A stretch of 49,954 nucleotides of DNA from Clostridia bacterium (GTDB lineage Bacteria > Bacillota > Clostridia > Acetivibrionales > DSM-27016), in the NCBI GenBank assembly GCA_026414765.1, contig JAOAIJ010000033.1, forward strand, positions 1 to 49,954, given 5' to 3'. Under the pieces are notes generated by a model that saw nothing but the letters and a program-made list of their open reading frames with translations, did no database searches and was not told the DNA's origin. Within the stretch, counting starts at the first letter, position 1, and every line of letters starts with the position of its first letter. This document shows, in pieces, positions 1-49,954 of the stretch. Made by a program: the position numbers and the translations under genes.

Positions 1-13
1 AAGTCATACCATT

Positions 14-134
14 AAACGGGACTTTTGCTTACGAAACGGTATTTTAGTTTTCAAAACGGGACTTTCGCTTACAAAATGAGAAACTCGTTTTCAAAACGGG
101 ATTCTTGTTCTACAAACGGGAAGTTCGCGTTACA
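14..134. repeat. Six tandem 20-bp repeats, probable IS21-type element end
   Basis: Six units start exactly every 20 bp, at 14, 34, 54, 74, 94 and 114. The consensus is about AAACGGGAYTTTYGYTTWCA, and units 1 and 3 are nearly identical. On the minus strand the block opens with TGTAACGCG at 134, and further units start TGTA or TTGA. IS21-family elements carry several ~20-bp transposase-binding repeats inside ends that begin with TGT. This suggests the right end of an element extending left out of the window. No transposase is visible, so the family is an inference. Confidence 0.55.
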
Positions 135-396
135 ATTCACCTTTATAAAAGAATACTAACATAAAAATTATCGATATGCAATATATATTTAAAATAAAAC
201 ATAAAATATTTTATTTTAAAAATAAATAATCATGGGTTTTTTAGTGTGGATAATATGGCAATAGGATGATAAAATGGTAATAATCAGGTACTTTGGAATT
301 ATAGTTTCTGGCATATATTACATTAATCATCGAAAAAATTACTAAAATTATTGAGACTGGTACAGCAAACTGTTTTATAATTTTGAGGCACGCGGA
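135..396. other. AT-rich spacer with a possible promoter
   Basis: No gene is supported here. The stretch is very AT-rich. The best promoter-like pair for the next gene is TTGAGA (351-356) and TATAAT (376-381), but the 19-bp spacing is long, so I hold it weakly. Confidence 0.35.
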
Positions 397-414
397 ATGA
401 GAGGAGCTGGATTT

Positions 415-1095
415 TTGGATAAGGAAATTATTAAAAAGGATTTTGATAAAATAGCAAAACTTGAAGAAAGCAAATGGAACCATAATCATCATTACCATGA
501 ATATCTTTTACGTCATTTACCACCCGGGTGTAAAACTGTTCTTGATATAGGATGTGGGTCAGGGGAGTTTACAAGAGCACTTGCAGGTAGGGCTGATGAA
601 GTTGTTGGGATAGATTTTTCTACAGAAATGATAAGCAAGGCTAGAAGCCTTTCAAGAGAATATAAAAATATTACATATATAAATGGTGATGTATTGGAAT
701 ATAACTTTACCGGGAATAAGTTTGATTCAATAGTTTCTATAGCAACAGTGCACCATCTGCCGTTGAAGTGGGTACTGGAAACATCCAGGAATGTATTGAA
801 TACAGGAGGGACACTGATAATTCTTGACTTGTACAAACAGGTGTCTATACCGGAATTTTTACTCTCTGGGTTGGCAATTCCTTTTAATCTTTTGTTTATG
901 TTGACTAAAAGAGGTAGTATAAGGGTATCGGAAGAGGAAAGAAAAGCATGGGAAGAACATGGGAAACACGAAGATTATATGTCAATAGAGGAGATTAGAA
1001 ACACCTGTAAAGAAATAATGCCTGACGCTGTTGTTAAAAGACATCTTTTTTGGCGATATTCACTTATATGGAAGAATGGAGAGAGAAAAGTATAA
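415..1095 (+). CDS. Class I SAM-dependent methyltransferase
   Basis: Small Rossmann-fold methyltransferase of the Methyltransf_11/25 type, substrate unknown. Motif I is visible as VLDIGCGSGEFT, followed by the acidic end of strand 2 in VVGIDFS and the motif IV region around SIATVHHLPL. I chose the TTG at 415 because GAGGAG (401-406) sits 8 nt upstream. The in-frame ATG at 397 has no ribosome site and would add only six residues. The family is certain from the motif, but the specificity cannot be read. A separate gene for an HD-domain hydrolase follows after 27 bp, so the two are probably cotranscribed and end at the hairpin at 1718. Confidence 0.85.
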   Translation: MDKEIIKKDFDKIAKLEESKWNHNHHYHEYLLRHLPPGCKTVLDIGCGSGEFTRALAGRADEVVGIDFSTEMISKARSLSREYKNITYINGDVLEYNFTGNKFDSIVSIATVHHLPLKWVLETSRNVLNTGGTLIILDLYKQVSIPEFLLSGLAIPFNLLFMLTKRGSIRVSEEERKAWEEHGKHEDYMSIEEIRNTCKEIMPDAVVKRHLFWRYSLIWKNGERKV

Positions 1096-1122
1096 GACTA
1101 ATGTTGAAAAGGAGTAATGAAG

Positions 1123-1716
1123 ATGCAAGGTGAAAGGTTGGAAAAGCAAATCAAATTTATTATCGAGATTGATAAGCTGAAACAAATTTATAGAAAAACA
1201 AAATTAATGGATGGTTCCAGAAGGGAAAATGATGCGGAACACTCATGGCATCTGGCCGTTATGGCAATACTGCTTTCAGAACATTCAAATGATAATGGAA
1301 TTGATATACTGCGAGTAATAAAAATGGTTCTAGTACACGACCTTGTTGAAATTGATGCAGGGGATACATACTGTTATGACGAAAAAGGCAATATTGGGAA
1401 ATATGAAAGGGAATGCAGCGCAGCAGACAGACTATTCGGTATGCTACCTGAAGATCAGACAAAGGAATTCCGTGATCTATGGGAGGAGTTTGAGAAGGGC
1501 CACACACCTGAGTCCAGATTTGCCAATGCACTTGATCGTTTCCAGCCTATGCTTCACAACTATATCACCAAAGGTGAGATATGGAGAGAAAACGGCATAA
1601 CCAGTGAAAAAGTATTAATAAGAAATGAACCTGTTAGAAGGGGATCACCGATACTTTGGGAATATGCGGTAAAATTCATAAATGAGTCGATTGAAAAAGG
1701 ATATCTGAAGAAATAA
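1123..1716 (+). CDS. HD-domain phosphohydrolase, YfbR/HDDC2-like
   Basis: A protein of about 197 residues with the HD-family metal ligands: AEHSWHLAVMA supplies the first His, LVHDLVEIDAGD the His-Asp pair, and ANALDRFQPMLHNY the later Asp. Relatives such as E. coli YfbR are 5'-deoxynucleotidases that remove phosphate from nucleoside monophosphates, so a nucleotide housekeeping role is likely here. AAGGAG at 1109-1114 is 8 nt from the ATG at 1123 but only 2 nt from the ATG at 1117, so 1123 is the better start. It follows the methyltransferase by 27 bp and is closed by a terminator. Confidence 0.8.
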   Translation: MQGERLEKQIKFIIEIDKLKQIYRKTKLMDGSRRENDAEHSWHLAVMAILLSEHSNDNGIDILRVIKMVLVHDLVEIDAGDTYCYDEKGNIGKYERECSAADRLFGMLPEDQTKEFRDLWEEFEKGHTPESRFANALDRFQPMLHNYITKGEIWRENGITSEKVLIRNEPVRRGSPILWEYAVKFINESIEKGYLKK

Positions 1717-1717
1717 T

Positions 1718-1740
1718 GCTCGCTCAGCGGGCTTTTTTCT
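1718..1740 (+). terminator. Rho-independent terminator after the HD hydrolase gene
   Basis: GCTCGC (1718-1723) pairs with GCGGGC (1727-1732), including one U-G pair, around a TCA loop. Six T follow. Confidence 0.75.
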
Positions 1741-1756
1741 TATTAGAATTCATTAT

Positions 1757-1785
1757 TTGCAAATGAGATAAACAAACTGTAAAAT
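1757..1785 (+). promoter_or_regulatory. SigA-type promoter for recJ
   Basis: TTGCAA at 1757-1762 and TAAAAT at 1780-1785 are exactly 17 bp apart. They lie just after the preceding terminator and about 80 bp before recJ. Confidence 0.65.
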
Positions 1786-1862
1786 AGATAATATTAAACT
1801 TGTATGTCCTGTGTTACATTATTTATTATGATTATCTACAATGAGTATATATAGGTGATTAA

Positions 1863-4382
1863 ATGCTAGAAGATAACATGCGGTCTAAAGAAAAAGTCTG
1901 GATCAATCATGGCATAGGGGAAGAGGAAATCGGAAGAATTGCAAGGGAGTCAGGCATATCGGATTTCCTAGCTAAAATACTGTTAAGCCGTGGAATGGAC
2001 AATGCTGATAAAATAAAAAAATTCATTAAGCCATCAATATCCGACATATATGACCCTTTCCTGCTGGAGGATATGGAAATAGCTGTTAAAAGGATAAAGC
2101 GTGCAATCAGTGACAATGAAAAAACTGTAGTATATGGTGATTATGACGTAGATGGAATAACCAGTACGTCGGTGTTGATAAACTTTCTTTCAAGATTTTT
2201 TCCGAATGTTGATTATTATATCCCTGATAGGATACATGAGGGTTATGGGCTTTCTTTCGGAGCAATTGATAAAATCAGGCAGACAGGGGCAAGTCTTATT
2301 ATATCTGTAGATTGTGGAATTACTGCTATTGAAGAAGTCAAATATATAAATGAATGTGGAATTGACATAATCATAACCGACCATCACGAATGCAAAGATG
2401 TTTTACCTGACGCATATGCTGTCATAAGTCCCTGCAGGCCTGATACCGCCTACCCTTATAAGGAGCTTGCCGGGGTGGGAGTGGTATATAAACTGGTTAC
2501 TGCATTGTGTATGGAGATGGGGCTTGGTGAAACATACAATGAATATCTGGATTTAGTTACACTTGGTACTATAGCAGACGTTGTGCCTTTGTTGGATGAA
2601 AACAGGGCTATAGTAAAGTATGGTTTGCCTTATGTGGAAAAAACTCACAATATAGGTCTTAGAGTGCTTATGGAGAACTGTGGGCTGAAGGACAAGGTCA
2701 TTACTTCTTGGGTGGTAAGCTTTGTATTGGCACCAAGGATAAATGCTGCGGGAAGGGTGGGAAATGCAGGAAGGGCAGTACAGCTGCTTACAACTTCAGA
2801 TAGGGATAAAGCCTTGGAAATAGTAACACAACTAAGTGAAGATAACAGATTCAGGCAGGAAACAGAACAGGAAATATTTCAGCAGGCTGTCAACATAATC
2901 GAAAATAAACCAGATATGATTAAAGACAAGGTTCTGGTGATAGAAGGACAAGGCTGGCACCAGGGTGTAATCGGGATTGTGGCTTCCAGAATCACAGAGA
3001 GGTATTACAGGCCGTGTATTCTGATTTCCTATCAAGATGGTATGGGCAAGGGTTCCGGCAGAAGCGTAGAAGGCTTTGACCTTTTTAAAGCACTTAACCA
3101 TTGCGGGGACTTGCTGGACAAGTATGGGGGGCATGAGCTTGCAGCAGGTCTGTCATTGGCTATGGATAAGGCTGCTTTATTCAAAGAAAGAATCAACAGC
3201 TATGCCGAATCTGTATTGGGTGGGCAGGATTTGCTGCCAAAGATTAAGATTGATGTGCATATAAATAAGGATGATATATCTATGTCAAATATTAAGGAGC
3301 TTGAAATGCTGGCTCCATTTGGGGCAGCTAATCCGGGACCGGTGTTTGAATACGACTGCCTCAGGATTAATGATATCAGAAATGTAGGTGACGGAAAACA
3401 TATTAAGCTGCTGCTGGAGGATAATGGTCTGTATGTCGATGCCATAGGATTCGGTATGGGTTGCATGCTGGACTGCTATAACAAAAGTGAATTTATTGAT
3501 GTGGCTTGCACGTTGGAAATCAATTCTTGGAATTCAATTGAGAAGATACAACTGAACCTCAAGGATATGAGACACAACCGCGAAATGGTTATGGAAGATG
3601 TCTTTTTTTATAGTTTGGATAAATGTTTGAAGCGTGATTTTTTGTATAACCTATTAAACCATAAGCATGTCAAATATACAAAGAATGAAGTCTTTGATGA
3701 AGATATAATGATACATGAGATTTTGACAGAGGCTGAAAGTGGAAAAAGAATCGCAGTACTTGTAAATTCTTTGGATGGTGCAAAGAATATTGAAAAAAAA
3801 CTGAGAAAATACACAACAGGTATTAAAAAACCTTATATAATCTGCTATACTAGTTTTAAGCATATTGATGGGCAAAAAGACAATCATAAATATGGAGAGA
3901 ATATTTTTGTAGTAATAAATCCGAATACTGATGAGATAGAATTGTCTGCATTAGACAGAGTAATATTTTATGGAGACTGGATAAATCCGCTGTATCTAAA
4001 CAGCTTGCTGAATAAAGCTGAAAGAAGTAAGATTCTTTTCATTGAAAGCAAGAAGGACAAAGTCATAGAATACGGTAATATTGTTCCGGACAGGAAAGAT
4101 CTTGTTGCAGTATATCAGTATATTAAAGCAAACTGCAAAGACAGGACAATGGAAGATAATATTTTTAAGCTGGCAAAAAAAATTTCCGGCAGTTATAAGA
4201 TAAATATGAACTATTTCAAACTGAAAAAATGTATAGAAATATTCGAAGAATTAATGCTTCTAAAAAAAACATACATCAATGAAAGTAACATAGTGGTTGA
4301 AGTTAAAGAAACAGGCAGGGAAAAGACCAATATTGAAAAATCATTACTATATAGGAGTTTGCAGGCTTTAAAAGTAATCTGA
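1863..4382 (+). CDS. recJ: Single-stranded-DNA-specific exonuclease RecJ
   Basis: RecJ degrades single-stranded DNA 5' to 3' in recombination, mismatch and base-excision repair. The DHH-family core is clear: YGDYDVDG at residues 91-98, ISVDCGIT near 156 and TDHHE with D173-H174-H175 bind the two Mn ions. The DHHA1 part carries KGSGRSVEGFDLF and the GGHELAAG glycine motif (near 425), then an OB-fold region. The 839 residues exceed the ~570-780 of many RecJ proteins, because a lysine-rich extension of about 270 residues follows residue 570, as in other Clostridia. Its start has a weak ribosome site (AGGTGA). apt and rel follow in the same direction, an order common in Firmicutes. Confidence 0.95.
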   Translation: MLEDNMRSKEKVWINHGIGEEEIGRIARESGISDFLAKILLSRGMDNADKIKKFIKPSISDIYDPFLLEDMEIAVKRIKRAISDNEKTVVYGDYDVDGITSTSVLINFLSRFFPNVDYYIPDRIHEGYGLSFGAIDKIRQTGASLIISVDCGITAIEEVKYINECGIDIIITDHHECKDVLPDAYAVISPCRPDTAYPYKELAGVGVVYKLVTALCMEMGLGETYNEYLDLVTLGTIADVVPLLDENRAIVKYGLPYVEKTHNIGLRVLMENCGLKDKVITSWVVSFVLAPRINAAGRVGNAGRAVQLLTTSDRDKALEIVTQLSEDNRFRQETEQEIFQQAVNIIENKPDMIKDKVLVIEGQGWHQGVIGIVASRITERYYRPCILISYQDGMGKGSGRSVEGFDLFKALNHCGDLLDKYGGHELAAGLSLAMDKAALFKERINSYAESVLGGQDLLPKIKIDVHINKDDISMSNIKELEMLAPFGAANPGPVFEYDCLRINDIRNVGDGKHIKLLLEDNGLYVDAIGFGMGCMLDCYNKSEFIDVACTLEINSWNSIEKIQLNLKDMRHNREMVMEDVFFYSLDKCLKRDFLYNLLNHKHVKYTKNEVFDEDIMIHEILTEAESGKRIAVLVNSLDGAKNIEKKLRKYTTGIKKPYIICYTSFKHIDGQKDNHKYGENIFVVINPNTDEIELSALDRVIFYGDWINPLYLNSLLNKAERSKILFIESKKDKVIEYGNIVPDRKDLVAVYQYIKANCKDRTMEDNIFKLAKKISGSYKINMNYFKLKKCIEIFEELMLLKKTYINESNIVVEVKETGREKTNIEKSLLYRSLQALKVI

Positions 4383-4456
4383 AAAAGCATAAGAGCATTA
4401 GCTGAAATTCATATAAAATTAACTTTTTCAATTACATTATTTAGGGGGGACTAAGA

Positions 4457-4972
4457 ATGAATTTAAAATCTAAACTAAGGCACGTAGTGGATTTTCCTAA
4501 GGAAGGTATCGATTTTGTTGATATTACGACTGTACTTCAAGATGCTGAAGCATTTAAACAATCCTTGGATGAAATGGCAAAAAGGATAGAAGGTTTTGGG
4601 GACTTCGATATTATAATAGGTCCTGAGTCAAGAGGCTTTGTTTTTGGCTCGCCTCTGGCATATATGCTGGGTAAGGGCTTTGTTCCGATCAGGAAAAAAG
4701 GTAAGCTGCCATACAAGACTATAAGGGTTGAATATCAGCTGGAGTATGGGACTGATGTGCTGGAAATGCATGAAGATGCTGTTAAGCCCGGACAAAGAGT
4801 AGTTATAGTTGATGACTTGCTGGCAACGGGTGGAACTACTGAAGCCAATATAAAACTGGTAGAAAAGCTTGGGGGAGTTGTAGCTGGTCTGGTGTTCTTC
4901 ATAGAACTTGATTTTCTAAAAGGAAGAGACAGACTAAAAGGTTTTAATATAGAATCAATTGTAAATTTCTAA
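4457..4972 (+). CDS. apt: Adenine phosphoribosyltransferase
   Basis: Salvage enzyme that makes AMP and pyrophosphate from adenine and PRPP in the cytosol. The 171-residue length is normal. The PRPP-binding loop is VVIVDDLLATGGTTEA (about residues 117-132), and the family-typical segment GPESRGFVFGSPLAYMLG is near 56-73. The ribosome site AGGGGGG lies 8 nt before the ATG. It sits between recJ and the ppGpp synthetase gene, as in Bacillus. Confidence 0.97.
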   Translation: MNLKSKLRHVVDFPKEGIDFVDITTVLQDAEAFKQSLDEMAKRIEGFGDFDIIIGPESRGFVFGSPLAYMLGKGFVPIRKKGKLPYKTIRVEYQLEYGTDVLEMHEDAVKPGQRVVIVDDLLATGGTTEANIKLVEKLGGVVAGLVFFIELDFLKGRDRLKGFNIESIVNF

Positions 4973-5091
4973 TTACCATAATAAGTCTTGATAGAGACAG
5001 GTTGAGGCCAGACCTAGGGAAAGCATTCCATGTCAGCCTTAACCTTAATTATATCCGCAGAGATATTTGCATAGATTTTGGAGGAAAACTG

Positions 5092-7284
5092 ATGCCAGAT
5101 GGTTATAGCCGGCTGATTGAAAAAATAAAAAAATATAATCCAAACTGCGATTTTACTTTGGTAGAAAAAGCCTATAACGTCTCAAAAAAGGCTCATGACG
5201 GGCAGCAGAGGGTTTCGGGAGACCCCTATATAATACATCCGATAGAGGTTGCATGTATTTTAGCAGAACTTGAGCTGGACTGTACGTCTATAGTCGCGGC
5301 TATTTTACATGATACTATAGAGGATACGACGTGTACATGTGAACAGCTGAAGGAGGGCTTCGGTGAAGAGATAGCTACTCTCGTAGACGGCGTAACCAAA
5401 CTGGGACAAATTCCATATACCACTAAGGAAGAGCAGCAGGTGGAAAATTTGCGTAAAATGTTTCTGGCTATGGCAAAGGATATCAGGGTAATAATGATAA
5501 AGCTTGCCGACAGACTGCACAATATGCGTACTCTTAAGTATATGGCACCGGATAAGCAGGTTGAAAAGGCAAAGGAAACACTGGAGATTTATGCTCCTCT
5601 TGCACATAGACTTGGTATATCGAAAATAAAATGGGAACTTGAGGATATATGTTTAAGATATATCGATCCTAAAGGTTATTATGACCTTGTTGACAAGATC
5701 GCAAAAAAGAGGAAGGAAAGAGAAGCGTATATCAGTCAAATAATGGAGACGCTTAAGATCAAGACACGGGAACTAAAAATTGAAGAACCTCATATAGATG
5801 GACGACCTAAGCATTTTTACAGCATATACAAAAAAATGAATGATCAGAATAAGACACTGGAGCAAATATATGACTTGTTTGCAGTGAGGGTGATAGTAAA
5901 TTCCGTAAAGGATTGCTACGCTGTTCTCGGTCTTGTACACGAGCTATTCAAGCCTATGCCCGGAAGGTTTAAGGACTATATTGCCATGCCGAAACCGAAT
6001 TTGTATCAGTCTCTACACACAACTCTTATCGGTCCTGAAGGATTGCCTTTTGAAGTACAGATAAGAACCTGGGATATGCACAGGATTGCAGAAGTCGGTA
6101 TTGCTGCACATTGGAAGTATAAAGAAGGACATTCGGGAAGTAGTGACGCTGATAATAAATTATCCTGGCTGAGACAACTACTTGAGTGGCAGAAAGACAT
6201 GCGGGATGCAAAAGAGTTTATGGAAACTCTCAAGATAGATCTTTTTACCGATGAGGTTTTTGTTTTTACTCCCAAAGGTGATGTCCAAAGTTTGCCTGTG
6301 GGCTCCACGCCAATTGATTTTGCATATTCCATACACAGTGCGATTGGCAATAAAATGATGGGAGCAAAAATAAACGGCAGGATGGTTCAGCTTGATTACG
6401 AGTTAAAGAATGGAGATATTATAGAAATACTTACATCGCCAAATGTACATGGACCGAGTCGTGACTGGCTTAAGAAAGTTAAGAGTTCTCAGGCAAGAAA
6501 CAAGATAAATCAATGGTTTAAAAAAGAAAACAGAGAAGAGAATACTACAAGGGGTAAGGAAATTGTTGAAAAAGAACTCAAAAAACAAGGATTTACCTAT
6601 AACCAGTTATTTAAAACTGAGTGGGTAGAAACAGTTCTGAAAAAATATAATTTCAATACCCTTGACGATATGTATGCCGGTGTAGGTTATGGTGCGCTTA
6701 CTGCGAATAAAATCATTACAAGGCTCAAGGAAGAGTATAGAAAAACCCTTAAGCCGGAAGAACTGGAAGAGATGGCACTCGAGCAGCTGACACAGCAAAG
6801 AGGGGAAAAGGACAGAAAGAAAAAGACGATTCCGGAAAGCGGTATTGTAGTAAAAGGTATAGATAACTGTCTTGTGAGGCTTTCAAGGTGCTGCAATCCT
6901 GTTCCAGGAGACCAGATAGTAGGATATATTACCAGAGGCAGGGGGGTTTCTGTCCATAGGAAAGACTGTACCAATGTTAATGACAATATAGATGGTGATA
7001 ACCGTTTGATTGAGGTAAGCTGGTATTCGGCCAACAACAACATTGCGTATAAAGTTGACATAACAATTATGGCCAATGACAGGACTGCATTACTGATGGA
7101 GGTAACAAACGTCATCGGGGAATCAAAAATACCGCTGAAAGCAATAAATGCAAGGACTACAAAGGAACAGATAGCTGTTATGAATCTTACTCTTGAGATT
7201 ACTGATACGGAACAGCTGGAGAAGATAATTAAGAAGCTGAAGAAAATAGATAGTGTATTTGAAGTAACAAGAAATAAACAATAA
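5092..7284 (+). CDS. relA: Bifunctional (p)ppGpp synthetase/hydrolase Rel
   Basis: Makes ppGpp from ATP and GDP/GTP on starved ribosomes and also degrades it, driving the stringent response. The hydrolase HD pair is at H73-D74 in LHDTIEDT. The synthetase domain has the RFKD loop (residue ~292) typical of bifunctional Rel, where monofunctional RelA carries an acidic loop, then [16 protein letters not shown] domain (about 385-450), the RCCNPVPGD zinc-finger/RIS segment and a C-terminal ACT domain follow, 730 residues in total. The start is the ATG at 5092 behind GGAGG. An in-frame TTG at 5002 has no site and adds 30 unlike residues. Confidence 0.95.
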
Positions 7285-7309
7285 AGTATACGGATCAGGA
7301 GTGAATTGT

Positions 7310-7759
7310 TTGAGAGCTGTAGTACAGAGAGTCACCCACTCTAAAGTCACCGTTGACGGATATGTGACAGGAGAGATAAATAACGGACTTGCTGTCTTGC
7401 TGGGTGTGGGACAGCAGGATACGGAAAAGGATATCCAATACCTGGCAGAGAAAATTGTTAACTTAAGGATATTTGAGGATGAAAATGGTAAAATGAATCT
7501 ATCGCTTCTGGATACCGGCGGGTCACTTATGATAGTATCACAGTTTACTTTATACGGAGACTGCAGGAAAGGAAAGAGACCCGGATACGATAAAGCTGCA
7601 AGGCCGGAAGTGGCGGAGGAAATCTACAATAGATTTGTTGATTACTGCAGGAATATGGAAATAAGGGTAGAAACGGGAAAGTTTCAGGCAATGATGATGG
7701 TGGAGATACATAATAACGGCCCTGTTACTTTACTGCTAGACAGCAAGAAAGAGTTCTGA
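7310..7759 (+). CDS. dtd: D-aminoacyl-tRNA deacylase
   Basis: Removes D-amino acids and mischarged glycine from tRNA. The start is the TTG at 7310, because AGGAG (7297-7301) is 8 nt upstream and this gives the family N-terminus [13 protein letters not shown]. The GTG at 7301 overlaps the ribosome site itself. The DTD signature SQFTLYGD (near 77) and the C-terminal [11 protein letters not shown], containing the GP motif for chiral proofreading, are present. The 149 residues are the usual length. It follows rel by 25 bp, as in many Firmicutes. Confidence 0.95.
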
Positions 7760-7841
7760 AGTTCTTCAATGTACGACAAGTAAATTGATTAACCGGTACA
7801 ACATGTGAATAGATTTTCATAACAAGATGGTGGAGGAACTT

Positions 7842-8459
7842 ATGGTTATTAAATGTTTACCGACCGGGATGTTCGGTTCAAATTGCTATATTATTGGTGA
7901 CAAGGGTGAATGTGCCTTGATAGATGCAGGTGTGGAAAGCTCTGAGGTGCAAACGGCTGTAGCAGAACTTGGTTTAAAAATCAAGTACATAATACTGACA
8001 CACGTACACATAGATCATATATGTTTTGCCGATAAGATAAAGGAGAGTACTGATGCCGGGCTGTTAGCTCACCAGGATGATGCTCCCGCATTAACAGATC
8101 CTGTTTTTAACGGATCTGCAATGTTTGGCAGAGCAAAATCCTTCGGTAATGCAGACATGCTTTTAAAAGATGGGGACATAATAGAAATAGGCAGCCTGCA
8201 GCTTGAGGTTATACATACTCCGGGCCATACACCGGGAGGCATATGCATAAAAGCAGGAAACTGCTTGTTTACAGGAGATACTTTGTTTAAAACCTCCATA
8301 GGAAGGACAGATTTCAGAAACGGTAGTATGGAAGATATAATGAAGTCCATTAAGGACAAGCTTATGAAGCTTGGGGATGAAATCATAGTTTATCCCGGTC
8401 ATGGTGAAGCAACCAGTATAGGGTTTGAAAGAAAATATAATCCGTTTTTAAGAATTTGA
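7842..8459 (+). CDS. MBL-fold metallo-hydrolase, glyoxalase II-like
   Basis: Metallo-beta-lactamase fold protein of about 205 residues. Metal ligands are seen as THVHIDH (HxHxDH, near residue 53), HTPGHTPGG, the Asp in FTGDTLF and the late YPGHGEAT. Proteins of this subgroup hydrolyse thioesters such as S-lactoylglutathione analogues, but the substrate here is unknown. I start at the ATG at 7842, 5 nt after GGAGG (7832-7836), because the ATG at 7827 lies before that site. It lies between dtd and hemZ, a common Firmicute neighbourhood, with hemZ 11 bp downstream. Confidence 0.85.
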   Translation: MVIKCLPTGMFGSNCYIIGDKGECALIDAGVESSEVQTAVAELGLKIKYIILTHVHIDHICFADKIKESTDAGLLAHQDDAPALTDPVFNGSAMFGRAKSFGNADMLLKDGDIIEIGSLQLEVIHTPGHTPGGICIKAGNCLFTGDTLFKTSIGRTDFRNGSMEDIMKSIKDKLMKLGDEIIVYPGHGEATSIGFERKYNPFLRI

Positions 8460-8470
8460 TTGAGGGAGAA

Positions 8471-9958
8471 ATGATATACGTTAAGCTTGAAGGACACAAC
8501 TACAGATATGAAATAGAAAACATAATAAGAATTTTTTACAACAATGAAGATATAACATTTGTAGAACAAACATTGCAACCTCCGGAAAACAACGGGGGGA
8601 TTTTTCTGTTCAGTGGTATTGTTAGGAAAGAAATGCACGAAGTATTAAAAAGTTATATATATGCAGGTAGTGATTATAAAGCTGCTGAGATGAGTGTGAC
8701 TGAATGTATCGGAGCAGTTCCGGATCTGAGTCCGGAAAAAGCAATAAAAAAAGGGCTTCAACGTCAGTTGTTTATCCTGTTACAGGAAAAAACCAGGATG
8801 GTGCCGCCGTGGGGAATGCTTACAGGGATAAGACCGGCTAAGCTGGTCCACGAGATGCTGGAAAGGAATCTGGATAACGCTTCGATAATGAAAAGACTTC
8901 AGCAGTATTATATGGTATCCCCGGAAAAATCTGCGTTATTGTACAGTGTGACACAAGCAGAAAAGAGTATACTTGAAAAATCAAGAAAAAACAGTATAGG
9001 TATTTACATAGGTATGCCATTTTGTCCTTCAAGATGCCTCTATTGCTCTTTTACGTCAAACCCTATAAGCAGATACAAAAAAAGTGTAGAGGCATATATT
9101 GACGCTCTGAAGGTGGAAATTGACGGTGTAAGCAAAATAATCAAGGATAGGGATTTTGAAATTGAAAGTGTTTATTTTGGTGGAGGTACTCCTACATCGA
9201 TTGACAGTAATTCTCTTAAATTATTATTGGAGTATATCGATAACAGCTTCGATCTGAGTAATATTAGAGAATACACAATCGAGGCAGGTCGTCCTGATTC
9301 GATAAACAGTGAGAAACTTGAAATCATAAAAAACAGTAGAGCAGACAGGATAAGTATTAACCCGCAGACGATGAATGATGAAACCTTGAGATCGATAGGA
9401 CGGAACCATACGGCTGAAGACATTGTCAGTGCTTTCAACCTGGCACGGAATATAGGGTTCTGCAATATAAATATGGATATTATCATAGGTTTACCCGGTG
9501 AAAATGAAAAGATGTTTGAAAACACGCTTGAGAGGTTGGAAATACTAGGACCGGAAAGTCTTACGGTCCATACGATGGCTGTCAAGAGGGCATCCAGGTT
9601 AAAGGAAGAAAATCGTCAGTATAGTTTGACAAATGGCAATGTAGCTGCTGAGATGGTTGGAATGGCACAGAAATACTCTGAGAGAATGGGGATGCATCCA
9701 TATTATCTGTACAGACAGAAGAATATGCTGGGGAATCTTGAAAATGTAGGTTATTGCAAGCCAGGATACGAAAGCCTTTATAATGTTCAGATAATGGAGG
9801 AAAAGCAGACTATAATCGCTTTAGGCGCCGGAGCAATAACAAAAGTTGTTTATAGTAATGAAAACAGGCTTGAACGGGCCTTTAATGTAAAAAGTGTAGA
9901 GGAATATGTAAACAGGGTGGATGAGATGCTTGAAAGGAAGAGAACACTTCTGTATTAA
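8471..9958 (+). CDS. hemZ: Radical SAM protein HemZ (coproporphyrinogen dehydrogenase-like)
   Basis: Member of the HemN/HemW/HemZ radical SAM group, which acts in anaerobic haem metabolism. The 4Fe-4S cluster motif is FCPSRCLYC (CxxxCxxC) near residue 184, followed by the VYFGGGTPTS SAM-binding motif. The about 165-residue N-terminal domain, with its PPWGMLTGIRPAKL segment, is the mark of HemZ against HemW. I chose the ATG at 8471 after GAGGG. The TTG at 8456 overlaps the upstream stop. No other haem biosynthesis gene is seen nearby, so the true substrate in this anaerobe is open. Confidence 0.9.
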   Translation: MIYVKLEGHNYRYEIENIIRIFYNNEDITFVEQTLQPPENNGGIFLFSGIVRKEMHEVLKSYIYAGSDYKAAEMSVTECIGAVPDLSPEKAIKKGLQRQLFILLQEKTRMVPPWGMLTGIRPAKLVHEMLERNLDNASIMKRLQQYYMVSPEKSALLYSVTQAEKSILEKSRKNSIGIYIGMPFCPSRCLYCSFTSNPISRYKKSVEAYIDALKVEIDGVSKIIKDRDFEIESVYFGGGTPTSIDSNSLKLLLEYIDNSFDLSNIREYTIEAGRPDSINSEKLEIIKNSRADRISINPQTMNDETLRSIGRNHTAEDIVSAFNLARNIGFCNINMDIIIGLPGENEKMFENTLERLEILGPESLTVHTMAVKRASRLKEENRQYSLTNGNVAAEMVGMAQKYSERMGMHPYYLYRQKNMLGNLENVGYCKPGYESLYNVQIMEEKQTIIALGAGAITKVVYSNENRLERAFNVKSVEEYVNRVDEMLERKRTLLY

Positions 9959-10027
9959 TAAATAACTCCAGCTGGCAAAGGATACCGATATAAGTATTTT
10001 GTATCAAAGGAGATGTGTGGAATAATT

Positions 10028-10411
10028 ATGAATATTGAACATGTTGCATTGTGGACCAATGATCTCGAAAGAAGCAAAATCTTCTATGAAACTTATTTCA
10101 AAGGGAAAGCAGGAGAAAAGTATATCTCAAAAAGAGAGTCTTTTGAATCTTATTTTATAACCTTTGATTCAGGTTCCAGATTAGAGTTAATGAAGATGCC
10201 GGGGATTTCTGACAACAGAGAAACAAAAATTGTAACCGGATATGTTCATATAGCTTTTTCTGTCGGCTCCCGCGAGAAGGTAGATTATCTGACAACTGTC
10301 ATGAAACAGGATGGATATATGGTAGTAAGCGATCCTCGCACGACCGGGGATGGGTATTATGAGAGTTGCGTTCTGGATCCAGATGGCAATAGAGTGGAAA
10401 TCACTGAATAA
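10028..10411 (+). CDS. VOC (glyoxalase/bleomycin resistance) family protein
   Basis: A single-domain vicinal-oxygen-chelate protein of 127 residues. The N-terminus [21 protein letters not shown] is the standard first beta-alpha unit, and [15 protein letters not shown] is the standard end with the metal-ligand Glu. The first His (EHVA) and the central Glu (RLELM) fit metal ligands. The start choice is uncertain: AAAGGAG (10006-10012) lies directly against an ATG at 10013 and 15 nt before the ATG at 10028. Homology favours 10028. The substrate is unknown. Confidence 0.8.
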
Positions 10412-10447
10412 AAGAGAGAAATCTTTTATACTGTTCAAAACTTTATA

Positions 10448-10476
10448 TTGACAATATTATAGGGCATAATTAAAAT
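10448..10476 (+). promoter_or_regulatory. Strong SigA promoter for the T-box hisS-aspS unit
   Basis: A perfect -35 TTGACA (10448-10453), a 17-bp spacer and TAAAAT (10471-10476). Transcription would start near 10483, at the head of the T-box leader. Confidence 0.85.
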
Positions 10477-10483
10477 ATATATA

Positions 10484-10740
10484 ATTGATTAATTTGTGAA
10501 ATTACATTGAAAGGGAAAAGTAACCAATACTGCCTGCAGGGAGAAAGTACCGTGACTGGAAGTGCTTTCAGGATAAGGCTGGTGAAAGAACACCCTGGAG
10601 TTGACCAAATAAAAGTTGGTCCGCATATCCGGCGTTATTGGAACTAAAGTGGGTCATGCTGCTATAGCTGACCTATTAGGGTGGCACCACGGGAGCTCAA
10701 GCTTCTCGTCCCTTGCGGGGATGAGAAGCTTTTTCTATTT
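10484..10740 (+). promoter_or_regulatory. T-box leader of hisS-aspS, probably sensing tRNA-Asp
   Basis: The antiterminator T-box AGGGTGGCACCACGG lies at 10678-10692. Stem I includes AGTA near 10547 and the distal CTTTC/GAAAG hairpin. The GAC at 10603-10605, after GGAGTT, occupies the specifier position and reads Asp. A His codon CAC exists at 10591 but sits inside a helix. The base after UGG in the T-box is C, which pairs with a G discriminator: tRNA-Asp has G73, bacterial tRNA-His has C73. Uncharged tRNA-Asp should therefore prevent formation of the terminator at 10698-10737. The Stem I drawing is by eye. Confidence 0.92.
10698..10737 (+). terminator. T-box attenuator hairpin
   Basis: AAGCTTCTCGTCCC pairs with GGGGATGAGAAGCTT, followed by TTTTTC. 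This is the transcription stop that competes with the T-box antiterminator. Confidence 0.9.
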
Positions 10741-10762
10741 TATTTGAAATGGAGGAAAAGTT

Positions 10763-12079
10763 TTGGGCAAAAACATTACTACACCATCGATACTTCCCGG
10801 TTTTATGGAATTATTACCGGCAGACCAGATATTATTCAATAAAATGCTTGATACCATAAGGAATACATATGAGAGATATGGTTTTATTCCTATAGATACG
10901 CCTACTATTGAGAAGTCTGAAATCCTTTTGGCTAAAAGCGGAGGAGAAACGGAAAAGCAAATCTATCGTTTTAATAAAGGCGATAATGACTTGTCCCTCA
11001 GATTCGACCTTACAGTACCACTAGCCAGGTATGTGGCGCAGCATTTTAATGAGCTTACATTTCCTTTCAGGCGGTATCACATTGGTAAGGTTTTTAGGGG
11101 TGAAAGACCTCAGAAGGGGCGCTTCAGGGAGTTTTACCAATGCGATATAGACATAATAGGTAGTGACAGCTTAAGTTTAATAAACGAAGCCGAAATATTG
11201 AGTGTTATTTACTCTACATTTAAGGCACTGGGTTTTGATGATTTTACTATCAGGATAAATAACAGAAAAGTACTAAACGGATTTTTTGAGTTTTTGGATG
11301 TTGCCGACAAGGCTGAAGTGCTTAGAGTAATCGATAAAATTGATAAAATCGGTGACGAAAAAACTATTAAGGAGCTTCAGGATATAGGATTAAGCATTGA
11401 AAAGATAGAGAGAATCATGTATTTCATAAAGCTAAAAGGCTCTGATAAAGAAATCATAGACAGCCTTAAAGTGATGAATATTCAAAATGAACTGTTTTTA
11501 TCGGGCATAGAAGAACTTGAAAAGGTAAGTGAATATATAAGATACTTCAATATACCCGACAAAAACCATTCGATAGACCTTACGATTGCAAGAGGTTTGG
11601 ATTACTATACAGGAACAGTATATGAGACAATACTTGATAACTACTCTTCCATAGGAAGTGTATGTTCAGGCGGAAGATATGATAGCCTTGCCCAGAGTTA
11701 TACTGATAAGAAGCTTCCGGGCGTAGGGATTTCAATAGGGCTTACAAGGCTTTTTTATCAACTCAGGGAGGCCGGTATAGTAGAAAACAGCAAAAAGGCC
11801 ACCCCTACGATGCTACTGATAATACCCATGCAGGATACAATGAACTATGCTCTGGAATTCTCTGCAAAAGTCAGGGAAGCAGGAGTATCCGCGGAAGTTT
11901 ACTTTAATGAAGGGAAGATCGGTAAAAAATTCACTTATGCAGATAAGCTGGGAATTCCATATGTTGTTGTTATAGGGGAAGATGAGGTCCAAAGTGGTAT
12001 CTATAAGCTGAAAAACATGAAGACAGGTGTACAGGATGAAATGGCTATAAATGAAATAATAACCGAACTAAAAGGCTAG
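10763..12079 (+). CDS. hisS: Histidine-tRNA ligase
   Basis: Class II synthetase charging tRNA-His. Motif 2 is FRGERPQKGRFREFYQCDIDIIG, the His-specific motif is LDYYTGTVYE, motif 3 is GVGISIGLTRL, and a C-terminal anticodon-binding domain follows. The 438 residues are slightly longer than the usual ~420. The start is TTG, 7 nt after GGAGG, giving MGKNITTPSILPGFMELL. It is controlled by the T-box just upstream and is followed by aspS after 87 bp. Confidence 0.96.
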   Translation: MGKNITTPSILPGFMELLPADQILFNKMLDTIRNTYERYGFIPIDTPTIEKSEILLAKSGGETEKQIYRFNKGDNDLSLRFDLTVPLARYVAQHFNELTFPFRRYHIGKVFRGERPQKGRFREFYQCDIDIIGSDSLSLINEAEILSVIYSTFKALGFDDFTIRINNRKVLNGFFEFLDVADKAEVLRVIDKIDKIGDEKTIKELQDIGLSIEKIERIMYFIKLKGSDKEIIDSLKVMNIQNELFLSGIEELEKVSEYIRYFNIPDKNHSIDLTIARGLDYYTGTVYETILDNYSSIGSVCSGGRYDSLAQSYTDKKLPGVGISIGLTRLFYQLREAGIVENSKKATPTMLLIIPMQDTMNYALEFSAKVREAGVSAEVYFNEGKIGKKFTYADKLGIPYVVVIGEDEVQSGIYKLKNMKTGVQDEMAINEIITELKG

Positions 12080-12166
12080 GACTGGTATAGTCTATTCATG
12101 GAAGCAAATGTGAGATTAGATTGACTAAATTCTGATTATTAATAATATTTATGTGGAGGAGAAAAA

Positions 12167-13948
12167 ATGAGCGAATCAATTTACGGTTTAAAAAGAACCC
12201 ATAAATGCTCTGAACTGGGTATTGAAAACGTTGGACAGCAGGTTACTGTAATGGGGTGGTCTCACAAAAGAAGAGATTTGGGCGGAGTTATATTTGTGGA
12301 CTTAAGAGATAGAAGCGGTGTTTTGCAGGTGGTTTTCAATACCGCCTCAGGACAGGACTTGTTTGAGAAAGCAGAAACTATCAGAAATGAATACGTTATT
12401 GCAGTGATCGGCGAGGTTGTAAGAAGATCACCTGAAACTGTAAATACAAAGATAAAGACCGGTGAAATAGAGGTAGTAGCCAAAGAATTGAGAATTCTCA
12501 GTAAGGCGGAAACTCCTCCGGTTTATATTGAAGAAGACACAGATGTCAATGAAAATGTAAGACTTAAATACAGGTATTTAGATTTAAGAAGGCCGGATAT
12601 GCAGAGAAACCTTATTCTGAGACATAGAGTCGCAAAAATCGCAAGAGATTACTACGATGAAAACGGTTTCCTTGAAATAGAGACTCCAATGCTTACAAAG
12701 AGTACTCCGGAAGGGGCGAGGGAATATATTGTTCCAAGTAGGATTCAGCCGGGCAAATTCTATACCCTGCCACAATCTCCACAGTTGTTCAAGCAGTTGT
12801 TGATGGTATCCGGATTTGATAGGTATTTCCAGATAGTGAAGTGCTTCAGGGATGAGGATTTAAGAGCTGACAGACAACCTGAATTCACACAGATAGATAT
12901 TGAAATGTCTTTTGTAAATGTTGAAGATGTTCTTACAGTAAATGAAGGGTTTGTAAAGAAAGCATTCAAAGAGGCTCTTGGAATAGATCTCGAAACACCG
13001 TTTGTCAGAATGCCATACCAGGAGGCAATGGACAGATTTGGATCCGATAAGCCTGACATAAGGTTTGGACTTGAGCTTGTAAACATCTCTGATCTTGTAG
13101 AAAATTGTGGCTTTAAAGTGTTTGCTGATGCAGTGAAGAATGGCGGAAGTGTAAGAGCAGTAAATGCAAAAGGCTGCGGGGCCAAATTCTCAAGACGTGA
13201 GATCGACAGTCTGGTTGAATTTGTAAAGATATATAAAGCAAAGGGAATGGCATGGATAGTTGTTGAAGAAAATGAACTAAAATCTGCAATAACAAAGTTT
13301 CTGTCAGAGGATGAAACTAAAGCGATATTGGACAGGGTAAAGGCAGAACCTGGAGACCTGATATGCTTCATAGCCGATAAAAATTCAGTTGTTTATGATG
13401 CTCTCGGACAGTTAAGGCTTGAGCTTGCTAAAAGGCTTGAACTGCTTGACAGGAATGAATATAAATTCCTGTGGGTGACGGAATTCCCTCTTTTCGAATA
13501 TGATGAAGAAGAAAACCGTTGGGCTGCAAAGCACCATCCGTTTACTTCACCAATGGATGAAGACCTGCAATATCTTGATTCTGATCCTGGAAAAGTACGT
13601 GCGAAAGCTTATGATATAGTACTCAACGGTGTTGAAATCGGTGGAGGAAGTATCAGAATACACAGCCAGGAATTGCAGGCCAAAATGTTTAAAATGCTCG
13701 GCCTGACAGAACAGCAGACTCAAGACAGATTCGGATTCCTGCTTGAAGCGTTCAAATACGGTACGCCGCCGCATGGGGGAATGGCATACGGACTTGACAG
13801 GCTGATAATGCTTATGGCTGGAAGAAGCAGCATCAGAGATGTGATAGCGTTCCCAAAAGTACAGAACGCTTCTGATCCGATGTCGAATGCACCTGACATA
13901 ATAGAAGCTAAACAATTGAAAGAACTTCATATAAAAACTGATGCCTAA
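12167..13948 (+). CDS. aspS: Aspartate-tRNA ligase
   Basis: Class II synthetase charging tRNA-Asp. It has the N-terminal OB-fold, motif 2 region FRDEDLRADRQPEFTQIDIEMSF, the bacterial GAD insertion domain (about residues 290-400) and motif 3 GLDRLIMLMAGR near 545. The 593 residues match the bacterial type. The site TGGAGGAG precedes the ATG. A weak internal promoter-like pair, TTGACT (12121) and TAATAT (12143), lies in the hisS-aspS gap, but it would start transcription on top of the ribosome site and I do not count on it. Confidence 0.97.
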   Translation: MSESIYGLKRTHKCSELGIENVGQQVTVMGWSHKRRDLGGVIFVDLRDRSGVLQVVFNTASGQDLFEKAETIRNEYVIAVIGEVVRRSPETVNTKIKTGEIEVVAKELRILSKAETPPVYIEEDTDVNENVRLKYRYLDLRRPDMQRNLILRHRVAKIARDYYDENGFLEIETPMLTKSTPEGAREYIVPSRIQPGKFYTLPQSPQLFKQLLMVSGFDRYFQIVKCFRDEDLRADRQPEFTQIDIEMSFVNVEDVLTVNEGFVKKAFKEALGIDLETPFVRMPYQEAMDRFGSDKPDIRFGLELVNISDLVENCGFKVFADAVKNGGSVRAVNAKGCGAKFSRREIDSLVEFVKIYKAKGMAWIVVEENELKSAITKFLSEDETKAILDRVKAEPGDLICFIADKNSVVYDALGQLRLELAKRLELLDRNEYKFLWVTEFPLFEYDEEENRWAAKHHPFTSPMDEDLQYLDSDPGKVRAKAYDIVLNGVEIGGGSIRIHSQELQAKMFKMLGLTEQQTQDRFGFLLEAFKYGTPPHGGMAYGLDRLIMLMAGRSSIRDVIAFPKVQNASDPMSNAPDIIEAKQLKELHIKTDA

Positions 13949-14027
13949 AAACTATTTTAGGCTTATTACAAGAGAGTTGATAAAACTCCGTAAATATAAT
14001 CCATATCATTAAATGCTGAAGCCTAGA

Positions 14028-14060
14028 GGGGGAGACCATAGTGTTTACCCCTTTTTGTTT
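14028..14060 (+). terminator. Terminator of the hisS-aspS unit
   Basis: GGGG pairs with CCCC and AGAC with GTTT across one mismatch, around loop CATAGT. CTTTTTGTTTT follows. Confidence 0.7.
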
Positions 14061-14080
14061 TATTCTTTTAGTCTATCCCC

Positions 14081-14109
14081 TTGTTTATTTTTTTAGATAG
14101 TGCTATAAT
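14081..14109 (+). promoter_or_regulatory. SigA-type promoter for lepB
   Basis: TTGTTT (14081-14086), 17 bp, then a perfect TATAAT (14104-14109). It lies just after the aspS terminator and about 50 bp before lepB. Confidence 0.65.
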
Positions 14110-14158
14110 CTTGAAATCAAATCAATAAAACTGGAAGAAAAACAGGGGGTATTTTACT

Positions 14159-14695
14159 GTGAAGAATCCTGTTATTAAGGAAACACTGAGTTGGGTGATC
14201 CATATTGCCATAGCGGTAGCTATTGGCTTGATAATAGTTAATTTTGTTATCCAAAGGACTATCGTTGACGGCCAATCCATGGAGCCGACACTTCAAAATG
14301 CAGATAACCTGTGGGTTGAAAAGCTCACTCCTAAATTCGGTAAACTGAAATATGGTGATATAGTGACCATAGACGTTCCGGAAAAGGTTGGGGAAGAAAG
14401 AAGTCCGCTCATAAAGAGGGTGATAGGTGTCGAGGGGGATAGTATAGAAATAAGGAATGGTAAGGTTTATTTGAACAACAAGGAACTAAATGAGAATTAC
14501 ATCGGGGATAATATTACTGCACCTGATTATGAGAAGATTACAGTACCAAAGGACTGTGTTTATGTACTGGGGGATAACAGAGAGAACAGCAGGGATAGTA
14601 GGGAAATAGGACCCGTTGAAATAAAGAAAATCTCTGGAAAAGCTATATTCAGATTTTTACCGTTGAATAAATTTGGTCCGATTAAGAGTAAATAA
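14159..14695 (+). CDS. lepB: Signal peptidase I
   Basis: Membrane-bound serine protease that removes signal peptides from secreted proteins. One N-terminal membrane segment (about residues 12-30) precedes the catalytic DGQSMEPTL with Ser40. The general base Lys86 is in LIKRVIGVEGD, and the GDNRENSRDSR box closes the active site. The 178 residues are typical of Gram-positive SipS-type enzymes. The start is GTG after AGGGGG. It has its own promoter and its own terminator. Confidence 0.95.
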   Translation: MKNPVIKETLSWVIHIAIAVAIGLIIVNFVIQRTIVDGQSMEPTLQNADNLWVEKLTPKFGKLKYGDIVTIDVPEKVGEERSPLIKRVIGVEGDSIEIRNGKVYLNNKELNENYIGDNITAPDYEKITVPKDCVYVLGDNRENSRDSREIGPVEIKKISGKAIFRFLPLNKFGPIKSK

Positions 14696-14720
14696 ATTTT
14701 AAGATTTGAATTTATTTAAA

Positions 14721-14757
14721 GCGGAGTGAAGATGAGCATTAACACACTCCGTTTTTA
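14721..14757 (+). terminator. lepB terminator
   Basis: CGGAGTG (14722-14728) pairs with CACTCCG (14745-14751), followed by TTTTT. Confidence 0.85.
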
Positions 14758-15037
14758 TATTTCTTTTAAACACGGAAAGTGTGTATTGAAAATACTCTTA
14801 ATAAATAAAAAATAGTACAATTCATAAAAATGCGCAAGAATAATTTGCAGTCTTTATAATTGTACAAAACTGTGGTAATATAGTAGTGCAAAATAGGCAA
14901 AGAGTGTAGTTAATTGTCAATACTGCTTTATGGGTTGGTTTGAGGTAAAATGTATTTTAAGGGGGGCGTAATATAACCCGCGAAATCTGAAAGTAGGATT
15001 CCAAATTCTGTTCAGAAGATACCGGGTTGTGTTTATT
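14758..15037 (+). promoter_or_regulatory. Leader region of the activase gene with a nested hairpin
   Basis: No gene is supported. Just before the start codon, AACCCG (14975-14980) can pair with CGGGTT (15023-15028), enclosing TCTGAA (14986-14991) paired with TTCAGA (15011-15016). The start codon follows directly and no normal ribosome site is seen next to it. The SD-like AAGGGGGG at 14959-14966 is over 70 nt away. The region may control translation, which is an inference. Confidence 0.35.
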
Positions 15038-18000
15038 ATGAATAAACTATTGCATTTAGGTCTTGATGTAGGTTCAACTACGGTTAAGCTCGTTGTTCTG
15101 GATAAGGATGACAATGTTATATACAGCAGATATCAGAGACATTTTTCCGATATCAGAAAAACCATATTCAACATTGTCAGCGAAGCATATGAGAGCTTTA
15201 AGGATGAAAAAATTACAGTCACACTTACCGGCTCCGGGGGTATATCCGTATCCCAGTGGCTTAATTTGCCTTTCATCCAGGAAGTAATCGCAGGAACCAA
15301 ATCGATTGAAAAGTTTATACCTCATACGGATGTAGTAATAGAACTTGGTGGCGAGGATGCAAAGATAACCTATTTTGACAATGGCATAGAACAAAGAATG
15401 AACGGTACATGCGCTGGAGGGACCGGCGCTTTTATAGATCAGATGGCTGCACTGCTGCAGACGGATGCATCAGGCTTGAACGAGCTTGCAAAGGGATATA
15501 AGATGATTTACCCTATAGCTGCAAGATGCGGAGTTTTTGCCAAAACCGATATTCAGCCTCTCCTAAATGAAGGTGCTGCAAAAGAGGATATAGCAGCTTC
15601 TGTTTTCCAGTCTGTTGTAAACCAGACAATAAGCGGCCTTGCATGTGGCAAGCCTATCAGGGGAAATGTTGCATTTTTAGGTGGTCCTCTGAATTATTTG
15701 TCAGAGCTCAGGAAACGCTTTATTGAGACACTTAATCTAAAAGAAGAACAGATAGTTTTTCCGGAGAATTCACAGTTGTTTGTAGCTATCGGAGCGGCAC
15801 TGGAGTCAAAAAACCAATTACCGATAGCCTTCAAGGCGCTTAATGCCAGCTTGCCTGTCCTAAATAGTGTTACAGCTCATGAAGTTGAAAGATTACGGCC
15901 CTTATTTCTTGATTCAAGTGAATTAGAGGAATTCCGAAAAAGACATGATAAAGATGTAGCGGTAAGAAAGGATATAGGAAGTTTTGAGGGAGACTGCTTC
16001 TTAGGTATAGATGCAGGATCGACTACAACAAAAGTAGCATTGATCGACAAAGATGGTGCGCTCCTTTACTCATATTATGGAAGTAATGAAGGAAGTCCTT
16101 TAAACTCTACTATCAAAGTATTGAAAGAGCTTTACAGCTTACTTCCTACAAAAGCCAGAATAGTAAATTCAACTGTTACAGGCTATGGGGAAAGTTTGCT
16201 GAAAACTGCATTGTACATTGATATTGGGGAAATTGAGACAATTGCTCATTACAAAGCTGCCGATTTTTTCCTTCCCGGAGTTGATTTTATTCTGGATATC
16301 GGCGGGCAGGATATGAAGTGTCTAAAGGTAAGAAATGGTGTCATAGACAGCATAATGCTAAATGAAGCATGCTCTTCGGGATGTGGTTCTTTTATAGAGA
16401 CCTTTGCACATTCCTTGAATTTGTCTGCTGCAGAGTTTGCAAAAGAGGCTTTACTTGCGGAAAACCCAGTAGACTTGGGTTCAAGGTGTACTGTGTTTAT
16501 GAATTCGAGAGTAAAGCAGGCTCAAAAGGAAGGCGCAACAGTTGGGGATATTTCTGCAGGCCTTTCATATTCTGTAATCAAAAATGCCCTGTTTAAAGTA
16601 ATAAAGATACGGAACCCCAAGGAGCTTGGAGAAAAGATAATAGTTCAAGGGGGGACTTTTTATAATGATGCAGTTTTGAGAAGTTTTGAGCTTATTTCCG
16701 AAAGGGAAGCTATAAGGCCGGATATTGCGGGTCTTATGGGAGCTTTCGGTGCAGCAATAATTGCAAAAGAAAGATACACTATGGGCTATCAGAGTACTCT
16801 GCTAAAGGCTGGTCAGCTTGACAGTTTCAGCTACGAAACAGGCATGAGAAGGTGTGAACACTGTGGCAACAGCTGTCTACTTACAATAAATAAATTTAAG
16901 GATGACAGATCTTTTGTATCTGGTAACAGATGTGAGAGAGGTGCAGGAATGGAAAAAAGAAAAGACCACATTCCGAACCTTTATGACTATAAATACAGGA
17001 GATTATTCGGGTATATTACTCTGAGCAGGGAAGAGGCCGTAAGAGGAACAGTAGGTATACCCAGGGTACTTAATCTATATGAAAACTATCCGTTTTGGTT
17101 TACATTTTTTAACGAGTTGAAGTTCAGGGTAGAGATTTCGCCAAGATCTTCAAAGAAGATATATGAACTGGGTATAGAGACTATGCCTTCGGAATCCGTA
17201 TGTTATCCGGCAAAACTTGTACATGGTCACATAATGAGTCTGGTCAACAAGGGTGTCGATTTCATATTCTATCCCTGTATACCATATGAGAAGAAAGAAA
17301 TGGCAGAGGCTGATAATCATTACAATTGTCCTATTGTTACGTCTTATTCGGAGGTTATTAAGAACAATATGGATATTTTGAATGAGAAAAATATTAAGTT
17401 TATGAATCCATTTCTACCTTACGATGATAAAAAGAGACTGACTGAAAGACTTTTCGAGGAGTTTAAAGATTTTGGAATATCTAAGAAGGAAATAGTCGAA
17501 GCAGTTGATAAAGCTTGGAAAGAAGATATCAGATTCAAGGAAGATGTGAGGAAAAAAGGGGAAGAAGTTTTAAAATATCTCGGTGAGACCGGGAAAAAAG
17601 GTGTTGTACTTGCGAGTAGACCTTATCATGTTGACCCGGAAATAAATCATGGGATACCTAATATAATTACAGGTCTTGGTATGGCAGTACTTACTGAAGA
17701 TTCGATAGCACATCTGGGTATGATAGAAAGGCCTGTAAGGGTAGTCGACCAGTGGATGTATCACTCAAGGCTTTATGCTGCGGCAAGCTTTGTAAAAGAA
17801 CAGGATAATCTGGAACTCATCCAGCTTAATTCATTTGGGTGTGGATTGGATGCTGTAACAACGGATCAGGTTCAGGAAATACTGAATAGTTATGAAAAAA
17901 TTTACACTGTTTTGAAAATTGACGAGGGCAATAATCTTGGTGCTGCCAGGATACGTATGCGTTCGCTGAAAGCGGCAATGGAAGAGCGGGATAATAACGG

Positions 18001-19348
18001 CTTTAAACCCGAGAAAATAAGTTGCACACAGGAAAAGGTTATTTTTACCGAGGAAATGAAATATAAGCATACTATACTAGCACCTGAAATGTCTCCAATA
18101 CACTTCCAATTTGTTCAGGAAGCCTTTAAGGCATCAGGCTACAAAATGGAGGTATTGCCGTCGGTAGATAAAAAAGCAGTAGATGAAGGCTTGAAATATG
18201 TAAATAATGATGCATGCTATCCTTCCATTATTGTTATTGGACAGCTCATCGAAGCACTAAAATCAGGTAAATACGATTTAAAAAACACTTCGGTAATGAT
18301 TTCACAGACTGGAGGAGGGTGCAGGGCTACAAACTATATAGGCTTTTTAAGGAAAGCGTTAATAGATGCGGGTTTCTCTAGTATACCGGTAATATCACTG
18401 AACGCTGTCGGTATGGAAAAGAATCCGGGATTTAAGCTCAGTACAGGTTTGATTAATAAAAGTATGATTGCACTTGTATATGGTGATTTGCTGATGAGAG
18501 TGCTGTACCGTGTGAGGCCTTATGAAAAAGTACCTGGCTCGGCAAACAAACTTTATGAGTACTGGGTAGAAAAATGCAAGAAGTCTGTCACAAGTGGAAA
18601 TCATAACCTTTTTAAAAAGAATATAAAGAAAATAGTCCAGGATTTTGACAACTTAGAAATAAGCAATATAAGAAAACCCAAGGTGGGTTTGGTTGGGGAG
18701 ATACTTGTAAAATTCCATCCGACTGCAAATAACAGTGTTGTAGACATAATAGAAAGGGAAGGTGCAGAGGCGGTCATGCCCGACCTGACTGATTTCCTTC
18801 TCTACTGTGCTTATGATGCAAACTTTAAATATAAGCAGCTTTCCGGCAGCTGGAGAAAACTCGTTATTAATAATGCTGCAATTTCAGGAATAGAATACTA
18901 CAGAAGAGCTATGAAAAAGGCTTTGAAGAAGAGTAAGCGCTTTGAGCCGCCATGCAGCATATATGAGTTGGCGGAGGGAGCTTCAGAGATACTTTCCCTG
19001 GGCAATCAGACTGGCGAAGGTTGGTTTTTAACGGCTGAAATGATTGAATTGATAAAAAGCGGAGCAAAGAACATCGTTTGTATGCAGCCTTTTGCATGTT
19101 TACCGAACCACGTTACCGGAAAAGGTATGATAAAGGAGCTAAGAAGGCAGTATCCTGATTCAAATATTGTTGCAGTAGATTATGATCCTGGAGCCAGTGA
19201 AGTTAACCAATTGAACAGAATAAAACTTATGCTTTCCGTTGCGTTCAAAAACCTGTTCAAGGATGGAACTGGCTATGAAGGAAAGGAAGAATATGAGAGT
19301 AATAAAGTAGCTGAAAAGAATGAGAAAAGTATAAATGTCAGTTTCTAA
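15038..19348 (+). CDS. Giant acyl-CoA dehydratase activase-related protein
   Basis: A protein of about 1436 residues of the 2-hydroxyacyl-CoA dehydratase activator group. Two ASKHA ATPase domains open it: [13 protein letters not shown] at the N-terminus and [14 protein letters not shown] near residue 324. Each keeps a cysteine pair suited to a bridging 4Fe-4S cluster ([10 protein letters not shown] with ARCGVF, and [10 protein letters not shown] with SRCTVF). A DUF2229-type region (from [15 protein letters not shown]) and a dehydratase-subunit-like C-terminal half with conserved Cys follow. Relatives are widespread in anaerobes but of unknown substrate; ATP-driven electron transfer is the family expectation. 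I start at the ATG at 15038, although a GTG at 15029 is in frame. Confidence 0.85.
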
Positions 19349-19353
19349 ATAGA

Positions 19354-19391
19354 ATAAAAAAGAAATCACTTCACAGTGATTTCTTTTTTAT
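19354..19391. terminator. Bidirectional terminator between convergent genes
   Basis: AAAAAAGAAATCACT (19356-19370) pairs perfectly with AGTGATTTCTTTTTT (19375-19389) around TCAC. It has T-runs on both strands and serves the activase gene and the minus-strand gene at 19388. Confidence 0.9.
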
Positions 19392-19552
19392 CTGCCTGGT
19401 TTTTTTGCTTCAGACATATATTTCATTTTACCCTTTTTCCCTTTGGTTTTTGGACGAGCATCATATTTTTTGATAGACCTGTGCATCATGAAACCCAAGC
19501 CAACAAAGGTTAGTAACGTTACAATAATAATAATTACATTCGAACTACCCAT
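19388..19552 (-). CDS. Small single-span membrane protein, unknown function
   Basis: A 54-residue protein starting MGSSNVIIIIVTLLTF. One hydrophobic helix (about residues 5-24) is followed by a strongly basic tail rich in Lys and Gly. The start at 19552 is set by AGGGAG 6 nt upstream; an extended reading to 19609 lacks a site. Orientation by the positive-inside rule puts the tail in the cytoplasm. I do not recognise the family. It ends in the terminator shared with the activase gene. Confidence 0.6.
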   Translation of the reverse strand: MGSSNVIIIIVTLLTFVGLGFMMHRSIKKYDARPKTKGKKGKMKYMSEAKKPGR

Positions 19553-19666
19553 AAAAATCTCCCTGTCATACATATCGTTTGATTTCAAAACTCTACCATG
19601 TTTCCACAAGGAAATATTATATAGGTTACTTCAGTTTAAATCAATAACATTTTTTTCTGTCCGGTT

Positions 19667-19879
19667 TTACAATATTTCCAAAAGATTATCAAAGCTATAG
19701 GTATACATATACGGATCACTTTTTTCCACCTTACTGAATTCTAAACCTGTAAGCAGGTTTTCGTGCCCGCAGCACTCGCAAAGAAAAGTCAGACCGCTAA
19801 GCTTGTAAACTTCTTCTGCAGGCAGGTTGAGGATAACAGAGGAACAGTTAAAGCAACTCAAGGTTTTAAAACTATACAT
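19667..19879 (-). CDS. Small CxxC-CxxC protein, unknown function
   Basis: A 70-residue protein with CFNC near residue 9 and CECC near residue 34, a spacing that suits a zinc ribbon. AAAGGAGG lies 7 nt before the ATG, so it is very likely translated. No function is recognised. It points away from spoIIP, with nearly 500 bp of gene-free DNA between the two starts. Confidence 0.7.
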   Translation of the reverse strand: MYSFKTLSCFNCSSVILNLPAEEVYKLSGLTFLCECCGHENLLTGLEFSKVEKSDPYMYTYSFDNLLEIL

Positions 19880-20369
19880 AAAAAACCTCCTTTGAAATTG
19901 TAGCTTGATAAATACAGTTTATGGCGTGTACTACCAGGATTATGCTTTGAGTTTGTTCCTATAAATCTGTTCTAAGTCGAAATTAATATGAAACCTAAGA
20001 AAAAAGATAACTAACAGAAATACTAATTCAAAATATGAAAATTCTCGATAGAGAATCTAATGATAAAAAAGTGAATAAATATATTCTATAATAAAAAGTC
20101 ATATACTTAAAGTGGTCGACAAAAAAAGACATAAATCGACAAAAAAATCATTTATATTTTCTTTTAGATTAAATCCGCTAATCTCACCCGAGGCATTCTG
20201 TTTAAAATGTCTGCTAGATTTAAATTGTCATAATAAATGATCAAAAAGAATATTTATTAAAAAGACCATAATTTAAGCATGTTTAGTATTTTGGTTGGGA
20301 TTAGGGATTATACCTGTAATAGCCACGACTTTATACAAAACTTGTGCTTTATACACACCGGAGGAAAAG
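19880..20369. promoter_or_regulatory. Divergent control region with two Spo0A-like boxes
   Basis: No gene is supported over about 490 bp. TCGACAAAAAAA occurs at 20116-20127 and again at 20136-20147, exactly 20 bp apart. The minus strand reads TTTGTCGA twice, 6 of 7 matches to the Spo0A box TGTCGAA. A small palindrome, ATTCTC-GATA-GAGAAT, lies at 20041-20056. spoIIP is a SigE target in Bacillus, but I could not place a convincing SigE promoter. Confidence 0.4.
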
Positions 20370-21638
20370 ATGGACAAAAAGTACAAAAAAAACAAAAGCA
20401 GTTTCATATTTGGAATACTTAAGATTGTTTTTTTTATTATACTATCGGTATCAGCAATAATTGTTGGTATATTCAGCGGTGATGTCATTTCAAAATCCGA
20501 TATTAAAATAGTAGAAGGCATAGATGTAGAGAACTTCAAGCTTACTCTTAACAAATCAATACCACTCATAGATACAATTTACAATAGCGGAAATACAAGT
20601 ATTTCTATTTCTAATGAAATAAGAGGGATGATAAAGGCTATATTTGAACTTGACTTGAGCAATCCAATAACTATTTTGAATGCGCAGTCTCCCTTTTTAT
20701 ATAAATACTATAATAATGAATATCAGGCTTTGCTCAAACAGAAGGAGAAGGATATTGAAAGAGCTGATATTGAAAATGAGGGAAAAGATGAGACGGGTAT
20801 TCCGGAAAACATTAGTGAAGATGAAAATATACCTGAGTATTTGGAAGATGAAAGCAGCATAACTTATGAGGGCGAAGACGAAAACAAAGAAGACAAAGTG
20901 ATATCAGGTGAAAAAATTGCAATACATAATGAATCGAAAATGAAAATAGATATGAAACTAATAAGCAGTCTGCTAAAGGAGCGCTTGAAAATAAGTTTTA
21001 ACAGGAAAGGACCCCAAATACTCATATACCATACGCATACAACTGAGGGATATTTAAAAAATCCCAAGGATGTAAACAAAAAAGGAATATCAAACAGAAC
21101 CAGCGATACACGGTATAATGTTGTAAGAGTCGGCCAGGCTTTATATGAATCATTGCACAAGAAATATGATTTTAATGTAATACACAACGGCACAGTAAAT
21201 GACTATGATTTTAACAGTGCATACAACACGGCATATAAAACTGTAAACAATATTTTAAGGGGTAATAAATCCATAAGGATTGTTTTTGACATACACCGGG
21301 ATGGATTGAATGCAGAAAGGCCGAAGTTGCGCGTAACTTCCAGGATTAATGGAAAAACTGTTGCTAAAGTCATGTTTGTAGTAGGAACATCGAGCAGATT
21401 GAAACACCCGGAATGGAAGGAGAATTTTAAATTAGCACTCAAGATTCAGGAAAAGCTCAATACTTATTACCCTGGATTGGCAAGGCCTATTAACGTAAGC
21501 AGCAACAGGTATAACCAGCATGTTACCAATGGCGCCCTTATTATTGAAATAGGCGGAGACGGAAATACTGTTGAGGAATGTGTAGAAAGTACCAAATATC
21601 TATCAAGAGCAATCAGTGAGGTTTTAAGAAAGGATTAG
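20370..21638 (+). CDS. spoIIP: Stage II sporulation protein P (cell-wall amidase/endopeptidase)
   Basis: SpoIIP works with SpoIID and SpoIIM to thin septal peptidoglycan so that the mother cell can engulf the forespore. A membrane anchor lies near residues 13-33, followed by an acidic linker. The catalytic domain shows IYHTHTTEGY (near 221), VFDIHRDG, FVVGT and LIIEIGGDGNTVEEC with the zinc-site Glu. The start at 20370 is fixed by GGAGG; an upstream TTG reading would add 25 unsupported residues. The 422 residues fit the family. Its place before a yqxA-like gene and lepA matches Bacillus. Confidence 0.93.
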   Translation: MDKKYKKNKSSFIFGILKIVFFIILSVSAIIVGIFSGDVISKSDIKIVEGIDVENFKLTLNKSIPLIDTIYNSGNTSISISNEIRGMIKAIFELDLSNPITILNAQSPFLYKYYNNEYQALLKQKEKDIERADIENEGKDETGIPENISEDENIPEYLEDESSITYEGEDENKEDKVISGEKIAIHNESKMKIDMKLISSLLKERLKISFNRKGPQILIYHTHTTEGYLKNPKDVNKKGISNRTSDTRYNVVRVGQALYESLHKKYDFNVIHNGTVNDYDFNSAYNTAYKTVNNILRGNKSIRIVFDIHRDGLNAERPKLRVTSRINGKTVAKVMFVVGTSSRLKHPEWKENFKLALKIQEKLNTYYPGLARPINVSSNRYNQHVTNGALIIEIGGDGNTVEECVESTKYLSRAISEVLRKD

Positions 21639-21726
21639 AAGACAAGATTTAGCTCAAATTTACGAAGTTAGCCGGACAGAATAATTTACTATAAAGCTGT
21701 TAGTTACTCATTTCTATGGAGATAAT

Positions 21727-21756
21727 AAATCATAGCATACTTATGTGCTGTGATTT
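21727..21756 (+). terminator. 13-bp hairpin between spoIIP and the yqxA-like gene
   Basis: Left arm 21727-21739, loop CTTA, right arm 21744-21756, giving 13 pairs with two wobbles. The tail ATTTATTT is only moderately U-rich, so it may be a weak terminator or an mRNA-processing structure. Confidence 0.45.
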
Positions 21757-21778
21757 ATTTATTTGGGGTGTTATTGAG

Positions 21779-22060
21779 ATGAATAGGGTAGAAAGGTTCA
21801 AAGTCGAAAGAAAATTCAGATTGAAGTGCACGCTGCTGATAGTGCTATTTCTCATATTGATACTGACCGGTATATGTGTTTCTGACTATTCAATAAATAC
21901 ACTTATGAAAAATGAAAAGAAAATATCGTTAATAACCGTGAAGCAAGAGGGGAGCTTCAATATGTCTGTAAGCATTATGAATATTGCTATACACCTGGAT
22001 ACTTCGTACTTTAGTAAGGACTTGAAAAAAATAAAAGAAAAGCTGAAGGAAATTCGTTAG
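21779..22060 (+). CDS. Small membrane protein in the yqxA position
   Basis: A 93-residue protein with one membrane helix (about residues 17-38, LLIVLFLILILTGICV) and an extracytoplasmic domain of about 55 residues ending in a Lys-rich segment. GGGGTG lies 8 nt before the ATG at 21779. Position and layout equal Bacillus yqxA (DUF3679) between spoIIP and lepA, but the sequence match cannot be judged by eye. Function unknown; a sporulation link is inferred from context only. Confidence 0.65.
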   Translation: MNRVERFKVERKFRLKCTLLIVLFLILILTGICVSDYSINTLMKNEKKISLITVKQEGSFNMSVSIMNIAIHLDTSYFSKDLKKIKEKLKEIR

Positions 22061-22087
22061 GTGCCGCACTTCACCTTCTTAATCATA

Positions 22088-22116
22088 TTGCAGCTCATGC
22101 CGTGCCATGTTATAAT
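22088..22116 (+). promoter_or_regulatory. SigA promoter for lepA
   Basis: TTGCAG (22088-22093), 17 bp, TATAAT (22111-22116), about 100 bp upstream of lepA. Confidence 0.7.
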
Positions 22117-22220
22117 GTTATAGATTATGTTGAGGTGTAGCAAATCCCCAATAATCCTGATTTTCTAAAATAATACTTAAATATTACAAATATATTTAGT
22201 AAAGTAAGAGGTATGAATTG

Positions 22221-24032
22221 ATGTCAAGCGAAAGACAAAAAAAAATACGTAATTTCTGTATAATTGCACATATTGACCATGGTAAGTCCACTCTGGCAGA
22301 CAGGCTCCTTGAAAGAACCGGTGTATTGACTGAAAGGGAGATGGAAGAACAGGTGCTTGATAACATGGACATTGAGCGTGAACGTGGTATCACAATAAAA
22401 TCCCAGCCTGTCCGAATGGTATACAAGTCGAATGACGGAGAAGAGTATATTTATAATCTTATAGATACTCCGGGACATGTTGACTTTAACTATGAGGTAT
22501 CCCGAAGCATAGCTGCATGTGAGGGGGCAATACTGGTAGTGGATGCTGCTCAGGGTATTGAGGCTCAGACGTTGGCAAATGTATATCTCGCTTTGGAACA
22601 TGATCTCGAGATTATGCCTGTAATTAACAAAATCGATTTGCCAAGTGCTCAGCCCGATCATGTAAAGAAGGAAATTGAGGATGTCATAGGTCTGGATGCA
22701 AGTGATGCGCCTGCTATCTCTGCAAAAAACGGAATAAACATAGAGGAAGTACTTGAAAAGGTAATAAATAAGGTGCCATGCCCAAACGGTGATGAGAACG
22801 CACCACTAAAAGCTTTAATATTTGATTCCTACTATGACAGCTATAAGGGTGTAATTGTTTATATCAGAGTAAAAGAGGGCAGTGTCAGGGTAGGCGACAA
22901 CATAAAAATGATGTATACAGGTAAGGAATTTATTGTTACCGAAATAGGATACTTCAGACCCGGAACCCTTTCTCCCAGTGGAGAGCTTAAAGCCGGTGAA
23001 GTAGGTTATATTGCTGCCAGTATAAAAAACGTAAGGGATACCAGGGTAGGGGATACTGTCACTATCGCTGATAACCCTGCAAAAGAGCCACTGCCTGGAT
23101 ATAAGAAAGTAAACTCTATGGTTTTCTGTGGTATATACCCGGCAGATGGTGCGAAGTATGGGGATCTTAGAGATGCTCTGGAAAAGCTTCAGCTGAATGA
23201 TGCGTCACTGACTTTTGAACCTGAGTCTTCTGTTGCTCTTGGTTTTGGTTTCAGATGCGGTTTTCTCGGATTACTTCATATGGAAATAATACAGGAACGT
23301 CTGGAGCGGGAATACAATCTTGACCTTGTGACAACTGCTCCCAGTGTTATTTATAAAATCACCAGAACTGATGGTGAAGTCCTGAATATAGATAACCCTA
23401 CAAATCTGCCTCCACTGACAGAAGTTGAAATGATGGAGGAGCCTGTGGTAAAAGCTACCATTATGTCACCGACAGAGTATGTGGGGAATATAATGGAACT
23501 TTCACAAGAACGCCGTGGGATATACAAGGATATGTCCTATATAGATGAGGGAAGGGTAATTTTGACATATGAAATGCCTCTTAATGAAATTATCTATGAT
23601 TTCTTTGATGCTCTCAAATCAAGGACGAAAGGGTATGCATCCTTAGATTATGAACTTTTAGGATATAAGGAATCCGACCTGGTAAAGTTGGATATTCTTC
23701 TGAATAATGAGATAGTTGATGCTCTTTCATTCATAGTCCATAAGGATAAAGCTTATACAAGAGGAAGGAAAATGGCTGAAAAGCTTAAAGAGTCAATACC
23801 GAGGCAGATGTTCGAAATACCTATACAAGCATGTATCGGTGGAAAGATAATCGCGAGGGAGACAGTAAAAGCATTTAGAAAAGACGTGCTTGCAAAGTGT
23901 TATGGAGGAGACATTACCAGAAAGAAGAAGCTTCTTGAGAAGCAAAAAGAAGGTAAAAAGCGTATGCGCCAGGTCGGAAGTGTAGAGGTTCCGCAGGAAG
24001 CATTCATGAGTGTTTTAAAACTTGATACGTAA
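22221..24032 (+). CDS. lepA: Elongation factor 4 (LepA)
   Basis: Ribosome-bound translational GTPase that can back-translocate tRNAs and aids initiation and 30S biogenesis. The P-loop is [10 protein letters not shown]2 lies in RGITIKSQ, G3 is DTPGHVDF and G4 is [19 protein letters not shown] and the LepA-specific C-terminal domain ([25 protein letters not shown]) identify EF4 against EF-G. It is 603 residues from the ATG at 22221. It carries its own promoter and heads the lepA-hemW-hrcA region in the usual Firmicute order. Confidence 0.97.
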
Positions 24033-24109
24033 CTGATACAATTAACATAAAAATACAGGAACGATTCCTAATGTATTAATAAAAACTCGGATGTTTTTGA
24101 AGTATAAAT

Positions 24110-24157
24110 GAGGACATAGATAAGGTTTTGCATAAATCTGTCTATGTTCTCTTTATA
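24110..24157 (+). terminator. Probable lepA terminator
   Basis: GAGGACATAGA (24110-24120) pairs with TCTATGTTCTC (24141-24151), 11 bp with a 20-nt loop. TTTATAT follows. Confidence 0.55.
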
Positions 24158-24196
24158 TAAGTCTCTTTTAGATATATTTTAAATTTGGAGATAGCT

Positions 24197-25333
24197 ATGA
24201 AGAATGTGATTGGTTTATATATTCATATACCATTTTGTATGTCTAAGTGCCATTATTGCGATTTTAACTCCTTTTCGGGAATGGAGGGAAGTATCCCTGG
24301 TTATTTTGACGCATTGAAAAAAGAGATTTGCTTATATGAGGATATGCTGAAGGATTATGAAATAAAGACCGTTTTTATTGGTGGAGGTACACCTTCTTAT
24401 GTACATGAATCGTATATTGTGGAAGTAATGAACTTATGCAATGAAAAACTTAACATATGTGAAAATGGAGAAATAAGTATAGAGTCCAATCCTGGAACAC
24501 TTGATCCCCACAAGCTATCCGCTTATCGGAAAGCAGGGGTTAACAGGCTTAGTATAGGCCTTCAGGCGCGTCAGGATCACATTCTGAAAAGAATAGGAAG
24601 AATCCACTGCTCCGGAGATTTTGACATTAGTTTTTATAATGCAAGGGAAGCAGGTTTCAAAAATATAAATACAGATCTGATATTTGGATTACCCGGACAG
24701 AAGTTGAGTGACTGGAAAGAGACTATAGAATCGATAGTTGGGCTGGGAGTTGAGCATGTATCATGTTACAGCCTTAAAATTGAAGAAGGCACCGTGTTTG
24801 GAAATATGCTTGATATTGGGGAAATAAGCTATATCGATGATGAACTGGACAGAGAGATGTACTCTAGGGCTGTGGAATATCTTACGTCAAACGGATACAG
24901 GCATTATGAAATATCAAACTTTGCAAAGCCGGGGTTTGAATGCAGACACAATCTTGTATACTGGAATGCAGAACCTTATATTGGAGTAGGTGCTGGTGCA
25001 CATTCTTATTTTCAGGGTAAACGGACAAACAACATCAATTCAGTAGAAGAGTACGTAAAAAGTATCGGAAAGGGTGAAATCCCTGGTGAAAATACTGGAT
25101 ATATTAATAAGGATGACGAGATTTCAGAGTATATGATACTTGGGCTAAGGCTCATAGAAGGTGTCAGCGCAAAGAAGTTTTTTAAAAGATTTGATACGGA
25201 TATATTCGATAAATACGGAAAACGCTTAGATAAGCTGGTTAAGGATGGACTTCTGGATGTTGAGGAGGATAAAATCAGACTTACAACAAAAGGACTGGAC
25301 CTTGCAAACAGGGTATTCGTTGAATTTATATAA
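24197..25333 (+). CDS. hemW: Radical SAM haem chaperone HemW
   Basis: Radical SAM protein of the HemN family that binds haem and delivers it to target proteins. The cluster motif CMSKCHYCDF (CxxxCxxC) directly follows the N-terminal GLYIHIPF, and FIGGGTPSY is the SAM glycine motif. HemW lacks the long N-terminal extension seen in HemZ at 8471. 378 residues from the ATG at 24197, 6 nt after TTGGAG. The protein is still often labelled oxygen-independent coproporphyrinogen oxidase, but that activity is not expected for this subgroup. Confidence 0.93.
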   Translation: MKNVIGLYIHIPFCMSKCHYCDFNSFSGMEGSIPGYFDALKKEICLYEDMLKDYEIKTVFIGGGTPSYVHESYIVEVMNLCNEKLNICENGEISIESNPGTLDPHKLSAYRKAGVNRLSIGLQARQDHILKRIGRIHCSGDFDISFYNAREAGFKNINTDLIFGLPGQKLSDWKETIESIVGLGVEHVSCYSLKIEEGTVFGNMLDIGEISYIDDELDREMYSRAVEYLTSNGYRHYEISNFAKPGFECRHNLVYWNAEPYIGVGAGAHSYFQGKRTNNINSVEEYVKSIGKGEIPGENTGYINKDDEISEYMILGLRLIEGVSAKKFFKRFDTDIFDKYGKRLDKLVKDGLLDVEEDKIRLTTKGLDLANRVFVEFI

Positions 25334-25424
25334 ACGGCGGAAGAGTGTATGCGCTGGCATTTCCTCAAATTGACTTACTTGTATATTTGACTTTCAAAAT
25401 ACAAATAATATCCATAAAAACTAC

Positions 25425-25453
25425 TTGACAAAAAAAATATCAGATGGTATTTT
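25425..25453 (+). promoter_or_regulatory. SigA promoter of the hrcA operon
   Basis: Perfect TTGACA (25425-25430), 17 bp, TATTTT (25448-25453). The CIRCE operator starts 11 bp downstream, so HrcA bound there would block initiation. Confidence 0.8.
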
Positions 25454-25463
25454 TAAATTAGAA

Positions 25464-25490
25464 TTAGCACTCGTTAATAGTGAGTGCTAA
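25464..25490. promoter_or_regulatory. CIRCE operator
   Basis: Perfect TTAGCACTC (25464-25472), 9-bp spacer, GAGTGCTAA (25482-25490). This is the classical HrcA binding site, located 16 bp before hrcA, so the operon is autoregulated. Confidence 0.98.
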
Positions 25491-25506
25491 CAAAGGGGTG
25501 TAAAAG

Positions 25507-26562
25507 ATGTTTTTAGATGATAGGAAAATGAGCATACTTAAGGCTATTATCGACGACTACATCGACACTGCAGAGCCTATCGGATCAAGAACCATTGCAA
25601 GGAAACACGAGCTAGGATTGAGTTCGGCCACCATAAGGAATGAAATGGCTGACTTAGAAGAAATGGGCTATCTTGCTCAGCCGCATACTTCCGCAGGAAG
25701 GATTCCGTCCGATAAAGGATATAGGTTATATGTCGACCAATTGATGAAAGCAAGAGAATTAAGTTCTGAAGAAATCGATAACATAAGAAGAGCTATGGAA
25801 GTAAAAATCAATGAGCTGAATCAATTGATGAAGCAAGCTTCCAGTGTTATGTCGAAGATAACCAAGTATACTTCGATGGCAATAACTCCCCAGATGAAAA
25901 CGAGTATTCTGAAAGCAATTCAGGTTGTACCCATTGAGACAGGAAAAGCACTTGTTATTGTTGTAACCAATACGGGAGTAGTAAGAAACGGATTGATAAA
26001 GGTAGCGGACAATATTTCACCTGACTTCCTTATCAAGGTATCCAACATACTCAATAATAAACTTGCAGGACTTACTATAGAGCAGATTAACCTGCCTATT
26101 ATAAAGGAAATTGAATACGAAATGGGGACATATAAGGAAATACTTATACCTATTTTGGATAGTGTAGCAGATTGCATAACCCAGATAGATGAACTGGAAG
26201 TATACCTTGACGGAGCTACCAACATTTTCAATTATCCCGAATTCAGGGATGTAATGAAAGCCAGAGAGTTTCTGAACGTACTGGATGAGAAAGAAATTCT
26301 ATGCAGGCTGCTGAAAAGCAACAACTTCAACAATAAAGGAATAACAATACAGATAGGTACTGAAAACGATCTGCAGGAAATAAAGGAATGCAGCCTTGTA
26401 ACAACGACGTACAGTCTGGGGGATCTGATTATCGGTTCCATAGGAATAATAGGGCCTACAAGAATGGAATACGGCAGAGTGATTTCTGCAATGAATTATA
26501 TCAGGGAAAAGATAAATCAGGAGATTAACAGATTGGTTTGTGGAGATTTAAATGATGTATAG
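25507..26562 (+). CDS. hrcA: Heat-inducible transcription repressor HrcA
   Basis: Repressor of class I heat-shock genes; it needs GroEL to stay active. The N-terminal winged helix is visible in PIGSRTIARKHELGLSSATIRNEMADLEEMGYL (split here: PIGSRTIARK, then SSATIRNEMADL), followed by the HTSAGRIPSDKGYRLYVD segment and the GAF-like dimer domain. 351 residues, the normal length. AGGGGTG precedes the ATG. It heads hrcA-grpE-dnaK behind a perfect CIRCE. Confidence 0.97.
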   Translation: MFLDDRKMSILKAIIDDYIDTAEPIGSRTIARKHELGLSSATIRNEMADLEEMGYLAQPHTSAGRIPSDKGYRLYVDQLMKARELSSEEIDNIRRAMEVKINELNQLMKQASSVMSKITKYTSMAITPQMKTSILKAIQVVPIETGKALVIVVTNTGVVRNGLIKVADNISPDFLIKVSNILNNKLAGLTIEQINLPIIKEIEYEMGTYKEILIPILDSVADCITQIDELEVYLDGATNIFNYPEFRDVMKAREFLNVLDEKEILCRLLKSNNFNNKGITIQIGTENDLQEIKECSLVTTTYSLGDLIIGSIGIIGPTRMEYGRVISAMNYIREKINQEINRLVCGDLNDV

Positions 26563-26608
26563 ATACTTTTAGTTATCAACTTTATACAGGAGGGTGAAGG
26601 ACAGCGTA

Positions 26609-27229
26609 ATGAAAAATCAGAACAAAAAAGAAGATAAGGCTAATAACCTTAATGAGCAGACGACAAATCCGGAAAATGTAAGTATGGATAATAATGTATG
26701 TGAAGAAAATAACGGTAATAGTGAAGAATGTACCTTTAATGAAAATCAGGATTTTGCAGCAATGAAGATACAACTTAAAGAAAAAACAAAGAAGTGTGAA
26801 GAATATATGGGTATGGCCCAAAGGATGGCTGCAGAATTTGATAATTACAAAAAAAGGACTGCTAAGGAAAAGGAGGCGTTGTATTCAGATACTGTAGGGG
26901 AGGTTATTTCAGCATTACTGCCTGTAGTAGATAATTTTGAAAGAGCTATTCTTGCAGCGGGTAAGGAAGATGATCCGAATAAAGCTGACGTGATGGCATT
27001 AAAAAATGGGATAGACATGGTATTCAGGCAGATGAAAGATGTTATGAAAAATCTGGGTGTTGAAGAGATTAAGTGTGTCGGTGAGCAGTTTGATCCTCAG
27101 CTGCATAACGCTGTTATGCATGTGGAAGATGAGACCCAAGGCGAAAATGTAGTAGTGGAAGAATTTCAAAAAGGCTATATGATAAAGGAAAAAGTTATAA
27201 GACATAGTATGGTGAAAGTAGCAAACTAG
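26609..27229 (+). CDS. grpE: Nucleotide exchange factor GrpE
   Basis: Releases ADP from DnaK. A low-complexity acidic N-terminus rich in Asn and Glu (about 50 residues) precedes the coiled-coil and the core signature around MAAEFDNYKKRTAKE and VGEQFDPQLHNAVM. 206 residues from the ATG at 26609. The start is somewhat open: GGAGG at 26589 is 15 nt away and directly abuts a GTG at 26594 in the same frame. It is cotranscribed with hrcA, 46 bp upstream, and dnaK. Confidence 0.95.
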   Translation: MKNQNKKEDKANNLNEQTTNPENVSMDNNVCEENNGNSEECTFNENQDFAAMKIQLKEKTKKCEEYMGMAQRMAAEFDNYKKRTAKEKEALYSDTVGEVISALLPVVDNFERAILAAGKEDDPNKADVMALKNGIDMVFRQMKDVMKNLGVEEIKCVGEQFDPQLHNAVMHVEDETQGENVVVEEFQKGYMIKEKVIRHSMVKVAN

Positions 27230-27354
27230 AAGAAAAATTGCCTATAGTTGATGGTTAAGTATTATAAGTTTGCATACTCGCTTACTGCATACCGTTTTCT
27301 ATAAGCATAAACTATAAAATCTAATGAACAGAGTAAAATGTAGGAGGTATATAA

Positions 27355-29235
<1,881 letters not shown>

Positions 29236-29324
29236 CTAAAAACGTGACACATCGGACTACGCACGATGCAGACAGTACAATGTTTTAAGGCTTATTGAAG
29301 TGCTTACTAAATAGCCAATAGCAG

Positions 29325-29356
29325 GCCAAAGTCATGTAAATGGCTTTGGCTTGTTT
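29325..29356 (+). terminator. Terminator after dnaK
   Basis: GCCAAAGTCAT (29325-29335) pairs with ATGGCTTTGGC (29340-29350), 11 bp around GTAA. TTGTTT follows. Confidence 0.75.
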
Positions 29357-29379
29357 GATGGTTATAATGTACTATGGGG

Positions 29380-29408
29380 TTAACAATATAAGAATATAGT
29401 AGTATAAT
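29380..29408 (+). promoter_or_regulatory. Separate SigA promoter for dnaJ
   Basis: TTAACA (29380-29385), 17 bp, perfect TATAAT (29403-29408). No CIRCE accompanies it. Just downstream, GTCAGAAA (29421-29428) and TTTCTGAC (29446-29453) form an 8-bp inverted repeat in the leader. Confidence 0.7.
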
Positions 29409-29544
29409 GTATAATGGTGTGTCAGAAAGCATTGTTTTTTAGAGATTTCTGACGAGGTTTTAATTATTTTATGAGGGCATTCCAATGATTTGATATATGG
29501 TATATGTTTACGGTGTGTTCCTCAATACTAAAGGAGTTGATTGG

Positions 29545-30690
29545 ATGGCAAACAAAAGGGATTATTATGAAGTCCTTGGTGTTGAAAAAAATGCATCCGA
29601 TAGTGATATAAAGAAGGCTTATAGAAAGCTTGCCAAGCAGTATCATCCTGATGTCAATCCTGATGATAAAGTGGCTGAAGCAAAATTCAAAGAAGTTAAT
29701 GAAGCCTATCAGATTTTAAGCGACTCACAAAAAAGAGCTCAGTATGACCAGTTCGGACACGCAGGTACCGATCCAAACGGCTTCGGAGGATACGGCGGTG
29801 GATTCGGTGATTTTGACTTCGGTGGTATAGGCGATATATTTGAGACTTTCTTTGGGGGTTCAGGCTTCGGAGGTAGATCTGCCAAAAATAAAAATGGTCC
29901 TCAAAAGGGTGCAGATTTAAAATATGGAATGGAGATTGCTTTTGAAGAAGCTGCTTTTGGAGTAGAAAGAGAAATCACTATCAATAGGATGGAAAACTGT
30001 ACGTCTTGCTCAGGTTCAGGCTCGAAGCCAGGGACCTCACCGACTACCTGTAAGCATTGTAATGGAACGGGCCAGGTTCAATACAAACAAAGTACACCTT
30101 TTGGACAGTTTGTAAACATAAAGGCATGTGATGTTTGCCGTGGTGAAGGAAAGGTAATAACTGATCCATGTAATACATGTAATGGTAAGGGTAAGATCAG
30201 GAAAAGTGTAAAAATAAAGATTAATGTTCCTGCCGGAATAGATGACGGGCAAACCATATCACTTAGAGGAGAAGGCGAACCGGGATCAAAAGGCGGTCCT
30301 TCGGGAGATCTGTTCATAACAATAAGGGTTAAGGCGCACTCATTGTTCCAACGTCAGGGAAACGACGTTGTATGCGATATTCCTATCACCTTCGTCCAAG
30401 CAGCACTGGGAGCAGAGCTTGAAGTACCTACTCTTGACGGCAAAGTAAAATATTCAATACCTGAGGGGACACAGACAGGGTCTGTATTCCGTCTGAGGAG
30501 TAAGGGAATTCCTTTTCTCAGAGGAAATGGCCGAGGCGACCAGTATGTAAAAGTTAATGTTGAAGTTCCAAAGAAACTTAACGAAAGACAGAAAGAAATA
30601 TTAAAGGAGTTTGCTGAAATAAGTGGTGATGATCACCATGAGCAAAGGAAAAGCTTTTTTAATAAAATGAAAGATGCGTTAGGAATGTAG
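29545..30690 (+). CDS. dnaJ: Chaperone DnaJ (Hsp40)
   Basis: Co-chaperone that loads substrates onto DnaK and stimulates its ATPase. The J domain carries HPD in YHPDVNPD. A Gly/Phe-rich linker (about residues 75-110) and four CxxCxGxG zinc motifs follow ([32 protein letters not shown]), then the two C-terminal beta domains. 381 residues from the ATG at 29545, 8 nt after AAGGAG. An upstream in-frame start would add 16 unlike residues. It has its own promoter. Confidence 0.97.
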
Positions 30691-30861
30691 GCGCTTTTAG
30701 CGTGAGTAATAAGCCATGGGCTATGGGAGATATGACATAACTCATGGCAAAATTTTATTTATAGGTTAAGTTTGGCATTACATTAGTGAGAATCTTAATT
30801 TTACATGCTCACATAATCCTGTGCCTGTAGCCGACAAACTGATGTTTGATGGAGGAAACAA

Positions 30862-31803
30862 ATGAAGTGGCTTGAAATTAGAATAATAACTACTGAAGAA
30901 GCAAGCGATGCAATTTCGGAAATGCTGACCTCAATTGGAGCAGGTGGTGTTGCAATAGAAGACCCAAATGAAATCAGAAGAGAAATATCAAAACCAAACT
31001 CTCTTGATTATGCAGATGAGGAATTTATGAACAGTCTTGGGGTAGATGTAATTATTAAATCATATTTTCCGGGAAATCTGAATATAACGGAGTTGGTTGA
31101 GCTTATTAAGGAGAAAATAAGTTTCATATCCGCTTTTCTAGAGACAGGGCATGGTTATGACGGGTATACAGAAGTGGATGATGAAGACTGGTCTACTGCA
31201 TGGAAAAAGTATTACAAACCGGTACACATATCTGAAAGTGTTGTAATAAAACCTTCTTGGGAAAGCTATACTGCAAAGGAAGGAGAAATAACAGTTGAGC
31301 TGGATCCCGGTATGGCCTTTGGTACGGGAACACATGAAACAACAATGATGTGCGCGCAGCTTCTCGAAGAGTACATAAAACAAGGTGATAAGGTACTTGA
31401 TATAGGCTGTGGTACGGGCATACTTGCAATAATTGCATCCAAGCTTGGAGCTGAGGGGATAACTGCAGTGGATATAGATGAAGTTGCAGTCAAGGTGACA
31501 AAGGAAAACTGTCAGCTTAACGATGTATACAATGTAAATGTATTTAGGGGTGTTTTGGATGACATCGAGAGACAAAAGGCGGATATTGTAGTAGCAAATA
31601 TAATAGCAAATGTTATAATTGACATTTCAAAAACAATACCGTATTATGTAAAGGCAAATGCCTATTTTATTACTTCAGGTATAATCAGAGAAAGAAAACA
31701 GGAAGTAATGGACAGTTATTTACAACTAGGTTTTAGCTGCGAAAAGACTCTGGAAATCGGTGAATGGGTGGCGATGGTGTTCAAATGCCAAAATTCTTTA
31801 TAG
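30862..31803 (+). CDS. prmA: Ribosomal protein L11 methyltransferase
   Basis: Trimethylates ribosomal protein L11. The N-terminal substrate-binding domain starts MKWLEIRI. The ELDPGMAFGTGTHETT segment and the SAM motif VLDIGCGTGILAI (about residue 178) are typical, as is VVANIIANVI (NPPY-like position). 313 residues. The site GGAGG precedes the ATG. Its last codons overlap the rsmE start by 19 bp, so the two are coupled. Confidence 0.95.
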   Translation: MKWLEIRIITTEEASDAISEMLTSIGAGGVAIEDPNEIRREISKPNSLDYADEEFMNSLGVDVIIKSYFPGNLNITELVELIKEKISFISAFLETGHGYDGYTEVDDEDWSTAWKKYYKPVHISESVVIKPSWESYTAKEGEITVELDPGMAFGTGTHETTMMCAQLLEEYIKQGDKVLDIGCGTGILAIIASKLGAEGITAVDIDEVAVKVTKENCQLNDVYNVNVFRGVLDDIERQKADIVVANIIANVIIDISKTIPYYVKANAYFITSGIIRERKQEVMDSYLQLGFSCEKTLEIGEWVAMVFKCQNSL

Positions 31804-32528
31804 AAAAAGAGAATATCTCCGGTAACTATATATACATATACGGAGATGATGTTAATCATATAAGGCGAGTATTAAGGCTAAAATGCGGTGATAATATAAT
31901 AGTATGTGATGGAAATGGGTACGATTATGATGTTAGGATCGAGTGTTTTGAACAGGAAGCTGTAAAAACGAGTATCGTAAGTACTAGTGCCAATATTTCC
32001 GAACCCCCGGTGGATGTTACCCTTTTTCAGGGTATACCCAAATCAGACAAAATGGACTTTATTATTCAAAAAAGTGTGGAATTGGGAGTAAACCGAATTA
32101 TTCCGGTTAGCACAGAAAGAACCGTAGTTAGAATCGACAGTAAAAAGGATGCAGAAAGTAAAGTATCGAGATGGCAAAGGATAGCACTGGAAGCAGCTAA
32201 ACAATGCAATAGGGGTGCAATACCCCAAATCAGCTTTCCCATATCGTATCTGGAAAGCCTTGATTTGGCAAAGCAGGCTGATTTGGCGATAATACCATAT
32301 GAAAAAGAAACAGGAAACGGTTTAAGGGTGTTGATCAAAGAAAAAAACATAAAAAAACTTTCTATATTGATTGGCCCAGAAGGAGGCTTTTCCGAAAAGG
32401 AAATAGAAAATGCCATAAGATACGGAATTAATCCTGTAACTCTGGGGCCAAGAATATTAAGGACTGAGACTGCCGGGATTGCCGTGATTTCAATACTGAT
32501 GTATGAACTGGGGGATATTGGGAAATGA
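31785..32528 (+). CDS. rsmE: 16S rRNA m3U1498 methyltransferase RsmE
   Basis: SPOUT-class methyltransferase that methylates N3 of U1498 in 16S rRNA. It has the N-terminal PUA-like domain beginning MPKFFIEKENISG, and the knot region with LIGPEGGFSEKEIE and TLGPRILRTETAGI. 247 residues from the ATG at 31785 inside the end of prmA; the ATG at 31764 gives an unlike extension. The ribosome site is only GGTG, consistent with coupling to prmA translation. Its stop overlaps the next start as ATGA. Confidence 0.95.
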   Translation: MPKFFIEKENISGNYIYIYGDDVNHIRRVLRLKCGDNIIVCDGNGYDYDVRIECFEQEAVKTSIVSTSANISEPPVDVTLFQGIPKSDKMDFIIQKSVELGVNRIIPVSTERTVVRIDSKKDAESKVSRWQRIALEAAKQCNRGAIPQISFPISYLESLDLAKQADLAIIPYEKETGNGLRVLIKEKNIKKLSILIGPEGGFSEKEIENAIRYGINPVTLGPRILRTETAGIAVISILMYELGDIGK

Positions 32529-32896
32529 AAAACCTCACATTTGTAATAGTTGATGACGCAATATTTATGCGTACATTATTAAAAAAGATGATAGAGGAAG
32601 TTGAAACATACAAAGTCGTAGGAGAAGGATCCAATGGTTATGAAGCTATTCAGCAGGCAAAAAGTCTGAAGCCCGATATTATGACACTGGATATTACTAT
32701 GCCTGAAATGGATGGTATTAAAGCTGTACAGGAGGTGCTTAAAGTCAGTCCGGAAACCAAGATTCTGATGGTTTCAGCTATGGGACAGCAATCCATGGTA
32801 ATAGAGGCAATAAAACTGGGAGCCAGGGATTTTGTAGTAAAGCCGTTTGAGAAATCAAGGGTTTTGCAAGCTATAAAGAATATAATTTCTACATAA
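32525..32896 (+). CDS. Stand-alone response-regulator receiver (CheY-like)
   Basis: A 123-residue receiver with no output domain. Acidic pocket VDDA (residues 10-11), phosphorylation site in MTLDITMPEMDG (Asp near 56), switch Ser in MVSAMG and conserved Lys in VVKPFEK. It closely follows the CheY/TlpB-type consensus. It overlaps rsmE by four bases (ATGA) and ends in a strong terminator. No kinase or chemotaxis gene is nearby, so its partner lies elsewhere; a role in chemotaxis or stress signalling cannot be separated. Confidence 0.9.
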   Translation: MKNLTFVIVDDAIFMRTLLKKMIEEVETYKVVGEGSNGYEAIQQAKSLKPDIMTLDITMPEMDGIKAVQEVLKVSPETKILMVSAMGQQSMVIEAIKLGARDFVVKPFEKSRVLQAIKNIIST

Positions 32897-32898
32897 TT

Positions 32899-32938
32899 AA
32901 AAACTACAGGGATTTTTCATTTATTCCTGTAGTTTTAT
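32899..32938 (+). terminator. Terminator of the prmA-rsmE-receiver unit
   Basis: AAAACTACAGG pairs with CCTGTAGTTTT across a T-rich loop. TATTATTT follows. Confidence 0.8.
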
Positions 32939-33017
32939 TATTTATTCTTAACAATACAAAAAATAGAGTAAATCAAAGAAAATAAGTAAAAATTATATAA
33001 AATTTAAAAAAATGGCC

Positions 33018-33045
33018 TTTAAATTATTCAAAGTTGTGTTATAAT
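33018..33045 (+). promoter_or_regulatory. Extended -10 promoter for the yicC operon
   Basis: TATAAT at 33040-33045 preceded by TG one base upstream (extended -10). The -35 TTTAAA is weak, with 16-bp spacing. Confidence 0.55.
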
Positions 33046-33049
33046 AGTA

Positions 33050-33198
33050 AATGCTTAGCTAGGGAAATTTTGTAACCTGATTTGGCAAGGATCCCGGAAA
33101 AAAGAAAAATAACTTGCTGATAAGGCCAGCTTATAAATTTGTAAATGATAAGTGGCCTTGTTTATTATAAAATTCCTAAAAAAGGATGATTACATTAT
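33050..33198 (+). promoter_or_regulatory. Structured 5' leader of yicC with terminator-like hairpin
   Basis: The leader of about 145 nt holds AAGGCCA-G-CTTAT (33122-33134) pairing with ATAAGTGGCCTT (33148-33159), one G bulged. GTTTATTATAA follows. It sits between promoter and start codon, like an attenuator. It matches no riboswitch class I know. Confidence 0.4.
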
Positions 33199-34077
33199 AT
33201 GATAAAGAGTATGACCGGTTTTGGAAGAGGCGAATATCAGGAAGAAGGTAAGGAATTCCTTGTAGAGATAAAAACAGTAAATCACAGGTATAGTGATATT
33301 TTTGTTAAGATGCCAAGACAGATATCCTTCCTTGAAGATAAAGTACGCGAAATAGTTGGAAAGAGTATTTCTAGGGGCAAGGTTGATGTTTATATTTCAT
33401 ATGAGGATTACAGTGATGATTCAAAGAATGTATTATTTGATGAACCTTTGGCAAAAACTTATATTAAAGCTTTGGAAACACTGAGAGAAAAATATAATTT
33501 GAAAGATGACATAACAGTTTCTTTAGTTGCCAGATTCCCTGATGTCCTAAGAGTTGAAAAGAACGAGGAGGATGGAGAGAAGATATGGCTTCTATTGAAA
33601 AAGGCACTTGAAAAGGCTGTTGAGTCCCTTCTTGTTATGCGTCAGAATGAGGGGAAGGAGCTAAAGAATAATTTGCTTGAAAGAGCAAATTATATTGAAG
33701 AAATATTGAAGAAAATTACCGAGCGTTCCCCGAATGTTGTAAAGGAATATAGGATCAAGTTGGAAAACAGGTTAAAGGAGCTGCTGGAGCAGCAAACTGT
33801 AGATGAAAGCAGGATGGCAACTGAAGTTGCGATTTTTGCCGATAGATGCAGTATCGACGAGGAGATTGTAAGGCTCGGAAGTCATATAAGCCAGCTTAGA
33901 GAAGCTTTGAATATGGAGCAGCCTGTAGGTAGAAAACTTGATTTCTTAATACAGGAAATGAACAGAGAAATAAACACTATTGGTTCAAAAGCCAATGATT
34001 TGGTTATAACAAAACATGTGGTTGAAATAAAAAGTGAACTTGAAAAAGTAAGAGAGCAAATCCAGAATATTGAATAG
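33199..34077 (+). CDS. yicC: YicC/YloC family endoribonuclease
   Basis: Conserved family starting MIKSMTGFGRGE, with the C-terminal DUF1732 segment QEMNREINTIGSKA. E. coli YicC is an endoribonuclease linked to small-RNA decay. The family ends with the EMNREINT(I/L)xSKs motif, which is intact here. 292 residues. The order yicC-remA-gmk-rpoZ-coaBC is strongly conserved in Firmicutes. The ribosome site before the ATG is weak (GGATG), so translation may depend on the structured leader. Confidence 0.92.
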   Translation: MIKSMTGFGRGEYQEEGKEFLVEIKTVNHRYSDIFVKMPRQISFLEDKVREIVGKSISRGKVDVYISYEDYSDDSKNVLFDEPLAKTYIKALETLREKYNLKDDITVSLVARFPDVLRVEKNEEDGEKIWLLLKKALEKAVESLLVMRQNEGKELKNNLLERANYIEEILKKITERSPNVVKEYRIKLENRLKELLEQQTVDESRMATEVAIFADRCSIDEEIVRLGSHISQLREALNMEQPVGRKLDFLIQEMNREINTIGSKANDLVITKHVVEIKSELEKVREQIQNIE

Positions 34078-34131
34078 TATTTGAGTAATTATTAACACTT
34101 ACAAGAAAAGCAATTTAAGGAGGAAAGACAA

Positions 34132-34416
34132 ATGAAACTGATAAATATAGGATTTGGCAATATAGTCTCAGCAAACAGGCTTGTAGCTATAGTCAGTCCC
34201 GAGTCGGCACCTATAAAAAGAATAATTCAGGAAGCAAGGGACCGTGGCATGCTTATAGACGCTACTTATGGAAGAAGAACAAGAGCTGTAATAATTACAG
34301 ACAGTGACCATATTATTTTGTCTGCGGTACAGCCTGAGACAGTTGCACATAGGTTGAATGTAAAAGATACGGATACGGAACCTGACGTTGAAGAAGATGA
34401 AGATACTAATGAATAG
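34132..34416 (+). CDS. remA: RemA family DNA-binding regulator (DUF370)
   Basis: RemA is a small ring-forming DNA-binding protein that activates biofilm matrix genes in Bacillus. [16 protein letters not shown], the [11 protein letters not shown] helix and the [13 protein letters not shown] strand are family hallmarks. 94 residues, with an acidic tail ([16 protein letters not shown]) after the conserved ~80. AAGGAGG precedes the ATG. The function in Clostridia is not settled. Confidence 0.93.
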
Positions 34417-34427
34417 GGGAATTAGAA

Positions 34428-35048
34428 ATGTGTCATGAGGGTTTGCTTGTTGTCTTTTGTGGCCCTTCAGGTGTAGGAAAGGGTTCTGTTCTTAAGATAG
34501 CTAAGGAAGGAAATGCCAATATCAAATACTCGGTTTCCGCTACTACAAGGAATCCCAGGCAAGGTGAAACAGATGGGGAAAGCTATTATTTCAAGACAAT
34601 ACCTGAGTTTAAAGAGATGATAGCAAATGATGAACTGGTTGAATGGGTCGAATACTGCGGCAATTTCTATGGTACTCCTAAAAAGTGTATTGATGATGCT
34701 TTGAGGGAAGGATACAATATTATTTTAGAAATTGAAGTGGAAGGGGCTGTAAATATTAAAAACAAATACCCTGACGCAGTTACTGTTTTTGTTTTACCAC
34801 CGTCTTTTGAAGAACTTCAGAAGCGTCTTGAAGGAAGAGGGACAGAAAAGCCCGATGTAATAGAAAAACGGCTTTGCAGAGCAAAGGAAGAAATGTCTTT
34901 TATCAATAAGTTTGACTATATAATAATTAATGATGATATTAACAATGCGGTAAGTGACTTTAACAATATATTGGCAGCAGAAAAGCTGCGGTATAAGAGG
35001 AATACGGATATTTTATCACGGATAGGGGTTATAAATGACCCAAAGTGA
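34428..35048 (+). CDS. gmk: Guanylate kinase
   Basis: Phosphorylates GMP to GDP using ATP. P-loop GPSGVGKGS at residues 11-19, the GMP-binding segment SATTRNPRQGETDGESYYF, and the lid region with RLEGRGTE. 206 residues, the normal size. It is 11 bp after remA, so cotranscribed. Confidence 0.97.
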   Translation: MCHEGLLVVFCGPSGVGKGSVLKIAKEGNANIKYSVSATTRNPRQGETDGESYYFKTIPEFKEMIANDELVEWVEYCGNFYGTPKKCIDDALREGYNIILEIEVEGAVNIKNKYPDAVTVFVLPPSFEELQKRLEGRGTEKPDVIEKRLCRAKEEMSFINKFDYIIINDDINNAVSDFNNILAAEKLRYKRNTDILSRIGVINDPK

Positions 35049-35122
35049 ACTTACTGACTTTAGACTATCTATGTTATTAAACTGATATTAAATATATTTC
35101 TATTAACAGGAGGTTTACGCGA

Positions 35123-35329
35123 ATGATTGATCCGTCAATTGGTTCATTGATGAATAAGGTTGACAGCAGGTATACCTTGGTTGTAGCAGCAGCAAAAAGA
35201 GCACGTCAGCTAGCTGATGGCGCACACAAACTTACAAAATGCAACTCTGAAAAAGCTGTTACAATAGCTATAAATGAGATCAATGAAGACAAGATTACTT
35301 ATGTACGTACAAAGAGTGGCATAAAATAA
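35123..35329 (+). CDS. rpoZ: RNA polymerase omega subunit
   Basis: The 68-residue omega chain stabilises the beta' subunit. It shows the conserved RYTLVVAAAKRARQL segment and EKAVTIAINEI. AGGAGG precedes the ATG. It lies between gmk and coaBC as expected. Confidence 0.95.
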   Translation: MIDPSIGSLMNKVDSRYTLVVAAAKRARQLADGAHKLTKCNSEKAVTIAINEINEDKITYVRTKSGIK

Positions 35330-35348
35330 TTAACTACTATTTGAAAAT

Positions 35349-35377
35349 TTTAAATGGACAATTATTTACGGTATAAT
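35349..35377 (+). promoter_or_regulatory. Possible promoter for coaBC
   Basis: TTTAAA (35349-35354), 17 bp, perfect TATAAT (35372-35377), giving a ~145-nt leader. Confidence 0.45.
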
Positions 35378-35526
35378 CAGACCTATACAGTGAGATTATC
35401 TGGTTACATGTATCTGAACGCAAATATTTTTATCGGTCCTAAAATCATAGTGGGCAATAGACGATTTGCTTATTAATTGTCGATTGTCCATTATTAATTA
35501 TCAAGCGATGGATTGGGGGTGGAGAA

Positions 35527-36726
35527 TTGCTAAAGGGTAAAACTGTAGTGATCGGTGTGTGTGGAGGTATTGCCGCCTATAAGGTTGTAGAAGTGGTCAG
35601 CCGGCTGCGCAGGGAGAATGCAGAAGTTCATGTTATTATGACGGAAAATGCTGCAAAGTTTGTAACACCTTTGACTTTTCAATCACTGTCACATAACCTG
35701 GTAATTACCGATATGTTTGATGAACCAAAGAAGTGGGATGTCGAACATATTTCGCTTGCAAGAAAAGCAGATATGTTTGTTGTTGCACCAGCAACGGCAA
35801 ATATCATCGGTAAGGTTGCAAATGGTATAGCCGACGATATGCTGACTACTACCATTATGGCTACCAGGGCTCCTGTACTTTTTGTACCGGCCATGAACAG
35901 TGCAATGTATGAAAATCCTATTGTGCAAAGCAATATTTCTAAACTTGCATCATACGGATATTTATTTATGGAGCCTGGCACAGGGGTGATGGCAGCGGAG
36001 GGTGAATACGGAAAGGGTAGATTACCTGAGCCTGAAGCAATTGTAGCGTGGATAGAAAAGATATTGAATCCTGAAAGGGATTTGGAGGGTAAAAGGATAC
36101 TTATTACTGCCGGACCTACCAGGGAAGCGATTGATCCTGTAAGATTCATTTCTAATCACTCCTCGGGGAAAATGGGATATGCAATGGCAGAAGCTGCGGT
36201 AAAAAGGGGTGCTGAAGTAATATTGGTTTCGGGGCCTGTAAATATAAAAAAACCTGATAATCTGAAATTTATTGATGTTATTAGTGCAGAAGAAATGTAT
36301 GATGCTGTTATGAAAAATTACGAACAGTGCCAGGCGATGATAATGGTTGCAGCAGTTGCAGATTACAAATGTGCTCAGATTTCCGATAAGAAAATCAAAA
36401 AGAAAAGTGATCAAATGACTATAGAACTTAAAAGGAATCATGATATCACTAAGGAATTGGGTAAAATAAAGGGTAATAGAATACTTGTGGGTACATGCGC
36501 AGAAACTAATGACTTAATTGAGAACGCAAAGTCCAAATTGAAGTCGAAGAATTTGGATATGATAATGGCAAATGACGTGACTCTTGAAGGCGCAGGCTTT
36601 GGAGTGGATACAAATATAGTAAAGATATTATTGAAAAGCGGTGAAATAAAAGAACTGCCTTTAATGAGTAAATTAGAGGTTGCAGAGGAAGTTTTGGATG
36701 AGATAGTCCATATGTTCAATTCATAA
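35527..36726 (+). CDS. coaBC: Bifunctional phosphopantothenoylcysteine decarboxylase/synthetase
   Basis: Carries out two steps of coenzyme A synthesis: CTP-dependent ligation of cysteine to phosphopantothenate (CoaB) and FMN-dependent decarboxylation (CoaC). The CoaC half (1-180) has GVCGGIAAYK, HISLARKAD with the catalytic His, and PAMNSAMYENP. The CoaB half starts at ILITAGPTREAIDPVRFISNHSSGKMG. 399 residues. The start is TTG, with GGGGGTGGAG upstream. Confidence 0.96.
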   Translation: MLKGKTVVIGVCGGIAAYKVVEVVSRLRRENAEVHVIMTENAAKFVTPLTFQSLSHNLVITDMFDEPKKWDVEHISLARKADMFVVAPATANIIGKVANGIADDMLTTTIMATRAPVLFVPAMNSAMYENPIVQSNISKLASYGYLFMEPGTGVMAAEGEYGKGRLPEPEAIVAWIEKILNPERDLEGKRILITAGPTREAIDPVRFISNHSSGKMGYAMAEAAVKRGAEVILVSGPVNIKKPDNLKFIDVISAEEMYDAVMKNYEQCQAMIMVAAVADYKCAQISDKKIKKKSDQMTIELKRNHDITKELGKIKGNRILVGTCAETNDLIENAKSKLKSKNLDMIMANDVTLEGAGFGVDTNIVKILLKSGEIKELPLMSKLEVAEEVLDEIVHMFNS

Positions 36727-36806
36727 TATTTTTCGGGCTGGTGTAATAAGCTAAACGAATTCTCAAATTATTTAGTATTAACATATATCTTAAGGAGGAA
36801 TATATA

Positions 36807-38195
36807 ATGGCTGTAGAAAAAACTATGGAAAAGATAGTTGCATTAGCAAAAAATAGAGGTTTTGTATATCCCGGTTCAGATATCTACGGTGGTCTTGCAA
36901 ATGCATGGGATTACGGCCCGTTGGGTGTAGAGCTCAAAAATAATGTAAAAAAGGCATGGTGGAAAAAATTCGTACAGGAAAGCCCCTACAATGTAGGTGT
37001 AGACTGTGCGATACTTATGAACCCTCAGGTTTGGGTAGCTTCAGGACACGTTGGAGGTTTCAGTGATCCTTTGATAGACTGCAAGGATTGTAAAACACGT
37101 CACAGAGCTGACAAGCTTATTGAAGAGTGGAATAAGGAAAATGGTATTGATGTGGCTGTTGACGGCTGGACCAATGACCAGTTGATCGGATATATAAAAG
37201 AAAAAGGTGTGAAATGTCCGGATTGTGGCTCAATTAATTTTACTGATATAAGAAAATTCAATCTTATGTTCAAAACCTTTCAGGGAGTTACGGAGGATTC
37301 AAAAGCTGAAATCTTCTTAAGGCCTGAAACTGCACAGGGTATATTTGTGAACTTTAAGAATGTACAACGTACTACAAGAAAAAAGATACCTTTTGGTATC
37401 GGCCAGATAGGTAAGTCTTTTAGAAATGAAATTACTCCAGGTAATTTTACATTCAGGACACGTGAGTTTGAGCAAATGGAATTGGAATTCTTCTGTGAGC
37501 CCGGTAAGGATCTTGAATGGTTTTCGTACTGGAAGGACTATTGCTATAACTGGCTATTAAATCTGGGTATGAAGGCTGAAAGCCTTAAGTTGCGTGACCA
37601 CAGTCCCGAGGAATTATCTCACTATAGTAATGCTACTACTGATATTGAATTTAAGTTCCCATTTGGGTGGGGTGAACTTTGGGGCATTGCCGATAGGACC
37701 GATTTTGATCTTAAGCAGCATATGGAGCATTCAAAAGATGATCTTTCATATTTTGATCCTACAACCAACGAAAAATATGTTCCATATTGTATAGAACCAT
37801 CACTTGGGGCTGACAGAGTTGCGCTTGCATTCCTCTGTGACGCTTATGATGAAGAAGAAGTTACTGAAGGGGATATCAGAACAGTGATGAGATTCCACCC
37901 TGTAATTGCTCCTGTGAAGGTAGCAATACTGCCTCTTTCAAAGAAGCTTGGTGACGATGCGTACAAAGTATACGAAATGCTTTCCAAGAAGTATGTGTGC
38001 GAATATGATGAAACAGGAAGCATAGGTAAAAGATACAGGAGGCAGGACGAGATAGGCACGCCGTTTTGTATTACCTTTGATTTCGATTCGCTAAATGACC
38101 GCAGTGTAACTATCAGAGAGCGGGATTCCATGCAGCAGGTAAGAATGGGAATAGATGAGCTCGACAAATATCTGGAAGAAAAATTCACTTTTTAG
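36807..38195 (+). CDS. glyS: Glycine-tRNA ligase (dimeric alpha2 type)
   Basis: Single-chain class II glycyl-tRNA synthetase, unlike the alpha2beta2 GlyQ/GlyS enzyme of Bacillus. It starts near [23 protein letters not shown], with motif 2 in [15 protein letters not shown], motif 3 in [10 protein letters not shown], and a C-terminal anticodon-binding domain. 462 residues. AAGGAGG precedes the ATG. Only 80 bp separate it from coaBC and no T-box is present, in contrast to hisS. Confidence 0.96.
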
Positions 38196-38223
38196 TTCTA
38201 AATAATATGAATTTGTATATTAT

Positions 38224-38252
38224 AAAGGCGGGGATAATATCCCCGCCTTTTG
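38224..38252 (+). terminator. glyS terminator
   Basis: AAAGGCGGGGAT (38224-38235) pairs with ATCCCCGCCTTT (38239-38250), a GC-rich 12-bp stem. Confidence 0.9.
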
Positions 38253-38706
38253 AGTTGTTGGCAAAGAAATAACCGGAATAGAGCTATTTGTTTCATGCAG
38301 GTATAAAAAATTCAGAGTTTGGCTATTTTATTATTAGATACCATAGGAGATTGATATAAAATTAACATAAAATTTTACAAAAAATTAATGAAATATTTTG
38401 GTAATATGATATAATATTGTGCTGTAATGAATTAATAACATTTACCATATTTTTAGAAATATATGTTCAAAACATGCAACTTTCAATATAAAATTCTTAA
38501 AGCACAAATCTAAACAATAGAGTTAGTAATTTTCCTGTGGTGTATTGCCCGGAAACCAGATTAGGTTTCACACATGTTGATTAAGTGCTGAAACAGCAAT
38601 GTTTCATAAGCATATAAAGATTGGAGACTCTGGATATTACACAAGGTTTTGGAGTTTCTTATCTGCAACTAGTCCCACTATATAAAATACATAGGAGGTT
38701 TACTTA
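38253..38706 (+). promoter_or_regulatory. ppdK upstream region with three serial hairpins
   Basis: No gene is supported over about 450 bp. TATAAT at 38410-38415 is a good -10 but has a poor -35. Three hairpins follow in the presumed leader: GAAACC/GGTTTC (38552-38557, 38564-38569), GAAACA-GCAA-TGTTTC (38590-38605, a GNRA tetraloop) and GAGACTC/GAGTTTC (38624-38630, 38652-38658). The repeated GAAAC/GTTTC arms suggest a regulatory RNA; I recognise no known class. Confidence 0.4.
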
Positions 38707-41349
38707 ATGGCAAAGTATGTTTATCTATTCAGTGAAGGTAATGCTTCAATGAAAAATCTACTAGGGGGTAAAGGTGCCAATCTGGCTGAAATGACAGGCT
38801 TGGGGCTTCCGGTTCCTAGAGGTTTTACTGTTACTACTGAAGCATGTACAAAGTATTATAAAGATGGGAAAGTTATTGCGAAGGAAATCGAAGAAGAAAT
38901 CTATTCGATGATGGCAAAAACAGAAGAAATAGTTGGAAAGAAATTTGGAGATCCCAATAACCCCTTTCTTGTTTCCGTACGTTCCGGTGCAAGAGCTTCA
39001 ATGCCTGGTATGATGGATACAATATTAAACCTCGGACTAAATGATATCGTTGTAGAGGGTTTGGCAAAGCTTACTAATAATGAAAGATTTGCATATGATA
39101 GCTACAGAAGATTCATACAGATGTTCAGTGACGTTGTTATGGAAGTTGACAAGCCTAAATTTGAAAAAATTCTCGAAGCGGTAAAAGAAGAAAATAACGC
39201 TCACTTTGACACAGATCTGACTGCCGATAACTTGAAGGAGGTTGTCAGAAGATATAAGGAATTGTTCAAAAAAGAAAAAGGTTTTGAATTTCCACAGGAG
39301 CCTAAAGCTCAGTTAATGGAAGCTGTAAAGGCAGTATTCCGTTCATGGGATAACCCAAGAGCTATAATATACAGAAGATTGAATGATATTCCAGGAGACT
39401 GGGGTACTGCTGTTAACGTTCAGGAAATGGTATATGGCAATATGGGTAATGATTCAGGAACTGGCGTTGCATTTACAAGAAACCCATCAACAGGAGAAAA
39501 CAAACTATACGGTGAATTCCTGATGAACGCACAGGGGGAAGATGTTGTTGCCGGTATCAGAACACCACAGTCAATAGACCAGTTAAAGGAAATAAATCCC
39601 GAAGCATACAATCAGTTTACAAATATTGCTCAAACTCTTGAAAAGCACTACAGAGATATGCAGGACATGGAGTTTACCATAGAAAAAGGAAAGTTATTCA
39701 TGCTCCAAACCAGAAATGGTAAGAGAACAGCTGCCGCGGCACTAAAAATAGCTGTTGACCTTGTAAGTGAAGGGATGGTTACCAAGGAAGAAGCTATAAT
39801 GAAGGTTGATCCGAAACAGTTGGATGCACTTTTACATCCTAATTTTGAACCCAAAGCATTAAAAGCAGCTTCTCCTATCGCGAAAGGGTTACCGGCATCG
39901 CCGGGAGCAGCCACAGGCAAGATTTATTTTGAAGCAGATGATGCGGTAGAAGCTTCAAAGGGCGGAGAAAAGAATGTAATACTTGTTAGGCTGGAAACTT
40001 CACCTGAAGATATTGAAGGTATGCACGTAGCTCAAGGTATACTTACAGGTCGTGGCGGTATGACTTCACATGCTGCTGTTGTTGCACGCGGAATGGGTAC
40101 ATGTTGTGTTGCAGGTTGCAGCGAAGTTAAGATAAATGAAGAAGAAAAATATTTTATTGATAAAAACGGAAAGAAATATGTTGAAGGAGATTGGATTTCT
40201 CTCGATGGATCGACAGGAAATGTTTACGGTAACCAATTACCTACAGTTCAGCCTGAAATGACAGGTGATTTCGCAGTACTGATGGGGTGGGCGGACGAAA
40301 TCAGAACATTAAAGGTCAGAACAAATGCTGATACTCCTGCTGATGCTGCTCAGGCAATGAAATTTGGTGCAGAAGGTATAGGCCTGTGCCGTACTGAGCA
40401 TATGTTCTTTGAATCTGACAGATTACCTGCAATGAGGGAAATGATAGTTTCAAGAACTGAAGAACAGAGAAGGAAAGCTCTTGACAAGCTGCTTCCAATG
40501 CAAAGAGGCGACTTTGAAGGATTGTTCAAGGAAATGAAGGGTTATCCTGTAACAATCAGATTCCTTGATCCACCGCTTCATGAATTCCTTCCGCAAGAAG
40601 ATGAAGATATAGCTTCGCTTGCAAAAGAAATGGGTATGACCTTTGATGAACTAAAAGGAATAGTTGCAGATCTTCATGAATTTAACCCAATGATGGGGCA
40701 TAGAGGCTGCCGTCTTGCAGTTACTTACCCTGAAATTGCTGAAATGCAGACCAGAGCTGTTATAGAAGCGGCTATAAACGTAAATAAAGCAGGAATGAAT
40801 GTTATTCCTGAAATAATGATTCCATTAGTAGGAGAAATAAAAGAACTAAAATATGTTAAAGATGTAGTAGTCAAAACTGCAGATGAAGTTATAGCAAAAG
40901 CTGGGGTCAAGCTTGAGTACAAAGTCGGTACAATGATTGAAATACCAAGAGCTGCTTTGACTGCTGATGAAATAGCAAAAGAAGCGGAATTTTTCTCCTT
41001 TGGTACAAACGACCTTACTCAGATGACTTTTGGTTTCAGCCGTGACGATGCAGGCAAATTCCTTGAAGAGTATTACAACAAGAAGATTTACGAATCTGAT
41101 CCATTTGCAAGACTTGACCAGACAGGCGTAGGAAAACTTGTTCAGATGTCAGCTGATCTTGGCAGAAAAACAAGACCTGATATCAAACTCGGTATATGTG
41201 GAGAACATGGGGGAGATCCTTCATCTGTTGAATTCTGCCATAAGGTAGGATTAAACTATGTATCCTGTTCACCTTTCCGTGTGCCTATAGCAAGACTGGC
41301 TGCAGCGCAGGCTGCTGTGAGAAAAGAAGGGGATTTGGGACAGAAATAA
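38707..41349 (+). CDS. ppdK: Pyruvate, phosphate dikinase
   Basis: Interconverts pyruvate, ATP and phosphate with phosphoenolpyruvate, AMP and pyrophosphate. In Clostridium thermocellum-like anaerobes it is a main route between PEP and pyruvate. The N-terminal nucleotide-binding domain has GGKGANLAEM; the swivelling domain carries GRGGMTSHAAVVARGMG with catalytic His455; and the PEP domain ends with GICGEHGGDP, containing the active Cys. 880 residues, as usual. AGGAGG precedes the ATG. Confidence 0.98.
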   Translation: MAKYVYLFSEGNASMKNLLGGKGANLAEMTGLGLPVPRGFTVTTEACTKYYKDGKVIAKEIEEEIYSMMAKTEEIVGKKFGDPNNPFLVSVRSGARASMPGMMDTILNLGLNDIVVEGLAKLTNNERFAYDSYRRFIQMFSDVVMEVDKPKFEKILEAVKEENNAHFDTDLTADNLKEVVRRYKELFKKEKGFEFPQEPKAQLMEAVKAVFRSWDNPRAIIYRRLNDIPGDWGTAVNVQEMVYGNMGNDSGTGVAFTRNPSTGENKLYGEFLMNAQGEDVVAGIRTPQSIDQLKEINPEAYNQFTNIAQTLEKHYRDMQDMEFTIEKGKLFMLQTRNGKRTAAAALKIAVDLVSEGMVTKEEAIMKVDPKQLDALLHPNFEPKALKAASPIAKGLPASPGAATGKIYFEADDAVEASKGGEKNVILVRLETSPEDIEGMHVAQGILTGRGGMTSHAAVVARGMGTCCVAGCSEVKINEEEKYFIDKNGKKYVEGDWISLDGSTGNVYGNQLPTVQPEMTGDFAVLMGWADEIRTLKVRTNADTPADAAQAMKFGAEGIGLCRTEHMFFESDRLPAMREMIVSRTEEQRRKALDKLLPMQRGDFEGLFKEMKGYPVTIRFLDPPLHEFLPQEDEDIASLAKEMGMTFDELKGIVADLHEFNPMMGHRGCRLAVTYPEIAEMQTRAVIEAAINVNKAGMNVIPEIMIPLVGEIKELKYVKDVVVKTADEVIAKAGVKLEYKVGTMIEIPRAALTADEIAKEAEFFSFGTNDLTQMTFGFSRDDAGKFLEEYYNKKIYESDPFARLDQTGVGKLVQMSADLGRKTRPDIKLGICGEHGGDPSSVEFCHKVGLNYVSCSPFRVPIARLAAAQAAVRKEGDLGQK

Positions 41350-41363
41350 TTCTATAGCAAAAG

Positions 41364-41396
41364 AGCAGGGTGAAATTATCACCTTGCTTTTTTTTT
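41364..41396 (+). terminator. ppdK terminator
   Basis: AGCAGGGTGA (41364-41373) pairs with TCACCTTGCT (41379-41388), followed by a long T-run. Confidence 0.9.
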
Positions 41397-41457
41397 GCTT
41401 TTCTTACTAATACTGCAAATATGTTAAGCTGACTGTATTTCAATTTACTCAGACTGG

Positions 41458-42456
41458 CTACCGTATGTATATACTATGTCTTACAGGAAATTTTCTATCG
41501 AAAAGAATCGGAACGCTTGTGCCATGTAACCAATCTTCTTTAGAGGCTTGTATATGCAGGTGTGGTGTACTGGAATGACCTGAATTGCCAACTTGTCCGA
41601 TTAACTGCCCCTCCTTGACCTGTTCACCGACTTTGACAGTGATACTGTTTTGTTTTAAGTGCCACATCATAACATAGATATTATTATGCTTAATAACTAT
41701 TCCATTGCCTGTATCACTATAATGTTTTTTTGTAGATGCAGGCATGTCCTTGTACCCGTCATCTACATGGTATACTTCTCCACTACATGGACTATAGACT
41801 TTTTCACCGAATATACTATACTCATCCAAGTTTTCTGGTATAAAATGTTTGTTTTTCAGACGTAATGAATTAATTGAAAACCCAAACTTATTTAGCTTTA
41901 CAATATCATTAGCGTACCTCATGGAGCCGTTATATCTCCAGAAAATATTCGCCGCATCTAGGTAATGATAATTCATGATGGAACTTTTTTCTCCATCACC
42001 TCCTTGGTTTATAAGATATATACCATTTTTAAAAGGAAATACAAGTTTTATAGCTTCTCCTTGATAAAAACAAGCCCTATATGCATTTATGTTTAGATAT
42101 AAACACACGAGAATTGAAACTGTTCCAAGAAAATACCCGATCCATCCGATTAGCTTCTTTTGGTTGAAGAAGGTAAGCTCTTTTGTTTTTATTAATGAGA
42201 TAATCATTGAGATAAGAAAGAGAATAATCAGAAAGTAATTGGTATAATATCCAACAGAAATATCACTTGCTGCTGCATAATGAAGTACGAGAACATAACT
42301 GCCGGTTACTGATACTTTTATAAACCAATCGAGTTTGCACTTGTTTTTAGATATTAATATCCATAATATTAGTATGAAAGGAATAATTAAGTATTGTATA
42401 AAATAGGGTATTATACCGAAAATATCCAATAGATAACTGATTAGTTCTGTAAACAT
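41458..42456 (-). CDS. Membrane-anchored M23 family metallopeptidase
   Basis: A 332-residue protein with about four to five membrane helices in residues 1-125 and a LytM/M23 domain in the C-terminal half. The zinc ligands appear as MNYHY with YANDIV (His and Asp), MMWHL, and GHSSTPHLHIQA. The domain also has GNGIVIKHNN and VGEQVKEGQLIGQVGNSG. M23 enzymes cut peptidoglycan cross-bridges or act on small peptides. GGAGG lies 7 nt before the ATG. It follows the BtrH-like gene by 42 bp and is surely in its operon. Whether the peptidase faces outside cannot be told from the sequence. Confidence 0.8.
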   Translation of the reverse strand: MFTELISYLLDIFGIIPYFIQYLIIPFILILWILISKNKCKLDWFIKVSVTGSYVLVLHYAAASDISVGYYTNYFLIILFLISMIISLIKTKELTFFNQKKLIGWIGYFLGTVSILVCLYLNINAYRACFYQGEAIKLVFPFKNGIYLINQGGDGEKSSIMNYHYLDAANIFWRYNGSMRYANDIVKLNKFGFSINSLRLKNKHFIPENLDEYSIFGEKVYSPCSGEVYHVDDGYKDMPASTKKHYSDTGNGIVIKHNNIYVMMWHLKQNSITVKVGEQVKEGQLIGQVGNSGHSSTPHLHIQASKEDWLHGTSVPILFDRKFPVRHSIYIR

Positions 42457-42498
42457 AGAAAATCCTCCTGTTTTATACTTTGGTTAATAGGAAAGCAT

Positions 42499-43476
42499 TT
42501 AGAGATCCTTCAATCTTTCCGGGTTTATATGAACATTGTTAAGAGTTTCTTTCAGAAATAATTTTAACTCATTAATTCCTGCTTTTTCGGTTTCTCTAGC
42601 CTGCTTAAAATATTCAACTAATTGTGGAATATACTTTTTGTCTTTATCGAACATCATAGAAAGTGGAAGTTTCAAGATATTTTGATATATTTCCTTCAAT
42701 TTCAGATATTTATTTGCTGCACCACTTATCTCGGGAAGTTCTTTTATGACTTCGGATAAATACTCATAGATTTCGCATTTGGACATACTATATAAAGGCA
42801 GTATATAATATGCACCTGCTTCGTTTAAATCCTGATTTTCTAAAGCACTTATCAGATACTCATATGCCATTCTACCCGAACCATATGAACTGTCAAGCTT
42901 ATATTGGTTTTCCCATTCTTGTACTGCTATAAGCAAAGAGTCTCTGTATATATCTCGGATGTCCTTATCAATTTTTTTGCCAAAGATTTGATAATACCAG
43001 CTTCCCTCAGTAATAATTCCAAAATTCTTATATAGCATAATATTATCTTCTACATCCCCAGGATTCTTAAAGTAGAATACCTGATCTCTATCATCATAAC
43101 CATATATAACTCCGAACTGGGAACTGGACATTCCCCATGCTATCACTCCGAACCCATTGTCAATTGATGTCCTTATTTTTTCTATAGCAGCGTCCTGATA
43201 AAGAACAAATGCCGGGTTATTAAGCTTTCCCTCGTAGTACTCTGAATATATGCCTAAAGTATTTACATGTTTCCAGTTCTCCCAACCCCAATTATATGCA
43301 TCCACTGAACTTGGAAGTAAACGCTTGTGTATAACAAACCTAAATGCAAGCCCAGTCTTTCCGGAAAGCATATATTTAGGACCTTCAAATAGTTTGGAAG
43401 ATGTAAGCACGGCATGAAGACAGTCAATGTAAGACTTAGAGTTTTTAGTAATATTGAACGATTTCAGTATTTTCAG
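42499..43476 (-). CDS. BtrH_N-like (papain-fold) protein with a CTG start
   Basis: The first ATG/GTG/TTG-type start (GTG, 43410) has no ribosome site and cuts off the domain. In the same frame, CTG at 43476 lies 7 nt after a perfect GGAGG (43488-43484). The added 22 residues bring SYIDCLHAVL, the expected Cys-containing first helix of the BtrH_N/C39-like fold. An ATT at 43479 is an alternative start. An in-frame stop lies six codons upstream of the CTG. Later motifs are YMLSGKTGLAFRF and QFGVIYGYDDRDQVFYFKNPG. At the usual His position I see Phe, so catalysis is uncertain. The C-terminal half is helical. 325 residues; function unknown. Confidence 0.7.
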   Translation of the reverse strand: MKILKSFNITKNSKSYIDCLHAVLTSSKLFEGPKYMLSGKTGLAFRFVIHKRLLPSSVDAYNWGWENWKHVNTLGIYSEYYEGKLNNPAFVLYQDAAIEKIRTSIDNGFGVIAWGMSSSQFGVIYGYDDRDQVFYFKNPGDVEDNIMLYKNFGIITEGSWYYQIFGKKIDKDIRDIYRDSLLIAVQEWENQYKLDSSYGSGRMAYEYLISALENQDLNEAGAYYILPLYSMSKCEIYEYLSEVIKELPEISGAANKYLKLKEIYQNILKLPLSMMFDKDKKYIPQLVEYFKQARETEKAGINELKLFLKETLNNVHINPERLKDL

Positions 43477-43550
43477 AATGATACCTCCAATTCATTCAAA
43501 CACCGATCAATGTCATTTTCCTTAATTGGCTGGGTAAATGCGCAAAGCAT
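43473..43550 (-). CDS. 25-codon ORF overlapping the BtrH-like start (possible gene remnant)
   Basis: ATG at 43550 opens 25 codons ending in SF and stop TGA. The stop overlaps the presumed CTG start of the next gene as CTGA, the same geometry as ATGA couplings. No ribosome site precedes the ATG, and a stop lies eight codons further upstream. The peptide (…IDRCLNELEVSF) looks like the tail of a larger protein. It may be a degraded gene end or a leader peptide; low confidence. Confidence 0.3.
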   Translation of the reverse strand: MLCAFTQPIKENDIDRCLNELEVSF

Positions 43551-43590
43551 CTCTAAATGCTTGAATATTTTTTATTATAAAATAATTATA

Positions 43591-43629
43591 AAATCAGTGA
43601 TATGACATAAAGTGTCATACCACTGATTT
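43591..43629 (-). terminator. 17-bp hairpin, terminator of the WYL regulator gene
   Basis: The arms at 43591-43607 and 43613-43629 pair over 17 bp around a 5-nt loop. The only flaw is G-U when read on the minus strand but A-C on the plus strand, so it is built for minus-strand RNA. A U-rich tail follows. Confidence 0.75.
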
Positions 43630-43652
43630 AGCAGGATATCAGCTAAAATTTA

Positions 43653-44540
43653 TTAAAGCTTATCCAACACTCTGTTGCAATGATTTTTCAGCTTCTCGAT
43701 CAACCAATTGGGAGAATGTATTTTTGTCCAATGACTATCCGACAATAACAGGAGAATAAACTCTTGGACATCAGAGAATTCTATATCATAAATATGATCT
43801 GTAATATGTTTAATATCTACATATTTACTAAGGAAACTTTCGGGATTATTGTCAAACTCAATCCGGGCAACATAGCACTCAAGGCAGTATTCTGAGGTGT
43901 ATTTTCTTGTACTGAATTTAGGGTCTTTTTTATAGTGTTCACCGCATTTTGACTTAATAGATTTAATTCTATCCAATCTGTAAACAGCTTCATCCATATT
44001 TTCTTCACAAAACGCAGCCAGGTAATCCATGTTATACTTACGAAAAATTTTATATGGATGTACGGTTAGTTGTAGATTCCCTTTTAGTGGATCCGCATAC
44101 AGAAATCCCAGTTTCATATTTTGTGCTATTGCAGTTAAGATGACATTAATAGTTTCAATCTTATGCTTATCAATATCGAATACCGGTGCATTAACCTCTG
44201 CTTTATGTTGTCCTGTGAGTTTACTAAACAATTTTGATATATGAAGTGTATTGGGAGTATCGTCATAGTTGCTGTATTTATAGGCTAAATAGTATAGGAT
44301 GTTCTTCTCTTCTTCGGTAATATATATATTGGGTAAGACAAATGCTTCATCTTCATATTCAAAACCACGCATTTTGGCAACATATCTTAGAGGTGCATTT
44401 AGTGAATTTTTTAAATATTCAATGTCTCTCGCTGCTTGGCGGACAGAGATTTCAAATTTGTTTGAAATCTGAATGCTATTAGGATATTTTTTCCCTCTAA
44501 CTTCCTGATCAAACCATATGATTCTGTGTATATTACTCAT
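43653..44540 (-). CDS. WYL-domain transcriptional regulator (YafY-type)
   Basis: A 295-residue protein with an N-terminal winged helix (about residues 1-60; ISNKFEISVRQAARDIEYLK is the recognition part) and a central WYL-type ligand-binding domain (LGFLYADPLKGNLQLTVHPYKIFRKYNMDYLAAFCEE). It ends in a WCX-like segment. The start at 44540 follows AGAGGA by 8 nt; the longer frame has no site. WYL proteins bind nucleic-acid or nucleotide ligands and often control DNA-damage or phage-defence genes. It is upstream of, but terminated before, the BtrH-like/M23 pair. Confidence 0.85.
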   Translation of the reverse strand: MSNIHRIIWFDQEVRGKKYPNSIQISNKFEISVRQAARDIEYLKNSLNAPLRYVAKMRGFEYEDEAFVLPNIYITEEEKNILYYLAYKYSNYDDTPNTLHISKLFSKLTGQHKAEVNAPVFDIDKHKIETINVILTAIAQNMKLGFLYADPLKGNLQLTVHPYKIFRKYNMDYLAAFCEENMDEAVYRLDRIKSIKSKCGEHYKKDPKFSTRKYTSEYCLECYVARIEFDNNPESFLSKYVDIKHITDHIYDIEFSDVQEFILLLLSDSHWTKIHSPNWLIEKLKNHCNRVLDKL

Positions 44541-44600
44541 ATTATCGTTCCTCTTGGTAAAAATCCGGGATGACATATATGTAATGAATGCCTTAACATA

Positions 44601-44629
44601 ATAATATAAAATTTACCTGCGAACATCAA
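44601..44629 (-). promoter_or_regulatory. Minus-strand promoter of the WYL gene
   Basis: On the minus strand TTGATG (44629-44624), 17 bp, TATTAT (44606-44601), about 60 bp before the start codon. Confidence 0.6.
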
Positions 44630-44805
44630 TAAATTTTACTACTTTAAACTGAAGATGCAAAGATATATAAAGACTTCAAAGTGGTGGATTTTATTATTTC
44701 TATACCAGAAATAATTACACCTAAAAACCAAAAAAAATCTACTATAAAGATTAATTAACTTGTGATAGTATGTGTATGATATTATGCAAGAGAGGTGTGT
44801 TTTAT

Positions 44806-45324
44806 ATGAATAAAAAGCTATTTTTAATTCCTTTGATTATACTTATGTGTCTGCTAATAATAAGTGGATGCACGAATAACACTGAAACAAGCACTAATGG
44901 GGAAAAAACCGCGGCAGAAACGAGTACCGGAAAGTATATTGACGGAGTCTATGAGGGGAAGTCAGAACTTACAGCAGAGCTATACTACGGCAAAGCGAAG
45001 ATAACAATTGAAAATGGTAGTATTAAAGATATAGATTTCAAAATTTATGACCAGGGAACATTCAAGAAATTTCTTACAGGCGATAAGATAAAAGGCGTGG
45101 AAGAGATGCTGCTGGATGAGACATACAGCAAAGAGGTTTATGCTAATATACAGGTATACCAGGAGCAGTGTACCAATGAATTTGCCGGTATAAAGAAATA
45201 TAAGGAAAAACTGATAAGTGAACAGAATATTGATAAAGTAGACGTTATTTCGGGAGCTACATGGTCAAATCAGCTGTTCAAGGAAACAGTTGAGAATACT
45301 CTCCAAAAGGCTGTTAAGAAATAA
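44806..45324 (+). CDS. FMN-binding domain lipoprotein
   Basis: A 172-residue secreted protein. The signal peptide MNKKLFLIPLIILMCLLI ends in the lipobox IISGC (Cys near 23), so it is lipid-anchored outside the membrane. A Thr/Ser/Asn linker leads to an FMN_bind domain: GVYEGKSE, ENGSIKDIDF, and the flavinylation-type motif VISGATWSN whose Thr would carry FMN. This architecture serves extracellular electron transfer or Rnf/Nqr-like flavin relays. The start at 44806 follows GAGAGGTG. No ApbE transferase is nearby. Confidence 0.85.
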   Translation: MNKKLFLIPLIILMCLLIISGCTNNTETSTNGEKTAAETSTGKYIDGVYEGKSELTAELYYGKAKITIENGSIKDIDFKIYDQGTFKKFLTGDKIKGVEEMLLDETYSKEVYANIQVYQEQCTNEFAGIKKYKEKLISEQNIDKVDVISGATWSNQLFKETVENTLQKAVKK

Positions 45325-45361
45325 AGCAACAGGTAATTTTAAACAAAAATATGTAGGTATA

Positions 45362-45401
45362 AGCCCCTTTAGAAAGAATTCCTTCTGAAGGGGCTGTTCT
45401 T
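45362..45401. terminator. Hairpin between convergent genes
   Basis: AGCCCCTTTAGAA (45362-45374) pairs with TTCTGAAGGGGCT (45383-45395), 13 bp with one wobble. TGTTCTT follows on the plus strand. Confidence 0.8.
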
Positions 45402-45429
45402 ATGCCGGTAAAATTGATAGGTTGTCTAC

Positions 45430-45717
45430 TTACGGGCATTCTGTGCCTGGGTTTTTAGTGAAGCTTTTACCTTCCTTTATCCTGGAACTTATAGAACCTT
45501 TTTCGATAATCTGGTTTATAATAAAACTCCTTATTGCGGGAATTTCTTCATCCAGACTGAAGTACATCTTAATGTTTCCCAATTTGACGGTATTTTCTAT
45601 ATCTACAATATCAACACTTAGTGAACGTGTATCGTCAGAAAGGACAAAAGAGCCTCCAAAATTATATTCATCCTCTGTTATAGTCAGGTTTGAAACAAGT
45701 AATTTTGAGACTTGCAT
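45430..45717 (-). CDS. Hypothetical protein, 95 residues
   Basis: A soluble protein starting MQVSKLLVSNLTI. AAGGGGG lies 7 nt before the ATG at 45717, so it is likely real; the longer frame to 45807 lacks a site. Predicted mixed alpha/beta with no membrane helix and no Cys except one near the C-terminus. No family recognised. It converges on the FMN-binding lipoprotein gene and shares its terminator hairpin. Confidence 0.6.
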   Translation of the reverse strand: MQVSKLLVSNLTITEDEYNFGGSFVLSDDTRSLSVDIVDIENTVKLGNIKMYFSLDEEIPAIRSFIINQIIEKGSISSRIKEGKSFTKNPGTECP

Positions 45718-45921
45718 TGATATTCCCCCTTTACGTTGTATAAATAGTATATTTGTTATATTTTTGACTAGAACATTAAATTTAGCTAATACCAGAGATA
45801 TATGCATATTGAGGATAAGACTGAAATCCTTTTCTGCTTATGTATATTAACGTAGAAATTTGAGCATTATAAAATACTAGATAAACAAAGCATAAAAGAA
45901 AAAATTTACTGAACAAAACTA

Positions 45922-45950
45922 TTGCAATAAATATAAAAGGATGCTATAAT
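45922..45950 (+). promoter_or_regulatory. SigA promoter of the tRNA-Gln gene
   Basis: TTGCAA (45922-45927), 17 bp, perfect TATAAT (45945-45950), placing the start about 12 nt before the tRNA. Confidence 0.8.
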
Positions 45951-45968
45951 AACTTTTGTCAAAAACGT

Positions 45969-46042
45969 TGTGGGATTGTGTAAGGGTAGCACAAATGACT
46001 CTGACTCATTTTGTCTGGGTTCGAATCCTAGTCCCACAGCCA
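45969..46042 (+). tRNA. tRNA-Gln (anticodon CTG)
   Basis: Full cloverleaf by eye: acceptor TGTGGGA/TCCCACA, D stem GTGT/GCAC, anticodon stem AATGA/TCATT with loop CTCTGAC (anticodon CTG reading CAG), T arm CTGGG-TTCGAAT-CCTAG, discriminator G and encoded CCA. 74 nt. A serine recombinase remnant reads into its 3' half from the other strand, so the 3' end was probably used as an attachment site. Confidence 0.96.
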
Positions 46043-47371
46043 TCAATATCCAATACAAAATTGACCTTTGCCTTATCCGGGTAGAGGTCAATTTTTTTTA
46101 TATACCTCTGCACTATGCGTTTCTGATTTTCTTCATCCTTTGCAGAAGGATACGTATCTTTTTCAATATATTTTTTAACCATAGCACGGTTAATGGAATT
46201 TTTTGATTTATTGAGCTCTGCATCAACAAGAGCAATTTTTATTTCTGATTTTCTTGCTTCCAGTATATCCAGTTTTTCCTTCATACTCTGATGGAACATT
46301 CCTTGAGCAATAGCATTTAGCATGTTGTCGATTTTAGCTTTGCACTTCCTTCATTTCCTTTGCTAGGGTTTCAACATGTAAAAAAACTTCCTTCAGGTTA
46401 TTTTCTGCATACTCTAAAACCATTTCAGTCAACATGTCTATAGATTCATTAGATAGTATTTCCTTCTCAAGTTTCTCAAGCACCTGCGCTTCTATCTTTT
46501 CCTTAGTAATACTTTTCGCCTTGCAATCATGCTTTCTCTTCCGGCCGCCGCATTCATAGCTGGCATATACCTTATCAGCTCTTGTCCTACGATTTCCTAC
46601 CATAGCAGAGCCGCATTCACCACAGAATAGGAGTCCGGTGAGAAGATAGTTGACTTTAGCTTTATTTTTAGCTTTTTGTGATGCTTGTACCTTCATACGC
46701 AGCTTCACCCTTTCAAAAGTTTTATTATCAATAATTGCCGGGATGCCACCAGGTATCCTGATGACTTCAGCCTCATCCTTTAGTTTCCTTTTTGACTTTT
46801 TGACTGCCTTGTTAAAAACGTATACACCAGTATACCTTTCATTTGTCAGAATATCATGTAGACAGTTTTTTGAAAATAATTTCCCGATGTGTGTACGGTA
46901 CCCGTCTGAGTTAAGTCTATTGCACAGATCTTGATAACTATATCCATCTGCATACATATTAAATATCTTTTGAACGATTATTGCTTCTAAAGGATTAATT
47001 TCATACCTACCTTCATCAGTTATGCTATAGCCTAAAGGCCATCTGCCGCCGTTAAATTTACATTGATGAGCATTTTCCTTAAGCCCCTTCATCGTTTCTC
47101 TGGCAAGATTAGCACTATAATACTCAGCCATACCTTCAACTAATGATTCCAAAAGGATAGATTCAGGGCTGTCATCAAACCTCTCAAGGACTGATATAAA
47201 CTTTATACCATTGTCCTTTAGCTTTTTCTTGTATATTGCACTGTCATACCTATTTCTAGCAAAGCGATCCTGCTTATGTACATTAACAACATTAAATGTC
47301 CTCTTGATGCTGTCCTCGATCATCCTTTGGAATTGTTCTCGATTATCACTGGTACCGGACCTGGTTTCATC
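46006..47371 (-). pseudogene. Large serine recombinase, N-terminally truncated and frameshifted
   Basis: Site-specific recombinase remnant of a mobile element. Recognisable sequence begins at DETRSGTSDNREQFQRMI, so about 50 N-terminal residues with the catalytic Ser are gone. KQDRFARNRYD and the Recombinase domain (GGRWPLGYS…) follow, then a zinc ribbon (LLFCGECGSAM, CGGRKRKHDC). The frame breaks at 46339-46341: one extra A gives VQS-stop, and removing it restores VQAKIDNMLNAIAQGMF, the family C-terminal coiled coil. The final residues (GCGTRIRTQTK) are encoded by the complement of the tRNA-Gln gene. It cannot be functional as read. Confidence 0.88.
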
Positions 47372-47520
47372 AGAATGGAACCTTATACAAGAAGATTCAA
47401 CTATTGAACATTAATGAGAATGGCCAGTACACAAAGGTTTCAATTGTTGATTACTTAGGTGACGGGATAACAGAAAAGTCGACTATTGTAACAGATATTC
47501 CTCTAGGCGAGAATCAGTAA
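47371..47520 (+). pseudogene. 3' fragment of an unidentified gene
   Basis: An open frame of about 50 codons with no start, coding for QNGTLYKKIQLLNINENGQY onward and ending at TAA 47520. It reads like the last strands of a secreted beta-rich domain. It begins where the recombinase sequence loses its N-terminus, so a deletion or insertion joined them here. Family not recognised. Confidence 0.45.
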
Positions 47521-47660
47521 TAGATTTTTTTGTAGCGCTGCTATACAGGTAGTTCTTTTTGATTTTGCCCTTCTCTATAATGACTGAGTAGCAAGACTAT
47601 CTGGTCTTATTGATTCCAGCATATATATTAGACTTATACTGGGGAATTTAAATTCTTCAT

Positions 47661-47688
47661 TTGCTTTTATGGGTATAAATGGTAGAAT
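47661..47688 (+). promoter_or_regulatory. Possible promoter before the small membrane protein gene
   Basis: TTGCTT (47661-47666), 16 bp, TAGAAT (47683-47688), 60 bp before the start codon. Confidence 0.45.
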
Positions 47689-47747
47689 ATGCTTATAAGT
47701 ACATACGTAGTATTGTATACTTAACTGGACTAATAAGGAGAAATGGG

Positions 47748-48080
47748 ATGAAAAAAATTGTAAGTTTTGGAAACTTAAATCTAAATGAGTTGATTAGCAG
47801 GCTGTTTTGGTGTGGAAATATTCCTATAGCTATATGTTCATATATTTTTATGAAGCACTTTTTACCAATTAATACGGTTGATAAAACTATGATACAGTCA
47901 AATAATGAATATTCATATGCCTCACAATACCTTATATTAGAAGCTAACCCTAAAGCAGCTATGTTTTTACTAATAATTTGTTTTGTTTCATCTGTAGTCA
48001 TTTGGAAAGTAATATGTGAGATTATATATATTATAGTAATGTATTACAAAAGCAACACAAAACATAGCATTAATGAATAG
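47748..48080 (+). CDS. Small two-span membrane protein, unknown function
   Basis: 110 residues from the ATG at 47748, 7 nt after AAGGAG. Two hydrophobic stretches (about residues 22-40, LFWCGNIPIAICSYIFM, and 70-95, AAMFLLIICFVSSVVIW) suggest two membrane helices. It lies between the recombinase remnant and the lysis cassette and ends in a strong terminator, so it looks like element cargo. No family recognised. Confidence 0.6.
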   Translation: MKKIVSFGNLNLNELISRLFWCGNIPIAICSYIFMKHFLPINTVDKTMIQSNNEYSYASQYLILEANPKAAMFLLIICFVSSVVIWKVICEIIYIIVMYYKSNTKHSINE

Positions 48081-48101
48081 AATAATTTAGTTCTTAATAT
48101 T

Positions 48102-48142
48102 AGTACATTTGATGATTAATCCTTTCAAATGTACTTTTTTTT
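48102..48142 (+). terminator. Terminator after the small membrane protein gene
   Basis: AGTACATTTGA (48102-48112) pairs with TCAAATGTACT (48125-48135). Eight T follow. Confidence 0.85.
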
Positions 48143-48233
48143 GGTTGCACATTGGAATTATTGTGTGTAACATGGGCTTCCTTGAATGGTGGCTCTTTTT
48201 ATATACCTATCTACTAAAGAGGGGGCAAATGAG

Positions 48234-48506
48234 ATGGAAAACGTACTCGAAAAGGTGTGTGATGAAAAGCATAAGTCAATAAATGACCGGGATAAGGTAG
48301 TCGATACCAGGCTGAACAGTCACTCAGGCAGACTTGATTCTGTTGAGGATGCTGTGGTAAAACTTACTGCCATGGTTGAAGAAATCCGGAAGAAGTATTT
48401 TTTTGATAAAATCCTAATATTGTGCGTATTTATAATGGTTATTGTGGTTGCATCCATAGAATTAGGTCCTGAATTGACTGGAAAAATGATAGGGGGAATG
48501 AAGTAG
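48234..48506 (+). CDS. XhlA-like phage lysis membrane protein
   Basis: 90 residues from the ATG at 48234, behind GAGGGGG. It starts MENVLEKVCDEKHKSINDRD, with a coiled-coil of heptad type (about 15-60, LNSHSGRLDSVEDAVVKL) followed by one membrane helix (about 64-82). This is the layout of haemolysin XhlA/holin-accessory proteins, which help holins bring endolysin to the wall. The M15 peptidase gene starts one base after its stop. Confidence 0.7.
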   Translation: MENVLEKVCDEKHKSINDRDKVVDTRLNSHSGRLDSVEDAVVKLTAMVEEIRKKYFFDKILILCVFIMVIVVASIELGPELTGKMIGGMK

Positions 48507-48507
48507 T

Positions 48508-48984
48508 ATGACAAGGGACTTAAACAAGCTGCATCCGTATGTAAAATACCTGTGCGAAAGGCTTATTACGGAGTGTAAGAAGCAAGGGATTTCTATAGTT
48601 GTTACCGGTACGCTAAGGACCAAAGAGGAGCAGGATGCACTATATGCCCAGGGAAGGACCAAGCCAGGGCCGAGAGTGACTAATGCAAAAGGAGGACAGT
48701 CTATACATAATTTTGGATTGGCGTTTGACATTGCTGTTCTGAACAAAGATGGAAAAACCATAAACTGGTCAAGTGCTGCCGACACCGACAAGGATGGTAA
48801 GAAGGATTATTATGAAGTTGGAGCGATAGGGAAGTCTATAGGTCTTACCTGGGGAGGAGATTTTAGGACAATTAAGGATTTACTACATTTTGAGTGGAAT
48901 GGTGGACTAACACTTAAGGATCTTCAGGCTGGAAAGGTTCCTGCTAATCCATTACTAAATAAGAAAGGATCTGGTGAAAAATGA
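48508..48984 (+). CDS. Phage-type M15 peptidase (L-alanyl-D-glutamate endopeptidase, CwlK-like)
   Basis: 158-residue endolysin-type enzyme that cuts the peptide of peptidoglycan. The zinc site is visible as SIHNFGLAFDIAV (His and Asp) and LLHFEWNGG (catalytic Glu/His region), with VTGTLRTKEEQDALYAQGRT near residue 33. There is no signal peptide, as expected for a holin-dependent endolysin. A weak site (GAAG) precedes the ATG. Its stop overlaps the next gene as ATGA. Confidence 0.88.
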   Translation: MTRDLNKLHPYVKYLCERLITECKKQGISIVVTGTLRTKEEQDALYAQGRTKPGPRVTNAKGGQSIHNFGLAFDIAVLNKDGKTINWSSAADTDKDGKKDYYEVGAIGKSIGLTWGGDFRTIKDLLHFEWNGGLTLKDLQAGKVPANPLLNKKGSGEK

Positions 48985-49298
48985 TGGTGATAATATCAAT
49001 ATTGTGGGAATGGCGGTTTGTCATAACAGTGGCAGCCGCCTTTGTTTTGTTCTGCCTCTTGGAGTGGCAGAAGGCAAAAACAGTTTTGTATGCACTTATG
49101 CTGCAGGCAAAAAGGCTGGCCAAGGATGCGGTTTTGAATTCTGGTAAACAGCAGGAGGAATGGGTTATGGAGAAGGCTTGCCAGTTTATACCGGGTATAA
49201 AGTTTGTTCCTGAATCCTGGCTCCGACAGGGTATATATTTGCTATTCCACAAGGCAAAGGATTATTTGGATAACGGGAAAATAGATAATTCAATTTAG
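48981..49298 (+). CDS. Holin-like phage protein (LLH-type layout)
   Basis: 105 residues. One N-terminal membrane helix (about 12-26, VITVAAAFVLFCLLE) is followed by an amphipathic basic C-terminal region with AKRLAKDAVLNSGKQQEEWVMEKA. This layout resembles phage holins of the LL-H group. It overlaps the M15 gene by four bases, completing a three-gene lysis cassette. The exact family is inferred from context and shape. Confidence 0.6.
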   Translation: MMVIISILWEWRFVITVAAAFVLFCLLEWQKAKTVLYALMLQAKRLAKDAVLNSGKQQEEWVMEKACQFIPGIKFVPESWLRQGIYLLFHKAKDYLDNGKIDNSI

Positions 49299-49367
49299 TT
49301 GGCTGTACGATCAAAAGTTTTCGTAGTTAGTTTTGTTGATAATTCACTGCTTATATTTTGTTATTAG

Positions 49368-49667
49368 GTTTCCTCTGTAATTATTGAGAATAAAGATTAT
49401 GAGAATTTACTAAAAATTTATGACAAGCCAAAATCGATTTCTTTTCTTGATCCGCCCTACTATGGTACAGAAAAATATTATCAAGCACTTTTTACTAAAA
49501 ATGATCATATTAATTTAAGAAATGTTTTAGGAAGAATTAGTGGCAAATTTATACTTACCTATAATGACTGTGAGTATATAAGAGAGCTATACTGGAATTT
49601 CAAGACGGAGGAGATACAGAGAAATCACAACCTCGTAAATAGGCATGAATACAAGAGAAAAATATAG
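49368..49667 (+). pseudogene. C-terminal fragment of a D12-class DNA adenine methylase
   Basis: An open frame of about 99 codons with no start. It holds motif IV as SFLDPPYYGTEKYY and then the C-terminal methylase region (GKFILTYNDCEYIRELY). The SAM-binding FxGxG part and target domain are missing, because a stop (TAG, 49365-49367) directly precedes the fragment. Orphan Dam-type methylases are common next to phage lysis genes in Clostridia. Confidence 0.8.
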
Positions 49668-49813
49668 GGAGCTAATTATAAGAATTTATTGAGGCTTCGC
49701 CCCTGGTTCCGGTCAGGGGTAAGTTTCTATAGTAAAACAAAAAGCCTCAATCTTGAGGCTTTTATCCATTTTATATTTATTTAGGATACTATTTTCAATT
49801 TGGGTAACTAAAT
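49668..49813 (+). terminator. Non-coding stretch with two hairpins, the second a terminator
   Basis: CCCCTG (49700-49705) pairs with CAGGGG (49714-49719). AAAAGCCTCAA (49740-49750) pairs with TTGAGGCTTTT (49753-49763) and has a T-rich tail, a clear terminator. No gene is seen. Confidence 0.75.
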
Positions 49814-49861
49814 AGAGACTGTAGGAAATTACGTGTAAAAACGTAAATTCCTACAGTCTCT
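49814..49861. repeat. 21-bp-stem palindrome, probable IS256-type left end
   Basis: The arms at 49814-49834 and 49841-49861 match with one mismatch around GTAAAA. The left arm plus loop reads GAGACTGT at 49815 and GTGTAAAA ending at 49840, resembling IS256-family terminal repeats. A start codon follows about 75 bp later. Assignment is tentative; the hairpin could also act as a transcription stop shielding the element. Confidence 0.5.
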
Positions 49862-49935
49862 TTGTTTGGGTAATGAAGAACCTGTAGGATTTATGGCAAC
49901 TATTAATAATAGATCTTACAGGAGGAATAACAAGT

Positions 49936-49954
49936 ATGAATGAACCGGCAATCA
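49936..49954 (+). CDS. Start of a gene cut by the window edge (possible transposase)
   Basis: ATG with codons for MNEPAI, 9 nt after GGAGG (49920-49924 region). Only six codons are visible, so the product cannot be read. Its position just inside the palindrome suggests a transposase. CCTGTA (49880-49885) can pair with TACAGG overlapping the ribosome site, which could hold translation down. Confidence 0.4.

What the first reader, a model, noticed from the sequence alone, without database searches (positions are those of the whole stretch)
43473..43488. CTG (or ATT) start with perfect Shine-Dalgarno and CTGA stop-start overlap
The BtrH_N-like frame continues 22 codons above its first GTG, up to a CTG placed 7 nt after GGAGG, and gains the expected Cys helix. 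The CTG overlaps the stop of a 25-codon ORF as CTGA. Non-AUG/GUG/UUG starts in bacteria are rare, and standard gene callers would miss the Cys.
Basis: partly seen in the sequence, partly recalled or inferred. Interest (0 to 1): 0.6.

Follow-up and report, generated by a model that had tools for sequence, protein, structure and literature searches.

The report
Gene starting without ATG, GTG, TTG
A bacterial gene appears to start at one of the rarest start signals (ATT or CTG), because its relatives carry a normal start codon at about that place; this is a rare but known kind of gene start, and automatic annotation would probably cut off a conserved piece of the protein.

Summary
On the minus strand GGAGG (43488-43484) precedes ATT (43479, 4 nt) and CTG (43476, 7 nt); the frame has no ATG/GTG/TTG before GTG 43410. 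Homologues show that the codons above the GTG are coding: 75 of 75 homologous frames have ATG, GTG or TTG upstream of the conserved helix, and 34 of the 34 closest have one within -6 to +3 codons of the ATT. In a confident model (pLDDT 86) the GTG lies inside helix 1. A non-canonical start is therefore likely. ATT versus CTG is open: ATT matches the SD spacing of the closest relative's ATG and the predicted infC starts of this genome; CTG has the commoner spacing.

The Cys is not conserved and probably not the nucleophile. The CTGA overlap and 25-codon ORF are within chance. 'BtrH_N-like' holds by fold (AziU2/U3, CcbD, CtaG), not by Pfam profile.

By-product: a 27-bp palindrome plus a -10 box between the WYL gene and this gene recurs at 34 of 35 related loci and is probably a promoter-operator.

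A new instance of a known, rare kind; start-codon loss is not excluded.

The parts
42499..43479 (-). Full-length gene read from ATT (326 aa; 325 aa from CTG): papain-type fold like BtrH-type enzymes AziU2/U3, CcbD and CtaG, with a C-terminal helical part
   Evidence: (pLDDT 86.1, pTM 0.84); homologues
43484..43488 (-). Shine-Dalgarno GGAGG (GGAGGT with 43483)
   Evidence: GGAGG ends 4-10 nt upstream of 0.5% of positions
43477..43479 (-). Candidate start codon ATT (4-nt spacer)
   Evidence: Same spacer as the ATG of the closest relative L006; infC frames of this genome read GGAGG + 6 nt + ATT and GGAGG + 8 nt + ATT
43474..43476 (-). Candidate start codon CTG (7-nt spacer)
   Evidence: spacer 7 is commoner than 4 in this genome (15 versus 4 of 71)
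43408..43410 (-). First canonical start codon in frame (GTG, residue 24), the likely automatic annotation; no SD before it, inside helix 1
43473..43550 (-). 25-codon leader ORF whose stop overlaps CTG as CTGA; probably chance
   Evidence: 94 of 1000 shuffles as long or longer; no evident counterpart in L006
43597..43623 (-). 27-bp palindrome GTGGTATGACA-N5-TGTCATAYCAC, probable operator in the -35 region
   Evidence: At most 8 of 22 mismatches at 34 of 35 A-type loci, window included; core once in the own genome
43585..43590 (-). -10 box TATAAT, 6 nt after the palindrome
   Evidence: 5 or 6 of 6 matches at exactly this offset in 31 of 34 sites, 0 of 34 at the 13 other offsets tested
43653..44576 (-). 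WYL-domain transcription regulator gene upstream
   Evidence: Pfam WYL 3.4e-11; similar genes stand next to the homologue in L002, L003, L004 and L006 (by eye)

Best explanation
The gene encodes a full-length protein with a BtrH/CcbD/CtaG-like fold whose translation starts at a non-canonical codon, ATT 43479 (about 0.5, given that one of the two is used) or CTG 43476 (about 0.4), chosen by the strong SD GGAGG. By analogy with measured cases such a start lowers output, from about 10-30% of AUG (AUU/AUA in S. aureus) to under 1% (CUG in E. coli). Shown here: the segment above the GTG is conserved and coding, and no canonical start serves it. Inferred: that ribosomes initiate there, and the low output. 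The mRNA probably starts about 100 nt upstream, at a promoter whose -35 region is a palindrome that recurs beside WYL-type regulator genes (inferred).
For: 75 of 75 non-redundant homologous frames have ATG/GTG/TTG between the upstream stop and the SKSY-equivalent; the window has none. In the 34 frames with tblastn score 190 or more, a canonical codon lies within -6 to +3 codons of the ATT-equivalent in 34 of 34 (26 with an ATG, 6 TTG only, 2 GTG without ATG). The closest relative L006 (51%) has GGAGG + 4 nt + ATG. Window versus L006: third codon positions differ in 16 of 23 upstream codons, first and second in 15 of 46 (Fisher p 0.005). Residues 10-23, lost with the GTG start, are on average 51% identical to the window over the first 36 homologues, against 32% for residues 61-326. 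In the model strand 2-4 and helix 16-27 precede or contain residue 24, the GTG. The window keeps 56 of 84 family-conserved columns, the ATG-started L006 keeps 52. Precedent: AUU and AUA starts with strong SDs in S. aureus (PMC13009471, section 10); predicted ATT starts of both infC genes here.
Against: No expression data, and no second genome of the genus; one contig cannot exclude a base error. Residues 2-9 are weakly conserved (20%), so homology does not fix the exact codon. The modal homologue start lies one codon above ATT, which is ATC here, 1 nt from GGAGG, too close to serve. The infC frames also hold canonical codons, so their ATT starts are predictions. RNA around the start folds no better than shuffles (131 of 200 at least as stable), so no special device is visible.
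Confidence: 0.7

Rival explanations
1. Start-codon loss: an ancestral canonical start was mutated recently and the gene is silent or nearly so (young pseudogene); the non-canonical codon is damage, not a used start.
For: The closest relative has ATG at the same SD distance, so a single base change from ATG would give ATT. CUG gives 0.86% of AUG output in E. coli (figure quoted in PMC11497404).
Against: The 326-codon frame and the SD are intact. No excess of changes at conserved columns relative to the ATG-started L006 (56 versus 52 of 84 kept). The palindrome upstream has 1 mismatch. A very recent loss would not show by these tests.
Confidence: 0.17
2. Termination-reinitiation (compatible with the best explanation): ribosomes that finish the 25-codon leader ORF at TGA restart on the overlapping CTG, so the leader ORF controls the gene.
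For: CTGA overlap, with the SD inside the leader ORF.
Against: A leader ORF at least this long that ends there occurs in 94 of 1000 shuffles. No SD stands before its ATG (by inspection). No evident counterpart in L006.
Confidence: 0.08
3. Translation starts at GTG 43410 (or at the in-frame ATG 43371 of the PKYM motif), and the frame above is open by chance.
For: GTG is the first canonical start codon and what a gene caller would take.
Against: No SD-like sequence stands before the GTG (by inspection). The 14 residues above it are better conserved than most of the protein. The start would cut helix 1. All 75 homologous frames have a canonical codon further up.
Confidence: 0.05
4. Assembly or sequencing error at the start codon of an ordinary ATG/GTG/TTG gene.
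For: Only one genome of the genus is held; reads were not available.
Against: The surroundings are in frame with a coding pattern; single-base consensus errors are rare in draft genomes (general knowledge).
Confidence: 0.04

Closest known systems
Non-canonical AUU/AUA starts in Staphylococcus aureus (infC, cvfC1, ccpN, citZ; PMC13009471)
   Same: Strong SD followed by a codon other than AUG/GUG/UUG; AUU is one of our two candidates, and the infC frames of this genome show the same design
   Different: There initiation was mapped by ribosome profiling and reporters, and the codon of cvfC1 and ccpN is conserved in relatives. Here the evidence is sequence only and the relatives use canonical codons.
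Streptomyces sigR GTC start (PMC5472188)
   Same: Non-canonical start that annotation misplaces to a canonical codon; translation held down by IF3 (passages)
   Different: There the regulatory role was tested genetically; none is shown here. Annotation moves the sigR start upstream; here it would move downstream.
AziU2/U3, CcbD and CtaG (BtrH-like papain-fold biosynthetic enzymes; the grouping with BtrH is recalled)
   Same: Whole-length fold match: AziU2/U3 complex chain Z 17.5 (rmsd 6.1, 288 aligned), CcbD Z 16.3 (4.9, 272), CtaG Z 16.2 (4.7, 266); Foldseek E 7.1e-6 for the AziU3/U2 entry
   Different: 9-11% identity; the nucleophile position appears to hold Ser instead of Cys. Neighbours seen here are a WYL regulator and an M23 peptidase (window) or a second paralogue (Paenibacillus).

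Membership tests
Genes with a non-canonical (not ATG/GTG/TTG) start codon | No canonical start available for the conserved protein | tested here: met
   None between TGA 43494 and GTG 43410; homologues conserve residues above the GTG
Genes with a non-canonical (not ATG/GTG/TTG) start codon | Strong SD at a workable distance from a near-cognate codon | tested here: met
   GGAGG 4 nt before ATT and 7 nt before CTG; spacers of 4-10 nt make up 63 of 71 SD-preceded starts in the genome sample
Genes with a non-canonical (not ATG/GTG/TTG) start codon | Initiation shown at that codon (N-terminal peptide, ribosome profiling or reporter) | not testable with these tools
   No expression data
Genes with a non-canonical (not ATG/GTG/TTG) start codon | Non-canonical codon conserved among close relatives (supporting, not required) | tested here: inconclusive
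   No other genome of the genus is held; the one other genome of the family lacks the gene; the nearest homologue (51%) uses ATG
BtrH_N / BtrH-like papain-fold enzymes | Pfam BtrH_N (PF14399) sequence match | tested here: not met
   No match at E up to 1 for the protein and not among the 10 families listed at E up to 10 for the 10 members of alignment A3; HMMER filters drop weak matches
BtrH_N / BtrH-like papain-fold enzymes | Fold shared with AziU2/U3, CcbD and CtaG over the whole chain | tested here: met
   14 rows, Z 15.6-17.5, 264-288 residues aligned
BtrH_N / BtrH-like papain-fold enzymes | Nucleophile Cys at the start of the central helix | tested here: inconclusive
   Judged only from first aligned residues and variant names in entry titles: CtaG C11 falls on residue 16 in 7 of 8 rows and 17 in one; CcbD C19 on 15 to 18 in 4 rows. 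Residue 16 is Ser in 63 and Thr in 7 of 75 homologues; residue 20 is Cys in 2 of 75

The most novel reading that the evidence does not exclude
The natural start is CUG itself, used as a built-in throttle in a gene switched on by a WYL-controlled promoter whose -35 region is replaced by a conserved 27-bp palindrome, and the overlapping 25-codon leader ORF hands ribosomes to the CUG by termination-reinitiation.
Probability: 0.06. Interest if true: 0.65.

Novelty: new member of a known kind. Interest (0 to 1): 0.36.

Why it matters
Few bacterial genes with starts other than ATG/GTG/TTG have been characterised (so PMC5472188), and annotation hides others by moving the start to a canonical codon; here that would delete a strand and two thirds of the first helix. 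A family in which the 34 closest relatives found carry ATG, GTG or TTG while one member has ATT/CTG behind an intact SD is a clean natural case of start-codon weakening. The by-product may be the more useful lead: a sharply conserved palindrome plus -10 box beside WYL-type regulator genes in Clostridia and Paenibacillaceae makes the DNA site of this WYL group directly testable.

Tried and rejected
Cys-helix argument: rejected. Sequence-level link to BtrH_N: no Pfam match; a profile search of PDB sequences gave only chance matches, best E 0.26. Leader ORF: within chance. Programmed frameshift from the leader ORF into the gene: a -1 shift would be needed and TCA-TTC is no slippery site (by inspection, no calculation). 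RNA structure masking the start: not significant.

Terminator between the WYL gene and this gene: the pattern scan calls 43629-43591 terminator-like and it folds strongly (-22.3 kcal/mol, z -7.0). The conservation of its sequence and of the TATAAT offset favours a promoter-operator; both roles remain possible. The sigma-70 scan found 0 promoter-like sites in 43300-43800 (shuffles: mean 2.5); it demands a -35 hexamer, which this site lacks. The limit of 8 mismatches had no control of its own; at 6 mismatches 25 of 53 upstream regions matched against 1 of 53 reversed controls (two of the 25 are one site seen from two frames of L075, and L025 is doubtful). In one search the pattern hit 36 of 295 genomes, but the backward control also hit 24 (my count from its table), so the hits away from this locus are mostly chance.

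Closer homologues: the order (58 genomes), samples of class (391) and phylum (398), viral contigs (none). PADLOC: no match for this protein. ATT versus CTG by strict GGAGG-to-ATG spacing: 3 at 4 nt and 5 at 7 nt of 27, too few to decide.

Dropped rows and limits of counts: frames whose last 150 residues were identical to an earlier one were counted once, and only loci that the tools returned were examined, not every match. extends hits without gaps and does not prove which canonical codon is used. Spacing counts rest on frames picked by length and SD, not on curated starts; 29 of 100 frames gave no SD-preceded start. In one search a frame counts as ATG if any ATG lies in the range, although an SD-based choice would give GTG or TTG in some.

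Full report
What is there. On the minus strand the frame reads TGA ATT GGA GGT ATC ATT CTG AAA ATA CTG AAA TCG TTC AAT ATT ACT AAA AAC TCT AAG TCT TAC ATT GAC TGT CTT CAT GCC GTG. GGAGG lies at 43488-43484, ATT at 43479, CTG at 43476, and the first canonical start is GTG 43410.

Is the upstream part coding? Homologues were sought in the own genome (1 copy), the own order (7 of 58 genomes, own included), a class sample (9 of 391, own included), a phylum sample (22 of 398, own included), named genome contigs (4 Paenibacillus loci) and a sample of the Paenibacillus family (132 of 295). The closest is L006 (51% identity). Its frame reads GCA GGA GGA AAT ATG AGC GGA AAA ATT CTC, with the SD 4 nt before ATG. 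In 75 of 75 non-redundant homologous frames an ATG, GTG or TTG lies between the upstream stop and the SKSY-equivalent. In the 34 frames with a tblastn score of 190 or more, one lies within -6 to +3 codons of the ATT-equivalent: 26 with an ATG, 6 with TTG only, 2 with GTG but no ATG. The window is the exception. Residues 10-23, just above the GTG, average 51% identity to the window over the first 36 homologues, against 58% for 24-60, 32% for 61-326 and 20% for 2-9. Compared with L006, the 23 upstream codons differ at 8, 7 and 16 first, second and third positions, a coding pattern like that of the rest of the gene (115, 83 and 179 of 302 codons; Fisher p 0.005 for third against first plus second).

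Structure. AlphaFold2 on an alignment of nine sequences gave pLDDT 86.1 and pTM 0.84 for the best of five models, the weakest having 64.2. Residues 2-4 form a strand and 16-27 the first long helix; the GTG is residue 24, so a GTG start would remove the strand and 8 of 12 helix residues. The fold matches chains of the AziU2/U3 complex, CcbD and CtaG over the whole length (14 rows, Z 15.6-17.5, 264-288 residues, 9-11% identity; Foldseek E 7.1e-6). [quoted passage not shown] that AziU3, CcbD and CtaG group with BtrH is recalled. No Pfam BtrH_N match was obtained. From the first aligned residues and the variant names in entry titles (CtaG C11A, CcbD C19S), CtaG's Cys falls on residue 16 in 7 of 8 rows and 17 in one, and CcbD's on 15 to 18 in 4 rows. 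So the Cys is no argument for the extension, and the family may be a serine or inactive branch of the fold. Other catalytic positions were not mapped residue by residue.

Which codon? Only ATT and CTG stand at a workable distance from GGAGG; the next near-cognates, ATA 43470 and CTG 43467, are 13 and 16 nt away. In a 173-kb sample of this genome, SD-preceded starts have spacers of 4-10 nt in 63 of 71 cases, with 4 at 4 nt and 15 at 7 nt; that favours CTG. For ATT speak the equal spacer in L006 and the two infC frames of this genome, which read GGAGG + 6 nt + ATT and GGAGG + 8 nt + ATT (these infC starts are predictions by analogy with known infC genes, and canonical codons also lie in both frames). 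In S. aureus AUU and AUA starts were mapped in infC, cvfC1, ccpN and citZ; the three tested gave about 10% of AUG output in poor medium, and ccpN up to 30% in rich medium (PMC13009471, section 10 read, other passages seen). CUG makes up 0.024% of bacterial initiation codons and gives 0.86% of AUG output (figures quoted in PMC11497404, passages seen). Streptomyces sigR (GTC) shows that such starts can be regulatory and are misplaced by annotation (PMC5472188, passages seen). I put ATT at about 0.5 and CTG at about 0.4, given that one of them is used.

Is it used at all? Start-codon loss cannot be excluded. The protein keeps 56 of 84 columns that are at least 95% conserved in 33 Paenibacillaceae rows, while the ATG-started L006 keeps 52, so there is no sign of decay; a very recent loss would not show. 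Only one genome of the genus is held, and the one other genome of the family lacks the gene.

The leader ORF. The 25-codon ORF has no SD before its ATG (by inspection) and no evident counterpart in L006. Of 1000 shuffles of the intergenic stretch, 94 give a leader ORF of at least 25 codons ending near the start. The RNA around the start folds no better than shuffles.

By-product: a promoter-operator. Between the WYL gene and this gene lies a 27-bp palindrome (43623-43597, minus strand), followed after 6 nt by TATAAT. The scan called it terminator-like. But its sequence is kept: with at most 8 mismatches of 22 it is found at 34 of 35 A-type loci (the 34 above plus the window), upstream of the gene or of the operon. 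A box matching TATAAT at 5 or 6 positions stands exactly 6 nt after it in 31 of 34 sites and at the 13 other offsets tested in none. At 6 mismatches, 25 of 53 upstream regions matched against 1 of 53 reversed controls. In the own genome the core occurs once, here. In the Paenibacillus-family sample 36 of 295 genomes have a match with up to 2 mismatches, against 24 for the backward control; by comparing coordinates by eye, 18 of the 36 have one beside the homologue, and most others look like chance. One further genome (L126) has it upstream of a small CxxC..CxxC ORF with a WYL-like gene further on, and no ORF that I recognise as this family in the 9 kb; in L127 the order is palindrome, the same kind of small ORF, WYL-like gene, A, B. 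These WYL-like genes were recognised by eye, not scanned. No -35 hexamer is evident, so the palindrome, centred near -32, may be where a regulator, probably the WYL protein, acts. Binding and direction of control are inference. One paper search on WYL operators (listing only) was made; I did not read those papers and do not claim that the site is unpublished.

Verdict. Observation confirmed; non-canonical start likely; exact codon open; Cys and overlap arguments not supported. A new instance of a known, rare kind.

Noticed in passing
window 43585-43623 (minus strand); L006, L055-L084, L126, L127: 27-bp palindrome GTGGTAYGACA-N5-TGTCRTACCAC followed after 6 nt by a TATAAT-like box, at 34 of 35 loci of this gene family, beside WYL-type regulator genes where I looked; probable operator-promoter of this WYL group.
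   Followed up: partly
L002-L005, L127 and other loci: In Paenibacillaceae the gene often occurs as tandem paralogues A and B behind a WYL-type regulator gene; L126 and L127 also hold a small CxxC..CxxC ORF (MAKTKRGR...) right after the palindrome.
   Followed up: partly
L085 and L086 (own genome, contigs 13 and 29): The genome holds two infC (IF3) genes over the family cut-off, both with a possible ATT start after GGAGG; a second IF3 could matter for start-codon discrimination.
   Followed up: no
window 43434-43432 (residue 16 of the protein): The position that seems to match the nucleophile Cys of CcbD/CtaG is Ser in 63 of 75 homologues: perhaps a serine or inactive branch of the BtrH-like fold.
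   Followed up: partly
window 41458-42456: The downstream gene is an M23 peptidase with hydrophobic N-terminal segments and its own AGGAGG and ATG; L006 has a different gene downstream.
   Followed up: no
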